Shown here: piece after piece, positions 1 through 64,000 of the stretch
Layout of the letters: each line of letters opens with the position of its first letter
Numbering within the stretch: position 1 is the first letter of the stretch
Assembly: GCF_003426945.1 (NCBI RefSeq)
Contig: NZ_QURO01000004.1
Location: 1,364,001-1,428,000 of the forward strand
Source of the DNA: Thermus sediminis
Lineage (GTDB): Bacteria; Deinococcota; Deinococci; Deinococcales; Thermaceae
Length of the DNA: 64,000 nt
Direction of reading: 5' to 3'
Made by a program: the position numbers and the translations under genes
Notes under the pieces: generated by a model
Seen by the model: the letters and a program-made list of their open reading frames with translations, nothing else
Database searches by the model: none
Told to the model about the DNA's origin: nothing

Positions 1-1
1 G

Positions 2-805
2 CTGGAGAAGGAACTGGAGCGCCACCTTCTGCCCAAGGACCCCATGGACGAGCGGGACGCCATCCTGGAGATCCGGGCCGGCACCGGCGGGGAGGAGGCC
101 GCCCTCTTCGCCCGGGACCTCCTGGAGATGTACCTGCGCTTTGCCGAAGAGATGGGCTTTGAGACGGAGCTTCTGGACTCCAACCCCACGGACCTGGGGG
201 GATTTTCCAAGGTGGTCTTTGAGGTGCGGGGCCCCGGGGCCTACGGCACCTTCAAGTACGAGAGCGGGGTCCACCGGGTACAGCGGGTCCCAGCCACGGA
301 GACCCAGGGGCGCATCCACACCTCCACGGCCACGGTGGCCGTTCTGCCCAGGGCGGAGGAGGCCGACTTCCAGCTCAACATGGACGAGGTCCGCATCGAC
401 GTGATGCGGGCCTCGGGGCCTGGGGGCCAGGGGGTGAACACCACGGACTCCGCCGTGCGGGTGGTCCACCTGCCCACGGGCATCATGGTTACCTGCCAGG
501 ACTCAAGGAGCCAGATCAAAAATCGGGAGAAGGCCCTCATGATCCTCCGTAGCCGTCTCCTAGAGATGAAGCGGGCCGAGGAGGCGGAGAGGCTCCGCAA
601 GACCCGACTCGCCCAGATCGGCACCGGGGAGCGCTCGGAGAAGATCCGCACGTACAACTTTCCCCAGTCCCGGGTCACGGACCACCGCATCGGCTTCACC
701 ACCCACGACCTGGAAGGCGTCCTCTTGGGCAAGCTCCAGCCCCTTCTGGAGGCCCTGAAGCGGGCTGACCAGGAGCGCCAGCTGGAGGCCATGGCGGAAG
801 CGTGA
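2..805 (+). CDS. prfA: Peptide chain release factor 1, 5' end cut by window
   Basis: RF1 reads UAA and UAG stop codons and triggers hydrolysis of peptidyl-tRNA on the ribosome. The frame is open from base 2, so the true start lies upstream of the window. The catalytic GGQ motif is encoded at 422-430. The stop-codon-reading tripeptide Pro-Ala-Thr is at 290-298; this PxT form marks RF1, whereas RF2 has SPF. The C-terminal part is complete, with the basic region after GGQ. The stop overlaps the next gene's start by one base, so the two are probably translationally coupled. Identity is very secure; only the N-terminal domain is missing. Confidence 0.97.
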
Positions 806-1272
806 TGCGCCGGGAGATCCTGGTGGTGGCGGCCATCCTCCTGGACCGCCAGGGGCGGGTCCTCCTGGTGGGGAACGATTGGGGGCGGAAGGGCCTGGTG
901 CGCTACACCCTCCCCGGGGGCACGGTGGAACCCGGGGAGACGGTCCCGGAGGCCTTGGTGCGGGAGGTGCGGGAGGAGACGGGCCTAAGGGTGAAGGCCA
1001 TTGAACACCTGGCCTATGTGATCCAGGTGGAGGACCGCCGCAGGAACGAGCGCACCCTCGCCTTGGCCTTTAGGGCCAGCTACGAGGGGCTCCTGAACCC
1101 GAGAGACCCCGACGGCCACATCGTGGAGGCCCGCTTCTTCACCCCACAGGAGGTGGCGGCCAGGCTTTCTAGCCACCGCCCCCTGCAAGAGCCCTTGCTG
1201 GACTACCTTCGGGGGGAAAGGGGCCGCTTCTACGCCTATCCCGGGTGGGGTGCCGAGGGGACGCGGGTCTAG
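805..1272 (+). CDS. Nudix hydrolase
   Basis: Nudix enzymes hydrolyse nucleoside diphosphates linked to another moiety; the substrate cannot be read from sequence. The full Nudix box is visible ([18 protein letters not shown] followed by REETGL), with the catalytic glutamates of the REXXEE core. The protein is about 155 residues, normal for a single-domain Nudix enzyme. ATG at 805 overlaps the prfA stop by one base; an in-frame GTG at 802 is the alternative. It runs into the end of the opposite-strand gene at 1269, a 4-bp convergent overlap. Coupling to prfA is positional and does not show function. Confidence 0.9.
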
Positions 1273-1934
1273 GGGCCAAGTTTGCGCTTCAGATAGGCCA
1301 TGAGCTCCTCCAGGGCTTTGCGGAGGGCCCTTTGCTCCTCGGCCAGGGCCTCGAGGGGGTCCTTGGGGAGGTCCAGGCCGGAGAAGGTCTTGAAGAGCAG
1401 GGTGGCGTTGCCGCACCGGGGGCAGGCGATGCCCTCGGGACGGACCGAGGGGGCGTAGAAGATCCGGGTGCTGCACCGGGGGCAGAGGAGGTACTTGGCC
1501 CCCAGGGCTTCTCCCCTGCGCACCTCTTGGGCCAGCTCCAGGGCTTCCTCGCGGGGAAAGCCCAGGAAGTGGTCTTCCCCTACCTTGATGGGGCCTGGGC
1601 TCTCCTCGGTAACCTTGAGGTCGCCCAGCCTGCCCTCGGGGACCTCCCAGGCGGAGCCATTCCAGCGAAAGTGGCGCAGGTGCTTCCTCCCTTCCTGGTC
1701 CTCGATCTCCACGATGAGCTGGAGCTTGGGGTCCTTGGGGTAGTAGTAAAAACGTACTGCCTGGACTCCAGAAAGGGCCTGGTTGCGGGGAAGGGTGTAG
1801 GCCAGGGGTCCCTCCCCCCGGGCGGGGTAGCCCACCAGGCGCTCCAGGTCATAGATGGTGAGGCCGGGGCGCTTTGCATCTCCATAGAGGAGGCGCTCCA
1901 AATACTTGAAGGCGGCCTCCAAACCTTGGTCCAT
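1269..1934 (-). CDS. Uncharacterised zinc-ribbon protein
   Basis: 221 residues, family not recognised. The N-terminal two thirds look like a mixed alpha/beta domain with strand-like segments (residues 57-90) and no known catalytic motif. Four cysteines form two CPRC knuckles (C151/C154 and C171/C174), indicating a structural zinc ribbon. The last 35 residues are charged and heptad-like, so a short coiled coil is likely. The start ATG lies 12 bases beyond a strong hairpin that probably terminates the GH57 gene upstream on the same strand. The gene is clearly coding by third-position G+C and by its intact reading frame. Function unknown. Confidence 0.75.
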
Positions 1935-1945
1935 AGCAAAAGTTT

Positions 1946-1968
1946 ACCCTGGGAGAGGCTCCCAGGGT
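1946..1968 (-). terminator. Intrinsic terminator after the GH57 gene
   Basis: Perfect 10-bp stem ACCCTGGGAG / CTCCCAGGGT with a 3-base loop, 15 bases past the stop of the GH57 gene. On the minus strand it is followed by AAACTTTT, a weak U-tract. The next gene starts directly after it. Confidence 0.75.
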
Positions 1969-1982
1969 AGTTGAGCTAAGGC

Positions 1983-4900
1983 TTAGGGCCAGGCCACGCA
2001 GTAGGGCTTTAGGACCGCATACCTTCCGCCCCCATACTGGGAGAGCATGGCCTCCTGGACCCCCTTTTCCGGCCACAGGTAGTCCACCACCAGGGGGGCG
2101 TCCTCGTTCAAAGCCCCACCCAGATTCCAGGGCCCCGCCTCCTTACCCACGGGGCGGAAGTGGTCAGGGCCGTAGCCGTCCTGGCTTCCTACCAGGACGT
2201 AGAAGCAGACCCTCTGGCCCGGGATGGGGTTGAAGTACTTCTTGTCCACCTGGAGGATGACCTGCTTGTCCGCAGGGTTGCTGGCCACCACGATCCCGTC
2301 CGCAGTGTCGGTGCCGTCGGGAAAGCCCACCCGCTGGCCGTACTGGGGCCAGCCCGCCGCTTTGAGGAAGAGGTCCCAGGGGTGCTCAGGGTCAAAGGCC
2401 ACCCTGGCCCCCTTGGCGAAGGTCTCCGTCCTGCCGCCCTCCTTGTAGTCTATGTAGACGTTGATGAGCTGGTGGCTGAAGCCCGCAGGGGCGCCCCAAG
2501 GGTTGGTCATCTCCTTGAAGGTGAAGACGAAGGTCCAGGTGGCCCCGCCGTCCAGGATGCGCATCTCCAGGAGGTCAAAGAGGCCTTGGAAGGGGGCGAA
2601 GGCGCCCTCCTTGGGGTAGGTGTAGGTGCCAGGGCCATACTCGTCCCCCTCGGGGTCCTTGAGGACCAGGGCCTCCTTCCCCGCCAGGCGCTGGGGCAGG
2701 GCCAGGGCCAGGGGGTTGCCGTTCGGGGCGGTGTCCAGGATGCGCCCTTCCTTTTCCAGGACCACCGCCAGGCGGAGGGTGTCCCCCGCCTCCGCCTTGA
2801 GGGTGGTGTAGGGGATGCGCATCTCCACCACCTCGTCCAGGAAGGCGCGGCGGCCTGCCAGATCCGCAGGGGAGCTGGCCAAAACCCAGGCCCCTTCCCG
2901 GTAGGCGTAGCGCACCAAGACCGCCTGGCCCTCCTGGACCTGGTTGAAGTCCAGGGTGATCCGCTGTTGCAGGGGGAAGCCCAAGGAGACCTCCCCCTCC
3001 TCGGGGAAGGCAGCCCCGCCCTCCCCCCTCGGGATGGTGGCGTAGACGTGCAAGCGGTACCCCTGGCCCACCAGGTCCCTGGCCCTGACCCCGTCCCGGA
3101 GGTCCACCCTGAGGTAGACGTTCTGCTCGTCAAACCCCAGGTAGAGGGCCTGGATGAGGTCGTCCGGGGTCTGCATGGTGGTGCCATCGGGGTCGGGGAG
3201 GTAGGCGGCACCCCTCCACTCCTCTGGTTCGGCCCGGCCGTCCAGGGTAGGCTTCACCCTTCCCGGGGTGCCTTGCACTTGGGCGGGGGGGCGCACGGCG
3301 ATGTAGAGCTCCTCCGGGGGCTTCTGGCCCAGGGTTTTGTAGACCGCCTGGAGGATGGCGCGGAAGGCCTCGTCAAAGAGGGGATGGTTGGGGAAGCCGG
3401 TGTCCTGGCCGTACCACCAGAACCAGTCGGAGGCCTGGGCGGCGTAGATGAGCCCCATAGCCCTTTCCGCCACCTGGGGGTCCCCGCCCTGGGCCTGGTA
3501 GGCCAAGACCGCCTGCCGGGCCCGGCTTAGGCGATCCCAGGCCTCGTTTTCCTCGGGTTCCCCGGCCCACATGGCGAAGTCCCCAGCCCAGCCCCCGGTG
3601 CCCAGCCGGGCGATGGGGAGGGTGGGAAGGTCTAGGACCTCGGAGAAGAGCACGGTCTTGAGGGTGCCCTTCTTCTGCTCCTCGGTGAGGCGCCTATAGA
3701 GGAGGCGGAGGAAGTCGTTGCCGTTATTCGGGTAGTGCTCCCAGGCGTTTTCCCCGTCCAGGGCGATGGTGAGCACGGCCTCGGGGTTTTGCCCGATCAC
3801 CTGGCGGCGGATCTCCAGGAGGGTGCCGATGAAGTCCTCCACCGCCCGCTCGGCGGGCATCTGGCTGTAGCTGAAGCCGATCCGGTCCGAGAGGTCCCGG
3901 TGCCGGAAGAAGAGGACCACCCCCTTGCCCTCCTTCTCCACCCGGTAGAGCCGGGTGAGGGTGGCGGGGTTCACGGGGAAGCCGCTTCTGCCCAGGATGG
4001 CCTCGTCCGTCACCAGGAAGCCGATGCCCTCCTCGGCGTAGAGCTCGGCGGCCTTCTGGCTCACGGCCCCCTCGGGGGGCCACATGCCTTTGGGGGCCTT
4101 GCCGAAGAGCTTTTGGAAGTAGTCCCGCCCCGCCCGCACCTGCCAGGCGGCGTCCTCGGGCCAAGCGATCTCCTCCTTGGGCAGGGCCAGGGCGGGGTTG
4201 GACTCGCGGATGGCCTCCTTGTCCAGGAGGATGGGCAGGATGGGGTGGTAGTAGGGGGTGGTGATCAGGTCAATCTGGCCCCGCTCCCAGAGCGCCTTGT
4301 GCAGGGGCAGGATGGTGGCCATGAGCTCCAGGTGCTTCCCTAGCACGTAGGCCAGGTCTTCCTGGGTGAACCCCCGGTCCTTGCGGTAGAGGGCCTTTAG
4401 GCCTGGGTCCCGCTCAATGTAGTTCACGTTGATCCAGTAGAGGTTCCAGAGCACCCGCAGGTCCTCGAGGTCCTGGTCGCTGAAGGTTTCCCCCCGGGTT
4501 TTCTTGGTCTGGAGCTCCTTGTAGCGGGGGCTTTTTTCCACGAAGCGGGGGTTGATGTCAAAGAAGCGCTCCACGATGAAGGTCCGCTCCTCCGGGGAAA
4601 GCTCCTTTAGGGGCTTTTCCGAGACCCGCCAGTAGGCGTCCTTGGCCCTCCCTGAGAGGTAGTCCTCTATCTGCTTGAGGAGGGTGGAGGTGTAGTCAAA
4701 GGTGACCTTGATTTCCGGATACTCCTTGAGCACTTCCGCCATCCACGGGTAGCTGTTCACCCCGTGCATGCGCACCCAGGGCCCCTCGTACTGCCCGGTG
4801 ACGGGGTTCTCGTAGGGGGGTTGGTGCTGGTGCCACAGGATGGCCACCTTGAGGGGCTGGGCCAGGGCGAGGCCTAGGGCTATGGCCAGGGTGGGGAGCC

Positions 4901-5015
4901 ATTTATACCACCCCATGCTGGCCCAAGCCAGCATGGGGGCCCCGGAAGAAGGTCCCCGGGAGGTTTTTCTGAGCTGGCAGAGCGAAGAAAACAGTAAGAA
5001 AAGGGTATTACCCAT
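1983..5015 (-). CDS. Secreted GH57 alpha-glucan hydrolase (amylopullulanase type) with glucodextranase-like C-terminal module
   Basis: GH57 enzymes cleave alpha-glucans by a retaining mechanism. Visible GH57 motifs are WHQHQPPY near the N-terminus, [10 protein letters not shown], the nucleophile segment [10 protein letters not shown], and [10 protein letters not shown] carrying the acid/base. The C-terminal half resembles the binding module of glucodextranases (starting around [15 protein letters not shown]). A hydrophobic stretch ending in ALAQ just before the catalytic domain suggests export. The start is ambiguous. ATG at 5015 has an excellent ribosome site (AAGGAGGTAGGAGG), giving 1010 residues. 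ATG at 4916 gives a classical signal peptide but lies inside a perfect hairpin. A second GH57 gene, a sugar ABC importer and pgm in the window fit alpha-glucan use. Confidence 0.88.
4911..4938. repeat. Perfect 12-bp inverted repeat inside the GH57 N-terminal coding region
   Basis: CCCCATGCTGGC / GCCAGCATGGGG with a 4-base loop. In the mRNA both arms contain AUG codons in frame with the GH57 enzyme (4934 and 4916). A folded hairpin would hide these internal starts. It could act as a leader control element or a translational pause before the signal peptide. There is no U-tract, so it is not a standard terminator. Confidence 0.8.
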
Positions 5016-5097
5016 CCTCCTACCTCCTTTTGGACCTCGTGGAAGAGGTTCCATTCCTTCGCCCATAGCCTACCACAGGCGCGATAATGAGGGGGTC

Positions 5098-6147
5098 ATG
5101 GCCTTGCTCTTTACCCCTTTGGATCTCCGCAGCCTCCGCCTCAAAAACCGCCTGGCCATGTCCCCCATGTGCCAGTACTCGGCCACAGGGGAGGGCCAGG
5201 TCACGGACTGGCACCTCCTCCATTACCCCACCCGGGCCCTGGGCGGGGTGGGGCTCGTGATCGTGGAGGCCACGGCGGTCCTCCCCGAGGGGCGGATCAG
5301 CCCCTTTGACCTGGGCCTCTGGTCCGAGGAGCACCTCCCGGGCCTTTCCGAGCTGGCCCGCCGCATCCGGGAAGCGGGGGCGGTGCCGGGGATCCAGCTC
5401 GCCCACGCCGGGCGTAAGGCGGGAACGGCCAGGCCCTGGGAGGGGGGCAAGCCCCTGGGGTGGCGGGTGGTGGGGCCAAGCCCCATCCCCTTCGCCGAGG
5501 GCTACCCGGTGCCGGAGGCCCTCACGGAGGAGGGGATGGCCCGGATTCTGGAAGCCTTCGTGGCGGCGGCCAAGCGGGCCCTTAGGGCGGGCTTCCAAGT
5601 GGTGGAGCTCCACATGGCCCACGGGTACCTCCTCTCCTCCTTCCTCTCCCCCCTCTCCAACCAACGGGACGACCTCTACGGAGGAAGCCGGGAGAACCGC
5701 ATGCGCTTCCCCCTCCTGGTGGCGGAGGCGGTGCGGGAGGCGATCCCTGAAGAACTTCCCCTTTGGGTGCGGGTCTCGGCCACGGACTGGGCGGAGGGGG
5801 GGTGGGCCCTCGAGGACACCTTGGCCTTCGCCGAGGCCCTGAAGGCCCTGGGGGTGGACCTCCTGGACCTCTCCAGCGGGGGGGTGGTGCCGGGGGTGCG
5901 GGTGCCCGTGGCCCCGGGCTTCCAGGTGCCCTTCGCCGACGCCGTGCGGAAGCGGGTGGGCCTGGCCACGGGGGCGGTGGGGCTCCTCACCACCCCGGAG
6001 CAGGCGGAAACCATTCTCCAAGCAGGAAGCGCTGACCTCATCCTCCTGGGCCGGGTCCTCCTCCGGGACCCCTACTTCCCCTTGCGGGCGGCCCAGGTCC
6101 TGGGGGCGGAGGCCCCTATTCCGCCCCAGTACCTGCGGGGCTTTTGA
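5098..6147 (+). CDS. Old Yellow Enzyme, NADPH dehydrogenase of the thermophilic YqjM class
   Basis: FMN-dependent ene-reductase of 349 residues that reduces activated C=C bonds, and in relatives chromate, with NAD(P)H. Family signs are the N-terminal [32 protein letters not shown] with the ligand-binding histidine, [25 protein letters not shown] and the FMN phosphate-binding end (SADLILLGR). CrS/TsOYE of T. scotoductus belongs to this group. ATG at 5098 follows GAGGGGG and a GATAAT hexamer at 5083-5088, so the mRNA leader is very short. The gene is divergent from the GH57 gene, and the two share an 82-bp control region. Confidence 0.95.
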
Positions 6148-6159
6148 TAGGCTTGGGCC

Positions 6160-7118
6160 ATGAAGGCCATTAGGGTGCACCAGGTGGGCGGGCCGGAGGT
6201 CTTAAGGCTGGAGGAGGTCCCCGTCCCCGAGCCGGGCCCCGGGGAGGTCCTGGTCCGGCTCCAGGCTATCGGCGTCAACTACATCGACATCTACAAGCGG
6301 AAGGGGCTTTACCCCATGCCCCTCCCCTTCACCCTGGGGGAGGAAGGGGCCGGGGGGTGGAGGCGGTGGGGGAGGGCGTGGCGGGGGTGCGGGCAGGGGA
6401 CCGGGTGGCCTTCGCCAACGTCCAAGGGTCTTACGCGGAGTACCAGCTGGTGCCCGCGGAGAGGCTGGTCCCCGTCCCCGAAGGGGTGGACCTGAGGCTG
6501 GCGGCGGCGGCCCTCCTCCAGGGGATGACCGTCCACTACCTCCTGGAGAGCACCTACCCCGTGCGCCCCGGGGACCAGGTTCTGATCCACGCGGGGGCTG
6601 GGGGCGTGGGCCTGCTCTTCATCCAGTGGGCCAAGCGCAAGGGGGCCACGGTCTACGCCACCGCCAGCACCCCTGAGAAGCGGGCCCTATGCCTAGAGGC
6701 CGGGGCGGACTACGCCCTTCCCTACGAGGGCTTCGCCCAGGCGGTGAAGGCCCTTTCCGGGGGCGGGGTGGATGCGGTTTTTGATGGGGTGGGGAAGGAC
6801 ACCTTTGAGGGGAGCCTGGACGCCCTCCGTCCCCGGGGTATCCTGGTCCTCTTCGGCCAGGCCTCGGGGCCCGTTCCCCCCCTTGACCCCCAGGTCCTGA
6901 ACCGCAAGGGAAGCCTCTTCCTCACCCGCCCCACCCTTCACCACTACACGGCAAGCCGCAAGGAACTCCTCTGGCGGGCGGGGGAGGTTTTCCGGGCCCT
7001 TAGGGAGGGGTGGCTTAGGGTGCGGATTGGGGCCGAGTTCCCCCTGGAGAGAGCCCAGGAGGCCCACGAGGCCCTAGAGGGGCGGAGGACCGTGGGCAAG
7101 GTCCTCCTCATCCCCTAG
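6160..7118 (+). pseudogene. NADPH:quinone reductase (zinc-free MDR family), frameshifted
   Basis: A medium-chain dehydrogenase/reductase of the QOR type, split over two frames. The first frame (6160 to about 6356) encodes the catalytic-domain start ([30 protein letters not shown]). The rest lies in another frame from 6357 and has the cofactor motif HAGAGGVGLLFIQWAK, ending in GKVLLIP. The switch falls in a run of six G at 6352-6357; one extra base would restore a continuous protein of about 319 residues. No zinc-binding cysteines are seen, as expected for QOR. It may be a true mutation, a homopolymer sequencing error or programmed slippage. Its 3' end overlaps the pfkB gene by 45 bp on the other strand. 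Confidence 0.85.
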
Positions 7119-8009
7119 GAAGCGGGCCCGCCAGGCCCCAAGCCCCTCCTCGGGGAGGCCCGCTCCCCGCACGGTGCAGGCCAGGGCGGCCAAGGCCGTG
7201 GCCCCCTTAAGGATTCCTTCCAGGGTTTCCGCTTCCAGGGTGGAAAGGTTCCCCTTGCCGAAGCCCCTTTTCCATAAGAGGGCTAGAAGCCCCGCGGTGA
7301 AGGTATCCCCCGCCCCCACGGTGTCCACCACCTTCACTTTCTCCCCCGGGACCCGCACCTCCACCTCCCCCAGGAAGGCCACCGCCCCCTCGGGGCCCAG
7401 GGTGAGGACCTTGAGGGCAGGGGGGAGGCGCCGCACCCCCTCCAGGGGGCCTTCGGGAAAGAGGAGGCGGGCGTCCTCCAGGGAGAGCTTGAGGAGGTCT
7501 ACCCGCTCCAGGTATCCCCCAATCCAGTCCCGTTCCTCTGGCCCCGGGGGGCTTCGCAGGTTGGGGTCGTAGGAGAGGAGGGCCCCTTCCGCCTCCCTGA
7601 GGAGGGCCTCTAGCCCTTCCCGGGTGCGGGCCTCGAGGGTGAAGAGGGAGCCGAAGTGGAGGCCCCAAGCCCCCCTCACCCCGCCCGCCTCGGGCCGGTA
7701 GGGGGCTTGGAAGGGGCGGTGGAAGCTGTAGTGGGCGTTCCCCTTTTCGTCCAGGCGCACCAGGGCCAGGGGCATGGGGGCGGGGTGGCGGAAGAGCCTG
7801 GGCTCTAGGCCCTGCCTCGCCATCTCCCCCTCGCACCAAAGGGAAAGCCAGTCCGTCCCCACCTCGGAGAAGAAGCGCACGGGAAGGCCCAGCCGGGCCA
7901 GGGCGCTCGCCGTGTTGAGGACCGAGCCCCCCGGCACCCCTGTGAAGCGCAAGGGGTCTTCCTCCTCCAGCACCAGGTCCACCAGGGTTTCCCCCACCAG
8001 GGCCAGCAT
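7074..8009 (-). CDS. PfkB-family sugar/nucleoside kinase
   Basis: Ribokinase-like kinase of 311 residues that transfers phosphate from ATP to a sugar or nucleoside hydroxyl. The C-terminal PfkB signature VVDTVGAGDTFTAG holds the catalytic Asp and anion hole. The N-terminal GGSVLNTASALARLG is the substrate-binding glycine region. The substrate is unclear; fructose, ribose or 2-keto-3-deoxygluconate are all possible. ATG at 8009 is preferred because TACAGT lies 8 nt upstream, a leaderless arrangement. An in-frame extension to 8060 would run through the divergent promoter. The C-terminus is encoded opposite the end of the quinone reductase. Confidence 0.85.
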   Translation of the reverse strand: MLALVGETLVDLVLEEEDPLRFTGVPGGSVLNTASALARLGLPVRFFSEVGTDWLSLWCEGEMARQGLEPRLFRHPAPMPLALVRLDEKGNAHYSFHRPFQAPYRPEAGGVRGAWGLHFGSLFTLEARTREGLEALLREAEGALLSYDPNLRSPPGPEERDWIGGYLERVDLLKLSLEDARLLFPEGPLEGVRRLPPALKVLTLGPEGAVAFLGEVEVRVPGEKVKVVDTVGAGDTFTAGLLALLWKRGFGKGNLSTLEAETLEGILKGATALAALACTVRGAGLPEEGLGAWRARFLGDEEDLAHGPPPL

Positions 8010-8017
8010 GATGCCCC

Positions 8018-8051
8018 ACTGTACACTCCGGGGCAGGGGGTGTGGTACAAT
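8018..8051. promoter_or_regulatory. Divergent promoter region between pfkB and aor
   Basis: On the minus strand TACAGT (8023-8018) lies 8 nt before the pfkB ATG. On the plus strand TACAAT (8046-8051) would give the aor mRNA a leader of about 58 nt. No convincing -35 box is seen for either, and the two promoters sit within 35 bp of each other. Confidence 0.55.
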
Positions 8052-8115
8052 CCGGCGCAACGCTTAGGGAAAACGTCTTTGCCTCGTGCGACGAAGCCTT
8101 TATGGGAGGTGCAGG

Positions 8116-9939
8116 ATGCTTGGAGGATATGCCCACAAGCTTGCCCGTATTGACCTGACCACCGGCCAGGTGGAGTACTTCGCCCCCGATCCCAAGGACC
8201 TGGAGATGTACGTGGGGGGACGAGGCCTTGGGGTGAAGTACGTGTACGAGAACGGCCCCCAGGTGGACTCCCTGGGCCCGGAGAACCTCCTTTGCATCAT
8301 GAACGGCCCCCTTTCCGGCACCCGCGCCAAGATGTCCGGGCGGCTGGCGGTGGTCACCAAGAGCCCCCTCACCGGCACGGTTACCGACAGCCACATGGGG
8401 GGCTGGACCGCGGCCAAGCTGAAGTGGGCGGGGTTTGATGGCCTCCTCATCAAGGGGGCCTCGGAGAGGCCTGTCTACCTCCTGGTGGAGGACGGGGAGG
8501 TCTCCATAGAGGACGCCTCCGACCTCTGGGGCAAGACCACCCACGAGGTCCACCGCATCCTCCGCGAGCGGCACGGGGAGGAGGCCGACGTCATGGCCAT
8601 CGGCCCCGCCGGGGAGAACCTGGTGCGCTTCGCCAACTGGATCAACAACGATGAGCGGGCCGCAGGCCGCGGGGGCACGGGGGCGGTGGCGGGGAGCAAA
8701 AAGCTGAAGGCCATCGTGGTGGTGGGCAAGCAGGACAAGATGCCCCAGCCCAAGGACCCCGAGCTCTGGCGGGAGGCGGACCGCCTGGCCTCGGCCACCA
8801 TCAACGACCCCAAGAACGTGACCGCTCCCAAGAAGGGCGGGCTTTCCCTCTACGGCACCAACGTCCTCATGAACATCACCAACGTCATGGGGGCCCTGCC
8901 CACCTACAACGCCCAGCACACCTGCATTGAAGGGGCGGAGAAGATCTCCGGGGAGTACATCCGCGAGCACCGCCTCATCCAGGACAACACCTGCCACGCC
9001 TGCCCCGTGGCCTGCAAGAAGATGGTGGAGGTCCACGTGGACGGCAAGACCATCCGCTTTGAGTCCTACGAGTACGAGTCCGCCTGGGCCTTGGGGGCCC
9101 ACGCGGGCCACACGGACACGGACTGGACCGGCTACGCCATCTACCTCTGCAACGCCTACGGGATGGACACCATTGAGGCGGGCAACGCCATCGCCGTCCT
9201 CATGGAGGCCACGGAGAAGGGGTACTACCATGGGGAGGACGGGATCCGCTTTGGGGACAAGGAGGGGGAGGCGAGGGTCCTCGAGGCCATCGCCCACCGC
9301 CGGGGCGTGGGGGACATGCTGGCCGAAGGTCCCGCCCGCTTCGCCAAGGCCATCGGCCACCCGGAGATCGCCCTAGAGGTCAAGGGCCAGTCCATCCCCG
9401 CCTACGACCCCCGGGGCCTCAAGGGCATGGGCATCGCCTACGCCACCTCCAACCGCGGGGCCTGCCACCTAAGGGCCTATACCCCTGCCTCGGAGATCCT
9501 GGGGGTGCCCTACAAGACCGACCCCCTGGCCTGGCAGGGCAAGGGGAAGCTCACCAAGCTCTTCCAGGACCTCTCCGCCTTCACCGATTCCCTGGACCTC
9601 TGCAAGTTCAGCCAGTTCGCCGAGGGGCCGGAGGAGTACGCCAAGCAGCTTTCCGCCTACTGGGGCCGGCCCGTGACCCCCGAGGAGATCCTTAAGATCG
9701 GGGAGCGCATCTACAACCTGGAGCGCCACTACAACAACCTGGCGGGCTGGGCCGAGGGCTCGGACTACCTGCCCGAGCGCTTCCTCCAGGAACCCTCGGA
9801 CTGCGCCGGCTCTAAGGGGCAGCTCACGGAGCTGGACCTCATGCTGGAGGAGTGCTACCGCGAAAGGGGCTGGGAGCGGGGCGTGGTGCCCCCGGCCAAG
9901 CTCCTTGAGCTTGGCATCCTCTCCCAGGCGGCGGACTAA
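8116..9939 (+). CDS. aor: Aldehyde ferredoxin oxidoreductase (tungsten/bis-pterin type)
   Basis: AOR oxidises aldehydes to acids with ferredoxin, using a tungsto-bispterin cofactor and one [4Fe-4S] cluster. The 607-residue length is typical. The N-terminal domain starts GGYAHKLARIDL and has the GGRGLGVKYVY segment. The cluster ligands are visible as C293-x2-C296-x3-C300 (CHACPVAC) and a distant C496 (LDLCKFSQF), the AOR pattern. ATG at 8116 has ribosome site GGGAGGTGCAGG; an upstream in-frame ATG at 8086 lacks one. The stop codon lies in the CTAAG of a repeat element. The following gene is a MoaD fusion, fitting pterin-cofactor supply. Soluble cytoplasmic enzyme by composition. Confidence 0.95.
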   Translation: MLGGYAHKLARIDLTTGQVEYFAPDPKDLEMYVGGRGLGVKYVYENGPQVDSLGPENLLCIMNGPLSGTRAKMSGRLAVVTKSPLTGTVTDSHMGGWTAAKLKWAGFDGLLIKGASERPVYLLVEDGEVSIEDASDLWGKTTHEVHRILRERHGEEADVMAIGPAGENLVRFANWINNDERAAGRGGTGAVAGSKKLKAIVVVGKQDKMPQPKDPELWREADRLASATINDPKNVTAPKKGGLSLYGTNVLMNITNVMGALPTYNAQHTCIEGAEKISGEYIREHRLIQDNTCHACPVACKKMVEVHVDGKTIRFESYEYESAWALGAHAGHTDTDWTGYAIYLCNAYGMDTIEAGNAIAVLMEATEKGYYHGEDGIRFGDKEGEARVLEAIAHRRGVGDMLAEGPARFAKAIGHPEIALEVKGQSIPAYDPRGLKGMGIAYATSNRGACHLRAYTPASEILGVPYKTDPLAWQGKGKLTKLFQDLSAFTDSLDLCKFSQFAEGPEEYAKQLSAYWGRPVTPEEILKIGERIYNLERHYNNLAGWAEGSDYLPERFLQEPSDCAGSKGQLTELDLMLEECYRERGWERGVVPPAKLLELGILSQAAD

Positions 9940-10014
9940 GCACCCCACCGCGGCGAAAGCCGCGGTGGGGACCCCGAAAGGGCCTCGCCAAAGCCCCTAC
10001 CCGGATACCCGTCC
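9936..10014 (+). repeat. GAAA-hairpin repeat element, copy A
   Basis: First of three copies in the window. CTAAG is followed by a perfect 12-bp stem CCCCACCGCGGC / GCCGCGGTGGGG closed by a GAAA tetraloop (9943-9970), then a shared C-rich tail (ACCCCGAAAGGGCCTCGCC). Its CTAAG contains the aor stop codon, and the tail's conserved CCATG coincides with the moaD start. There is no T-tract, so it is not a simple terminator. Confidence 0.85.
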
Positions 10015-10527
10015 ATGCCCAAGGTGAACCTCTACGCCACCTTCCGCGACCTGGCGGGCACCTCCCAGGCTTGGGTGGAGGGCTGCACGGTAGGGGAGGC
10101 CCTGAAGAACCTCGTGGCCCGCTACCCCCCTTTGGGGCCGGAGCTCTTTGAAGGGGGGGAGCTCTTGGAGCGGGTCTCGGTCTTCCTCGAGGGCCGGGAC
10201 GTGCGCTACCTGATGGGCCTGGCCACCCCCTTGGGAGAGGAGGCCACCTTGGACCTCTTTCCCCCGGTGGCGGGGGGTGGACGGTTCGGCCAGGTTTTTG
10301 GGGCCCTTCCCCCTTGGCTCCTGGAGGAGTACCTGCGTTCCTGGGGCGGGGAGAGGGAGGCCGAGGGGGTCTTTCGCCTCCCTGGGGCCCGGGTGCGGTT
10401 TTGTGAGGCACCCCCCTTGGAGGCGGGCGGCCTCGCCACCTGCCAGCTCCGGGTGGAAGTGGAGGGGGAGGCGGCCAAGGCTTGGTTCCGGCGGATCGCC
10501 CTCGCCGCTAGCCGGGGAGGAGGTTAG
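10015..10527 (+). CDS. MoaD-like sulfur carrier fused to a DUF1952 domain
   Basis: Residues 1-89 form a ubiquitin-like MoaD domain (VNLYATFRDLAG at the start, LFPPVAGGG at the end). MoaD normally ends in Gly-Gly, which is thiocarboxylated and donates sulfur to molybdopterin synthase. Here the glycines (residues 87-89) are internal and followed by about 80 residues resembling DUF1952, an arrangement known from a T. thermophilus MoaD-related protein. Release of an active carrier would need cleavage after GG; this is inference. Its position just after aor suggests a role in making the pterin cofactor. Start ATG at 10015; GATACC lies 5 nt upstream, perhaps a leaderless promoter. Confidence 0.85.
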   Translation: MPKVNLYATFRDLAGTSQAWVEGCTVGEALKNLVARYPPLGPELFEGGELLERVSVFLEGRDVRYLMGLATPLGEEATLDLFPPVAGGGRFGQVFGALPPWLLEEYLRSWGGEREAEGVFRLPGARVRFCEAPPLEAGGLATCQLRVEVEGEAAKAWFRRIALAASRGGG

Positions 10528-10537
10528 CCTTAAGGGC

Positions 10538-10819
10538 ATGGAGGCCCTGGAGACCTTCCTGGCCCTTTTCCGGGAGGGGCGGTACTTCGAGGCCCACGAG
10601 GCGCTGGAAGAGGCCTGGCAAAGGGCTCGAGGGGAGGAGCGGCGCTTCCTCCAGGGCCTCATCCTCCTAGCGGCGGCCCTCCACCAGGAGGCGGAGGGCA
10701 GGAACGGCCTGCGCAACCTGAGGAAGGCTGAGGCCAGGCTCCAGGGCCTCTTTTCCCCCTACCTGGGCCTGGACTGGCGGCCCCTATTGGAGGAGGCCCG
10801 GCGTAGACTTGGGGCGTGA
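10538..10819 (+). CDS. DUF309 family protein
   Basis: 93-residue helical protein with the DUF309 hallmark FxEAHExxExxW (residues 17-28) followed by FLQGLILLAAALHQ. The family is of unknown function and common in Thermus and Firmicutes. ATG at 10538 follows the moaD stop by 10 nt with GGAGGAGG upstream. The stop overlaps the asparaginase start by 4 bases (GTGA). The moaD-DUF309-asparaginase string is compact, but nothing in the sequence links the functions. Confidence 0.85.
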   Translation: MEALETFLALFREGRYFEAHEALEEAWQRARGEERRFLQGLILLAAALHQEAEGRNGLRNLRKAEARLQGLFSPYLGLDWRPLLEEARRRLGA

Positions 10820-11796
10820 AGGCAGAGGTTTTGGTCTACCGCGGGCCGTGGGTGGAGAACCGGCACCGGGTTTCCCTGGCGGTCTACGGCGAGGAGGGGC
10901 TTGTGGCCTGTGCGGGGAACCCCGCCATGGTGAGCTACCTGCGCTCCTCGGCCAAGCCCTTCCAGGCCCTGGCCCTTTTCCTCACCGGGGCCGTGGAGCG
11001 GTTTGCCTTGGGCGAGGAGGAGATCGCCCTGGCCACCGCCAGCCACGACGGCACGCCCCGCCACGTGGGGGTGGCCGCCCGCTTCCTAGGGAAGCTGGGC
11101 CTGGGCCCTGAGCGCCTGGTCTGCGGGGTCCATCCCCCCTTTTCCAAGGAGGCCCGGGAGGCCCTGCAAAGGGCGGGGGAGAGGCCCACCCCCCTCCACC
11201 ACAACTGCTCGGGCAAGCACGCGGGGATGCTGGCGGCCGCCCTGGCCCTGGGGGCCTCCCCGGAAGGGTACGAACGCCCCGAGCACCCGGTCCAGGAGCT
11301 GAACCGGAAGGCCCTCCAGGACCTTTCTGGGGCCGAACCCCTGCAGGCCACGGATGGGTGCGGCGTCCCTACCTTCGCCCTGCCCCTTGCCCGGGCGGCC
11401 CGGGCCTTCTACCTGCTGGCCCGGCCGGACCAAGCCCCAAAGCCCTATGAGGAGCCCCTCCGCCGGGTGGGGGAGGCCATGCGCCGCCACCCCCATCTGG
11501 TGGCGGGGCCAGGGAGCATAGACACCCTCCTCATGGAACGCCTTCCCCTCCTGGCCAAGCGGGGGGCCGAGGGCTACCATGGCTTGGCCCTTCTGGATAG
11601 CCCTAGGGGGCCCTTGGGCGTGGCCCTCAAGGTGGAGGACGGCTCCACCCAGGCCCGGGAGGTGGCGGTGGTGGCCCTCCTTAGGGCCTTGGGCCTCGAG
11701 CCCGGCCCCACCCCCTGGGACCGGCCCGAGGTGCAGAACCACCGGGGCCTGGCCGTGGGGCACCTCGAGGCCCGGCTAGCGCTTTCCTGGATCTGA
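10816..11796 (+). CDS. Asparaginase II family amidohydrolase
   Basis: 326 residues of the Asparaginase_II family (thermolabile-asparaginase type, unrelated to E. coli AnsA/AnsB). Members hydrolyse L-asparagine to aspartate and ammonia. Conserved features are RSSAKPFQALAL, ATASHDGTPRHV, HHNCSGKHAGMLA and DGCGVPTFALPL. The start is GTG at 10816, overlapping the previous stop. It is cytoplasmic, with no signal peptide. Substrate assignment rests on family only, and some members have not been tested enzymatically. Confidence 0.88.
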   Translation: MKAEVLVYRGPWVENRHRVSLAVYGEEGLVACAGNPAMVSYLRSSAKPFQALALFLTGAVERFALGEEEIALATASHDGTPRHVGVAARFLGKLGLGPERLVCGVHPPFSKEAREALQRAGERPTPLHHNCSGKHAGMLAAALALGASPEGYERPEHPVQELNRKALQDLSGAEPLQATDGCGVPTFALPLARAARAFYLLARPDQAPKPYEEPLRRVGEAMRRHPHLVAGPGSIDTLLMERLPLLAKRGAEGYHGLALLDSPRGPLGVALKVEDGSTQAREVAVVALLRALGLEPGPTPWDRPEVQNHRGLAVGHLEARLALSWI

Positions 11797-11922
11797 GGCC
11801 CGCCCCTTCACTGATCCCCTCAGCGCCTTCTGCGGCCTTCTGATCCAACTGAACTGGGGACGGGGTGGCCCGGGGAGGACGTCCGTCCGGACAGCGGGAG
11901 ATCTTAGGGGCTAGCGCAGTCG

Positions 11923-11951
11923 TTGACAGGCGAGGGGGTCAGGGGTATAAT
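11923..11951 (+). promoter_or_regulatory. Consensus sigma-A promoter of the sugar ABC operon
   Basis: TTGACA (11923-11928), 17 bp, TATAAT (11946-11951): a perfect match to consensus. The -10 box is flanked by AGGGG and CCCCT, forming a small palindrome. TGGAA-AAGC-TTCCA follows at 11957-11970. Either could be an operator. The 5' UTR would be about 25 nt, with AGGAGG before the ATG. Confidence 0.85.
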
Positions 11952-11983
11952 CCCCTTTGGAAAAGCTTCCATAGGAGGACGAC

Positions 11984-13273
11984 ATGAAGCGCAGAGAGTT
12001 TCTCAAAGGGGTAGGTGTCGGGCTCGCGGCTAGCCTTGTCCTGGGACCCTTGGTGGTTCGGGCGCAGGCGGGTCCCATCATCCGAGTGGCGGGGGACTCC
12101 ACCGCTGTGGGCGAGGGCGGTCGCTGGATGAAGGAGATGGCAGAGGCCTGGGGTAGGAGGACGGGAACCCGGGTGGAGTACATCGACTCCCCTGCCGACA
12201 CCAACGACCGCCTGGCCCTCTACCAGCAGTACTGGGCCGCCAGAAGCCCGGACGTGGACGTCTACATGATTGACGTCATATGGCCGGGCATTGTCCTCCC
12301 CCACGCCGTCGATTTGCGGCAATATTTCACGGAGGCGGAGCTCAGGGAGTTCTTCCCCCGCATTGTGCAGAACAACACCATCCAGGGCCGGCTCACCTCC
12401 ATCCCCTTCTTCACCGACGCTGGCATCCTTTACTACCGGAAGGACCTTCTGGAGAAGTACGGGTATAGGAACCCTCCGCGCACCTGGGCCGAGTTGGAGC
12501 AGATGGCCCAAAGGGTTGTTGAGGGAGAGCGGAGGGCGGGAAACCGGAACTTCTGGGGTTTCGTCTTCCAGGGCAAGGCCTACGAGGGGCTCACCTGCAA
12601 CGCCCTGGAGTGGGTCTACTCCCATGGGGGTGGGCGCTTCGTGGAGTCCAACGGCACCATCAGCGTCAACAACGGCAACGCGGCCTTGGCCCTCAACCGG
12701 GCCCGGGGCTGGGTGGGGAACATCGCCCCTCAAGGGGTCGCCAGCTACGCAGAGGAAGAGGCCAGAAACGTCTGGCAGCAAGGCAACGCCCTCTTCATGC
12801 GCAACTGGCCCTATGCCTACGCCCTGGGCCAAACCGAGGGGAGCCCCATCCAAGGCAGGTTCGGGGTCACGGTCCTGCCCAGGGTATCCGCCGACGCTCC
12901 CAACGCCGCTACCCTAGGGGGCTGGCAGCTGATGGTCTCCGCCTACAGCCGCTACCCCAGGGAGGCCGCCGACCTGGTCAGGTACCTGGCCTCCTACGAG
13001 GTGCAGAAGGACAACGCCGTGCGCCTCTCCCGCCTGCCCACGCGGCCTGCCCTCTACACCGACCGGGATGTCCTGGCCAGGAATCCCTGGTTTAGGGACC
13101 TCCTCCCCGTCTTCCAGAACGCCGTTTCCCGTCCCTCCGATGTGGCTGGGGCCAACTACAACCGGGTCTCCGAGGCCATATGGACCGAGGTCCACAGCGT
13201 CCTCACCGGGCGGAAGAGGGGAGAGGCTGCGGTGAGGGACCTCGAGGCCCGCCTGAGGCGGATTCTCCGCTAA
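11984..13273 (+). CDS. ABC importer sugar-binding protein, Tat signal
   Basis: 429-residue extracellular solute-binding protein of family 1, most like the trehalose/maltose-binding group. The N-terminus [18 protein letters not shown] has a twin-arginine motif, so export of the folded protein through Tat is likely; cleavage would fall near VRAQA. The family pattern [34 protein letters not shown] and [14 protein letters not shown] is visible. It captures a sugar outside the membrane and passes it to the two permeases downstream. No ATPase gene is nearby; a shared MsmK/MalK-type ATPase elsewhere is likely. The exact sugar is not determined by sequence. Confidence 0.9.
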
Positions 13274-13286
13274 GGGCCCCCTGGCC

Positions 13287-13308
13287 CCGGGGGGCCCCGG
13301 CCCCCCGG
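13287..13308 (+). promoter_or_regulatory. Intercistronic G+C hairpin between binding protein and permeases
   Basis: CCGGGGGG / CCCCCCGG with a 6-base loop and no T-tract, 13 bases after the binding-protein stop. Such hairpins often stabilise the upstream mRNA so that binding protein is made in excess over permeases; here that role is inferred. Confidence 0.55.
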
Positions 13309-13324
13309 GTATCCTTAGAACACC

Positions 13325-14200
13325 ATGCTCACCCGAAGACAAGCTCGCCTCGCCTGGCTCCTCGTCCTTCCCACCTTGCTGGTGGTGCTCCTGGTGGCCG
13401 GCTACCCCCTGGCCCAGGTCTTCTACTGGTCCCTTTTTAGGGCTGACATTGCCTTCGTGGAGCCCCCGGAGTTCGTGGGCCTGGAGCACTACCTCTACCT
13501 CCTCCAGGACCCCGATTTCCGCCAAGCCCTTTGGAACACGTTGCGGTTCACCGTGATCTCCGTGACGTTGGAGACCCTCTTGGGGTTGGCCATCGCTCTC
13601 ATCATCCACTCAAACTTCAAGGGCCGGGGTCTGGTGCGGACCGCCATTCTCATTCCCTGGGCCATCCCCACGGTGGTTTCCGCCAGGATGTGGGAGTGGA
13701 TGCTCCACGATATCTACGGCATCATCAACATCCTTGGGGTCAGGCTGGGCCTCCTTTCCGAGAAGGTGGCTTTCTTGGCTCGTCCAGAGCTCCTCTTCGC
13801 CTCCATCGTCGCCGTAGATGTGTGGAAGACCACACCCTTTATGGCCCTTATCCTCCTAGCCGGTCTGCAACTCATCCCTGAGGAGCTCTACGAGGCAGCC
13901 AGCATTGACGGCGCCACGAAGTGGCAGCAGTTTTGGACCATCACCCTTCCCCTCCTGACCCCCGCGCTGGTGGTGGCCCTTATCTTCCGCACCCTGGACG
14001 CCCTCAGGGTTTTTGATGTGATCTTCGTCCTGAGTGGGTTGAACCCCGCAACCCGCTCCTTGGCCATCTACAACCGCCAGACCCTCATTGACTTCCAGGA
14101 CCTGGGTTACGGTTCGGCCATCAGCGTGGCCATCCTGGTCCTCATCTTCCTCTTCGTCGTCTTCTACATGCGCACCTTGGGTAAGGAGGCCTTGAGATGA
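13325..14200 (+). CDS. Sugar ABC transporter permease (MalF/UgpA type)
   Basis: 291-residue inner-membrane protein with six predicted hydrophobic segments. The permease EAA loop (EELYEAASIDGATKWQQFW), which docks on the ATPase, is near residue 190. It forms the channel heterodimer with the next permease and receives sugar from the binding protein upstream. Its stop overlaps the next start by four bases (ATGA), so both subunits are probably made in equal amounts. Starts with ATG at 13325, 52 nt after the binding protein and beyond a G+C hairpin. Confidence 0.93.
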   Translation: MLTRRQARLAWLLVLPTLLVVLLVAGYPLAQVFYWSLFRADIAFVEPPEFVGLEHYLYLLQDPDFRQALWNTLRFTVISVTLETLLGLAIALIIHSNFKGRGLVRTAILIPWAIPTVVSARMWEWMLHDIYGIINILGVRLGLLSEKVAFLARPELLFASIVAVDVWKTTPFMALILLAGLQLIPEELYEAASIDGATKWQQFWTITLPLLTPALVVALIFRTLDALRVFDVIFVLSGLNPATRSLAIYNRQTLIDFQDLGYGSAISVAILVLIFLFVVFYMRTLGKEALR

Positions 14201-15039
14201 AACTCCTTTTGCGCGTTCTCAACCGGGCCCTCTTCTATGTCTTGGTGGCCTTTGTGGTAGTCTACAGCGTCTTTCCCTTCTACTGGGCGGTCGTTTCCAG
14301 CTTTAAGCCCTCGGGGGAGCTTTTCTCAACGGACCCCAGCTTTTTGCCCGTGCCCTTCACCCTGGAGCACTATCAGAACGTCTTCCTGCAAGCCAACTTT
14401 GGCCGCAATCTTCTCAATTCCCTCATCGTGGCTGGGGGAGCCACCCTCCTTTCCCTGACCCTGGGGGTGATCGCCGCCTACGCCCTGGGCCGCCTACCCT
14501 TTCCCCCCAAAAACGCCGTGCTCTACATCGTTCTGGCCATGACCATGTTCCCGCAGATCGCCGTCTTGGGGGGGCTTTTTATGCTCCTCCGCCAGATGGG
14601 CCTCTTCAACACCCACCTGGGCCTTATCCTCTCCTACCTCCTTTTCACCCTCCCCTTCACCATCTGGGTCCTGGTGGGCTACTTCCGCGGACTTCCCCGG
14701 GAGCTGGAGGAGGCCGCCTACGTGGACGGGGCTACCCCGTTGCAGACCCTGGTGAAGGTGATGCTCCCGCTCGCGGGGCCAGGGTTGGTGACCACGGGAC
14801 TCTTGGCCTTCATCGCCGCCTGGAACGAATACCTCTTCGCCCTCACCTTCACCGTAGGGGACGCGGTGCGCACGGTCCCCCCGGCCATCGCCAGCTTCGG
14901 CGGGGCCAGCCCCTTCGAGATCCCTTGGGGCTCCATCATGGCCGCCAGCGTCGTGGTCACCGTGCCCCTGGTGATCCTGGTCCTCGTTTTCCAGCAGCGC
15001 ATCGTGGCCGGCCTCACCGCCGGGGCGGTGAAGGGTTAG
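14197..15039 (+). CDS. Sugar ABC transporter permease (MalG/UgpE type)
   Basis: 280-residue inner-membrane permease, six hydrophobic segments, EAA loop [18 protein letters not shown] near residue 167. It pairs with the preceding MalF-type subunit. The periplasmic region [29 protein letters not shown] is typical of the MalG class. Last gene of the operon; its TAG overlaps the TAA of pgm on the other strand by four bases, leaving no room for a terminator between them. Confidence 0.93.
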
Positions 15040-16610
15040 GCCAGAAGGCGCGCCACCAGGCCTAAGGCGGCCTCCAGCACCGCCTGCAGGTGCTCCTCCC
15101 CCTTGAAGCTTTCCGCATAGACCTTGGCCACGTCCTCGGTGCCGCTGGGCCGGATGGCGAACCAGGCGTTCTGGGTGACCACCTTTAAGCCCCCTAGGGG
15201 CTCCCCGTTCCCCGGGGCCCGGGTCAGAACCTGGAGGATGGGCTCCCCCGCCACCTCCCTTCCCACCTCTTCCGGGGAGAGGCGGGCGAGGCGGGCCTTG
15301 GCCTCCGGGGGTACGGGCAGGTCCTTGCGGGCGTAGTGGGGGCGGCCCAGGTGCTCCACGAGGGCCTCGTAGAGCTCGTCCGGGGCCTGGCCCCGCTTGG
15401 CCATGATCTCCGCCGCCAGAAGCCCAAGGAGGATCCCGTCCTTGTCCGTGGAAAAGGGTCGGCCGTCCCGGCGGAGGAAGCTGGCCCCGGCGCTCTCCTC
15501 CCCGCCAAACCCCAGCCAGCCCTGGAGCAGGCCCTCCACGAAGTACTTGAAGCCCACCGGGGTCTCGTAGACCTCCCGGCCCAAGGCCCCCGCCACCCGG
15601 TCCAGGAGGGCGCTGGTCACGGCGGTCTTCCCCGCCTTGGCCCCCGGCCAGGCCCGGGTGGTGAAGAGATGGTGGAGGGCGGCGGCCAGGTAGTGGTTGG
15701 GGTTCATCAAGCCCCGCCCGGTGACGATGCCGTGGCGGTCGGCGTCGGGGTCGTTGCCGATGGCCAGGTCGTAGCGGTCCTTGAGGGCAAGGAGGCCCGC
15801 CATGGCGTAGGGGCTGGAGCAGTCCATGCGGATCTTGCCGTCGTGGTCAGGGGGCATGAAGCGGAAGGTGGGGTCTATCTGGCGGTTTACCACCTCGAGG
15901 TGGAGGCCGTACCTTTCCGCCAGGCGCTCCCAGACCCCTAGGCTTGCCCCGCCCAAGGGGTCCACCCCCAGGCGCAGGCCCGCGGCCCGGATGGCCTCGA
16001 GGTCCACCGCCTCCCCCACCTTTTCCGCGTAGAGCCCGGCGAAGTCAAAGGGCTTGGCCCGGGAAAGGGCCTCCTTCAGGGGAAGCCTTTTCACCCCCTT
16101 CAGGTTCTCCCGCAGGAGGGCGTTGGCCCGCTCCTCTATGGCCCTGGTGATGCGGGTGTCCGCGGGGCCTCCCGTGGGGGGGTTGTACTTGAGCCCCCCG
16201 TCCTCGGGAGGGTTGTGGCTGGGGGTGAGGAGAACCCCGTCCGCCTTGGCCGGGCTCGCGGCGTTGTGCTCCAGGATGGCCAGGGAGACCAGGGGGGTGG
16301 GGGTGTACCCCTCCTCTATCCGCACCTCAATCCCGTTGGCGGCGAAGACGGATAGGGCCGTGGCCCAGGCGGGCTCGGAGAGGGCGTGGGTGTCCTTGGC
16401 CAGGAAGAGGGGGCCCGAGGCCCCAAAGCTTTCCCTGAGGTCGGCGATGGCCTGGGCGATGGCCAGGACGTGGGCCTCGGTGAAGGTCGCCTTGAGGCTC
16501 GTCCCCCGGTGGCCGCTCGTGCCGAAGGCCACGCGCTCCAGGGGGCTTTCCGGGTCGGGCGTAGCCTCGTAGTAAAGGGCAAGGAGCCGGGTCAAGGCCG
16601 AAGCTTCCAT
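15036..16610 (-). CDS. pgm: Phosphoglucomutase (alpha-D-glucose phosphate-specific)
   Basis: 524-residue alpha-D-phosphohexomutase that interconverts glucose 1-phosphate and glucose 6-phosphate. Motifs: GTSGHRGTS near the N-terminus, the phosphoserine loop [11 protein letters not shown], the metal-binding loop [10 protein letters not shown], the sugar loop [11 protein letters not shown] and the phosphate-binding [12 protein letters not shown]. Together with the sugar importer next to it and two GH57 enzymes in the window, it would feed glucose units into glycolysis or glycogen synthesis. The ATG start is followed upstream by only 20 nt to the ppiD-like gene's end, so the two are probably one minus-strand transcript. 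Confidence 0.95.
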
Positions 16611-16629
16611 GGGTCCATTCTAGTCCAGG

Positions 16630-18420
16630 TCAGGGGTTTTCTTCTGGGCTCTCCTCCTCGCCTTCCTTCGTTTCTGGAGCGAGGTCCGCCAGCACCTGGG
16701 TCAAGAGTTTCTCCACCTCGGTCTGCTGGCGCAAGCTCTGGATGAGGCTCTGGGCCTTCTCCTGGCGCTTGCGGTTCCTTACCCCCTCCAGGGCCTCCTC
16801 CTTCACCTCCTCGTAGGGCTTAAGCGCCTCGGGCCGCCGGTCCCGGACGAGGACCACGAAGAAGGTGCCATCCTCCAGCTTCAGCACCTCGCTGACCTCG
16901 CCCAGGGCTCCCCGGGCGAAGACATCCGCTGTTCGGAAAACCAGCCGGTCCAAGACGCCAGGCAACTGGTTGGGAAGCACGGTGCCGTACTCGGTCACCG
17001 TCCCCTCCTGGGCTCTGGCCAGGGCCTGGAGGTCGGTGGCCCTCAAAGCTGCCTCCCGGAAAGCCCTGGCCCGGGTCTCCTCCCTGAAGGCCACCCCCAC
17101 GACCTCGGCCCTCGCGGGAACGGTGAAGAGGGCAGGGTTCTCCGCGTAAAACCTTCGGGCCTCGGCCTCCGTGGCCGCCACCTCCCGGGTCCTGTAGAGG
17201 AGGTAGGCCTGGGCGATCTCCTCCTTGGAGCCGATAAAGGGCCCGCCGCTCTCCTTGGCCGCCTTCACCAAGACCTCCCGGTCGACCAAGGCCTCCAGGG
17301 TTTGGGGCAGGAAGAACTGCACTACCAGCTCCCCCAGGCCCTGCTGGATGAGGACCGCCGTCTGGGGGTTGGAAAAGGCGGGCTGGAGAACCTGGGAGAG
17401 GAGGATCTCCGCCCCGTTGACCCTGGCCACCACGGGGTTTTGGTAGGCGACGCCTTCGGCAAAGCGCACCTGGGCCCTCTGCCTAAGGTTCGCCAGATAG
17501 GCCTCGAGGGCCCCATCCCCCTTGGCCTCCTGGGCGTCCCTCTCCACCTGGTCCCTCACCTCCTCAAAGCTGGGGACCCTGGGGGGCAGGTACTCCTCCA
17601 CCTTCACCAGGTAGTACCGCCCGCCAGCCTCTATGGGCCCCACCAGCCCAGGTCCCCTCAGGGCAAAGACCCTCTCGGCCACCTTTTCGGGAAAGACCAC
17701 CCTGCTCACTGGCCTCGGGTCGCTTTCCCCAGGGGCGGCCCCCAGGGCTCCACCCTGCTCCGCCCCCACCCTGGAGCGTTCCCGGGCCAAGGCGGCGAAG
17801 TCTTCCCCAGCCTTGGCCTTGGCCATAAGCTCCTCCGCCAGCCTCTCGTCGTCCACCACGATCTGGCGGGCCAGGACCCGGGGCTCGGTTCTGTAGTCCT
17901 CCTGGTGCACCTCAAAGTAGAAGCGCACCTCTTCCGGGGAAGGCTTGGCAGCGGAGCGGATCTGCTCCAGGCGCCGCTGGATCTGCAGTTGGGTTCTGAT
18001 CTCAGCCCGGAGCTGGGCGTCGGTGTAGCCTATCTGGTTCAGGAACCCCTCGTAGGCCCTTTTTTCCCTAAGGCCAAACTGCTCCCGGATGCGGTCCACT
18101 TCCCTGCGCACCTCCGCGCTGCCCACGCGGATGCGGGCCGCGTCCTGCTTCAGGGCCTCGGTGAGGATTACCTGTTCCAGGAAGTGGGTGTCCACCAGGG
18201 TCTTGAGCAGGCCCTGGGGGTTGGCGGCGTAGAGGGGGTCGTTCCCCTGGAGCCTGAGGAGGTCCAGCTCGTGGACGGGCTTTCCGTTTACCCAAAGCAC
18301 CGGCCTGCCCCTGGCCTCCCCTCCGGCTTGGGGGGTGAAGAGGAGAACGGCCCCCACCACGAAGACCAAGGCCAAAAAGCCGAAAAGGAAGGTTAGTACC
18401 CGCTTGTTGATGCCAAACAC
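16630..18420 (-). CDS. Membrane-anchored SurA/PpiD-like peptidyl-prolyl isomerase
   Basis: 596-residue periplasmic foldase. One N-terminal membrane helix (residues 8-29, LTFLFGFLALVFVVGAVLLF) anchors it. A SurA-N helical domain follows, then a parvulin PpiC domain around residues 180-280 (LARQIVVDDERLAEEL, FAALARERSRVGAEQGGALG, ARGLGxIxxGxYYLVKVEEY-like end). A second SurA-like and degenerate parvulin-like segment fills the C-terminal half. The start is GTG at 18420 with GGAGGAGG seven bases upstream; those bases also lie within the divergent tRNA-Arg promoter. It probably helps fold outer-membrane or secreted proteins, including pilus components. The long acidic tail is unusual. Confidence 0.85.
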   Translation of the reverse strand: MFGINKRVLTFLFGFLALVFVVGAVLLFTPQAGGEARGRPVLWVNGKPVHELDLLRLQGNDPLYAANPQGLLKTLVDTHFLEQVILTEALKQDAARIRVGSAEVRREVDRIREQFGLREKRAYEGFLNQIGYTDAQLRAEIRTQLQIQRRLEQIRSAAKPSPEEVRFYFEVHQEDYRTEPRVLARQIVVDDERLAEELMAKAKAGEDFAALARERSRVGAEQGGALGAAPGESDPRPVSRVVFPEKVAERVFALRGPGLVGPIEAGGRYYLVKVEEYLPPRVPSFEEVRDQVERDAQEAKGDGALEAYLANLRQRAQVRFAEGVAYQNPVVARVNGAEILLSQVLQPAFSNPQTAVLIQQGLGELVVQFFLPQTLEALVDREVLVKAAKESGGPFIGSKEEIAQAYLLYRTREVAATEAEARRFYAENPALFTVPARAEVVGVAFREETRARAFREAALRATDLQALARAQEGTVTEYGTVLPNQLPGVLDRLVFRTADVFARGALGEVSEVLKLEDGTFFVVLVRDRRPEALKPYEEVKEEALEGVRNRKRQEKAQSLIQSLRQQTEVEKLLTQVLADLAPETKEGEEESPEENP

Positions 18421-18450
18421 TTGACCGCCTCCTCCTCCACGTGCTATAGT
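18421..18450 (+). promoter_or_regulatory. tRNA-Arg promoter
   Basis: TTGACC (18421-18426), 18 bp, TATAGT (18445-18450), placing the start of transcription close to the tRNA 5' end at 18465. The -35 box abuts the GTG start codon of the divergent foldase gene. Confidence 0.75.
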
Positions 18451-18464
18451 ACACCCGCTTGAGT

Positions 18465-18541
18465 GCGCCCGTAGCTCAGCTGGACAGAGCGTCGGCCTCC
18501 GGAGCCGAAGGTCAGAGGTTCGAGTCCTCTCGGGCGCGCCA
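18465..18541 (+). tRNA. tRNA-Arg (CCG)
   Basis: Full cloverleaf: acceptor GCGCCCG / CGGGCGC, anticodon stem TCGGC/GCCGA with loop CTCCGGA (anticodon CCG, reads CGG), T-arm AGAGG-TTCGAGT-CCTCT and encoded CCA. CGG is a frequent Arg codon in this genome. Confidence 0.95.
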
Positions 18542-18623
18542 TGCCCTTTTTGCCCCCCGGAAGGCCCCTAGCACATAGGGGATTCTAACACCCCTTCCTG
18601 AGAAATGGGTTTAGCATGGGGAG

Positions 18624-19757
18624 GTGCTGCCCCTTCTCCTGGCCTGGCTTCACGCCGTCAATGACCTCTTCTCCAACTTCCTCACCCCCCTTCTCCCCAA
18701 GCTCATGGCCCACTTCGGTGTGGGCCTGGGCACGGCCGGGCTCCTGGTCTCGGTCTACTCCCTGACGGGAAGCCTCCTGCAACCCTTAGCGGGCCTCATC
18801 GCCGACCGTATGGACCGGAGGCTTCTGGCGGCCCTGGGACCCCTCCTCGTGGCCCTGGGCATGGGGTCCTTGGGCCTCTGGCCCCGCTTTGAGCTTCTCC
18901 TTTTGGTCCTGGGCCTCGCGGGGCTGGGTTCGGCCCTCTTCCACGCTTCGGGGGCCAGCCTGGTGGGGGAGTTTGCCCCTAGGCAAAGGAGGGGCTTCTG
19001 GCTCTCCTTCTTCGGTTCCGCGGGCTACCTAGGCCTTTCCCTGGGCCCCATTGTGGCCCTCTTCACGGTGGGGGCCTGGGGGCTCAGCGGGCTTTTGTGG
19101 CTCACCCCTCTGGCTCTCCTCCCCGCGCTTTTTCTCCTGCGCCTGCCCCCTGTGAGGCGGCAGGGAAAGCCCGCGGGCCTGGGCGATTTCCTCAGGGTCT
19201 TCCGGGGCGATGTGGCTCGGCTTTGGGGCATGGCCACCCTCCGGAGCCTGGTCTTCATGAGCTTCGCCACCACCTTGCCCTACTGGTACGCCCAGAGGGG
19301 CATCCCCGACGTCTATACCGCCCTCTCCCTTTCCATCTACAGCTTCTCCGCCACCCTGGGGGCCTTCCTGGGGGGCACCCTTTCGGACCACCTGGGCCGC
19401 AAGACCGTTCTGGTGGGCACCCTAACCTTTGGCCTTCCCCTTTACTTGGGCCTTCTCCTCTTCCCTCCCGAGAACCCTTTCTACCTGGCCCTCTTGGCCG
19501 TCACCGGCGCCCTGATGAACGCAGGCATACCGGTGGCGGTGGCCTTGGCCCAGGAGCTGGAGCCCCACCAGACCGCCACGGTCTCGGGCCTCCTCATGGG
19601 CTTTACCTGGGGGTTTGCCGGGCTCTTTTACGCCCCCGTTGGCCACTTGATAGAGATCTATGGGGTTATCCCCGTTCTCCTGGCCTTGGGCAGCCTGATC
19701 CTTCCCGCCTGGCTCCTCGCCCGCTCGGTACGGGAACCCCGTAAGATGGGGGCATGA
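18624..19757 (+). CDS. MFS exporter, fosmidomycin-resistance-like
   Basis: 377-residue major facilitator with twelve hydrophobic segments. The opening LAWLHAVNDLFSNFLTPLLPKLMAHFGVGLGTAG matches the Fsr group, and the loop-2 motif ADRMDRR is the MFS signature. Fsr-type proteins export small molecules by proton antiport; the substrate here is unknown. The start is uncertain: GTG at 18624 gives the track frame but GGGGAGG lies immediately before it, so a later start is possible. The stop overlaps the universal stress protein start (ATGA), suggesting a two-gene transcript. Confidence 0.83.
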   Translation: MLPLLLAWLHAVNDLFSNFLTPLLPKLMAHFGVGLGTAGLLVSVYSLTGSLLQPLAGLIADRMDRRLLAALGPLLVALGMGSLGLWPRFELLLLVLGLAGLGSALFHASGASLVGEFAPRQRRGFWLSFFGSAGYLGLSLGPIVALFTVGAWGLSGLLWLTPLALLPALFLLRLPPVRRQGKPAGLGDFLRVFRGDVARLWGMATLRSLVFMSFATTLPYWYAQRGIPDVYTALSLSIYSFSATLGAFLGGTLSDHLGRKTVLVGTLTFGLPLYLGLLLFPPENPFYLALLAVTGALMNAGIPVAVALAQELEPHQTATVSGLLMGFTWGFAGLFYAPVGHLIEIYGVIPVLLALGSLILPAWLLARSVREPRKMGA

Positions 19758-20560
19758 GGATTCTACTGGCTACGGATGGCTCGCCCCAGGCTCGCGGGGC
19801 GGAGGTGCTGGCGGAATGGCTTTGCTACAAGCTCTCCGCCAAGCTCCTCGCCCTTTTCGTGCGGGATGTGCGTTTGGTGCGCTTTCCCGAGGTTTTGGAC
19901 TTCGGGGCCCTGACCATTCCCGTATCCGTTCGCCGGGAGGAGGTGGAGAGGGCTCTCACCCTTAAGGGGGAGGCCATTCTGGAGCAAATCCGCAAGAATG
20001 GGGAAGGAGCGGGCCTCGAGGTGGAAACCCTTTTGGAGACTGGTCTTCCCCACGAGGCCATCCTACGCCACGCCCGCATGGCGGATCTGGTGATCCTAGG
20101 GAGGAGCGGGGAGGCCCATGGGGGCAACTTCGCCGGCCTCGGGAGCACCGTGGACCGGATCCTCCGCGCCTCCCCTACCCCCGTGGTGGTGGCCCCCGTG
20201 GACTACGTGGAGGTAGCGGGGGCCCTTTTGGGGTACAACGCCTCGGAAAGCGCGGTGCGGGCCATGCACACCCTAACCCTCCTGGCCAAGCCCTTAGGCC
20301 TTAGGGTGCGGGTGGTGAGCGTGCACGAGGACCCCGTGCGGGCGGGGGCCTGGGCCCTGGAGGCGGAGGCCTACCTCAAGGACCAGGGTATCGCCGCGGA
20401 GGGCCTGGCCTTCGCCGGGGATCCGGCGGAGCACCTCCTGGCCCTGCAGGGTCCTTCCGATCTCCTGGCCCTGGGGGCCCCGGTGCGGCGGCTGGTGCTG
20501 GGGAGCACGGCGGAGCACGTGGTGCGCCACGCCTTGGGTCCGGTGCTCACCGCCCGATAA
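19754..20560 (+). CDS. Universal stress protein, two UspA domains
   Basis: 268 residues made of two UspA folds in tandem. The first (residues 1-150) has the N-terminal MRILLATDGSPQARGAEVLAEWL and the ATP-binding type G-x2-G-x9-G(S/T) pattern in ILGRSGEAHGGNFAGLGSTVDRIL. The second starts near LLGYNASESAVRAMHTL and ends GSTAEHVVRHALGPVLTAR; its glycine pattern is shorter. Such proteins respond to energy or stress state, but no specific partner is evident. Start ATG overlaps the MFS gene stop. Confidence 0.88.
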   Translation: MRILLATDGSPQARGAEVLAEWLCYKLSAKLLALFVRDVRLVRFPEVLDFGALTIPVSVRREEVERALTLKGEAILEQIRKNGEGAGLEVETLLETGLPHEAILRHARMADLVILGRSGEAHGGNFAGLGSTVDRILRASPTPVVVAPVDYVEVAGALLGYNASESAVRAMHTLTLLAKPLGLRVRVVSVHEDPVRAGAWALEAEAYLKDQGIAAEGLAFAGDPAEHLLALQGPSDLLALGAPVRRLVLGSTAEHVVRHALGPVLTAR

Positions 20561-20607
20561 GCAAAGCCCGTTTTGGCATAATGACCCCTTAGAGGAAAGG
20601 GGGTCTT

Positions 20608-21040
20608 ATGACGGTCCAGCAGGTCCTGTTGCGCAAGGGGAGCGCGGTCTGCACCATCCCGCCCCAGGCCACGATCTTGGAAGCCCTAAAGAGGCTGGCC
20701 CAGAAGGACATCGGGGCCCTCTTGGTCATGGAGGGAGGGAAGCTTCTGGGCATCTTCTCCGAAGCGGGACTACGCCCGCAAGCTGGTCCTCCTGGGCCGT
20801 TTTTCCAAGGATACCCGGGTGGAGGAGGTCATGACCCGGGAGGTGATCACGGTACGCCCGGAAACCGACCTGGCCGACGCCATGCGCCTCATGACCCAGC
20901 ACCGGGTGCGCCACCTCCCCGTGGTGGAGGAAGGCAAGGTGGTGGGGGTGATCTCCATTGGGGATGCGGTCAAGGCCATCATCACCCAGCAGGAGATGCT
21001 CATAGAGGAACTTTCCCGTTACGTGTCCGAAAACCGCTAA
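20608..21040 (+). pseudogene. Two-CBS-domain protein, frameshifted
   Basis: CBS pairs bind adenine nucleotides and regulate partner proteins. The first half (MTVQQVLLRKGSAVCTIPPQATILEALKRL to GKLLGIFSE) is in one frame. After 20761 the sense continues in the next frame as RDYARKLVLLGRF, EVMTREVITVRPETDLADAMRLM and VISIGDAVKAII. The text GAAGCGGGAC at 20761-20770 has one extra A compared with the expected GAG CGG GAC codons. Without it the protein would be a normal 143-residue CBS pair. Single-base insertion, sequencing error or a recent null allele are all possible. CATAAT at 20577-20582 is a likely -10. Confidence 0.85.
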
Positions 21041-21177
21041 GTGTCCGCGAAGAGCCCTTCCCCTGGCGGCTGAGGAGGGAGGCGCCCCCGGCCCATCGCG
21101 GAGAGGGAGGGGGCCAGGCTGGTGCGGGGGGTTTTCTGAGGGGGAGGTTCTGGTGAGGCCATGGGACGGCCACCCCC

Positions 21178-21206
21178 TTGACACTTTTTTTGGGGTTTGG
21201 TAGACT
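21178..21206 (+). promoter_or_regulatory. rRNA promoter upstream of 23S
   Basis: TTGACA (21178-21183), 17 bp containing a T7 run, TAGACT (21201-21206). It precedes the 23S 5' end by about 90 bp. CTCTTTGCGC just after it resembles a boxA antitermination site. The remaining bases of the 21041-21298 gap show no gene. Confidence 0.8.
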
Positions 21207-21298
21207 CCTCTTTGCGCTGCCCAACGGGCGGCGGGGGATCTTGAAAGCCGGGGTGGATGGATGGAAGCCACGGGCCACGCGCCGCGTGGTCCATGAAG

Positions 21299-24213
<2,915 letters not shown>

Positions 24214-24293
24214 CTTTGCCCTGATGGGCCACCCCGGCCGGGATCCCCCGCCCCTCAAGGGGGCGTGGGGAGTTTGAAAGGCAAAACAGGAGA

Positions 24294-24413
24294 ATCCCCC
24301 GTGCCCATGGCGGCGTGGAACCACCCGTTCCCATTCCGAACACGGAAGTGAAACGCGCCAGCGCCGATGGTACTTGGACCGCAGGGTCCTGGGAGAGTAG
24401 GTCGGTGCGGGGG
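24294..24413 (+). rRNA. 5S ribosomal RNA
   Basis: About 120 nt beginning TCCCCCGTGCCCATGGCGG and ending GGTCGGTGCGGGGG, whose ends pair. The conserved CCATTCCGAACACGGAAGTGA segment and GGGAGAGTAGGTC are present. It follows 23S after an 80-nt spacer holding a G+C hairpin (24246-24270). Confidence 0.96.
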
Positions 24414-24424
24414 GTTTTGCCTTT

Positions 24425-24500
<76 letters not shown>

Positions 24501-24503
24501 CAA

Positions 24504-24536
24504 ACACCCCCCAGGAAGGCCTGGGGGGTGTTTTTT
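24504..24536. terminator. Strong terminator shared by the rRNA unit and the pilF-purM operon
   Basis: Perfect 12-bp stem ACACCCCCCAGG / CCTGGGGGGTGT, loop AAGG, followed on the plus strand by TTTTT. It ends the rRNA/tRNA unit. The opposite-strand phosphatase gene stops at 24535, so the same hairpin can serve that operon too, with a weaker AAA-complement tail. Confidence 0.9.
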
Positions 24537-25164
24537 ACTGGAGGCTCTCGTCGGAGAGCCAGTCGCTCCAGGTTTCCAGGTGGCCGGCGTCAGAGACGCA
24601 CAGGACCTCCAGGCTCGGGAAGAGGATGCGGGTGATGGAGGTGTTGGGGATGTGAAAGCGCCGCCAAGCCTCCCCTTCCAAGTCCAGGGCCAGCTTGAGG
24701 GCAGCGCGGATAACGCCCCCATGGGTGACCAGGAGGTGGCGGCCTGGGGGAAGGCCTTCCAGGAAATCCTTTAGCCGCTTGGCCAAGTCGGCCATGCTCT
24801 CCCCTCCGGGCCGGGAGGTGTTCCAGGGATCCCTTAAGGCCCTTTGCACGAACTCGGGGTAGCGGGCCTCCGCCTCCTCGCGGCTGAGGCCCGCTAGGGC
24901 TCCCACGTCAATCTCCCGGAGCAGGGGGGAGGTGTTTAGGGTAAGCCCTAGGACCGCCGCTAGGGGTTCGGCGGTTTCCCGGGCTCGGCGGAGGTCGGAG
25001 GCGTGGAGGCCGTCAAAGGCCTGCCGGCTTTTGGCCAGGCGTTGGGCCAGGCGGAAGGCCTGGCCGATGCCCACCGGGGAGAGGGGCACGTCCAGGTGGC
25101 CTTGGAAGCGCCTTTTGGCGTTCCACTCCGTTTCCCCGTGGCGGATGAGCCAGACTTCCTTCAT
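24535..25164 (-). CDS. Histidine-phosphatase (phosphoglycerate mutase-like) family protein
   Basis: 209 residues with the catalytic RHGETEWN (phosphohistidine H9), the RARETAEPLAAVLG arginine segment and the second catalytic histidine in VTHGGVIRAAL. Relatives include alpha-ribazole-phosphate phosphatase (CobC) and broad-specificity acid phosphatases; the substrate cannot be chosen from sequence. A cofactor-dependent glycolytic mutase is less likely because the protein is short. Its ATG overlaps the purM stop by four bases. Last gene of a six-gene minus-strand operon that begins with yqeG. Confidence 0.87.
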   Translation of the reverse strand: MKEVWLIRHGETEWNAKRRFQGHLDVPLSPVGIGQAFRLAQRLAKSRQAFDGLHASDLRRARETAEPLAAVLGLTLNTSPLLREIDVGALAGLSREEAEARYPEFVQRALRDPWNTSRPGGESMADLAKRLKDFLEGLPPGRHLLVTHGGVIRAALKLALDLEGEAWRRFHIPNTSITRILFPSLEVLCVSDAGHLETWSDWLSDESLQ

Positions 25165-26162
25165 AGGAGACGGACGCCCGATCCCGACACCACCCGGCCC
25201 ACCAGGAAACCCTCCACCAGGGCCTGGGCCCGCTTGGCCTCCGCTTCCGGCAGGACCAGGATGAGGCCCAGCCCCATGTTGAAGACCTGGAACATCTCCT
25301 CCTCAGGGATCTCCCCGAGGCGCTGGAGGTAGGGGAAGATGGGGGGCACGGGCCAGGTGCCCCTACGGATCTCCGCCCCCAGGCCCTGGGGGAGGGCCCG
25401 GGGCAGGTTTTCGTAAACCCCGCCCCCGGTGATGTGGGCTATGGCGTGGGTCTCCACCCCGGCCTCCTTGAGGCGGAGGAACTCCTCCAGGTAGGCCCGG
25501 TGGGGGCGGAGAAGGGCCTCCTTGAGGCTTTCTCCAAGCTCTGGGACAGAGGTGAAGAGGTCCTTCCCCGCCACCACCTTGCGGATCAGGGAGTAGCCGT
25601 TGGTGTGGGGGCCGGAGGAGGGGAGGGCCAGGAGAACATCCCCTTCCCGCGCCCGTTCTGGGCCTAGGATCTCCTCCCGCTCCACCACCCCCACCAGGGT
25701 GCCCGCCAGGTCCCAGGTCCCTTCCCGGTAGACCCCGGGCATCTCCGCCGTCTCCCCGCCGAGGAGGGGGATGCCCAGGGCCTTGCAGGCCTCGGCCAGG
25801 GAGGTGAGGAGGGCGGTGAGGATGCCCTCATCTAAGCGCCCCGCTGCCAGGTAGTCCAGGAAGAAGAGGGGCCTCGCCCCCTGGCAGAGGAGATCGTTCA
25901 CCGAGTGGTTCACCAGGTCAAAGCCGAGACCGGAGACATCGCCGGCCTCGAGGGCCAAGAGGGTCTTGGTGCCCACCCCGTCGGTGGTGGCCACCAGGAC
26001 CGGGTGGCGCATCCCCTTGAGGGCCATGGCGTCAAAAAGGCCTCCGAAGGCCCCCAGGCCCCTCAGGACCTCTTTGGTGTAGGTGGCCTCCACCAGGGCC
26101 TTGGCCCGCCCCAGGGCCTCGGCCTTTTGGGTGATGTGGACCCCGGCCTCCTCGTAGCGCAT
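25161..26162 (-). CDS. purM: Phosphoribosylformylglycinamidine cyclo-ligase (AIR synthetase)
   Basis: 333-residue purine enzyme that closes the imidazole ring of AIR with ATP. Family features are YEEAGVHITQKAEAL at the N-terminus, VATTDGVGTKTLLALEAG, the NHSVNDLLCQGARPLFFLDYLA motif, GGETAEMPGVY, SSGPHTNGYSL and AHITGGGVYENLPR. Length is normal. It starts 5 nt after gatB ends and overlaps the downstream phosphatase by four bases, so it depends on operon transcription. No other pur gene is in the window. Confidence 0.97.
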   Translation of the reverse strand: MRYEEAGVHITQKAEALGRAKALVEATYTKEVLRGLGAFGGLFDAMALKGMRHPVLVATTDGVGTKTLLALEAGDVSGLGFDLVNHSVNDLLCQGARPLFFLDYLAAGRLDEGILTALLTSLAEACKALGIPLLGGETAEMPGVYREGTWDLAGTLVGVVEREEILGPERAREGDVLLALPSSGPHTNGYSLIRKVVAGKDLFTSVPELGESLKEALLRPHRAYLEEFLRLKEAGVETHAIAHITGGGVYENLPRALPQGLGAEIRRGTWPVPPIFPYLQRLGEIPEEEMFQVFNMGLGLILVLPEAEAKRAQALVEGFLVGRVVSGSGVRLL

Positions 26163-26167
26163 CGCCC

Positions 26168-27577
26168 CTATCCTACCCCAAGGGCCTCCTCCAGGAGGCG
26201 GCGCACCAGGTCAGGCCGGGCCTGCCCCTTCGTGCGGCGCATCACCTGGCCCACGAGGGCGTCCAGGGCCTTGGCCTTCCCCTTTCGCACGCTTTCCGCC
26301 GCCTCGGGCATGCTGGCGACGACCTCGGCCACGATGCCCCTCAGGGCCCCCTCGTCCGCCACCACCCCTAGGCCCCGCTCCCGCACCAAGGCCTCGGGGT
26401 CCGCCCCTTCCAGGAGCTCGGGGAGAAGCCCCTTGGCCACCCGGCTCGTGATCTCCCCCCGCTCAAAGAGGGCCACCAGGCGGGCCAGGGCCAGGGGGGT
26501 AAGGCGGGTGGCCTCTAAGGCGAGCCCCCGATCGTTTAAAAGCCCCGCCACGTCCGCCAGGAGCCAGTTGGCCAGGGCCTGGGGGGAGGCGAGGCCAAAC
26601 TCCAGGGCCCCATCTAGGAAGCGGGCTAGGGAGGGGGTGTAGGCCAGGACCTCGGCGTCCTTGGCCTTGATGCCCAGGGCCTGGTAGCGCTTTTCCTTCT
26701 CCCAGGGGAGTTCCGGGAGGCCTTGCCGCACCTCCTCCAGCCAGGCCTGGGGGATGGGCACCGGGGGGAGGTCGGGCTCGGGGAAGTAGCGGTAGTCCGC
26801 CTCCTCCTCCTTGGTGCGCATGGGGTAGGTCTTGCCGCTCCCCTCCTCAAAGCCCAGGGTGGCCTGCTTGACCCTCTCCCCCCGCCTTAGGATCTCCGTC
26901 TGGCGGCGGATCTCGTACTCCAGGGCCCTTTGGACGCTCTTGAAGGAGTTGAGGTTCTTGATCTCCACCTTGGTGCCCAAAGGCTCCCCCACGCGGCGCA
27001 CGGAGACGTTGACGTCGGCCCGCATCTTGCCCTCCTCGGGGCTGGCCTCGGAGATGCCCAGGGTCTGGGCCAGGGCCTGGATCCTCTGGAGGAAAAGCCG
27101 GGCCTCCTCCGGGGTCTTGAGGTCGGGCTCGGTGACGAGCTCTATGAGGGGGCTCCCCGCCCGGTTCAGGTCCAGGAGGGTGCGGCCTTCCAGGTGGAGG
27201 CTTTTCCCGGCGTCCTCCTCCAGGTGGAGGCGCTTGATGCGCACCGCCCGCTCCCCCAAAGGTAGGCTCCCTCCCTGGCCCAAGGGGAGGTCGTACTGGC
27301 TGATCTGGTAGTTCTTGGGCAGGTCGGGGTAGAAGTAGTTTTTGCGGTGGAAGACGAGCCTTTCCGGGATCCGGCTCCCTAGGGCCAGGGCCAGCCTGAA
27401 GCCGTAGGCCACCGCCTGTCGGTTGGCCACGGGCAAGGCGCCCGGGAGGCCCAGGCAGACGGGGCAGGTGTGGGCGTTGGGAGGGGCGCCGAAGGGGTCC
27501 GCCGGGCAGCCGCAGAAGGCCTTGGTCCGGGCCTTCAGGTGCAGGTGGACCTCGAGGCCGATGACCGCCTCAAACAT
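26168..27577 (-). CDS. gatB: Aspartyl/glutamyl-tRNA amidotransferase subunit B
   Basis: GatB (469 residues) activates Glu- or Asp-tRNA with ATP, and GatA supplies ammonia to make Gln- or Asn-tRNA. Motifs: EAVIGLEVHLHLKARTKAFCGCP, CPVCLGLPGALPVANR, HRKNYFYPDLPKNYQISQYDLP, NRAGSPLIELVTEPDL and MRADVNVSVR. The C-terminal GatB/YqeY tRNA-binding domain ends in VMRRTKGQARPDLVRRLLEEAL. Zinc-type cysteines occur near residues 22-40. It lies 9 nt after pilT and 5 nt before purM. gatA and gatC are not in the window. Confidence 0.97.
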   Translation of the reverse strand: MFEAVIGLEVHLHLKARTKAFCGCPADPFGAPPNAHTCPVCLGLPGALPVANRQAVAYGFRLALALGSRIPERLVFHRKNYFYPDLPKNYQISQYDLPLGQGGSLPLGERAVRIKRLHLEEDAGKSLHLEGRTLLDLNRAGSPLIELVTEPDLKTPEEARLFLQRIQALAQTLGISEASPEEGKMRADVNVSVRRVGEPLGTKVEIKNLNSFKSVQRALEYEIRRQTEILRRGERVKQATLGFEEGSGKTYPMRTKEEEADYRYFPEPDLPPVPIPQAWLEEVRQGLPELPWEKEKRYQALGIKAKDAEVLAYTPSLARFLDGALEFGLASPQALANWLLADVAGLLNDRGLALEATRLTPLALARLVALFERGEITSRVAKGLLPELLEGADPEALVRERGLGVVADEGALRGIVAEVVASMPEAAESVRKGKAKALDALVGQVMRRTKGQARPDLVRRLLEEALGVG

Positions 27578-27586
27578 GGGAAGAGT

Positions 27587-28675
27587 CTACCTGCCGGCGG
27601 GCTTCTCCTGCACCCCAGCCAGGCGCATGAACTCCTTGGGGTCCACCGCCCGGGCGAGGCCCAGCTCGTAGGTGATGAGCTTGCGCCTGTAGAGGTCCGC
27701 CAAACAGGCGTCCATGGTGACCATGCCGTACTGCCCCCCTGTCTGGATCACGCTCCTAAGCTGGTGGCTCTTCCCCTCCCGGATTAGGGCCCGCACTGCG
27801 GGGGTGGCGATCATGAGCTCGTAGGCCAGGACCCGCCCCCCGCCATAGGCCTTGGGCAGCAGTTGCTGGGTCAAGACGGCCACCAGATTGTTGGAAAGCT
27901 GCACCCGCACCTGCCCCTGTTGGTTCTCGGGGAAGACGTCGATGATGCGGTCAACCGTCTCGGGAGCGGAGTTGGTGTGCAAGGTGCCCATGACCAGGTG
28001 GCCGGTTTCCGCGGCGGTGATGGCGGCGGCGATGGTCTCGTAATCCCGCATCTCCCCCACCAGGATCACGTCGGGCGCCTGGCGCAGGACGCTACGGAGG
28101 GCCTTGTGGAAGCCGTGGGTGTCGGCGCCGATCTCCCGCTGGTTGACCATGGCCTTCTTGTGCTTGTGGAAAAACTCAATGGGGTCCTCAATGGTCACGA
28201 TGTGCACGGGCCTGCGCTCGTTGATGTAGTCGATCATGGAGGCTAAGGTGGTGCTCTTCCCGCTGCCCGTGGGCCCCGTGACCAGGACCAGACCCCTTGG
28301 GGCCATGGCGATCTCGGCGATGTTCCTGGGCAGGCCCAGCTCCTCAAAGCCCTTGATGACCGCAGGCACCACCCTTAGGACCCCGCCCACGCTTCCCCGT
28401 TGCAGGAAGACATTCACCCGGTAGCGCCCTTTCCCCGGGAGGCTGAAGGAGAAGTCCAGCTCCTTTTCCTCCTCAAAGACCCGCTGCTGCTTCTCGTCCA
28501 TGAGGGCGTACATAAGGCGGCGGGTGTCCTGGGGGGAGAGGGGCTCGTACTCCGTGGGGTGGAACTCCCCGTCGATCTTCAGCATGGGGGGGAGGCCTAC
28601 GGTGATGGCCAGGTCGCTGGCTCCCCGCTCCACGGCCAGGCTCAACAGGTCCACGATGTCCGGCGTCTTGGGCAT
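27587..28675 (-). CDS. pilT: Twitching-motility retraction ATPase PilT
   Basis: Hexameric secretion ATPase that powers type IV pilus retraction. 362 residues from ATG 28675, which has AGAAGGGGG upstream; the longer frame to 28699 would need a TTG. Walker A GPTGSGKSTT, Asp box IVTIEDPIEF, Walker B DVILVGEMRDYET and His box GHLVMGTLHTNSAPETVDRI are all present. The C-terminus lacks the zinc cysteines of PilB/PilF, as expected for PilT. It follows pilF by 16 nt, so extension and retraction motors are co-transcribed. Confidence 0.96.
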   Translation of the reverse strand: MPKTPDIVDLLSLAVERGASDLAITVGLPPMLKIDGEFHPTEYEPLSPQDTRRLMYALMDEKQQRVFEEEKELDFSFSLPGKGRYRVNVFLQRGSVGGVLRVVPAVIKGFEELGLPRNIAEIAMAPRGLVLVTGPTGSGKSTTLASMIDYINERRPVHIVTIEDPIEFFHKHKKAMVNQREIGADTHGFHKALRSVLRQAPDVILVGEMRDYETIAAAITAAETGHLVMGTLHTNSAPETVDRIIDVFPENQQGQVRVQLSNNLVAVLTQQLLPKAYGGGRVLAYELMIATPAVRALIREGKSHQLRSVIQTGGQYGMVTMDACLADLYRRKLITYELGLARAVDPKEFMRLAGVQEKPAGR

Positions 28676-28691
28676 TGCCCTCAACCCCCTT

Positions 28692-31361
28692 CTATTCAAT
28701 GGTACGGGCCAGGACCTCCTCGAGGGTGGTGATCCCCAGCAGGGCCTTGTGGATTCCGTCTTCCCTCAGGGTCCTCATGCCCTTCTTGCGGGCCAGCTCC
28801 TTGATCTCCGTGGCCGACTTCCCCGCCACGATGGCGTGGCGGATCTCCTCATCCACCACCAGAAGCTCGTGGATGGCGTAACGCCCCTTGTACCCGGTGC
28901 CGCCGCACCGCTCGCACCCCATGCCTTTGTAGAGCTTGGCCCTTTGGATCTCCCCTTCGCCCAGGCCGAGCCGCCGCAGGACCTCGGGGTCCGGCTTGGT
29001 CTCCACCCTGCAGTGCTCGCAGATCCTCCGCACCAGCCTCTGGGAGAGAACCCCAATGAGGGCGGCGGAGATGTTGAAGAGCTCCACCCCCATCTCGTCC
29101 AAGCGGGTGATGGCCTGGGCGGCGTCGTTGGTGTGTAGGGTGGCGATGACCAAATGGCCGGTGAGGGCGGCCTCGGTGGCGATCTTGGCGGTCTCGGAGT
29201 CCCGGATTTCCCCCACCATGATGATGTCTGGGTCCTGCCTCAGGAAGGCCCGGAGGGCCCGGGCGAAGGTGAGGCCCGCCTGGGGGTTCACCTGGGTCTG
29301 GTTGATGCCGGGGATCTCGTACTCCACCGGGTCCTCAATGGTCTGGGTGTTCTTGTCGGGGGTGGCGATGCGCTTGAGGATGGAGAAGGTGGTGAAGCTC
29401 TTCCCCGACCCCGTGGGCCCGGTGATGAGGAAGATGCCGTAGGGCTTGGAGATCACCTCCTGGAAGCGCTCGAAGACCCCGGGGGCGAAGCCTAGGCCCT
29501 CGATCTCCGGGATGTCCGCGGCCTTCTTGAGGAGGCGCATCACCGCCTTCTCCCCGTAGACCGTGGGCAGGGTGGAGAGGCGGAGGTCCAGGTCGATGCT
29601 CCCCTCCCGGTAGCGCACCCGGCCGTCCTGGGGCAGGCGCTTCTCGGCGATGTTGAGCCCGCCCATGATCTTGATGACGCTGATCACCGGGGCCAGGGCT
29701 CCCTTGGGCAGGGTGGTGTACTGGCGCAAGGCGCCGTCAATCCGGATGCGCACCAGGACGTCGCTTTGCCGGGGCTCCACGTGGATGTCCGAGGCGTCCT
29801 GCAGGTAGGCCTCGCGGATCACCTGCTTCACGAACTTCTGGGCGGCGCTCTCGTCCAGCTCCCCGGTGACCGCCTCCTCTTCCTGCTGGTAGCCCTTGGA
29901 GAGCTCCTTGGCCAGCTCCCCCAGCTCCTCCTTGCCGTAGAAGCGCTCGATGAGCCTGACGATGGCCGCCTCGGTGGCCACCGCCGGGGAGACCTCGTAG
30001 GCAAGCCCCTTGCGCTTCAGGGCTAGGCGCACGTCGTCCAGGGCCAGGATGTTCCGGGGGTCCTTCATGAGGAGGACCAGGGTCCTCCCCTCCAGGCGGT
30101 GGGGGAAGATCCCGTAGCGCCGGCAGAGGTCCTCGGGGAGGAGGAGGGCAGCCCCAGGGTCTGGGGGGTTCTCCTCGGGGTTGAGGTAGGGGTAGCCCAG
30201 CTGGGCGGCCACCGCCTGGGCCAGGGCCTCGGGCCTGAGCTTGCCCGACTGGACCAGGGTGTCCTCGAGGCGCCCCCCGCCCTGCCTCTGCTTCCTCAGG
30301 GCCTCCTCCACGTCCTCGGGCCGGGCCAGGCCCAGCTCCACCAGGATCTCCCCCAAGGGCTTGGCCTTGGGGAGGCGCTTTTGTACCTCCAGAGCCTCCC
30401 TGAGGCCTTCCCGGGAGAGGCGGCCCTCCTGAACCAGGACCTCCCCCAGGCGGCCCCTCTCCGGATAGGCGCGTTGGAAGAGGGCCTCCCAGGCCTTGGG
30501 AAGCGTGAGGTAGAAGCGGGCGGGGCGGCCTAAGAGCTCCTCCACCGCCTCCTTGTGCCGGGGATCGGCCAGGACCACCTCCACCTTGCCCTCCCGGAGG
30601 GCTATGGGCACGGCGCTGTACCTCATGGCGTCGGAGCGGAGGAGGAGGGGGGTGGCCGCAGGCTCGGGATTGAGGCTTTCCGTGGAGGGGAGGAACTCCA
30701 AGTCCTTCTGCTCCGCCAGCGTCCGGTAGAGATCCTCCTCTGAAAGCCCCCTTTGTACCAGGATCCGGCCCAGGAGGTCCCCGGTGCGCTCCTGCTCCAC
30801 CAGGGCCTCCTCCAGGGTGGCCCGATCTATCAAGCCCTTCCTCACCAGGAACTCCCCCAGTTTCAGCTCCTCCTGGGTGGGGCCTGCGGGGGGCGGGGGA
30901 AGGGGGAGCCCCAGCTCGGGGTAGTTCTGGGCCAAGGCGTAGAGGAGGTCGCTCTTGGTGGCCTGGTAGGGCTCCACCACCAGGCCGGTGAGGTCCTCCG
31001 CCTCCTCCAGGCCCAGGGTATCCAGGGGGTTCACGAAGGCCATCCGCACCACGCCTGCTTCCTCGTCCAGGGCGAAGGGGATGGCCTGGAGCTCCTTGGC
31101 CCGTTCCGCAGGGAGGAGAGCCTTGACCTTGGGGGGGATCTGCATGGTGTGCAGCTCCACCAAGGGGATGCCGAAGTGGTCCTCGATGGCCTGAGCGATG
31201 CGCCTTTCCGAGAGGAGGCCCATGTCCACCAGGACCTCCGCCAAAGACCCCCCCACTTCCCGGTGCCTTTCTAAGGCCATCTGGAGCTCCTCGTCCGTAA
31301 GGAGCCCCGCATCCAAGAGGATGGCCCCAAGCCGCTTGTCGCCAATGGTGAGCACGCTCAT
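28692..31361 (-). CDS. pilF: Type IV pilus/DNA-uptake assembly ATPase PilF
   Basis: 889 residues, the size of T. thermophilus PilF. It powers pilus extension and natural transformation. The N-terminal half holds three GSPII-E-N type domains (starting IGDKRLGAILLDAGLL, KLGEFLVRKGLI and LGEVLVQEGRLS); in T. thermophilus such domains bind c-di-GMP. The C-terminal motor has Walker A GPTGSGKSFTT, Asp box QTIEDPVEYEI, Walker B DIIMVGEIRDSET and His box GHLVIATLHTNDAAQA. A tetracysteine zinc site is present (CEHC and CERC). It overlaps yqeG by four bases upstream. PilT follows; PilD, at 62 kb, processes the pilins. Confidence 0.97.
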   Translation of the reverse strand: MSVLTIGDKRLGAILLDAGLLTDEELQMALERHREVGGSLAEVLVDMGLLSERRIAQAIEDHFGIPLVELHTMQIPPKVKALLPAERAKELQAIPFALDEEAGVVRMAFVNPLDTLGLEEAEDLTGLVVEPYQATKSDLLYALAQNYPELGLPLPPPPAGPTQEELKLGEFLVRKGLIDRATLEEALVEQERTGDLLGRILVQRGLSEEDLYRTLAEQKDLEFLPSTESLNPEPAATPLLLRSDAMRYSAVPIALREGKVEVVLADPRHKEAVEELLGRPARFYLTLPKAWEALFQRAYPERGRLGEVLVQEGRLSREGLREALEVQKRLPKAKPLGEILVELGLARPEDVEEALRKQRQGGGRLEDTLVQSGKLRPEALAQAVAAQLGYPYLNPEENPPDPGAALLLPEDLCRRYGIFPHRLEGRTLVLLMKDPRNILALDDVRLALKRKGLAYEVSPAVATEAAIVRLIERFYGKEELGELAKELSKGYQQEEEAVTGELDESAAQKFVKQVIREAYLQDASDIHVEPRQSDVLVRIRIDGALRQYTTLPKGALAPVISVIKIMGGLNIAEKRLPQDGRVRYREGSIDLDLRLSTLPTVYGEKAVMRLLKKAADIPEIEGLGFAPGVFERFQEVISKPYGIFLITGPTGSGKSFTTFSILKRIATPDKNTQTIEDPVEYEIPGINQTQVNPQAGLTFARALRAFLRQDPDIIMVGEIRDSETAKIATEAALTGHLVIATLHTNDAAQAITRLDEMGVELFNISAALIGVLSQRLVRRICEHCRVETKPDPEVLRRLGLGEGEIQRAKLYKGMGCERCGGTGYKGRYAIHELLVVDEEIRHAIVAGKSATEIKELARKKGMRTLREDGIHKALLGITTLEEVLARTIE

Positions 31362-31840
31362 GCCGAACCCCCTCGGGGTTGCCTAAACGGAGCTTCCAAC
31401 ATCCGTATGAAACGCGTGTAAAAGAACTCCTGTTCCCTCAGGGGGGGCACCAGGACCGTGTAGGCCCCCACCAGGTTGCCCCCCAAGACGTCGGTGAAGA
31501 CCTGGTCCCCCACCACGGCCACCGCCTCCGGCGGCAGGCCTAGGGCCTTTATGGCCCGCCGAAACCCGAGCCAGGGCTTGAGGGCCGGGGCGTGCCCGGG
31601 AAGCCCAAGCCTCCTTTGCAGGCGGGCAAAGCGCTCGGGAAGGGCGTTGGAGAGCAGGTAGATGGGCACCGCCTTCTTCAGGGCCTCCAGCCAGGCCTCG
31701 TGCTCGGGGGAAAGATCCTCCTCCCCGTAAGGGAGAAGGGTGTTGTCCAGGTCCAGGATCACCCCCCTAAGCCCCCGGGCCTCGAGCCACCTGGGGGTGA
31801 GGTGGAGGAGGGAGGGGAGGACCGCTCGGGGGAAAAGCAT
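31358..31840 (-). CDS. YqeG-family HAD phosphatase
   Basis: 160-residue HAD subfamily IIIA protein. Motif I ILDLDNTLLPY has the nucleophile Asp; motif II is YLLSNA; motif III/IV VVGDQVFTDVLGGNLVGAYTVLV binds magnesium. Related enzymes dephosphorylate phosphatidylglycerol-phosphate or remain unassigned. It is the first gene of the pilF-pilT-gatB-purM operon. CACAAT sits 6 nt upstream of its ATG, consistent with a leaderless operon mRNA. Confidence 0.88.
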   Translation of the reverse strand: MLFPRAVLPSLLHLTPRWLEARGLRGVILDLDNTLLPYGEEDLSPEHEAWLEALKKAVPIYLLSNALPERFARLQRRLGLPGHAPALKPWLGFRRAIKALGLPPEAVAVVGDQVFTDVLGGNLVGAYTVLVPPLREQEFFYTRFIRMLEAPFRQPRGGSA

Positions 31841-31864
31841 GACCCCATTGTGCCATCAAAGGGA

Positions 31865-32599
31865 TTAACGAAGCCTTAACGGGAGCATCACCAGGCCCCA
31901 CATCCTTCCAGTCTGGCCCCGGTCCCGGCGATGGGAGAAGAGGCGGGGGTCGCAATGGGTGCAAAGCCCCACCCGGTAGATCCGCTCCCCCTTAAGCCCC
32001 GCCCTTTCCGCCTGCAGGAGAAGGGCCTTTTCCAGGTCCAGAAGGTACTTCCCCGGGGCCTTGGGGTCGGGGGTGAAGGTGGGGAGGCCCGCCTCGAGGA
32101 ACCTTTCCACCACCTCCTCCCCCACCTGGTAGCACCCGCCCCCGATGCCGGGACCTAGGGCCAGGTGGACATCCCTAGGGTCCAGGCCCAGGGCCGCCAC
32201 CCTCTCCAGGGCCTTGGGGAGGATCCCCCCTACCACCCCCCGCCAGCCTGCGTGCAGGGCCCCCACCAGGCCTTCCGGGTGGTAGAGGAGGAGGGGGTAG
32301 CAGTCCGCTATCCCCACCCTTAGGAGGAGGCCCGGGGTGCGGGTGAGGAGACCATCCCCTTCAAAGGTCCCTGGGCCTTCCACCAGATGGACCTCGGTGC
32401 CGTGCACCTGCCTAAGCCCCGCCGCCGGGGGGTGGCCGAAGGCGGCGAGGACCCGGCGCTGGTTCTCCGCCACCCTTTCCGGATCGTCCCCGGTGGCGGC
32501 GGAGAGGTTGAGGCTTTGGTAGGGCCCCTGGGAGACCCCGCCCTCGCGGGTGGTGAAGCCGTGGGGCACGGGCAGGGGGGTGGTGAGAAGGGGGACCAT
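31865..32599 (-). CDS. YfiH/PgeF-type purine nucleosidase or peptidoglycan-editing factor
   Basis: 244-residue protein of the former laccase-domain (DUF152) family. Members bind zinc through His/Cys residues seen here as LRQVHGTEVHLV, HAGWRGVVGGIL and the CTHCDPRLFSHRRDRGQTGRM end. Family members act as purine nucleoside phosphorylases or edit peptidoglycan stem peptides; old annotation as laccase is unsafe. CAGAAT lies 6 nt before the ATG, so its mRNA is probably leaderless. It ends 24 nt before yqeG starts, on the same strand. Confidence 0.85.
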   Translation of the reverse strand: MVPLLTTPLPVPHGFTTREGGVSQGPYQSLNLSAATGDDPERVAENQRRVLAAFGHPPAAGLRQVHGTEVHLVEGPGTFEGDGLLTRTPGLLLRVGIADCYPLLLYHPEGLVGALHAGWRGVVGGILPKALERVAALGLDPRDVHLALGPGIGGGCYQVGEEVVERFLEAGLPTFTPDPKAPGKYLLDLEKALLLQAERAGLKGERIYRVGLCTHCDPRLFSHRRDRGQTGRMWGLVMLPLRLR

Positions 32600-32669
32600 G
32601 GGGGCATTCTGCCACAGGCTTTGTGCCTTTTACCCCTGAGCTTGATGGGCTCAGGTGTAGATTGGGCCT

Positions 32670-33074
32670 ATGAAGACGGATCGGAACCAGCTCCGCTTCA
32701 ACCAGGCCCTTCTGGTCCTCCTCCTGCCCCTAGCTGCCCTTTGGGACTGGCCCTGGCTCGTCTTTCTCCTCTTCCTCCTCATGGCTAGCCAGCACACCCC
32801 TTGGGACCTGATGGTGGCCTTGAGGCGGCTTCTTCGGGTGCCTCCCGAGGTGGTGGAGGAGGACCCCGGGCCCCACCGCTTCGCCCGCTTCCTGGGGGCG
32901 GTGTTTTTGGGCTTGGCCTCGGCCTTGCTCCTCTTGGGCCTTAAAGGGGTGGGCTACGCCCTAGCCCTCCTGGTGGCCCTCCTGGCCTTGATCAACCTGG
33001 CCTTCGGCTTCTGCCTGGGGTGCTTCCTCTACCTGCACCTCCGCTACGCCCGGGCCTTCTTCACCGGGAAATAG
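32670..33074 (+). CDS. DUF4395 membrane protein
   Basis: 134 residues with three to four hydrophobic helices. The DUF4395 hallmarks are the N-terminal NQLRFNQALLVLLLP and the CxxC-like NLAFGFCLGCFLYL near the C-terminus. DUF4395 proteins are often near sulfur-redox proteins; their function is not known. TAGATT lies 6 nt before the ATG (leaderless). Its 3' end overlaps ribH by 14 bp on the opposite strand. Confidence 0.85.
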   Translation: MKTDRNQLRFNQALLVLLLPLAALWDWPWLVFLLFLLMASQHTPWDLMVALRRLLRVPPEVVEEDPGPHRFARFLGAVFLGLASALLLLGLKGVGYALALLVALLALINLAFGFCLGCFLYLHLRYARAFFTGK

Positions 33075-33534
33075 CCTCCAGGAGGCGCACCATCTCGATG
33101 GCGGTGAAGACCGCTTCCGCTCCCTTGTTTCCCGCCTTGCCCCCAGCCCTTTCCTGGGCCTCCTCGGGGGTGTTGGTGGTGAGGACCCCGAAGACGATGG
33201 GCTTATCGGTCTGGAGCATGACCTGCATGAGGCCGCCTGCGGCCTGGGCGGCCACGTACTCAAAGTGGGGGGTCTCCCCCCGGACTATAGCCCCCAGGGC
33301 CACCACCGCGTCCACATCCGGGCGCTGGGCCAGGCGCTTGGCGATGAGGGGGAGCTCAAAGGAGCCGGGGACCCAGGCCACCAGGATCTCCTTGGGATCC
33401 CCCCCTAAGCGGGCGTAGGCCTCGAGGGCCCCTTCCAAGAGGAGCTTGGTCACCCGCTCGTTGAAGCGGCCCACGGCGATGGCCAACCGCACCCCTTGGG
33501 CGGTGAGGATGGGGGAGAGGGTCTTGCCTTGCAT
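33061..33534 (-). CDS. ribH: 6,7-dimethyl-8-ribityllumazine synthase
   Basis: 157 residues; condenses the pyrimidine from the riboflavin pathway with dihydroxybutanone phosphate. Motifs: IAVGRFNERVTKLLLEGAL, WVPGSFELPLIAKRLAQ, ALGAIVRGETPHFEYVA and FGVLTTNTPEEAQERAG ending in KGAEA. It forms icosahedral or pentameric shells in relatives. The other rib genes are elsewhere. TATAGT at 33546-33541 stands 6 nt from the ATG, indicating a leaderless transcript. Confidence 0.96.
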   Translation of the reverse strand: MQGKTLSPILTAQGVRLAIAVGRFNERVTKLLLEGALEAYARLGGDPKEILVAWVPGSFELPLIAKRLAQRPDVDAVVALGAIVRGETPHFEYVAAQAAGGLMQVMLQTDKPIVFGVLTTNTPEEAQERAGGKAGNKGAEAVFTAIEMVRLLEAISR

Positions 33535-33540
33535 GGGAAC

Positions 33541-33546
33541 ACTATA
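33541..33546 (-). promoter_or_regulatory. Leaderless -10 element of ribH
   Basis: TATAGT read on the minus strand, six bases before the ribH ATG. There is no ribosome site between them. Confidence 0.6.
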
Positions 33547-33659
33547 CCGGTCCTTACAAGCGCTCCTGTCCTTGCCTGGCCCCCGGGCGATGCCCCTGTG
33601 ACCCTAGGGGGCCTTTGGCGGCAAGGGCCCTGGATCCCGGGGCGGCCAGGGCCGTCGGC

Positions 33660-33665
33660 TATACT
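33660..33665 (+). promoter_or_regulatory. Leaderless -10 element of the fluoride channel gene
   Basis: TATACT, six bases before GTG at 33672. No ribosome site fits, so a leaderless mRNA is likely; this argues against a riboswitch leader. Confidence 0.6.
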
Positions 33666-33671
33666 CCTGGG

Positions 33672-34049
33672 GTGGAGCGCTACCTCCTCGTGGCCTTGGG
33701 CGGGGCCTTGGGCTCCCTCCTCCGCTACGCCCTAGGGGCCTGGGTCCAGGGGCTTTTGGGTCCCGGTTTTCCCTGGAGCACCTTCTTCGTCAACGCCCTG
33801 GGGAGCTTCCTCATCGGGGTGCTGGTGCGCCTTTCCTTGGAGGGAGTCCTTTCCGGGGAGGCCCGCCTCTTCTTGGCCATGGGGGTCCTGGGGGGGTTCA
33901 CCACCTTCTCCACCTTTAGCTACGAGACCCTGATCCTTTTGCAGGACGGAGAGTTCCTGAAGGCCTTTGCCTACGCATTCGGCAGCCTCGTTCTCGGCCT
34001 CCTCCTGGCCTATCTCGGTTATCGCCTCGGGGGTATGCTCTGGCCATGA
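33672..34049 (+). CDS. crcB: Fluoride channel Fluc/CrcB
   Basis: 125-residue, four-helix membrane protein that exports fluoride as a dual-topology dimer. Diagnostic segments are GGALGSLLRYALG, TFFVNALGSFLIG and the phenylalanine box GGFTTFSTFSYETL. GTG at 33672 is chosen over the upstream ATG at 33615 because the family starts at this point and TATACT lies just before it. The next gene, a DUF190 protein, overlaps by four bases, a common CrcB neighbour. Confidence 0.93.
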   Translation: MERYLLVALGGALGSLLRYALGAWVQGLLGPGFPWSTFFVNALGSFLIGVLVRLSLEGVLSGEARLFLAMGVLGGFTTFSTFSYETLILLQDGEFLKAFAYAFGSLVLGLLLAYLGYRLGGMLWP

Positions 34050-34378
34050 AGCTGGAAGGGGAGGCTAGGCTTTTGCGCATCTTTATCGGGGAATCCGACC
34101 GCTATGGGGGGCGGCCCCTCTACGAGGCCATCGTCCTCGAGGCCAAGCGGCGGGGGCTTTCCGGGGCCACGGTCTTCAAGGGGTTCATGGGCTTTGGGGC
34201 CCACTCCCGCATCCACACCGCCAAGCTCCTCCAGCTCTCCGAGGACCTGCCCGTGATGGTGGAGATCGTGGACAGCGAGGAGAAGATCCGGGGCTTCCTC
34301 CCGGTCCTGGACGGGATGGTGCGGGAGGGGCTGGTCACCTTGGAGAAGGTGGAGGTGATCCGCTACCGAAGCCGGTGA
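34046..34378 (+). CDS. DUF190 protein (PII-like)
   Basis: 110 residues with the DUF190 pattern LLRIFIGESDRYGGRPLYEAIV, RGLSGATVFKGFMGFG and the central ELPVMVEIVDSEEKI-like stretch (here DLPVMVEIVDSEEKIRGFLPVLD). The fold resembles PII signalling proteins. Start ATG overlaps the crcB stop (ATGA), so both are translated together; this pairing recurs in many bacteria, suggesting a role in fluoride export or its sensing. Not biochemically established. Confidence 0.9.
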   Translation: MKLEGEARLLRIFIGESDRYGGRPLYEAIVLEAKRRGLSGATVFKGFMGFGAHSRIHTAKLLQLSEDLPVMVEIVDSEEKIRGFLPVLDGMVREGLVTLEKVEVIRYRSR

Positions 34379-34422
34379 CCTAAGCCCCTTTTCTACGGCG
34401 GGAGCGGCCCTAACCTGGAGGT

Positions 34423-35031
34423 ATGGACCGCCTGCCCCCCGGCCAGATCCTCACCCAGCGCTTTCCCATCCTCACCTACGGGGAGGAGCCTGAGGTTCCC
34501 AAAGAAAGCTGGCGCTTCACCCTCTTGGGTCTGGTGGAGGAGCCCCTGGTCCTCACCTATGAGGACCTCCTGGCCATGCCCCAGGTGGAGCTCACCCGGG
34601 ACTTCCACTGCGTGACCCGCTGGAGCCGCCTGGACGTGGCCTGGAAGGGGGTGAGGGTGCGGGACCTGCTGGAAAGGGCTAGGCCCAAGGGGGAGGCGGT
34701 GGCCGCCTTGGTCCACTGCTATGGCGGCTACACCACCAACCTCCTCCTGGAAGACCTCCTCCATGAGGATGTCCTCCTGGCCCACACCCTCTTCGGAAAG
34801 CCCCTGCCCCGGGAGCGGGGCGGCCCCGTGCGCCTCCTCGTTCCCCACCTCTACGCCTGGAAGAGCGCCAAGTGGGTGAAGGGCATTGAGCTTTTGGACC
34901 ATCTGGAACTGGGCTTTTGGGAGCGGCTAGGCTACCACTGGCGGGGGGACCCCTGGCGGGAGGAGCGCTTCCAGGAGGGCCCCATCCCCGCCGCCAGCCT
35001 GCGCTTTAGGAGCCGCAAGGAGGGGGTATGA
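34423..35031 (+). CDS. Sulfite-oxidase-fold molybdopterin oxidoreductase
   Basis: 202-residue protein with the molybdopterin-binding fold of sulfite oxidase and MsrP. The likely molybdenum-ligating cysteine is in TRDFHCVTRWS; further cofactor contacts are VHCYGGYTTNLLLEDLL, GGPVRLLVPHLYAWKSAKWVKGIEL. No signal peptide is seen, so it is cytoplasmic or exported with a partner. There is no haem domain. The reaction is unknown. Its stop overlaps a 62-codon ORF. Confidence 0.86.
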   Translation: MDRLPPGQILTQRFPILTYGEEPEVPKESWRFTLLGLVEEPLVLTYEDLLAMPQVELTRDFHCVTRWSRLDVAWKGVRVRDLLERARPKGEAVAALVHCYGGYTTNLLLEDLLHEDVLLAHTLFGKPLPRERGGPVRLLVPHLYAWKSAKWVKGIELLDHLELGFWERLGYHWRGDPWREERFQEGPIPAASLRFRSRKEGV

Positions 35032-35216
35032 ACCCTTTGGAACGGGCCCGCCTCGAGGTGGATGAGGCCCTAAAGGCCTACGAGGCGTGTGTGGAGCGAG
35101 AAGAGGCCGAGTACGGCCCCGAGTACGAGCGCGTCACCTTCATGGAGTACGAGGCCCCGGCCCCCGGCCCCTGCGCCGAGGCCTTCCCGCGCCTCCTGAG
35201 GGCGGTGCGGGGCTAA
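35028..35216 (+). CDS. Small acidic protein, possibly truncated by a repeat element
   Basis: 62 residues (MNPLERARLEVDEALKAYEA at the start), mostly helical and acidic, not recognised. ATG overlaps the molybdopterin oxidoreductase stop (ATGA), which supports real translation. Its TAA stop lies inside the CTAAG of repeat copy B, so the original protein may have been longer. Coding potential by third-position G+C is good. Confidence 0.55.
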   Translation: MNPLERARLEVDEALKAYEACVEREEAEYGPEYERVTFMEYEAPAPGPCAEAFPRLLRAVRG

Positions 35217-35322
35217 GGACCCCACCGCGGCGAAAGCCGCGGTGGGGACCCCAAAAGGGCCTCCCCAGGGCCCCAACCAGGCCTCCATGCTGCGAAGCCA
35301 AAGAGCAGGCGCCTAGAGGAAG
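35213..35322 (+). repeat. GAAA-hairpin repeat element, copy B
   Basis: CTAAG, then the same 12-bp stem and GAAA loop (35220-35247), then the C-rich tail (ACCCCAAAAGGGCCTCCCC) and CCATGCTGCGAAGCCAAAGAGC. The tail matches copy C beyond the hairpin (CCATGTTGCGAACCAAAG). The right terminal repeat is degenerate (GGCGCCTAGAGG). The rest of the gap to 35377 shows no gene. Confidence 0.85.
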
Positions 35323-35377
35323 GTGGGGGCCAAAGCCAAAGGGACGCCCTGGACCTCAAGGGGCATAGGGCTAGGGT

Positions 35378-36181
35378 CTACGAGGCTCTGGACAAGGGGT
35401 AGGCCACGGCCCGCCCCTCCTGGAAGTAGTGGGCCTCTTGGAAGCCCAGGGAAAGGAGGAGGGGGGCAGTTTCTGCGAAGGCGAAGCCCACCTCCTCCGG
35501 CCGGTGGGCGTCCGAGCCCAGGACCAGGCCGATCCCGAGCTCCCGGGCTCGCCGGAGGAGGAGGGGGGCGGGGTAGACCTCCCCAATGGGCTTTCTGAGG
35601 CCGGCGGTGTTCACGTCCAGGAAGAGCCCTTCCTCCGCGATGGCCCCTAGGGCGGGTTCGGCTAGCTCCAGGAGGACCTCTTCCGGCAGGCGGTCCCCGA
35701 ACTTTTTGGGCAGGTCCAGGTGGGCGATGGCGTGGAAGAGGCCAGTTCTTGCAGCCCGCTCCACCTCCTGGAAGTAGGCCCGGTAGACCCCCACGAGGTC
35801 CCGCCGGGCGTACTCCCCCCGGTGGTCCGGGTGGTCCAAGGGCCAGGCGCCCAGGTAGTGGACGCTCCCCAGGACGTAGTCAAAGGGGTAGCTCCGCACC
35901 ACCTGGGCCACGAAGGCCTCGGTGCCGGGGTGGTAGTCGGCCTCGAGGCCGATGCCCACGTAGAGGTCCGGGTTCCGCTCCCGCACCCTTTCCAGGGCCA
36001 GGAGGTAGAAGGGGAGCTCGGAGAGGCTCATCCGGTTCCCCGGGTCGTACCAGGGGGGCATGGGGCTGTGGTCGGTGAAGACCAGGCCCCTTAGGCCCAT
36101 CTTCCGTGCCCGGAAGAGGTACTCCTCGGGGCTCCCCTCAGCGTGGCCGCAGAGGGGGGTGTGCACGTGGCTATCCACCAT
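35378..36181 (-). CDS. hisJ: PHP-type histidinol-phosphatase
   Basis: 267 residues of the PHP metallo-phosphoesterase fold; it removes phosphate from histidinol phosphate in histidine synthesis. Metal ligands are visible in VDSHVHTPLCGHAEGS, FTDHSPMPPWYDP, GLEADYHPG, LGSVHYLG, FHAIAHLDLPKKFG, DVNTAG and LGSDAHRPEEVG. The sequence and length match the structurally known T. thermophilus enzyme. Its start overlaps the end of the upstream 198-residue gene by 11 bp, so it is probably the third gene of the isochorismatase-198aa-hisJ transcript. Confidence 0.93.
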   Translation of the reverse strand: MVDSHVHTPLCGHAEGSPEEYLFRARKMGLRGLVFTDHSPMPPWYDPGNRMSLSELPFYLLALERVRERNPDLYVGIGLEADYHPGTEAFVAQVVRSYPFDYVLGSVHYLGAWPLDHPDHRGEYARRDLVGVYRAYFQEVERAARTGLFHAIAHLDLPKKFGDRLPEEVLLELAEPALGAIAEEGLFLDVNTAGLRKPIGEVYPAPLLLRRARELGIGLVLGSDAHRPEEVGFAFAETAPLLLSLGFQEAHYFQEGRAVAYPLSRAS

Positions 36182-36767
36182 GGGGGGATTCTATCCGCAC
36201 CACCCGGCCCCGCCAGGCGTAGACCACCACCTCCTGCCCCAAGGCGCGGGAGAGGTCCAGGGAGAGGAAGGGGTCCTCGGTGGCCCCTCCCGCCTCCTGC
36301 ACCAGGACCGGGGTAAAGGGGGGGATGAGGTGGGGGTAGCGCCGGAGGATGGCCTCCACCCGGAACCTCTCCCAGTAAAGCCGCTTGAGGGCGAGGAGGG
36401 CTTCCTTGGGGCCCAAGGCCCCCTCCCAGCCCCCCTCCCCTGCGTAGCGAAGGAGGAAGGGCCCCCTCCCCTCGAGGGCCTTCAGGAAGGCCTCGGCCCG
36501 CTCGGGGAGAAGGTAGCTCTCCCTAACCGCCCGTACCGCTTCCTCCGCCGCCAGGAGGAGCCTCTCCTCATCTATGCGTACCCCGAAGACGCCCCGAAAG
36601 AGCCCCTCTAGGCGTTCCTTTAGGTTGTTCAGCCGGAAGAACTCCTCCTCCAGGGTTACCACCCAGGTGGGGACGAGGGGGAAGCCCAGGGCCTGGATCC
36701 GTTTGAGGAGGGCCACCTCCCCGTCCCCAGGGGCCTGCTCCAAGGGGGATGTCCAAGGCTCCGCCAC
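36171..36767 (-). CDS. Uncharacterised protein with PEP-synthase-like N-terminal features
   Basis: 198 residues starting at GTG, one base after the isochorismatase stop. LLKRIQALGFPLVPTWVVT resembles the opening of the nucleotide-binding domain of PEP synthase/PPDK (AGFPVPPGFVVT), and FLLRYAGEGG and PVLVQE recall later parts of the same ATP-grasp-like fold. It is too short for a full PEP synthase, and there is no phosphohistidine or PEP-binding domain. It may be a degenerate or stand-alone remnant domain. This similarity is by eye only. It overlaps hisJ by 11 bp. Confidence 0.6.
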   Translation of the reverse strand: MAEPWTSPLEQAPGDGEVALLKRIQALGFPLVPTWVVTLEEEFFRLNNLKERLEGLFRGVFGVRIDEERLLLAAEEAVRAVRESYLLPERAEAFLKALEGRGPFLLRYAGEGGWEGALGPKEALLALKRLYWERFRVEAILRRYPHLIPPFTPVLVQEAGGATEDPFLSLDLSRALGQEVVVYAWRGRVVRIESPHGG

Positions 36768-36768
36768 C

Positions 36769-37359
36769 TCAGGTGAACCGCACCCCTTCCGCCCGGGTCA
36801 CCTGGCCCTGGTAGAGGAAGGTGACCTGGCGCAAGGTAGCCTGGAGGTCAAAGGGGGTGAGGGCGCTCACCCCGTCCTCGGGCAGGACTACCCCGTACCA
36901 GCGCAAGGCGGCCGAGCCGGCGGTGTGGAGGACGCAGATGTTGGCCACGGTGCCCACCACCACCACCCGCCTCACCCCAAAGAGGTGCAGGTAGTGGTCC
37001 AGGGGGGTGCCGTAGAAGGTGTCGTAGCGCACCTTCTGGATGACGAGCTCCTCGGGCCTAGGCCTAAGCTCCTCCAGGATCTCCGCCCCCCAGGTGCCCG
37101 CCACGGCGTGCCGGGGCCAGATCTGGAACTCCGGGTCATCCTCCCGGTGCCAGTCCTGGGTGAAGACCACCCGCACCCCCGCCTGGCGGGCCCTTTCCAG
37201 AAGGCCTTTGATGGCGGGGACGGTCTTGGGGGCCTCGGGCACGAAGAGGGCCCCTTCGGGGTGGGCGAAGTCGTTCTGCATGTCCACCACGATCAGGGCG
37301 GTCTCCTTGGCGGGAAGCTCCAGGGCTTCCACCTTGGGGATCTCGGGAACCTCTACCAT
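36769..37359 (-). CDS. Isochorismatase-family hydrolase (nicotinamidase-like)
   Basis: 196 residues. The catalytic triad is visible: D26 (VVDMQNDF), K109 (IQKVRYDTF) and C142 (VANICVLHTA, with the cis-peptide before Cys). HREDDPEFQIWPRHAVAGTWGAEI fits nicotinamidase or a related amidohydrolase; several family members act on nicotinamide, ureidoacrylate or N-carbamoyl compounds. ATG at 37359 is chosen because CATAAT is 6 nt upstream. An ATG at 37377 is possible. It is divergent from metF, with overlapping promoter regions. Confidence 0.88.
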   Translation of the reverse strand: MVEVPEIPKVEALELPAKETALIVVDMQNDFAHPEGALFVPEAPKTVPAIKGLLERARQAGVRVVFTQDWHREDDPEFQIWPRHAVAGTWGAEILEELRPRPEELVIQKVRYDTFYGTPLDHYLHLFGVRRVVVVGTVANICVLHTAGSAALRWYGVVLPEDGVSALTPFDLQATLRQVTFLYQGQVTRAEGVRFT

Positions 37360-37379
37360 AGCCTTATTATGGTTCATCC

Positions 37380-37408
37380 TTGACCTCGGGAGCCTGGCGG
37401 GCTACACT
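37380..37408 (+). promoter_or_regulatory. metF promoter, leaderless
   Basis: TTGACC (37380-37385), 17 bp, TACACT (37403-37408), then 7 nt to the metF ATG. The distance predicts transcription starting at or next to the start codon. Confidence 0.8.
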
Positions 37409-37415
37409 TTGGCGC

Positions 37416-38330
37416 ATGAAAATACGGGACCTCCTCCGGGAGAAAGGCCCCCACTTCTCCTTTGAGTTCTTCCCCCCGAAGACGGAGGAAGGGGAGGAGG
37501 CCCTCTTCCGCACTATGGCCGAGCTTAAGGCCTTCCGCCCCGCCTTCGTTTCCATCACCTACGGGGCCATGGGGAGCACCCGGGAAAGGAGCGTGGCCTG
37601 GGCGGCCCGCATAGGGGAGCTTAGCCTCACCCCTCTGGCCCACCTCACCGTGGCTGGGCAGAGCCGAGAGGAGGTGGCCTCGGTCCTGGAGCGCCTCTTG
37701 GGGGTGGGGGTGGAGAACATCCTGGCCCTGAGGGGGGATCCGCCAAAGGGGGAGAGGGTCTTCCACCCCCATCCTGAGGGCTTCCGCTACGCCCTGGAGC
37801 TTGTGGCCTTCATCCGGGAGCGCTACGGGGAAAGCCTCTCCGTGGGGGGGGCCGCCTACCCCGAGGGGCACCCGGAAAGCGTGAGCCTCGAGGCCGACCT
37901 CCGCCACTTCCAGGCCAAGGTGGAGGCGGGGCTGGACTTCGCCATCACCCAGCTCTTCTTCAACAACGCCCACTACTTCGGCTTTCTGGAGCGGGCCCGG
38001 CGGGTGGGCGTGGGGATCCCCATCCTCCCTGGGATCATGCCCATCACCAACTACCAGCAGCTCCGCCGCTTCACCGAGGTCTGCGGGGCCAGCATCCCGG
38101 GGCCCCTCCTCTCCCAGCTGGAGCGCTACCAGGATGACCCCAGGGCTGTCCTGGAGATCGGGGTGGAGCACGCTACCCGCCAGGTGGCCGAACTCCTGGA
38201 GGCAGGGGTGGAGGGGGTCCACTTCTACACCCTCAACAAGAGCCCCGCCACCCGGATGGTCCTGGAAAGGCTAGGCTTTAGGCCGGAGCCTCTTCTCCCC
38301 GTGTTCCCAGGCTCAACCCTTGCCCCCTAA
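37416..38330 (+). CDS. metF: 5,10-methylenetetrahydrofolate reductase
   Basis: 304-residue FAD enzyme that makes 5-methyl-THF for methionine synthesis. Family motifs: SFEFFPPKTEEGEEAL, the catalytic glutamate in that segment, VSITYGAMGSTRERS, HLTVAGQSREEV, ILALRGDPP, VGGAAYPEGHPES, DFAITQLFFNN and PGIMPITNY. ATG at 37416 follows a full promoter by 7 nt. The 38331-38547 stretch after it shows no gene and no clear terminator, only scattered short G+C inverted repeats. Confidence 0.96.
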   Translation: MKIRDLLREKGPHFSFEFFPPKTEEGEEALFRTMAELKAFRPAFVSITYGAMGSTRERSVAWAARIGELSLTPLAHLTVAGQSREEVASVLERLLGVGVENILALRGDPPKGERVFHPHPEGFRYALELVAFIRERYGESLSVGGAAYPEGHPESVSLEADLRHFQAKVEAGLDFAITQLFFNNAHYFGFLERARRVGVGIPILPGIMPITNYQQLRRFTEVCGASIPGPLLSQLERYQDDPRAVLEIGVEHATRQVAELLEAGVEGVHFYTLNKSPATRMVLERLGFRPEPLLPVFPGSTLAP

Positions 38331-38547
38331 GGGCCGGTGGGTTTCCCGAGGCTAAGGGCCTCCCCTCCCCCTGTGGGCCAGGACCACACCGTGGCTGTCC
38401 CTCCAACCGGGGGTGGTTCTGGGCCTACCCCTTTCCCCGAAAGACGCCGCAGCCCTAAAGTGCCCGCCGCCTCTCCGCTTAGAGGGGTTGGCGGCTTACC
38501 GTCGTCTCCCAAGCCATGCCAAAAGGTACGATGCGCATGCCCTTATC

Positions 38548-38576
38548 TTGACACTTGCCCCCTCTTGTGTTAGCCT
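38548..38576 (+). promoter_or_regulatory. Promoter of the tRNA-tuf operon
   Basis: TTGACA (38548-38553), 17 bp, TAGCCT (38571-38576), 32 bp before the first tRNA. The -35 is consensus. The 278-bp gap 38331-38608 otherwise holds no recognised feature. Confidence 0.75.
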
Positions 38577-38608
38577 AATCCCTCGGACAGGGTTCCATCC
38601 CCGGTCCT

Positions 38609-38684
38609 GCCACCCTAGCTCAACCGGCAGAGCACCCGACTTGTAATCGGGGGGTTGGGGGTTCAACTCCCCTGGGTGGCTCCA
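38609..38684 (+). tRNA. tRNA-Thr (TGT)
   Basis: Acceptor GCCACCC / GGGTGGC, anticodon stem CCCGA/TCGGG with loop CTTGTAA (TGT), T-arm GGGGG-TTCAACT-CCCCT, encoded CCA. First of four tandem tRNAs before tuf. Confidence 0.95.
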
Positions 38685-38694
38685 AAGGGTGCGG

Positions 38695-38780
38695 GGGCAG
38701 GTGCCCGAGCGGCCAAAGGGGACGGTCTGTAAAACCGTTGGCGCATGCCTACGCTGGTTCGAATCCAGCCCTGCCCACCA
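38695..38780 (+). tRNA. tRNA-Tyr (GTA)
   Basis: Acceptor GGGCAGG / CCTGCCC, anticodon stem ACGGT/ACCGT with loop CTGTAAA (GTA), long variable arm as in bacterial type II tRNAs, T-arm GCTGG-TTCGAAT-CCAGC, encoded CCA. Confidence 0.95.
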
Positions 38781-38784
38781 CCGC

Positions 38785-38860
38785 GCGGGAGTAGCTCAGT
38801 TGGTAGAGCATCGGCTTCCCAAGCCGAGGGTCGCGGGTTCGAGTCCCGTCTCCCGCTCCA
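38785..38860 (+). tRNA. tRNA-Gly (CCC)
   Basis: Acceptor GCGGGAG / CTCCCGC, anticodon stem CGGCT region with loop TTCCCAA (CCC), T-arm GCGGG-TTCGAGT-CCCGT, encoded CCA. Very similar to tRNA-Gly(GCC) at 24425 outside the anticodon arm. Confidence 0.95.
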
Positions 38861-38863
38861 CGA

Positions 38864-38939
38864 GCTCGCGTAGCTCAGCAGGTAGAGCACACCCTTGGTA
38901 AGGGTGAGGTCGCCGGTTCGAGCCCGGCCGCGAGCTCCA
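38864..38939 (+). tRNA. tRNA-Thr (GGT)
   Basis: Acceptor GCTCGCG / CGCGAGC, anticodon stem CACCC/GGGTG with loop TTGGTAA (GGT), encoded CCA. It ends 60 nt before tuf. The order Thr-Tyr-Gly-Thr-tuf is the same as in E. coli thrU-tyrU-glyT-thrT-tufB. Confidence 0.95.
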
Positions 38940-38950
38940 TCTTTTTGACT

Positions 38951-38975
38951 GCCCTGGGTGGGAAAGGCCCAGGGC
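38951..38975 (+). promoter_or_regulatory. Hairpin between the tRNA cluster and tuf
   Basis: GCCCTGGG / CCCAGGGC, 8-bp stem with a 9-base loop, no T-tract. It separates the last tRNA from the tuf ribosome site (AAGGAGG). Likely an RNA-processing or stabilising structure. Confidence 0.6.
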
Positions 38976-38999
38976 GGCCTTTGCGTGCAAGGAGGAACC

Positions 39000-40220
<1,221 letters not shown>

Positions 40221-40227
40221 GGGGGGC

Positions 40228-40392
40228 ATGGCCAGCGAGGTCCGCATCAAGATCCTCTTGGAGTGTACGGAGTGCAAGCGCCGCAACTACGCCACCGAGA
40301 AGAACAAGCGCAACACCACCTCCAAGCTGGAACTCAGGAAGTACTGCCCCTGGTGCGATAGGCACACGGCGCACCGGGAAGTGAAGGTCTGA
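40228..40392 (+). CDS. rpmG: 50S ribosomal protein L33
   Basis: 54 residues, with zinc-binding CTECK and CPWCD (the C+ form of L33) and the RNA-binding [20 protein letters not shown]. The ATG at 40228 follows tuf by 7 nt with GAGGGGGGC as ribosome site. The stop TGA shares its last base with the secE ATG. Position tuf-rpmG-secE-nusG is conserved in bacteria. Confidence 0.96.
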
Positions 40393-40574
40393 TGTTCGCC
40401 CGGATCGTCCGCTACTTCCAGGAGGCCCGGGCCGAGCTCGCTCGGGTCACCTGGCCCACGCGGGAGCAGGTTATTGAGGGGACCCGGGCCATTCTGATCT
40501 TCACCCTGGTGGCCATGGTCATCCTGGGGTTTTACGACCTGGTCTTCCGCTTCCTGGTAGGGCTCTTGCGATGA
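40392..40574 (+). CDS. secE: Preprotein translocase subunit SecE
   Basis: 60 residues with a single membrane helix ([20 protein letters not shown]) after the conserved amphipathic segment [17 protein letters not shown]. It clamps SecY in the SecYEG channel. ATG shares one base with the rpmG stop and its stop overlaps nusG by four bases. Short single-helix form as in most bacteria other than enterics. Confidence 0.96.
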
Positions 40575-41125
40575 GCATCGAATGGTACGCGGTCCACACC
40601 TACGTGGGGCAGGAGGAGAAGGCCAAGGCCAACCTGGAGAAGCGGGTGAAGGCCTTCGGCATGGGGGATAAGATCTACCAGGTCCTCATCCCTACGGAAG
40701 AGGTGGTGGAGGTGCGCGAGGGGGGGAAGAAGGAGATCCTCAAGCGCAAGCTCTTTCCCGGGTACCTCTTCGTCCAGATGGACCTGGGGGATGAGGAGGA
40801 GCCCAATGAGGCCTGGGAGGTGGTCCGGGGTACCCCCGGCATCACCGGCTTTGTGGGGGCGGGCCACCGGCCGGTGCCCCTTTCCCCGGACGAGGTGCGG
40901 CACATCCTCCAGGTTTCCGGCCTCCTGGGCAAGAAGGAGGCCCCCAAGGCCCAGGTGGCCTTCCGGGAGGGAGACCAGGTGAGGGTCGTCTCCGGCCCCT
41001 TCGCCGATTTCACCGGCACCGTGACCGAGATTAACCCCGAGAAGGGCAAGGTCAAGGTCATGGTCGCCATCTTCGGGCGGGAGACCCCTGTGGAGCTGGA
41101 CTTTTCCCAGGTGGTTAGGGCCTAA
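40571..41125 (+). CDS. nusG: Transcription factor NusG
   Basis: 184 residues with the NGN domain ([21 protein letters not shown]) and a C-terminal KOW domain ([19 protein letters not shown]). It binds RNA polymerase and couples it to S10 or Rho. The linker between the domains is normal, without the extra insert found in some deep branches. Translationally coupled to secE (4-bp overlap). Confidence 0.97.
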
Positions 41126-41136
41126 GGGCGCTTGCA

Positions 41137-41151
41137 CCCCCAACTTGGGGG
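41137..41151 (+). promoter_or_regulatory. Hairpin upstream of rplK
   Basis: CCCCC-AACTT-GGGGG, 17 nt before the rplK ATG. The L11-L1 mRNA leader is a known site for L1 autoregulation in other bacteria; whether this hairpin is that site is only inferred. Confidence 0.4.
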
Positions 41152-41168
41152 GAGCCTAGGAGGGAAAA

Positions 41169-41612
41169 ATGAAGAAAGTCGTTGCCGTAGTCAAGCTACA
41201 GCTTCCCGCGGGCAAGGCCACGCCCGCGCCCCCGGTGGGGCCCGCCTTGGGCCAGCACGGGGCCAACATCATGGAGTTCGTCAAGGCCTTCAACGCCGCC
41301 ACGGCGGGCATGGGGGACGCCATCGTCCCCGTGGAGATCACGGTTTACGCCGACCGCTCCTTCACCTTCGTCACCAAGACCCCGCCCGCCAGCTACCTCA
41401 TCCGCAAGGCCGCGGGGCTGGAGAAGGGGGCCCACAAGGCCGGCCGGGAGAAGGCGGGGCGGATCACCTGGGAGCAGGTGTTGGAGATCGCCAAGCAGAA
41501 GCTGCCCGACATGAATACCACCGAACTCGAGGCCGCCGCCCGGATGATCGCAGGTTCGGCCCGCTCCATGGGGGTGGAGGTGGTGGGGATGCCGGAGGTG
41601 AGGGATGCCTAA
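41169..41612 (+). CDS. rplK: 50S ribosomal protein L11
   Basis: 147 residues; N-terminal [28 protein letters not shown] (proline-rich, switches in the GTPase centre) and C-terminal rRNA-binding [29 protein letters not shown] with AGGAGGG upstream. Overlaps rplA by 8 bp. Confidence 0.97.
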
Positions 41613-42294
41613 GCACGGCAAGCGCTACCGGGCCCTCCTGGAGAAGGTGGACCCCAACAGGGTCTACCCTATAGACGAGGCTGCGGCCCTCGTGAAGGAG
41701 CTCGCCACCGCCAAGTTTGACGAGACGGTGGAGGTCCACGCCAAGCTGGGCATTGACCCCCGCAAGTCCGACCAGAACGTCCGGGGCACCGTCTCCCTCC
41801 CCCACGGCCTGGGCAAGCAGGTGCGGGTCCTGGCCATCGCCAAGGGGGAGAAGATCAAGGAGGCGGAGGAGGCCGGGGCCGACTACGCGGGGGGCGAGGA
41901 GGTCATCCAGAAGATCCTGGACGGCTGGATGGACTTTGATGCCGTGGTGGCCACCCCCGACGTGATGGGGGCCGTGGGTTCCAAGCTGGGCCGCATCCTG
42001 GGCCCCCGGGGCCTCCTTCCCAACCCCAAGGCGGGGACCGTGGGCTTCAACATCGGGGAGATCATCAAGGAGATCAAGGCGGGGCGGATCGAGTTCCGCA
42101 ACGACAAGACCGGGGCCATCCACGCCCCCGTGGGCAAGGCGAGCTTCCCCCCTGAGAAGCTCGCTGACAACATCCGGGCCTTTATCCGGGCCCTCGAGGC
42201 CAGCAAGCCGGAGGCGGCCAAGGGCACCTTCCTGCGCTCCGTCTACGTGACCAGCACCATGGGGCCCAGCATCCGCATCAACCCCCAGTCCTGA
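41605..42294 (+). CDS. rplA: 50S ribosomal protein L1
   Basis: 229 residues, starting [17 protein letters not shown]1-stalk protein and translational repressor of its own operon. Signature [15 protein letters not shown] and FVATPDVMG-like segment ([33 protein letters not shown] split here: [28 protein letters not shown]). ATG lies within the end of rplK. The next gene follows after a 209-bp leader with its own promoter. Confidence 0.97.
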
Positions 42295-42323
42295 GACGAG
42301 GGGGTTTTGGGCCCGGCGTCTTC

Positions 42324-42352
42324 TTGACTCCGGGCCTTTTCCTTCGTACACT
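42324..42352 (+). promoter_or_regulatory. Promoter of rplJ-rplL
   Basis: TTGACT (42324-42329), 17 bp, TACACT (42347-42352), 30 bp after the rplA stop. It would produce a leader of about 145 nt before rplJ, including the L10-binding element. Confidence 0.8.
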
Positions 42353-42360
42353 CCTCTATG

Positions 42361-42503
42361 GCACCCCGGGCGCATGGCGCCCAGGCCCAAGACAGCGGGG
42401 GGCTTAGGCCTTAAACATCCCGCCGAGGCGCTTGAGGGGGAGCGTTTCGCAAAGATCCCAAGGAAATCGGTCGGGGTTCCCCTGCCCCAAAAGGGAGGAA
42501 GGC
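42361..42503 (+). promoter_or_regulatory. L10 ribosomal-protein leader (autoregulatory RNA)
   Basis: The segment CCCAAGACAGCGGGGGG (42386-42402) and TTAAACATCCCGCCGAGG (42411-42428) matches the conserved L10-leader pattern (AAGACAGC-GGG ... TTAA ... CCCGCCGAGG), in which a kink-turn-like stem binds the L10-L12 complex and represses rplJL. Downstream sequence to GGGAGGAAGGC can fold onto the ribosome site. Confidence 0.8.
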
Positions 42504-43025
42504 GTGCCAAGCAAGCGCAACATCGCCCTTCTCGCCGCCCTCAAGGAGAACCTTGAGCGGGCCCATGGCTCCTTCTTCCTGGTGAACTACCAGGGGCTAT
42601 CCGCCAAGGAGACCCACGCCCTGCGCCAGGCCCTGAAGGAGAAGGGGGCCAGGCTCTTCGTGGCCAAGAACACCCTGATCCGCATCGCCCTGAAGGAGCT
42701 GGGCCTGCCGGAGCTGGACGGCCTTTCCGGGCCTAGCGCTGTGGTCTTCTACGGCGACCCGGTGGCCGCGGCCAAGGCCCTCCAGGAGTTCTCCAGGAAG
42801 AACCCCAAGGGCATTCCCCAGGTCAAGGGTGGGCTTTTGCAGGGCCAGCCCCTCTCGGCCAAGGACCTCTTGGCCCTGGCGGAGCTCCCCACCATGGACG
42901 AGCTCCGGGCGGAGCTCGTGGGCGTGCTCCAGGCCCCCATGGCCGAGCTTGTGGGCGTTTTGGGGGGCTTGGGCCGCGAGCTGGTAGGGATCCTCGAGGC
43001 GTACGCGGAGAAGAAGGCGGCTTAG
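42504..43025 (+). CDS. rplJ: 50S ribosomal protein L10
   Basis: 173 residues. The GTG start at 42504 ([20 protein letters not shown]) matches the Thermus L10 N-terminus and has GGGAGGAAGGC as ribosome site; the longer frame from 42432 would run through the leader. L10 anchors L7/L12 dimers through its C-terminal helix, seen as repeated AELVGVL segments. Expected to repress its own mRNA via the leader. Confidence 0.96.
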
Positions 43026-43035
43026 GAGGTAGGAG

Positions 43036-43413
43036 ATGGCTTTGGACATCGAGCGCATCAAGGAAGAGCTTTCCCAGGCGACGGTCTTGGAACTCAAGCA
43101 GCTCATCGACGTCCTCAAGGAGGCTTGGGGCGTGACCGCCGCGGCTCCTGTGGCCGTGGCCGCTGCTCCCGCCCAGGCCCAGGCGGCGGCCCCCGTGGAG
43201 GAGAAGACCGAGTTTGACGTGGTCCTCAAGGAGGCCGGGGCCAAGAAGCTGGAGGTCATCAAGGAGCTTCGGGCCATCACCGGGCTCGGCCTCAAGGAGG
43301 CCAAGGACCTGGCGGAGAAGGGCGGCCCCATCAAGGAGGGCATCCCCAAGGCCGAGGCCGAGGAGATCAAGAAGAAGCTGGAGGCCGTGGGCGCGGTGGT
43401 GGAGCTGAAGTAA
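43036..43413 (+). CDS. rplL: 50S ribosomal protein L7/L12
   Basis: 125 residues: N-terminal dimer domain, Ala/Pro-rich hinge (residues 33-52) and C-terminal factor-binding domain [20 protein letters not shown] and [21 protein letters not shown] site upstream, 10 nt after rplJ. A strong terminator follows. Confidence 0.97.
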
Positions 43414-43432
43414 GGCCGCACCACGGGGTGCC

Positions 43433-43458
43433 CCCCGGGGCCTGGGCCCCGGGGTTTT
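43433..43458 (+). terminator. Terminator of the rplJL operon
   Basis: CCCCGGGGC / GCCCCGGGG stem with a 4-base loop, then TTTTCTT. The tail runs directly into the ubiX -10 box (TATAGT at 43461). Confidence 0.88.
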
Positions 43459-43460
43459 CT

Positions 43461-43466
43461 TATAGT
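43461..43466 (+). promoter_or_regulatory. Leaderless -10 element of ubiX
   Basis: TATAGT six bases before the ubiX ATG, immediately after the terminator of the previous operon. Confidence 0.65.
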
Positions 43467-43472
43467 GGGGGC

Positions 43473-44039
43473 ATGGAGCTTCCCCGCGTGGTGGTGGGGC
43501 TTTCCGGGGCCAGCGGCATGCCCTACGCCCTGGACCTCTTGGAGGCCCTTTCGGGCCTGGCCGAGGTGCACCTGGTCCTCTCCCAAGGGGCCAAGCGGGT
43601 CCTCTTTGAGGAGATGGGCTTAAGCCCCAAGGACCTTTATCCCCTAGCGGCGAGGGTCTACAAGGACGGCGACCTGGGGGCCCCCATCGCCTCCGGCTCC
43701 TTCCCCACCCGGGGGATGGTGGTGGTCCCCTGCTCCGCCACCACCCTGGCCAAGGTGGCCCACGGCCTGGCGGACACCCTCCTCACCCGGGCCGCCTACG
43801 TGCACCTGAAGGAGAGGCGGCCCCTCATCCTGGTGCCCCGGGAGACCCCCTTGCCCCTCTCCACCCTAAGGGCCATGGTCCAGGCGGCGGAGGCGGGGGC
43901 CCTGGTCCTTCCCGCAAGCCCCGGGTTTTACCACCGGCCCAAGGCGATCGCCGACCTCTTGGGCTTCATCACCCAGCGCATCCTGGACCACCTGGGCCTT
44001 CCCGCCCACCGGGCCCCGAGGTGGGGCGAACCGGAGTAG
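43473..44039 (+). CDS. ubiX: Flavin prenyltransferase UbiX
   Basis: 188 residues; transfers a dimethylallyl group to FMN to make prenylated FMN, the cofactor of UbiD-type decarboxylases. Motifs: VVGLSGASGMPYALDLL, SGSFPTRGMVVVPCSATTLAKVAHG, TRAAYVHLKERRPLILVPRETPL and LPASPGFYHRPK. The partner UbiD (menaquinone route or aromatic decarboxylation) is not in the window. ATG at 43473 chosen because of the leaderless -10; the longer frame crosses the terminator. Confidence 0.94.
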   Translation: MELPRVVVGLSGASGMPYALDLLEALSGLAEVHLVLSQGAKRVLFEEMGLSPKDLYPLAARVYKDGDLGAPIASGSFPTRGMVVVPCSATTLAKVAHGLADTLLTRAAYVHLKERRPLILVPRETPLPLSTLRAMVQAAEAGALVLPASPGFYHRPKAIADLLGFITQRILDHLGLPAHRAPRWGEPE

Positions 44040-44072
44040 CATGACGCTTTTTCGCCGCCTTGCGGTGATACC

Positions 44073-45200
44073 ATGGGGCCGATGACGCTCACCCAAGAGC
44101 AGAAGCTGGTCCTGGACACGGTGCGCCAGGTGGCCAAGGAGATCCTCCACCCCCTGGCCCCGGAGTACGACCGCACGGGCCAGTACCCCTGGCCCCAGCT
44201 CAGGGCCCTAGGGGAGCTGGGCTTCTTGGGCATGACCACGCCCGAGAGCTGGGGGGGCGCCGGGCTGGACTCCGTGACCTGGGTGTTGGCCCTGGAGGAG
44301 ATCGCCGCCCATGACCCCAGCGTGGCCGTGATCCTCTCCGTTACCTCGGGCCTTCCCCAGTACATGCTCCTCCGCTTTGGCACCGAGGAGCAAAAAAGGC
44401 GCTACCTGGTGCCCCTGGCCCGGGGGGAGTGGATCGGGGCCTTCTGCCTCACGGAGCCCCATGCGGGCTCCGATGCCAAAAGCCTCCGCACCGAGGCCAG
44501 GCGGGTGCCCGGGGGGTTCGTCCTGAGCGGGGTGAAGAGCTGGATCACCTCCGCCGGGCAGGCCCACCTCTACGTGGTCCTGGCCCGCACCGAGAAGGGC
44601 ATCAGCGCCTTCTTGGTGGAGAGGGGCACCCCGGGGCTCTCCTTTGGCCGGCCGGAGGAGAAGATGGGCCTGCACGCCGCCCACACCGCCGAGGTGCGCC
44701 TGGAGGAGGTCTTCGTCCCCGAGGCGAACCTCCTGGGGGAGGAGGGGCGGGGGCTGGCCTACGCCCTGGCGGGCCTGGACTCAGGGCGCCTCGGCGTGGC
44801 CGCCCAGGCGGTGGGCATCGCCCGGGGGGCTTACGAGATCGCCAAGGCCTACGCCGACCAACGGGAGCAGTTCGGCAAGAAGCTTAGGGAGCACCAGGCC
44901 ATCGCCTTCAAGATCGCCGACATGCACGTGAAGATAGAGGCGGCCCGGGCCCTCACCCTGAAGGCGGCGGAGAAGAAGGACCGGGGGGAGCGGTTCACCC
45001 TCGAGGCCAGCGCCGCCAAGCTCTTCGCCAGCCAGGTGGCCGTGGAGGTCACCCGGGAGGCGGTCCAGGTCCTGGGGGGGTACGGCTACCACCGGGACTA
45101 CCGGGTGGAGCGCTACTACCGGGACGCCAAGGTGGTGGAGATCTACGAGGGGACCTCGGAGATCCAGCGCCTCATCATCGCCCGGGAGCTCTACCGCTAG
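44073..45200 (+). CDS. Acyl-CoA dehydrogenase
   Basis: 375-residue FAD enzyme that introduces the alpha-beta double bond of acyl-CoA in beta-oxidation or amino-acid breakdown. Motifs: [18 protein letters not shown] (flavin binding), [66 protein letters not shown] and the catalytic-base segment [13 protein letters not shown]. The position of the glutamate suits a short or branched-chain enzyme. Start is ATG 44073 or 44082; GATACC ends at 44072, so the second would be a leaderless start. Confidence 0.93.
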
Positions 45201-45242
45201 CCCCTTCCCTTTCCCCCACCCGGGGATTAGGGTGGAAAGGGT

Positions 45243-46034
45243 ATGCTCCGCCGCCTCCTTGGCCTCTCCCGCCCCCTCTACTGGCTTTACGAAAGGCGCC
45301 TTTTGAAGGAGGTGAAGAGGGGCCCCATGCCCCGGCACCTGGGCCTTATCCTGGACGGAAACCGCCGCTTTGCCCGGGCCTTGGGCCTTCCCCCCGCCAA
45401 GGGCCACGAGTTTGGGGTGCACAAGGCCTACGAGGTCTTGGAGTGGTGCCTGGAGCTGGGCATCAGGACAGTCACCGTTTGGGTCTTCTCCACGGAGAAC
45501 TTCCGACGCTCTCCCGAGGAGGTGGAGGCCCTCATGGGCCTCTTCGTGCGGGAGGCGGAGAGGATGGCGGAGGACCACCGCATCCTGGAGCACCAGGTCC
45601 AGGTGCGCTTCATCGGCAGGCGGGAGGGGTTTTCCGAGAAGGTGCTTTGGGCCATGGAGCGCCTCGAGGCCAAGACCCGGCACCACCAGGGCATGGTCCT
45701 CAACATCGCCATGGGCTACGGGGGGCGGGAGGAGATCGTGGATGCGGTGAAGCGGCTCCTTCTGGAGGCGGAGGAAAGGGGCCTCTCCCCCAAGGAGGTG
45801 GCCCAGGCCCTCACCGGAGAGGAGATCGGCAGGAGGCTCTACACCGCAGGCCTGCCGGACCCCGACTTCATCATCCGCACCTCGGGGGAGATCAGGCTTT
45901 CTGGCTTCCTCCTCTGGCAGTCCGCCTACTCCGAGTTCTACTTCGCCGATGTCCTCTGGCCCGAGTTCCGCAAGATAGACTTCCTCCGCGCCCTGAGGAG
46001 CTACCAGGCCCGGGAGAGGCGGTTTGGGCGTTGA
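45243..46034 (+). CDS. uppS: Cis-prenyltransferase (undecaprenyl diphosphate synthase)
   Basis: 263 residues; condenses isopentenyl diphosphate units in cis to make the lipid carrier for cell-wall synthesis. Motifs: HLGLILDGNRRFAR with catalytic D38, VWVFSTENFRRSPEEV, LNIAMGYGGREEIVDA and DFIIRTSGEIRLSGFLLWQSAYSEFYF. About 30 residues precede the catalytic domain. The product chain length is not certain. The gene ends 3 nt into the lysine-operon promoter region. Confidence 0.93.
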   Translation: MLRRLLGLSRPLYWLYERRLLKEVKRGPMPRHLGLILDGNRRFARALGLPPAKGHEFGVHKAYEVLEWCLELGIRTVTVWVFSTENFRRSPEEVEALMGLFVREAERMAEDHRILEHQVQVRFIGRREGFSEKVLWAMERLEAKTRHHQGMVLNIAMGYGGREEIVDAVKRLLLEAEERGLSPKEVAQALTGEEIGRRLYTAGLPDPDFIIRTSGEIRLSGFLLWQSAYSEFYFADVLWPEFRKIDFLRALRSYQARERRFGR

Positions 46035-46059
46035 CAAAAGGGGGGCTTTCGTATATCCT
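46031..46059 (+). promoter_or_regulatory. Promoter of the lysine cluster
   Basis: TTGACA (46031-46036), 17 bp, TATCCT (46054-46059). The -35 overlaps the uppS stop codon. Transcription would begin about 4-5 nt before the leader-peptide ATG. Confidence 0.8.
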
Positions 46060-46069
46060 TACCCCCAGA

Positions 46070-46098
46070 ATGCTGGCCCGCGAGAAAAAACTCGGCCG

Positions 46099-46114
<16 letters not shown>
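46070..46114 (+). CDS. Lysine-cluster leader peptide
   Basis: Encodes MLAREKKLGRRGLG, 14 residues, with two consecutive Lys codons AAA AAA at 46085-46090 and a TAG stop at 46112. It lies between the promoter and a terminator, the layout of an attenuator. Leader-peptide attenuation of the lys20 cluster has been reported for T. thermophilus. Slow decoding of the Lys codons would let the antiterminator form. Confidence 0.85.
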
Positions 46115-47308
<1,194 letters not shown>

Positions 47309-47310
47309 GG

Positions 47311-47517
47311 CTAGAGCTTGCGGAACTCTTCCTCGGTGAGGCCTGCATCGCGGAGGATCCGTTTGAAGGTGCCCTTGGGAAGCTCTCCGCTGTGGAAGGG
47401 CACCACCACGATGCGGCCGTCCGGGTGCGCGTAAAGCCTATGCCCACCCTTGGCCATGCGTTCCACGAACCCGAGGCGGCGGAGCTTTCGGGCCACCTCC
47501 TCCGGCCTAGGCGGCAT
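47311..47517 (-). CDS. hicA: HicA-type toxin
   Basis: 68-residue double-stranded RNA-binding-fold protein of the YcfA/HicA family, an mRNA interferase. Catalytic His26 lies in [15 protein letters not shown], followed by [23 protein letters not shown]. It overlaps hicB by 11 bp, the antitoxin being first in the operon. It is transcribed against the lysine genes, between lys20 and lysT. Confidence 0.92.
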
Positions 47518-47731
47518 CCACGCTCACCTCTGCTGTTTTCACGTCCTGGGGAAGCGGTTTTCCTTCGGCCTTCAGGAAGGCTAGAACCAGTTCCAGGGCC
47601 TCTTTGGCCCGGGCTAGGGCCTCCTCAGGGCTTTGGCCGAAGGAGTGGGCTTGCGGCACCGCGGGGAACTCGGCGACCCAAACCCCTGGAGTTTCCGGGT
47701 CCGGGTAGATGAGGACCGTGTACTTGGGCAT
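47507..47731 (-). CDS. hicB: HicB-type antitoxin
   Basis: 74 residues with the HicB partial RNase-H fold: [43 protein letters not shown] in pieces is typical. There is no C-terminal DNA-binding extension, so it belongs to the short HicB class. ATG at 47731 has TATACT (47743-47738) 6 nt upstream; the longer open frame to 47905 is a shadow of lysT. Its -10 overlaps the ribosome site region of lysT on the other strand. Confidence 0.9.
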
Positions 47732-47737
47732 ACCCTC

Positions 47738-47743
47738 AGTATA
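47738..47743 (-). promoter_or_regulatory. Leaderless -10 element of hicBA
   Basis: TATACT on the minus strand, six bases before the hicB ATG. It lies 10 bases from the lysT ATG, so hicBA transcription would start head to head with lysT translation initiation. Confidence 0.6.
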
Positions 47744-47753
47744 GGAGGCGCAC

Positions 47754-49004
47754 ATGGGACAGACCTTAGCGGAAAAGATCCTCTCCCACAAGGCGGGAAG
47801 GCGGGTGGAGGCAGGGGAGCTTGTGGTGGTGGAGGTGGACCAGGTGATGGTGGTGGACTCCATCGCCGGGAGCTTCTTCAAGCGCCTGGAGTACCTGGGG
47901 GCCACCCCCCGCTACCCGGAAAGGATCTCCATCGTCATTGACCACGTGGCCCCCGCGGCCAACCTCGAGGTGGCCAAGGCCCAGAAGGAGATAAGGGAGT
48001 GGGGGCACAAGCACGGCATCCGGGTCTTTGATGTGGGAAGGGGGGTGTGCCACCAGGTCCTCGTGGAGGAGGGCCTGGCGAGGCCGGGCTGGGTGGTGGT
48101 GGGCTCGGACAGCCACTCCACCACCTACGGGGCGGTGGCGGCCTTCGGCACGGGGATGGGGGCCACGGACATCGCCCTGGCCGCCGCCTCGGGCCGCACC
48201 TGGCTGAGGGTGCCCGAGAGCGTTAAGGTGGTCTTCCGGGGGAGGCTGCCTAAGGGGGTCACGGCCAAGGACGCCGCCTTGGAGATGGTCCGCCTTCTCA
48301 CGGCGGAGGGGGCCACCTACATGGCGGTGGAGATCCACCTCCTGGACGGGGCGGAAGCCCTTACGCGGGGCGAGCGCATGACCCTCGCCAACCTCACCGT
48401 GGAGGCGGGGGCCAAGGCGGGGCTCGTGGTGCCTAGCGGGGAGATCCTGGAGATGTACCAGGTCCCCGAGTGGCTCTACCCCGACCCCGATGCCCGCTAC
48501 CAGGAGGTGGTGGAGATAGACCTCTCTTCCCTCACCCCCAGGGTCTCCGTGCCCTTTTTCGTGGACAACGTCCACGAGGTGGCCCAGGTCAAGGGGAAGC
48601 GGGTGGACCAGGTCTTCATCGGCACCTGCACCAACGGGCGCATTGAGGACATGAGGGCGGCGGCGGAGGTGCTTAGGGGGAGGAGGGTGGCCCCCTGGGT
48701 GCGGCTTTTGGTGGTCCCCGCAAGCTCCCAGGTCCTGGAGGAGGCCGCCAGGGACGGCACCCTCCTCACCCTCCTCGAGGCCGGGGCCACCCTCGGCACC
48801 CCGGGGTGTGGCCCCTGCATGGGGCGGCACATGGGGGTCCTGGCCCCGGGGGAGGTGTGCGTCTCCACCTCCAACCGCAACTTCCGCGGGCGCATGGGGG
48901 CCCCGGACGCGGAGATCTACCTGGCAAGCCCCAGGGTGGCCGCGGCCAGCGCCGTGGCCGGGTACCTCACCACGCCGGAGGAGCTGGAGGAAGCCCATGC
49001 CTAG
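47754..49004 (+). CDS. lysT: Homoaconitase large subunit
   Basis: 416 residues; with LysU it isomerises homocitrate to homoisocitrate through homoaconitate. [4Fe-4S] cysteines are in FIGTCTNGRIEDM and TPGCGPCMGRHMG. VVGSDSHSTTYGAVAAFGTGMGATD is the aconitase family signature. It starts with ATG 47754 and AGGAGG. No open promoter is seen for lysT itself: lys20 transcription must pass through the antisense hicBA pair. Overlaps lysU by 8 bp. Confidence 0.97.
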   Translation: MGQTLAEKILSHKAGRRVEAGELVVVEVDQVMVVDSIAGSFFKRLEYLGATPRYPERISIVIDHVAPAANLEVAKAQKEIREWGHKHGIRVFDVGRGVCHQVLVEEGLARPGWVVVGSDSHSTTYGAVAAFGTGMGATDIALAAASGRTWLRVPESVKVVFRGRLPKGVTAKDAALEMVRLLTAEGATYMAVEIHLLDGAEALTRGERMTLANLTVEAGAKAGLVVPSGEILEMYQVPEWLYPDPDARYQEVVEIDLSSLTPRVSVPFFVDNVHEVAQVKGKRVDQVFIGTCTNGRIEDMRAAAEVLRGRRVAPWVRLLVVPASSQVLEEAARDGTLLTLLEAGATLGTPGCGPCMGRHMGVLAPGEVCVSTSNRNFRGRMGAPDAEIYLASPRVAAASAVAGYLTTPEELEEAHA

Positions 49005-49488
49005 GGTCTTCAAGTTCGGCGATCAGGTCAACACCGACGACATCCTCCCCGGCAAGTACGCCCCCTTCATGGTGGGGGAGGACCGGTTCCACCTCTACGC
49101 CTTCGCCCACCTGCGGCCTGGGTTCGCCCAGGAGGTGCGGCCCGGGGACCTCCTGGTCTTCGGGCGAAACGCCGGGCTTGGCTCTAGCCGGGAGTACGCC
49201 CCCGAGGCCCTGAAGCGGCTTGGTATCCGGGCCATCATCGCCAAGAGCTACGCCCGCATCTTCTTCCGCAACCTGGTAAACCTGGGCATCGTTCCTTTTG
49301 AGTCAGAGGAGGTGGTAGATGCGCTAGAGGATGGGGATGAGGTGGAGCTGGACCTAGAGGGGGGGGTTCTGGTCAAGGGGGAAAGGGCCTTCCGGCTCAG
49401 GCCCCCGCCCCCCTTTCTCCTGGAGGCCCTGAAGGAGGGCTCCCTTCTGGACTACTACAAGAAGCACGGGCGCTTCCCAGGGGAGTAG
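48997..49488 (+). CDS. lysU: Homoaconitase small subunit
   Basis: 163-residue swivel domain: [39 protein letters not shown] and [19 protein letters not shown]. The loop after the N-terminal strand (GKYAPF) sets the specificity for homo-citrate chain length in this family. ATG at 48997 lies within the lysT end. Active only with LysT. Confidence 0.96.
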
Positions 49489-49497
49489 ACTCTAGGC

Positions 49498-49815
49498 ATG
49501 GAGGACCTGGAGATCACCTGTCCGGTGTGCGGCGAGGCCAGCGTGGTGCCGGCCGAGGATCTGGAGACCCTCGAGGCGGGGGACGCCTTGGAGTGCGAGG
49601 CCTGCGGGGCCTTCCTGGAGGTGGTCTCCGTGGATCCTCTGGAGCTAGCGGTGGCGGAGGGTGGCCTGGAGGGCTTCTTTGTGGACTGCCCCCGATGCGG
49701 CTACACCCTGGAGGTTTCCGAGGAGGAGGCGGGGGAGGAGGTGGAGTGCCCCGAGTGCGGCTTTCGCTTCCTGCCCGACTGGAGCGAAGTAGAGGAGGAG
49801 GACGAGGAATGGTAG
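49498..49815 (+). CDS. Tandem zinc-ribbon protein resembling two LysW-type units
   Basis: 105 residues, very acidic. Two zinc-ribbon units: C8/C11 with C33/C36, and C64/C67 with C84/C87. The first unit ends in [12 protein letters not shown], close to LysW's [11 protein letters not shown]. The protein ends EEDEEW, not the EDWGE of LysW, so it lacks the terminal glutamate that LysX modifies. It starts 9 nt after lysU and overlaps lysW by 7 bp, so it is firmly part of the operon. Function not known to me; it might be a second scaffold or a decoy carrier. Confidence 0.8.
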
Positions 49816-49973
49816 CCACTTGCCCGGAGTGCGGTGCGGAGCTTGGGTTGGAAAACCCGGAGCTAGGCGAGCTTTTGGTCTGCGAGGAGTGCGGGGCGGA
49901 GCTGGAGGTGGTCTCCCTGGACCCCCTGCGCCTGGAGCCCGCCCCCGAGGAGGCCGAGGACTGGGGGGAGTAG
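49809..49973 (+). CDS. lysW: Amino-group carrier protein LysW
   Basis: 54 residues. LysW carries alpha-aminoadipate on the gamma-carboxyl of its C-terminal glutamate, protecting the amino group through LysZ, LysY and later steps. The zinc ribbon (CPECG and CEECG) and the invariant end EDWGE are both present. ATG at 49809 is inside the previous gene. The hairpin GGGCCGG/CCGGCCC at 49995-50015 separates it from lysX. Confidence 0.97.
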
Positions 49974-50030
49974 GCCTGCCCTCCCATGGAGCCCGGGCCG
50001 GGCGTGTTCCGGCCCTACCCCTAGACCGCC

Positions 50031-50873
50031 ATGTTGGCCATCCTTTACGACCGCATCCGCCCCGACGAAAAGATGCTCTTTGAACGGGCCGAGGCCCTGG
50101 GCATCCCCCTTAGGAAGGTCTACGCCCCAGGGCTGCCCATGGTCTTAGGGGAGAGGCCCGAGGACCTTGACGGGGTGACTGTGGCCCTGGAGCGGTGCGT
50201 GAGCCAAAGCCGCGGCCTGGCCGTGGCCCGCTACCTCACCGCCTTGGGCATCCCCGTGGTGAACCGGCCCGAGGTCATGGAGACCTGCGGGGACAAATGG
50301 GCCACCAGTGTAGCCCTGGAACGGGCGGGCCTGCCCCAGCCCAAGACGGCCCTCCTCACCGAGGCCGAGGAGGCCCTGAAGCTCATGGAGGCCTGGGGCT
50401 ACCCCGTGGTCCTGAAGCCGGTGATCGGGAGCTGGGGGCGCCTCCTCGCCAAGATCACCGACCGGGAGGCGGCGGAGGCCATCCTGGAGCACAAGGAGGT
50501 CCTGGGGGGGTTCCAGCACCAGCTCCTTTACGTCCAGGAGTACGTGCGGAAGCCTGGCCGGGACATCCGGGTCTTCGTGGTGGGGGATAGGGCCATCGCC
50601 GCCATCTACCGGAGGAGCCAGCACTGGATCACCAACACCGCCCGGGGCGGGCAGGCGGAAAACTGCCCCCTCACCCCCGAGATCGCCGAGCTCTCGGTGC
50701 GGGCCGCAGAGGCGGTGGGGGGTGGGGTGGTGGCCATAGACCTCTTTGAGTCGGAAAGGGGCCTCCTGGTGAACGAGGTGAACCACACCATGGAGTTCAA
50801 GAACTCCGTGCACACCACGGGGGTGGACATCCCGGGAGAAATTCTGAAGTACGCGTGGAGTTTGGCCTCATGA
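50031..50873 (+). CDS. lysX: LysW-alpha-aminoadipate ligase
   Basis: 280-residue ATP-grasp enzyme joining the AAA amino group to Glu54 of LysW. Motifs: the P-loop region [36 protein letters not shown], the specificity segment [12 protein letters not shown] and metal-binding [14 protein letters not shown]. It is near-identical in pattern to T. thermophilus LysX. Its stop TGA overlaps the ATG of the nucleotidyltransferase gene (ATGA). Confidence 0.97.
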
Positions 50874-51161
50874 CCTTGCGGGAAGCGGTGGAGCGGTTGG
50901 TGGCGGCCTTGGCGCCCGAGGAGGTCTGGCTCTTCGGCTCTTGGGCCCGGGGGGAGGCCGGGCCGGACTCGGACGTGGACCTCCTGGTGGTGGTGCCCTA
51001 CGAAGGGGATCCCAAGGAGCTTACCCTCCGGGGGTACAGGGTCCTGAGGGGGCGGGGCTTTCCCCTAGACCTCTTGGTCTACCCCCGTGCCCTCGTGGAG
51101 CAGAGGCTCGAGGAGGGGAGCCTTCTTCTTCGGGAGATTTTCCGGGAAGGGCGGTGCCTCT

Positions 51162-51190
<29 letters not shown>
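50870..51190 (+). CDS. MNT-type nucleotidyltransferase (antitoxin class)
   Basis: 106-residue minimal nucleotidyltransferase with [20 protein letters not shown], the GSx10DxD core. In MNT-HEPN modules such proteins neutralise a HEPN RNase, some by adding AMP. It starts on the lysX stop (ATGA) and runs 29 bp into the HEPN gene, so it is fully embedded in the lysine operon. The antitoxin role here is inferred from the family and gene order. Confidence 0.85.
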
Positions 51191-52560
<1,370 letters not shown>

Positions 52561-52569
52561 CATATACGT

Positions 52570-52892
52570 GTGCGCCGGGCCGCTCTTTACCCCCCGAAGG
52601 AGGCGAACCCGGGGCTCACCCGTGGCCCGGAAGAAGGGGCGCCCCAAGGCCGAGCTGGTGCGGGAGGCCCTCAGGAAGAGGCCCAGGGCCAGGTTCCCGC
52701 CTGGGTGGGCCTCGGGGCTAAGTACCCCACCGCGGCGAAAGCCGCGGTGGGGGCCCCCCAAAAGCCTTCCCCAAGCCCCGGCTCGGGCCCCCCATGTTGC
52801 GAACCAAAGTGCGGGCACTTAGCCAGGATCCCAGCTATATAGACTGGGACGAGGAGGCTCTGGCGGAGCTTCTGGCCCGGGAGGGGGCTTGA
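52570..52892 (+). pseudogene. VapB-like ribbon-helix-helix antitoxin, frameshifted and split by repeat copy C
   Basis: Pieces of an RHH antitoxin: a GTG start at 52570 with MRRAALYPPKEANPGLTR, then in another frame VARKKGRPKAELVREALRK (about 52622-52678), then the repeat element (52716-52824), and finally DPSYIDWDEEALAELLAREGA ending at 52892, whose TGA overlaps the toxin start. The last piece looks like a toxin-binding tail. The frame between the pieces is broken. It may be inactive, leaving the toxin without its full antitoxin. Confidence 0.7.
52716..52824 (+). repeat. GAAA-hairpin repeat element, copy C, with terminal inverted repeats
   Basis: 109 bp bounded by GGCTAAGTACCC and GGGCACTTAGCC, which match as inverted repeats at 11 of 12 positions. 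Inside the left end is the 12-bp stem with GAAA loop (52725-52752). The body has CCATGTTGCGAACC, shared with copy B. It looks like a small non-autonomous mobile element (MITE-like) inserted into a vapB-type gene. Confidence 0.82.
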
Positions 52893-53287
52893 GCCTGCTT
52901 CTGGACACCAGCGGGGTCCTGGTCCTTCTGGACCGGGCCCACCCCCTTCACGAGGCGGCCAAGGGCGCCTTGGAGGGGCGGCTTTTGGTTCCCGGCACCA
53001 TCCTGCCCGAGGTGGACCATCTGGCCCGGCATCGGCTGGGGGAAAAGGTGGTCAGGGGCTTTCTGGAGGGCCTGGCCCAGGGGGAAGGCCTGTACCTTCC
53101 CTTTCTAGCGGAGGACCTCCCCCGGGCCCTCGAGGTCATGGACGCCTGCCCGGGGGTGGGCTTTGGGGAGGCCAGCATCGTGGCCCTGGCGGAGAAGCAC
53201 AGGATAGGGAAGGTTCTAACCCCGAACGGGAGGGACTTCAGCCGTTTTAGGCCCAGGGGACTGGGCTACTTGGAGTTGTTGCCATGA
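52889..53287 (+). CDS. PIN-domain toxin, VapC type
   Basis: 132 residues. PIN domain acidic residues: LLLDTSGVLVLLDR (Asp), LPEVDHLARHRLG (Glu), VGFGEASIVALAEKH and LTPNGRDFSRFRP (Asp). VapC proteins are magnesium-dependent RNases that cut tRNA or rRNA. Start TTG at 52889 overlaps the antitoxin remnant's TGA; the stop overlaps the lysZ ATG. The reading frame is intact, which is odd next to a broken antitoxin. Confidence 0.86.
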   Translation: MSLLLDTSGVLVLLDRAHPLHEAAKGALEGRLLVPGTILPEVDHLARHRLGEKVVRGFLEGLAQGEGLYLPFLAEDLPRALEVMDACPGVGFGEASIVALAEKHRIGKVLTPNGRDFSRFRPRGLGYLELLP

Positions 53288-54093
53288 TTGTGGTCAAGGT
53301 AGGTGGCGCGGAGGGCATCAACTACGAGGCCGTGGCCAGGGACGCGGCCTCCTTGTGGAAGGAGGGGGAAAGGCTCCTTCTGGTGCACGGGGGGAGCGCG
53401 GAGACCAACCGGGTGGCCGAGGCCCTGGGCCACCCCCCCCGGTTCCTCACCCACCCCGGGGGCCAGGTGAGCCGCCTCACGGACCGCAGGACCCTGGAGA
53501 TCTTCACCATGGTCTACGCCGGCCTGGTGAACAAGCGCCTGGTGGAGCTTCTCCAGAAGGAAGGGGTAAACGCCCTGGGGCTTTCCGGCCTAGACGGAAG
53601 GCTCCTCCTGGGCCGCCGCAAGGCCGCGGTGAAGTACGTGGAGGAGGGCAAGGTCAAGATCCACCGCGGGGACTACACGGGCACCGTGGAGGAGGTGAAC
53701 CGGGCCCTTTTGGACCTCCTCCTGGCCCATGGCTACCTCCCCGTCCTCACCCCCCCCGCCTTAAGCTACGAGGGGGAGGCCATCAACACCGATGGGGACC
53801 AGGTGGCGGCCCTCCTCGCCACGGTCTACGGGGCGGAGGCCCTGGTCTACCTCTCCAACGTCCCCGGCCTCCTCGCCCGCTACCCCGACGAGGCCTCCTT
53901 GGTGCGGGAGATCCCCGTGGAAAGGGTGGAGGACCCCGAGTACCTGGCCCTGGCCCAGGGGCGGATGAAGCGGAAGGTCATGGGGGCGGTGGAGGCGGTG
54001 AGGGGCGGGGTGAAGCGGGTGGTCTTCGCCGATGGGCGGGTGGGGGGTCCCATCAGGCGGGCCCTTGCCGGGGAGGGCACCGTGGTACGCTAG
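53284..54093 (+). CDS. lysZ: LysW-aminoadipate kinase
   Basis: 269-residue amino-acid-kinase family member, ArgB-like. It phosphorylates the side-chain carboxyl of LysW-bound aminoadipate. Motifs: [60 protein letters not shown] and [17 protein letters not shown] overlaps the PIN gene stop (ATGA). It is the last lys gene in this string; the aminotransferase and hydrolase (LysJ, LysK) are not in the window. Confidence 0.96.
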
Positions 54094-54097
54094 GTCC

Positions 54098-55657
54098 ATG
54101 GTGCGATTCGCCCTGGTCCTCCACGCCCACCTGCCCTACGTGCGGGCCCACGGCCTGTGGCCCTTTGGAGAGGAGACCCTCTACGAGGCCATGGCCGAGA
54201 CCTACCTACCCCTCCTCAGGTCCCTGGAGCGGCTCTGGCAGGAGGGGGTGGAGTCCCGGTTCACCCTGGGCATCACCCCCATTCTGGCGGAGCAGCTGAG
54301 CGATCCTAGGGTAAAGGCGGGCTTCCAGGCCTACGCCAAGGACCGCCTTGAGCGGGCCCAGAGCGACTACCTGCGCTACGGGGGCACCGAGCTGGAGGGG
54401 AGCGCCCGCCACCAGGTGGCCTTTTGGGAACTCACTCTGGACCACTTCCACCAACTGGGTGGGGACACCCTCCAGGCCTTCCGCAGGGCCCAGGACCGTG
54501 GGCAGTTGGAGCTCATCGCCTCCAACGCTACCCACGGCTACTCCCCCCTCCTGGGCTACGATGAGGCCCTTTGGGCCCAGGTGAAGACCGGAGTGGCCAC
54601 CTACCGCCGCCACTTCGCCAAGGACCCCACGGGCTTTTGGCTTCCCGAGATGGCCTACCGGCCCAAGGGATACTGGAAGCCCCCGGTGGCAGGCCCCCCG
54701 GAGGGGCTTAGGGCGGGGGTGGACGAGCTCCTCATGCGGGCAGGGGTCCGCTACACCTTCCTGGACGCCCACCTGGTCCAGGGGAGCAGGGCCCTTACCC
54801 CCTATGGGGAAGCCTCCTTGGAAGGGGTGGAGAGCGGCGAGGCCACCTACTACGTCCACGAGCTGGAGTCGGGCCTCAGGGTCCTCCCCCGCAACCAGGA
54901 GACCACCCTCCAGGTGTGGAGCGCGGACCACGGCTACCCTGGGGAGGGGCTTTACCGGGAGTTCCACCGCAAGGACCCCCTTTCTGGGTTGCACCACTGG
55001 CGGGTCACCCACCGCCAGGCGGACCTTTCCGCCAAGGCCCCCTACGACCCCGAGGCGGCCTTCGCCAAGACCAAGGAGCACGCCGCCCACTTCGTGGGGC
55101 TCTTGGCCCGCTTGGCGGGGGAGCATCCCGATGGGGTCATCCTCTCCCCCTACGATGCCGAGCTCTTCGGCCACTGGTGGTACGAGGGGGTGGCCTGGTT
55201 GGAGGAGGTCCTGCGCCTCCTCGCCCGCACCCCGGGGGTGCGGGCGGTGACCGCCAAGGAGGCGGTCCAGGGGAAGGCGGTGCGGGCTAGCCTACCTGAG
55301 GGTTCCTGGGGCCGAGGCGGGGACCACCGGGTCTGGCTCAACGAGAAGACCCTGGACTACTGGCAGAAGGTCTACCAGGCGGAGGGCGCCATGCGGGAGG
55401 AGGTACGGCGGGGCAACCTCTCCCGCCGCCTCCTGCGCCAGGCCATGCGGGAGCTCCTCCTCCTCGAGGCCTCGGACTGGCCCTTCCTCATAGACACCGG
55501 CCAGGCGGAAGCGTACGCCCGGGAGCGGTATGAGGAGCACGCCGGGGCCTTCTTCCGCCTCCTCAAGGGGGTCTCCGAGGAGGAGCTCAGGGCTTTAGAG
55601 GAGCGGGACAACCCCTTCCCCGAGGCCGATCCCCGGCTCTACCTGGAAGTGCCCTAG
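54098..55657 (+). CDS. GH57 1,4-alpha-glucan branching enzyme
   Basis: 519 residues. It transfers alpha-glucan chains to form alpha-1,6 branches in glycogen. GH57 motifs: [36 protein letters not shown] (nucleophile Glu), [18 protein letters not shown] (acid/base Asp). Like the characterised T. thermophilus enzyme in length and sequence. It starts 5 nt after lysZ, so it can be read through from the lysine operon, though the functions are unrelated. Confidence 0.95.
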
Positions 55658-55687
55658 CCCCCTTTCCCCCAAGCCCAAGGGGGTAGG

Positions 55688-56572
55688 ATGGGTAAGGTGG
55701 TGTGGCACGCCCTCTTGCAGTTTCGGCCGGAAAAGTCCCGGCCCAGGGAAAGCCTCCGCCGCCTTCGGGCCCACCTCGAGGCCCTCCGCCCCTACGCCCC
55801 CGAGGTGGTGGTCCTCCCCGAGGCCGCCCTCACAGGCTACTTCCTCCAAGGGGGGGTTAGGGAGCTGGCCCTGACCCAGCACGAGCTTTTGGAACTCCTC
55901 TCCGGTCTTTACCGGGAGCTGGCCTGGGAGGGGCCCTTGGACCTGGTGGTGGGCTTTTACGAGCGGGACGGAGGAGCCTACTACAACAGCGCCGCTTACC
56001 TGGAGCTTCCCCACCGCATCGTCCACGTGCACCGGAAGGTCTTCCTCCCCACCTACGGCGTCTTTGACGAGGAGCGCTACCTGGCCCGGGGGAGCCGCAT
56101 AGAGGCCTTCGGGACCCGCTTCGGCCGGGTGGCCATCCTCATCTGCGAGGACTTCTGGCACTCCCTCGCCGCGGCCATCGCCGCCCTGGACGGGGCGGAG
56201 GTGATCTACGTGCCCGCGGCGAGCCCGGCCCGGGGTTTCCAGGGCGACCGCCCGGAGAACGTGGAGCGCTGGCGCACCCTGGCCCGGGCGGTGGCGGCGG
56301 AGCACGGGCTTTTCGTGGTCCTGGCCAGCCTGGTGGGCTTTGAGGGGGGGAAGGGGATGAGCGGGGGGAGCCTGGTGGCGGGCCCCGAGGGCCGGATCCT
56401 GGCCGAGGCCCCCCTCTTTGAGGAGGCGGCCCTCCTCTTCAGGCTGGACCGGGAGCGCATCCCCCCGGTGCGCTACGATAGCCCCCTGCTTTCCGACCTC
56501 GAGGCCACCCTTCCCCTCCTCCTCCCCGACCTGGAGCGGGTGGCGCGTAAGGGGGTGAAGGAGGCGCGATGA
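55688..56572 (+). CDS. Nitrilase-superfamily amidohydrolase, probable NAD synthetase glutaminase
   Basis: 294 residues with the Glu-Lys-Cys triad: E45 (LPEAALTG), K117 (VHRKVFLPTYGVFDE), C153 (LICEDFWHS). The sequence around K117 and C153 resembles the glutaminase domain fused to NAD synthetases. Its stop overlaps nadE by four bases. Likely a separate subunit that hydrolyses glutamine for NadE. Alternative: an amidase acting on another amide. Confidence 0.85.
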   Translation: MGKVVWHALLQFRPEKSRPRESLRRLRAHLEALRPYAPEVVVLPEAALTGYFLQGGVRELALTQHELLELLSGLYRELAWEGPLDLVVGFYERDGGAYYNSAAYLELPHRIVHVHRKVFLPTYGVFDEERYLARGSRIEAFGTRFGRVAILICEDFWHSLAAAIAALDGAEVIYVPAASPARGFQGDRPENVERWRTLARAVAAEHGLFVVLASLVGFEGGKGMSGGSLVAGPEGRILAEAPLFEEAALLFRLDRERIPPVRYDSPLLSDLEATLPLLLPDLERVARKGVKEAR

Positions 56573-57414
56573 GGCTCATAGAAGTCCAAAGCCTTCCGGA
56601 GAGCCTGGAACTCCGCTGGCCCCTGGTGGCGGACTTCCTCGCCCGCTTCATCCGGGAGGAGCTCTCCTGGCGGGGGTACGAGAAGGCCCTTGTGGCCGTT
56701 TCCGGCGGGGTGGACTCCGCCACCACCCTGGCCCTGGCGGTGCGGGCCCTGGGGCGGGAGAGGGTCCACGCCCTCTTCCTGCCCCACCGGGACTCCAGCC
56801 CCCTCTCCCGAACCCACGCCTACCTGGTGGCCGAAACCTTCGGGGTGGGCCTCGAGGAGGTGGACATCACCCCCATGGTGGAGGCCTACGCCGCCCTCAC
56901 CCCCGACCTCACCCCCCACCGCAAGGGGAACGTCATGGCCCGGGTGCGGATGATGGTCCTCTTTGACAAGTCCCAGGCCTACGGGGCCCTCCCCTTGGGG
57001 ACGGGCAACAAGACCGAGAGGCTCTTCGGCTACTTCACCTGGCACGGGGACGACACCCCCCCGGTGAACCCCTTGGGGGACCTCTACAAGACCCAGGTCT
57101 GGGCCCTGGCCCGTTTCCTGGGGGTGCCCGAGGCGGTGGCGGCGAAGCCCCCCACGGCGGACCTCATCCCCGGCCAGACGGACGAGGCCGATCTCGGGGT
57201 GGCCTACCTGAGGGCGGACGTCATCCTGGAGCACTACCTCAAGGGGTATTCCGATGCCTACCTGCTGGGCCTGGGCTTCACCGAGGGGGAGATCCGAAGG
57301 GTCAAGGAGGGGGTGAACCGGACCCACTGGAAGCGGGCCCTGCCCACGGTGGCCCTCCTCTCCTCCACGGCCATCGGGGAGTTCTACCTGAGGCCCGTGG
57401 ACTATAGGGGGTAG
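56569..57414 (+). CDS. nadE: NAD synthetase
   Basis: 281 residues. PP-loop SGGVDS at 45-50. Converts nicotinic-acid adenine dinucleotide to NAD with ammonia and ATP. Further motifs: GTGNKTERLFGYFTWHGD, PLGDLYKTQVWALARFLGVP and PPTADLIPGQTDEADLG. This is the short ammonia-type form, without a fused glutaminase domain; the nitrilase-like gene just upstream is a likely glutaminase partner. Confidence 0.95.
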   Translation: MRLIEVQSLPESLELRWPLVADFLARFIREELSWRGYEKALVAVSGGVDSATTLALAVRALGRERVHALFLPHRDSSPLSRTHAYLVAETFGVGLEEVDITPMVEAYAALTPDLTPHRKGNVMARVRMMVLFDKSQAYGALPLGTGNKTERLFGYFTWHGDDTPPVNPLGDLYKTQVWALARFLGVPEAVAAKPPTADLIPGQTDEADLGVAYLRADVILEHYLKGYSDAYLLGLGFTEGEIRRVKEGVNRTHWKRALPTVALLSSTAIGEFYLRPVDYRG

Positions 57415-57419
57415 AGGCC

Positions 57420-57584
57420 GTGGCCCGCAGGTCTGGGCGATCCCCTGGGCCCCTTCGCCCGAGGCTCGGCTGGGCGGTCTGGCTCCTTCTGGGACTGGGG
57501 CTCCTCGCCTTCCTTGCGGCGCGCCTTCTACCCCTGGGGTTGGGCCCAACGGCCTTGCCCCTGGCGGCCTCTCTCCGTTTCTAG
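57420..57584 (+). CDS. Small single-helix membrane protein
   Basis: GTG at 57420 opens a 54-residue frame with a basic N-terminus (ARRSGRSPGPLRPRLG) followed by a hydrophobic helix (WAVWLLLGLGLLAFLAARLL). It starts 5 nt after nadE and ends 13 nt before the next gene, filling the space between two tightly packed genes. Family not recognised. Predicted topology is N-inside. Confidence 0.5.
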   Translation: MARRSGRSPGPLRPRLGWAVWLLLGLGLLAFLAARLLPLGLGPTALPLAASLRF

Positions 57585-57597
57585 GGAGGAGGATGGG

Positions 57598-58008
57598 GTG
57601 AAGGGTCCAGAACTCAAGGGCTTCTTGGCCCGGGCCCGCACCATAGCCGTCCTTGGGGCCCACAAGGACCCAGGCCGCGCGGCCCACTACGTGCCCCGCT
57701 ACCTCTGGGAGAGGGGCTACCGCATCCTGCCCGTGAACCCCCGCTTCGCCGGGGAGGAGCTTTTCGGGGAGAGGGTGGTGGCGGGCCTCCTGGAGCTTGG
57801 GGAGCCCGTGGATATCCTGGACGTCTTCCGCTCGCCTTCGGCCCTCATGGGCCACCTCGAGGAGGTCCTCACCCTAAGGCCCCGCCTGGTCTGGCTCCAG
57901 TCGGGGATCCGCCACCCGGGGTTTGAGGAACGGCTTCGGGAGGCGGGCATCCCCGTGGTAGCGGACCGCTGCCTCATGGTGGAGCACAGGAGGCTCTTCG
58001 GGGTTTAG
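57598..58008 (+). CDS. CoA-binding protein (YccU family)
   Basis: 136-residue Rossmann protein: IAVLGAHKDPGRAAHYVPRYLWERGYRILPVNPRF, VDILDVFRSPSALMGHLEEV, VWLQSGIRHPGFEERLREAGIPVVADRCLMVEH. Closely resembles a CoA-binding T. thermophilus protein of known structure. Function unknown; related domains occur in succinyl-CoA synthetases. GTG start at 57598 with GGAGGAGG nearby. Confidence 0.9.
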   Translation: MKGPELKGFLARARTIAVLGAHKDPGRAAHYVPRYLWERGYRILPVNPRFAGEELFGERVVAGLLELGEPVDILDVFRSPSALMGHLEEVLTLRPRLVWLQSGIRHPGFEERLREAGIPVVADRCLMVEHRRLFGV

Positions 58009-58010
58009 CC

Positions 58011-59012
58011 GTGGAGCCCTGGCAGGAGTCCCTCCTCCGCTGGTACCGGGAAGACCACAGGCCCCTTCCCTGGCGGGGGGAGGAGGACCCCTACCGGGTC
58101 CTGGTGGCCGAGGTCCTCCTGCAGCAGACCCGGGTCCAGCAGGCCATCCCCTACTACCGGCGCTTCCTCGAGCGCTTCCCCACGCTAAAGGCCCTGCGGG
58201 GGGCCTCCCTGGAGGAGGTGCTAAGGGTCTGGCAGGGGGCAGGCTACTACCGGAGGGCGCTCCACCTCCACCGCCTGGCCCAGGAGGTGGAGGCCCTGCC
58301 CCAAAGCTTCGCTGAGCTCCTCAGGCTTCCCGGCCTTGGCCCCTACACCGCGGCCGCGGTGGCCTCCATGGCCTTTGGCGAGCGGGTGGCGGCAGTGGAC
58401 GGGAACGTGCGCCGGGTCCTCTCCCGCCTCTTCGCCCTGGAAAACCCCCCTCCCAAGGCCCTCCGGGAGCTGGCCCAGGGCCTTCTGCCCCAAGGGGTCC
58501 ACCCCGGGGAGTGGAACCAGGCCCTCATGGAGCTGGGGGCCACGGTCTGCCTGCCCAAAGGGCCCCTCTGCGGGACCTGCCCCGTGGCGTTGGCCTGCAA
58601 GGGGAAGGGGGCCCCGGGGCGCTACCCCCTTCCCAGGAGGCGGAAGGCCAAGGAGGAGCGCCTTTGCGCCCTGGTCCTCTTGGGGCGGAAGGGGGTTTAT
58701 CTGGAGCGCCTAAAGGGGCGCTTCCAAGGCCTCTATGGCGTTCCCCTCTTCCCCGTGGAGGAGCTTCCGGAAAGGGCAAAGGCCTTCGGCGTGGCCCCCC
58801 GCTTCCTAGGGGAGGTGCGCCATGCCCTCACCCATAGGAGGCTCCTGGTGGAGGTCCACGGCGCCCCCTGGGACGGGGAAGGGGAGGACCCCGAGGCCAG
58901 GCCCCTACCCAAGCTCGTGGAGAAGGTGCTCCGCCAGGCGGAGGCCCTCTTGGCTCATGAGGGCGTAGTCCCCTTCCCGCACGCAAAGCCCCACGGCGTA
59001 AAGCCCCGCTAG
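58011..59012 (+). CDS. mutY: Adenine DNA glycosylase MutY
   Basis: 333 residues; removes adenine mispaired with 8-oxoguanine. Catalytic E34 (AEVLLQQTRVQQ), helix-hairpin-helix LPGLGPYTAAAVAS, catalytic D130 (AVDGNVRRV). The Fe-S ligands are C180-x6-C187-x2-C190-x5-C196. The C-terminal Nudix-like oxoG-recognition domain (GRKGVYLERLKGRFQGLYGVP) is present. GTG start at 58011, 2 nt after the CoA-binding gene. The last 108 bp overlap the GidA-like gene on the opposite strand. Confidence 0.96.
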   Translation: MEPWQESLLRWYREDHRPLPWRGEEDPYRVLVAEVLLQQTRVQQAIPYYRRFLERFPTLKALRGASLEEVLRVWQGAGYYRRALHLHRLAQEVEALPQSFAELLRLPGLGPYTAAAVASMAFGERVAAVDGNVRRVLSRLFALENPPPKALRELAQGLLPQGVHPGEWNQALMELGATVCLPKGPLCGTCPVALACKGKGAPGRYPLPRRRKAKEERLCALVLLGRKGVYLERLKGRFQGLYGVPLFPVEELPERAKAFGVAPRFLGEVRHALTHRRLLVEVHGAPWDGEGEDPEARPLPKLVEKVLRQAEALLAHEGVVPFPHAKPHGVKPR

Positions 59013-59603
59013 CCTCCTCAGGCGGAAGGTGGCCTCCTCCCACTCCTCGGGGTGGAAGGCGTGGTAGTGCACCCGGTACCCCGGGGTGGTGGGGGTTTCC
59101 GGTACCACCCCCTCCCGCTTTTGGAAGCGGAAGCCCAGGGCCAGAAGGTCCTCAAAGAGCTCGGGGTAGCTGGCCTCGGAAAGCCGCCCCGCCTCCTCCT
59201 CCACCTCCCCGATTTTGAGCCTGGCCCCAAGGAAGCTTCCCACGGCCAGGACCACCCTTTCCGCCCGCACCGGGGGGCCCTCCCAGGTCCTCACCCCCAC
59301 CGCCCGGTCCCCCTCTAGGAGGAGCCCCGCGGCCGTGGCCTGGAAGAGGTGGAGGTTCCCTTCCCCTTCCAAGAGGTATTTGGCCCGGGCGTGGAAGGCC
59401 CAGACCCTTGGGTCCTCGGGGCCATAGGCCCTTTCCAGGAGGCTTCCTGGAGGGAAGGGGGGCCTTGGAAGGAGGAAGGGCATCATCACCGAGTCCAGGC
59501 TCTGGGTGAGGAGGCCCACCCGCACTCCTTCAGAAGCCAGGCGGTAGGCGGCCTCGCTGCCCGCAAAGCCCGCCCCCACCACCAGGACCTGGTACCCGTC
59601 CAT
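58905..59603 (-). CDS. GidA-related FAD protein
   Basis: 232 residues with an N-terminal FAD Rossmann motif VLVVGAGFAGSEAAYRLASEG and AERVVLAVGSFLGARLKIG; it resembles the FAD domain of MnmG/GidA but lacks its C-terminal tRNA-binding part. A protein of the same kind from T. thermophilus has a known structure and no assigned function. The gene lies just after tRNA-Trp on the same strand, so they may be co-transcribed; 108 bp overlap mutY. Cys near VGLCVREGDYALMSQ. Confidence 0.88.
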   Translation of the reverse strand: MDGYQVLVVGAGFAGSEAAYRLASEGVRVGLLTQSLDSVMMPFLLPRPPFPPGSLLERAYGPEDPRVWAFHARAKYLLEGEGNLHLFQATAAGLLLEGDRAVGVRTWEGPPVRAERVVLAVGSFLGARLKIGEVEEEAGRLSEASYPELFEDLLALGFRFQKREGVVPETPTTPGYRVHYHAFHPEEWEEATFRLRRLAGLYAVGLCVREGDYALMSQEGLRLAEHLLHELG

Positions 59604-59631
59604 AAGGAAAAAGCCCCCTTACGGGGCCACG

Positions 59632-59707
59632 TGGCGGGCCGTGAAGGACTCGAACCTCCAACCCCCGGTTTTGGAGACCGGTGCTCTGCCAGTTGAGCTA
59701 ACGGCCC
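59632..59707 (-). tRNA. tRNA-Trp (CCA)
   Basis: On the minus strand: acceptor GGGCCGT / ACGGCCC, D-arm GCTC-GAGC, anticodon stem CCGGT/ACCGG with loop CTCCAAA (CCA), T-arm GGAGG-TTCGAGT-CCTTC, encoded CCA. 28 nt before the GidA-related gene. Confidence 0.95.
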
Positions 59708-59719
59708 CCGCCTCCGAGG

Positions 59720-59748
59720 ATTCTAGCACACCCGGGCCCTTCGGCCAA
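59720..59748 (-). promoter_or_regulatory. tRNA-Trp promoter
   Basis: On the minus strand TTGGCC (59748-59743), 17 bp, TAGAAT (59725-59720), about 12 bp from the tRNA start. Confidence 0.65.
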
Positions 59749-59764
59749 GGGGGCCCTCAGGGGG

Positions 59765-59770
59765 TATAAA
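59765..59770 (+). promoter_or_regulatory. Leaderless -10 element of the LysM-NlpC/P60 gene
   Basis: TATAAA, eight bases before the ATG at 59779. The surrounding text GGGGTATAAAATGCCCC has G and C runs on both sides. Confidence 0.55.
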
Positions 59771-59778
59771 ATGCCCCC

Positions 59779-60555
59779 ATGCGGCTAGCCTGGGCTATGG
59801 TTTCTCTCCTAGCTTGGGCCCTGGCCCAGCCCACCCACACCGTGGCCCCCGGGGACACCCTTTTTTCCATCGCCCGCCGCTATGGGACCACGGTGGAGGA
59901 GCTCATGCGCCTGAACGGCCTGGAGAGCTTCCTCATCCAGGTGGGCCAGGTGCTGAGGCTCCCCTCGGGGGATCGGGTCCACCGGGTGGCCCCGGGGGAC
60001 ACCCTTTTTTCCATCGCCCGCCGCTATGGGACCACGGTGGAGGAGCTCATGCGCCTGAACGGCCTCACCTCCCCGGATCTCAAGGCGGGGCAGGCCTTGA
60101 GGCTTCCCCAGGAGGAGGCCTCGAGGGAAGCCCCCTCCCCAGGGCCCCAGGCCCAGCCTGCGGAAGGGGACCTTGACCCGGAAAGCCCCCTCCTGAGGGC
60201 CGTCCTCCGCTACCTCGGGGTGCCCTACAAGTATGGGGCCAACTCCCCCCTTTCCCTGGACTGCTCCGCCTTCGTGGCCCAGGTCTACGCCGAGCTGGGC
60301 GTGGCCCTGCCCCGCACCACCCGGGAGCAGTACCAGGCCCTGCCGGTGGCGGAGGCCTTGCGCCCCGGGGACCTGGTCTTCTTCAGCTTCGGGGGGCGGG
60401 AGGTGGACCACGTGGGCCTCTACCTGGGCCGGGGGGTCTTCGCCCACGCCAGTAGCTACGGGAGCCGGGTGGTCATAGAGAGCCTCGAGGCCCCCTTCTA
60501 CCGGAGGACCTACCGGGGGGCAAGGCGGCCCGTCCAGGAGGCCAAGGGACCCTAG
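59779..60555 (+). CDS. Secreted LysM-LysM-NlpC/P60 peptidoglycan hydrolase
   Basis: 258 residues. Signal peptide (residues 1-16, ending WALAQ), two LysM domains (about 19-62 and 68-110), a Pro/Glu linker, and a NlpC/P60 cysteine peptidase with C162 ([11 protein letters not shown]), H211 (DHVGLYLG) and H223 (FAHASS). It probably cuts stem peptides in peptidoglycan during growth or division. The two LysM domains share an almost identical 80-nt DNA stretch. Leaderless -10 upstream. Its stop overlaps the nitroreductase gene's end by 4 bp. Confidence 0.94.
59842..60065 (+). repeat. Pair of near-identical 80-bp repeats in the LysM gene
   Basis: 59842-59921 and 59986-60065, 144 bp apart, differ at one base (C/G in the Pro-Gly codons). 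The identity extends through third codon positions. Confidence 0.9.
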
Positions 60556-61472
60556 GGCCAGCCCGGGACCTCCCCCCGGGCCTTCCGCAGGGCCTCTAAG
60601 AGGGCCTCCCCCGGCCTCCCCTCTCCCCGGAAGGCCTCGGCCTCCCGCTCCAGCCAGGCTTCCCCGGGGCGGAAGAGGACCCCCCGGGCCTCGGCCAAGG
60701 CGGCCTCCAGGAGGCCCCCCAGGGAGTAGAAGGGGCTTCCCGGGGGCAGGTCGGGGTCAAAGCCCTGACGGGCCAGGGCCCGGCCGTAGGGGGCCTCCCG
60801 CGCCTCCATGGTGCCGCCCTGGGCGAAGTAGCGCCTCAAGACCCTTCCCCAGTCCCCCGAGCGGCTGTAGGGGGCCATGGCCCGGTAGGCGGCCTCGAGG
60901 TCCTCCTCCCCGTAGGAGCGGTAGGCGTCCTCGTGCACCACCAGGTGCCGGGGAAGCCTGGGCCTTGGCGGGCCCTCCTCGTCCGGAACCCCCAGGGTGA
61001 GGCCCACCACGGGGAAGACCCCAGGGGGCAGGCGGAGGAGGTCTAGGAGCGCCTCGGGCTCGTTCAGCACCCCCCCGATGAAGCATATGCCGTAGCCCAT
61101 GGCCTCGGCGGTGAGGGCCAGGTAGGCTGCCGCCAGCCCTGCGTCCAGGACGGCGAAGTGGAGGGCGGCCTTGGGCCAGGAGGCCATCCTCTCCCTCCGG
61201 TGGGCGAGGAGCCTCTCCAGGCGGTGGACATCGGCTAGGAAGAGGAAGAACTCCGCCGCCTGCCGCACGTGCTCCTGGTCCCCGGAAAGCCGGGCTATGG
61301 CCTCCCGCAGGTCCCGGTCCTTGACCCTGAGGGCGCTGTAGAGCTGGGCGCTGGCGTCCGTGGGGGCCCGCTGGAGGGCGAGGAGGAGGCGGTCCAGGTC
61401 CTCCTCGGGGATGGGGATGGGTTTGTAGCGGCGCACGCTCCGCCTTTGCGAAAGGATCTGAAGGAGGTCCAT
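60552..61472 (-). CDS. Nitroreductase-family FMN protein with C-terminal extension
   Basis: 306 residues. Typical nitroreductase N-terminus ([25 protein letters not shown]), [45 protein letters not shown] and [15 protein letters not shown]. Residues after about 220 are an extra helical segment that may cover the active site. ATG at 61472 has TATCCT 7 nt upstream (leaderless). The long frame to 61619 or 61905 is not needed. Confidence 0.88.
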
Positions 61473-61920
61473 CCCCCAAAGGATACCCCTCCGGGTCAGG
61501 GCCGTTGTGGATCCTTCCCCCAAAAGGACCGCGCCCTCGCGGCCGGCCTCCCCCGATCCTTCTACCCCCGGGAGTGGAGGCCCTGGAGGCCGCGCCCTTA
61601 GGGGGAGGAGCCGGTACAAGAGCGGAGCCTGCTCGGGTGGTCCATGCCCCGGAAGGCAGGGGAGACCGCGAGGAGGTCCCAGCCGCCTTCCTCCGGGGCC
61701 TCGTCCCTTGCCCGGGATCCGAGGGGGGAAGGGGAAGCCCCTGGGGGAGGTCCCTCAACTGCTGGCTTGGGGGGCAGCCGGGGGTGGGAGCCTGGCCCCT
61801 TCCTAATGTCCTCGGGGGCCTGGAGGCGTTCGGCCAGGGAAAGGAGGTCGCGGGAGGGGGGAAAGGCCTGGTGGGAAAGGGCCGCCGCTCGAGCACACCC
61901 TCCACCCCCGCAGGCGGCCC
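61473..61920. other. 448-bp gap with no convincing gene
   Basis: Between nitroreductase and pilD. Short frames exist on both strands, but none has a start with support or a recognisable motif. One minus-strand frame near 61800-61890 reads protein-like (DLLSLAERLQAPEDIRKG) yet lacks a start codon, suggesting a decayed gene end. Many G and C runs. The nitroreductase promoter lies at its left edge. Confidence 0.5.
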
Positions 61921-62988
61921 CTAGAGGCCCAGGAGGCCCAGGTAAGCCCCCCAGAGGGCCTCCCCAAAGAAGAGGGCCACCACCCCGCCCAGGGCCAGGT
62001 AGGGGCCGAAGGGGAGGCGCCTTTGGCGGAGGAGGAGGCCCAGGAAGGCCCCGGCGAAGACGGCGAGGAGGAGGGCCAGGAAGGCGTAGGGGCCGAGCCA
62101 GGCCCCAAGGGCCCCCAGGAGCTTCACGTCCCCGTAGCCCATGGCCACGGGCTCCTCTTCCCCTTCGGGTGGGGCGGGCTTGAAGGCCCAGTAGAGCCCC
62201 CCGGCGAGGGCGAGCCCTCCCGCGGCCAGGAGGCTTCCCTTCAGGGCCTCCAGGAGGTCCAGGCCCAGGTAGGGGGTGAGGAGGAGGACGGCGGGAAGGA
62301 GGGGCAGGGTGAGCCGGTCGGGCAGGACCACGGGCCTTCCCGTCCGGGCGGAGAGGCCCCAGGCGAGGAAGGCCAGGGCCATCCCCACCCCTGGGCCTAG
62401 GAGGGCCCCCAGGAGGGCCGCCATGTGCACCTGGTGGGGGCCCACGGGGAGGAGGGCCTTGCCCTCCCGGAAACGCCTCAGGAAAAGCCCCCCATACCCC
62501 GCCACCAGGCCCAGGGCCCCCGCCGCCATCAGGGCCCCATCCAGGCTCTCGCCGAAGGGGAGGGGGAAGGTGAGGAGGGAGGAGGCGAGGAGGCCCAGGA
62601 AGAGGAGGCCGTAGGTAAGGGCATCGGGGAGCTCGTAGGTGTCCAGGTCAATGAAGGAGAGGGCCACCAGGAAGGCGAGGAAGGTGAAGACCAAGAAGGC
62701 CTCCAGAGAGGGGGGGTAGAAGAGGGCGGTGAGGCCGAAGAGGAGGCCGGTGAGCCCCTCCACCAGGGGGTAGCGGGGGCTGATGGCCCCCCTGCAGTAG
62801 CGGCACCGCCCCCCTAGGGCCAGGTAGGAGAGGAGGGGGACCAGGTCCTGGGGGCCCAAAGGGTGGCCGCAGGCCGGGCAACGGGAGCGCGGGTAGGCCA
62901 GGGACTCCCCCCTGGGCAGGCGGTGGACCACCACGTTGAGGAAGGAACCCACCACCAGGCCCAGGACCAGCGCGAAAAGGGGCCACAT
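61921..62988 (-). CDS. pilD: Type IV prepilin peptidase
   Basis: 355 residues, membrane aspartyl protease that removes prepilin leaders and N-methylates the new N-terminus. Zinc-type cysteines C37/C40 and C62/C65 (CPAC and CRYC) mark a bifunctional enzyme. Catalytic aspartates are in [12 protein letters not shown] and [12 protein letters not shown]. About eight hydrophobic segments. Supports the PilF/PilT system at 27.6-31.4 kb. TACAAT is 6 nt before the ATG. Confidence 0.95.
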
Positions 62989-62994
62989 GGGGGC

Positions 62995-63000
62995 ATTGTA
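62995..63000 (-). promoter_or_regulatory. Leaderless -10 element of pilD
   Basis: TACAAT on the minus strand, six bases from the pilD ATG. The 59-bp divergent space to the carboxypeptidase gene must carry both promoters. Confidence 0.6.
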
Positions 63001-63047
63001 CCGGGGCTTTCACCGGGTTTTATCGGAGGAGGAATTATGATGCCTCT

Positions 63048-64000
63048 ATGACGCCGGAAGCCGCCTACCAGAGCCTGCTGGACTTCCAGAGGGAGACCGC
63101 CTACCTGGCCTCCTTGGGGGCCCTGGCCGCTTGGGACCAGCGCACCATGATCCCCAAAAAGGGGCACGGGCACCGGGCGAGGCAGATGGCCGCCCTTGCC
63201 CGCCTCCTCCACGAGCGGACCACCGACCCCAGGATCGGGGAGTGGCTTTCCAAGGTGGAGGGGTCTTCCCTGGTCCAAGACCCCCTAAGCGACGCCGCGG
63301 TGAACGTGAGGGCCTGGCGCTTGGCCTACGAGAGGGCCCGGGCCATCCCCGAGAGGCTTGCCGTGGAGCTGGCCCAGGCGAGAAGCGAGGGGGAGACCGC
63401 CTGGGAGGCCCTCCGCCCCCAGGACGACTGGCAGGGCTTCCTGCCCTACCTGAGGCGCCTCTTTGCCCTGGTGAGGGAGGAGGCGGAGATCCTCATGGCC
63501 GTGGGCCCAGACCCCTTGGACCCTCCCTACGGGGAACTTTACGACGCCCTTCTGGACGGGTACGAGCCTGGGGCCAGGGCGAGGGACCTCCTGCCCCTTT
63601 TCGGGGAGCTCCGGGGGGGGCTTGGGGAGCTTCTGGACCGCGTCCTGGGAAGCGGGCGGAGGCCCGATACCGCCCTCCTCCGCCGTCCCTACCCCAAGGA
63701 GGCGCAAAGGGCCTTCGCCCTAGAGCTCCTTCAGGCCTGCGGGTACGACCTCGAGGCGGGCCGCTTGGATCCCACCGCCCACCCCTTTGAGATCGCCATC
63801 GGCCCCGGGGACGTGCGCATCACCACCCGCTACTACGAGGACTTCTTCAACGCCGGCATCTTCGGCACCCTCCACGAGATGGGCCACGCCCTCTACGAGC
63901 AGGGCCTGCCCCAGGAGCACTGGGGCACCCCCCGGGGGGAGGCCGCCTCCCTGGGGGTCCACGAGTCGCAAAGCCGCACCTGGGAGAACCTGGTGGGCCG
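63048..64000 (+). CDS. Carboxypeptidase Taq (M32 metallopeptidase), 3' end cut by window
   Basis: First 317 residues of an M32 carboxypeptidase, closely like T. aquaticus carboxypeptidase Taq. Zinc motif HEMGH at residues 276-280, followed by [14 protein letters not shown], the second M32 signature. It removes C-terminal residues, with broad specificity except proline. ATG at 63048 is preceded by a four-codon frame ATG ATG CCT CTA TGA (63037-63051) whose stop overlaps the start; GGAGGAGG is placed for that mini-frame. Confidence 0.95.

Follow-up and report, generated by a model that had tools for sequence, protein, structure and literature searches.

The lysY–lysZ junction

The window, by which we mean the whole 64-kb stretch of DNA that was analysed, covers positions 1364001-1428000 of contig C4 of this Thermus genome (G000). 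A broken antitoxin gene and an open VapC-type frame were found side by side within its lysine-biosynthesis operon, between lysY and lysZ. The features of the junction, in window coordinates and all on the forward strand, are as follows:

51523..52560, +, lysY/argC-type reductase gene, adjoining the antitoxin remnant on its upstream side
52557..52568, +, CTAGCATATACG motif, from sequence comparison of junctions
52570..52718, +, 5′ remnant of vapB (RHH antitoxin), from alignment to the intact homologue
52719..52821, +, MITE, TA-AGTACCCC...GGGCACT-TA, from its copies, target duplication and ends common to an IS630-type IS
52725..52752, +, strong hairpin within the MITE (12-bp perfect stem, 4-nt loop)
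52794..52892, +, 32-codon ORF running from a MITE ATG through the antitoxin tail (MLRTKVRAL + SQDPSYIDWDEEALAELLAREGA)
52821..52892, +, 3′ remnant of vapB, the toxin-binding tail, 23 codons in frame to TGA
52889..53287, +, VapC-type PIN toxin gene (VapC26-like), 132 codons, TTG start
53284..54093, +, lysZ, whose start overlaps the toxin stop (ATGA)

The frames of lysY, lysZ and vapC beside the antitoxin remnant are all open. The lysY stop codon (TAG) lies inside the CTAGCATATACG motif, which is identical 5′ of the intact antitoxin in two other Thermus genomes (G008 and G009), differs by one base in a third (G025), and is likely to have been the promoter/operator of the former vapBC. No plasmid record spanned 80% of the region, and among the matches listed those from Thermus covered the element only and those from Streptomyces the end of argC; an RNA family search of the region returned only a chance match below threshold. 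The same operon holds a second toxin-antitoxin-like module, a nucleotidyltransferase/HEPN pair at 50855-51533 between lysX and lysY (PF01909, E=2.6e-12; HEPN, E=1.6e-28), in which the HEPN gene overlaps the lysY start by 11 nt.

Comparison with other Thermus genomes

We compared the junction across 27 Thermus genomes, all of which keep the order lysY–lysZ; in 22 of them just 11-34 bp separate the two genes. Two genomes, G008 and G009 (the latter matching T. caliditerrae YIM 77925, L077), carry at this position an intact RHH antitoxin gene (77 aa) followed by a TTG-started PIN gene whose product is 63% identical to the G000 toxin. The intact G008 antitoxin scores against RHH_1 at E=2.7e-9 and has the RHH domain plus tail of a VapB. 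Because intact RHH antitoxin and VapC genes occupy the same junction in these genomes, the DNA at 52570-52892 can be identified as a former antitoxin gene, as the earlier note had proposed in calling it a vapB-like RHH gene.

The G025 junction (L070) has decayed in the opposite direction to that of G000, with vapB kept and about 300 bp of vapC deleted; as a result the antitoxin frame continues through the final ~40 codons of vapC before lysZ, as a single antitoxin-toxin fusion frame. At the G001 junction (L048) there is an unrelated insertion of ~1.3 kb that resembles a transposon-associated gene, and no TA module. On a tree of lysY+lysZ the module-bearing genomes do not form one clade: G005, the sister of G000, lacks the module, as does G022, which is nested with G009. 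The distribution of vapBC among Thermus therefore likely reflects transfer or repeated loss. None of the named genome records, when searched with the toxin, gave a relative.

The antitoxin remnant

Alignment to the intact G008 homologue resolved the damage into a 2-bp deletion near 52622/52623, a 13-bp deletion near 52693/52694 and a net insertion of 101 bp. Since the two deletions sum to 15, the original frame was lost only between them, in the core of the RHH domain, and was then shifted again by the MITE; the frameshift described previously corresponds to these two deletions. No frame at the G000 junction joins an intact RHH domain to the C-terminal toxin-binding tail, and only the tail is in frame with the old end. 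The antitoxin gene is consequently a pseudogene, and the locus a vapBC remnant rather than a type II TA operon with both genes intact. The tail nevertheless reads in frame from 52821 to the TGA at 52892, which overlaps the toxin TTG by four bases (TTGA) as in the intact homologues, confirming the prior observation that it still ends on the toxin start, and it retains the sequence SxDPxYIDxDEE.

Differences between the remnant and G008 number 23/13/19 by old codon position, without the third-position excess seen in lysZ (31/20/73). At least three indels separate the antitoxin sequences (2 bp, 13 bp and a 3-bp difference in the tail) and none the longer toxin genes, a contrast that is suggestive and rests on few events.

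An IS630-type MITE in the antitoxin gene

The limits of the inserted element are set by its target duplication, with TAs at 52719-52720 and 52820-52821: it measures 103 bp including both TAs and 99 bp between them, for a net insertion of 101 bp. An element with terminal inverted repeats does cut the antitoxin gene, as had been noted, and the 109 bp given for it correspond to the stretch of BLAST similarity, which takes in a few bases of flanking sequence. The insertion point and the TA duplication were located, as the note had advised, by aligning the element-free locus from other Thermus strains: merging the two TAs yields WVGLGASQDPSYID, which matches the intact WVGVGESRDPGYID codon for codon, and keeping one TA yields WVGLGASQDPSYIDWD, which aligns without gaps to WVGVGESRDPGYIDRD.

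The repeat cannot be put down to chance: thirteen distinct near-complete copies were examined in G000, where partial ones also occur. A TA stands at the left end of 12 of the 13, and at the right the copies finish in CTTA, or in a single case CCTA, a TA target duplication of the IS630 type with which the empty-site comparison agrees. A 1061-bp IS630-type IS, whose DDE_3 transposase is divided between two frames, occurs in other species (G002, G025 and G026), and G006 has a related one. Its terminal inverted repeats, TAAGTGCCC and GGCACTTA, are common to the MITE, and the right end of the MITE also shares an IS segment in which the transposase probably starts (CCATGTTG as read on this strand). 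Because of these shared ends and the shared right-end segment we classify the element, judged by its sequence, as belonging to a Thermus-wide IS630-type MITE family, present in 22 of the 27 genomes. A search of G000 for an IS with the ends of the MITE found none, its only DDE_3 match (L105) lacking them. In the papers searched on Thermus MITEs we found no description of this element and no published name for the family.

A role for the element as a source of promoter or terminator was considered and rejected, since a scan of the region gave no promoter-like match and a lone terminator-like match, at chance level, that lies inside the toxin gene. Some copies of the family (L021, L023 and L024) contain a second palindromic repeat (CCCCATGCTGGC...GCCAGCATGGGG) in their middle, and the same repeat occurs near other copies.

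The toxin and its active site

The toxin gene product falls in the PIN family to which VapC belongs (PF01850, E=3.7e-9, above the cut-off), and its top sequence match is VapC26 of M. tuberculosis (5x3t, E=6.8e-9). A PIN fold is predicted for the protein: the AlphaFold2 model has a pLDDT of 91.3 and TM scores of 0.91 to 5x3t, the top fold match, and 0.81 to VapC20. The toxin had been reported as intact, and its frame is indeed open over 132 codons and aligns to the intact homologue without gaps, but of the four catalytic aspartates two have changed, as has a conserved histidine adjacent to them. D6 and E41 are kept, and D94E, D113N and H116D make up the full set of G000-only changes in conserved columns of VapC, leaving the protein short of the four canonical acids (D, E, D, D) while placing an acid at 116 that fits an alternative motif. 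The third and fourth catalytic aspartates (94 and 113) are invariant in 19 non-redundant homologues and in G008; E94 and N113 occur only in the G000 toxin. The structure prediction proposed earlier as a check of the catalytic residues gave a confident PIN model, and the homologue comparison a non-standard active site.

We had concluded that the toxin was catalytically dead, and withdrew this because VapC1 of H. influenzae, which naturally has Asn at the fourth position and an acid three residues later (N117/E120), works (PMC4229260). The altered site may leave the toxin either attenuated or active, weak or rewired.

It is conceivable, though we consider it unlikely, that the G000 toxin still acts as an RNase through a switched set of active-site acids (D6, E41, E94 and D116) and is retained for some cellular function although it lacks a full antitoxin. 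It continues to have four acidic side chains at its disposal, D94E keeping the charge and D113N with H116D moving the fourth acid by three residues, the layout that works in VapC1; the predicted fold is confident and the gene shows no overall rate acceleration. Against this, the aspartates at 94 and 113 are conserved in all 19 of the compared subfamily and in G008; the third acid is essential in VapC1, where D99G and D99N are inactive and D99N, which matches the D94 position, abolishes toxicity (a D-to-E variant was not in that test; PMC4229260); and a free active VapC would be expected to be harmful.

Persistence of the toxin frame

An open toxin frame is weak evidence of selection in this GC-rich DNA, because 17-21% of random 132-codon stretches in the window are open. 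Among simulated neutral copies that accumulated substitutions only, 55% still had an open frame after 40 changes and about 37% after 66, and openness was accordingly rejected as proof of selection. Codon-position differences were likewise dropped as a sign of selection on the toxin, the counts of 46/29/58 being not clearly different from those of the antitoxin remnant. The 396 bp aligned to G008 contain no indel and give pairwise dN 0.32 and dS 0.94 (lysZ, 0.09 and 0.46), and by relative-rate counts against G008 of 11:14, 16:11 and 12:12 the toxin is not faster-evolving. With no rate acceleration, no indel and this dN and dS, the toxin has therefore mostly evolved as a protein.

Toxin-gene 3′ ends also survive before lys genes elsewhere in the genus, that of vapC before lysZ in G025 and, apparently as the sole remnants of the same HEPN gene, its last 47 and 31 codons before lysY in G014 and G026, respectively (the HEPN–lysY adjacency in these two genomes being derived from lysZ coordinates). 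Such survivals would fit translational coupling. Because the toxin 3′ end overlaps lysZ and probably couples translation into it, frame-breaking mutations there would cost lysine synthesis. The frame probably persists through a combination of an altered toxin, a recent loss of the antitoxin, the scarcity of stops in GC-rich DNA and the overlap with lysZ.

The antitoxin tail and possible other sources of antitoxin

A different way to reconcile an open toxin frame with a broken antitoxin, to which we assign a low probability, is that the toxin is neutralised by nothing more than the tail peptide, produced from a 32-residue ORF that begins at the MITE ATG. The ATG at 52794 is in frame with the tail because of a 1-nt deletion in this MITE copy: one A is absent from it alone (GCGAACC, against GCGAAACC elsewhere) among the 12 motif-bearing G000 entries checked. 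The tail thus brought into frame overlaps the toxin start, and work on VapBC places toxin binding in the C-terminal part of the antitoxin (PMC10215180; PMC6265470). What makes such a chimeric MITE-tail peptide improbable is that we saw no ribosome-binding site ahead of 52794 and that the region gave no promoter-like match. Moreover, chance alone could leave a frame of just 32 codons open, and VapB tails normally act from RHH dimers, so that a free 23-residue tail would probably be a weak binder. A stronger form of the idea, in which the MITE insertion made a shorter antitoxin, the one-base loss yielding a 32-residue peptide without the DNA-binding domain while the toxin active site shifted in parallel, is in our judgement slightly less credible again.

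The earlier note had also raised an antitoxin acting in trans. Six RHH_1 genes are present in G000, and the closest relative of the lost antitoxin is the orphaned VapB at C4:364195, which is intact and stands beside an N-terminally truncated toxin. Its similarity extends only over about 55-60 N-terminal residues, which serve DNA binding and dimerisation, and its tail (EDEELSGRTSEAWLERAWSER) is unlike DPSYIDWDEEALAELLAREGA; with a different toxin-binding tail in the best candidate, the suggestion is not well supported and we regard it as very improbable. The locus to which this gene belongs (C4:364041-364680; L164 2542-3181) is another decayed vapBC, with an intact RHH antitoxin and a toxin without its N-terminal part, and a diverged copy of the same MITE lies just upstream of it.

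That the antitoxin is really intact and only appears broken through assembly or read error is the least probable reading of all. Apparent duplicated sequence near both ends of C4 does suggest an untrimmed assembly, but read errors do not account for a loss of 13 bp or for a gain of 101 bp that shows a target duplication and the ends typical of its family, and the neighbouring lysY, lysZ and vapC frames are open. The duplicated sequence includes identical copies of the element near the two contig ends (5212/2017413; 14197/2026061), suggesting an untrimmed circular overlap.

A vapBC module probably in decay

The explanation we favour, and consider probable, is that a VapC26-like vapBC module that had been inserted at the lysY–lysZ junction is undergoing decay in the G000 lineage. 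The antitoxin gene, intact in the syntenic homologues, carries two frame-breaking deletions and, at a TA, an IS630-type MITE that adds 101 bp, and the open toxin frame has three active-site substitutions at positions that are invariant or nearly so in its subfamily. On this model, loss of the antitoxin would have been tolerable because the toxin was presumably weakened or poorly expressed, and the toxin frame would have been retained through the recency of the loss, the rarity of stops in GC-rich DNA and the probable translational coupling of its 3′ end to lysZ. Two observations sit less easily with decay: the toxin appears to have evolved mostly as a protein, and N113 with D116 corresponds to a working alternative VapC motif (PMC4229260).

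The locus offers a well-resolved snapshot of the death of a TA module inside an operon. One Thermus junction displays four states, namely absence, an intact module, a deleted toxin with the antitoxin kept, and a destroyed antitoxin with the toxin frame kept, which allows one to test whether disarming of the toxin has to precede loss of the antitoxin, and whether toxin frames are preserved by being coupled to a biosynthetic gene.

Comparison with known systems

Decay of a TA module via deletion and MITE insertion is already known as a kind of event, and this is an unusually well resolved instance of it. The nearest points of reference are the intact vapBC modules of G008 and G009, which share with G000 the junction, the TTGA overlap of antitoxin and toxin and a toxin abutting lysZ, but have an intact antitoxin, no MITE and a canonical active site. 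M. tuberculosis VapBC26 (PDB 5x3t) similarly pairs a VapB antitoxin with a PIN toxin and is the top match in sequence and fold, whereas in G000 the antitoxin is broken and the toxin carries D94E, D113N and H116D. H. influenzae VapC1 resembles the G000 toxin in having Asn for the fourth Asp and an acid at +3 (N113/D116 here); it belongs to another VapC subfamily, and its third acid is Asp where that of G000 is Glu. The inserted element, for its part, is comparable to the 89-bp MITE related to IS630 that PMC3852290 lists for M. mazei, both being short and non-coding with terminal inverted repeats and ends related to an IS630-type IS, but represents a Thermus family.
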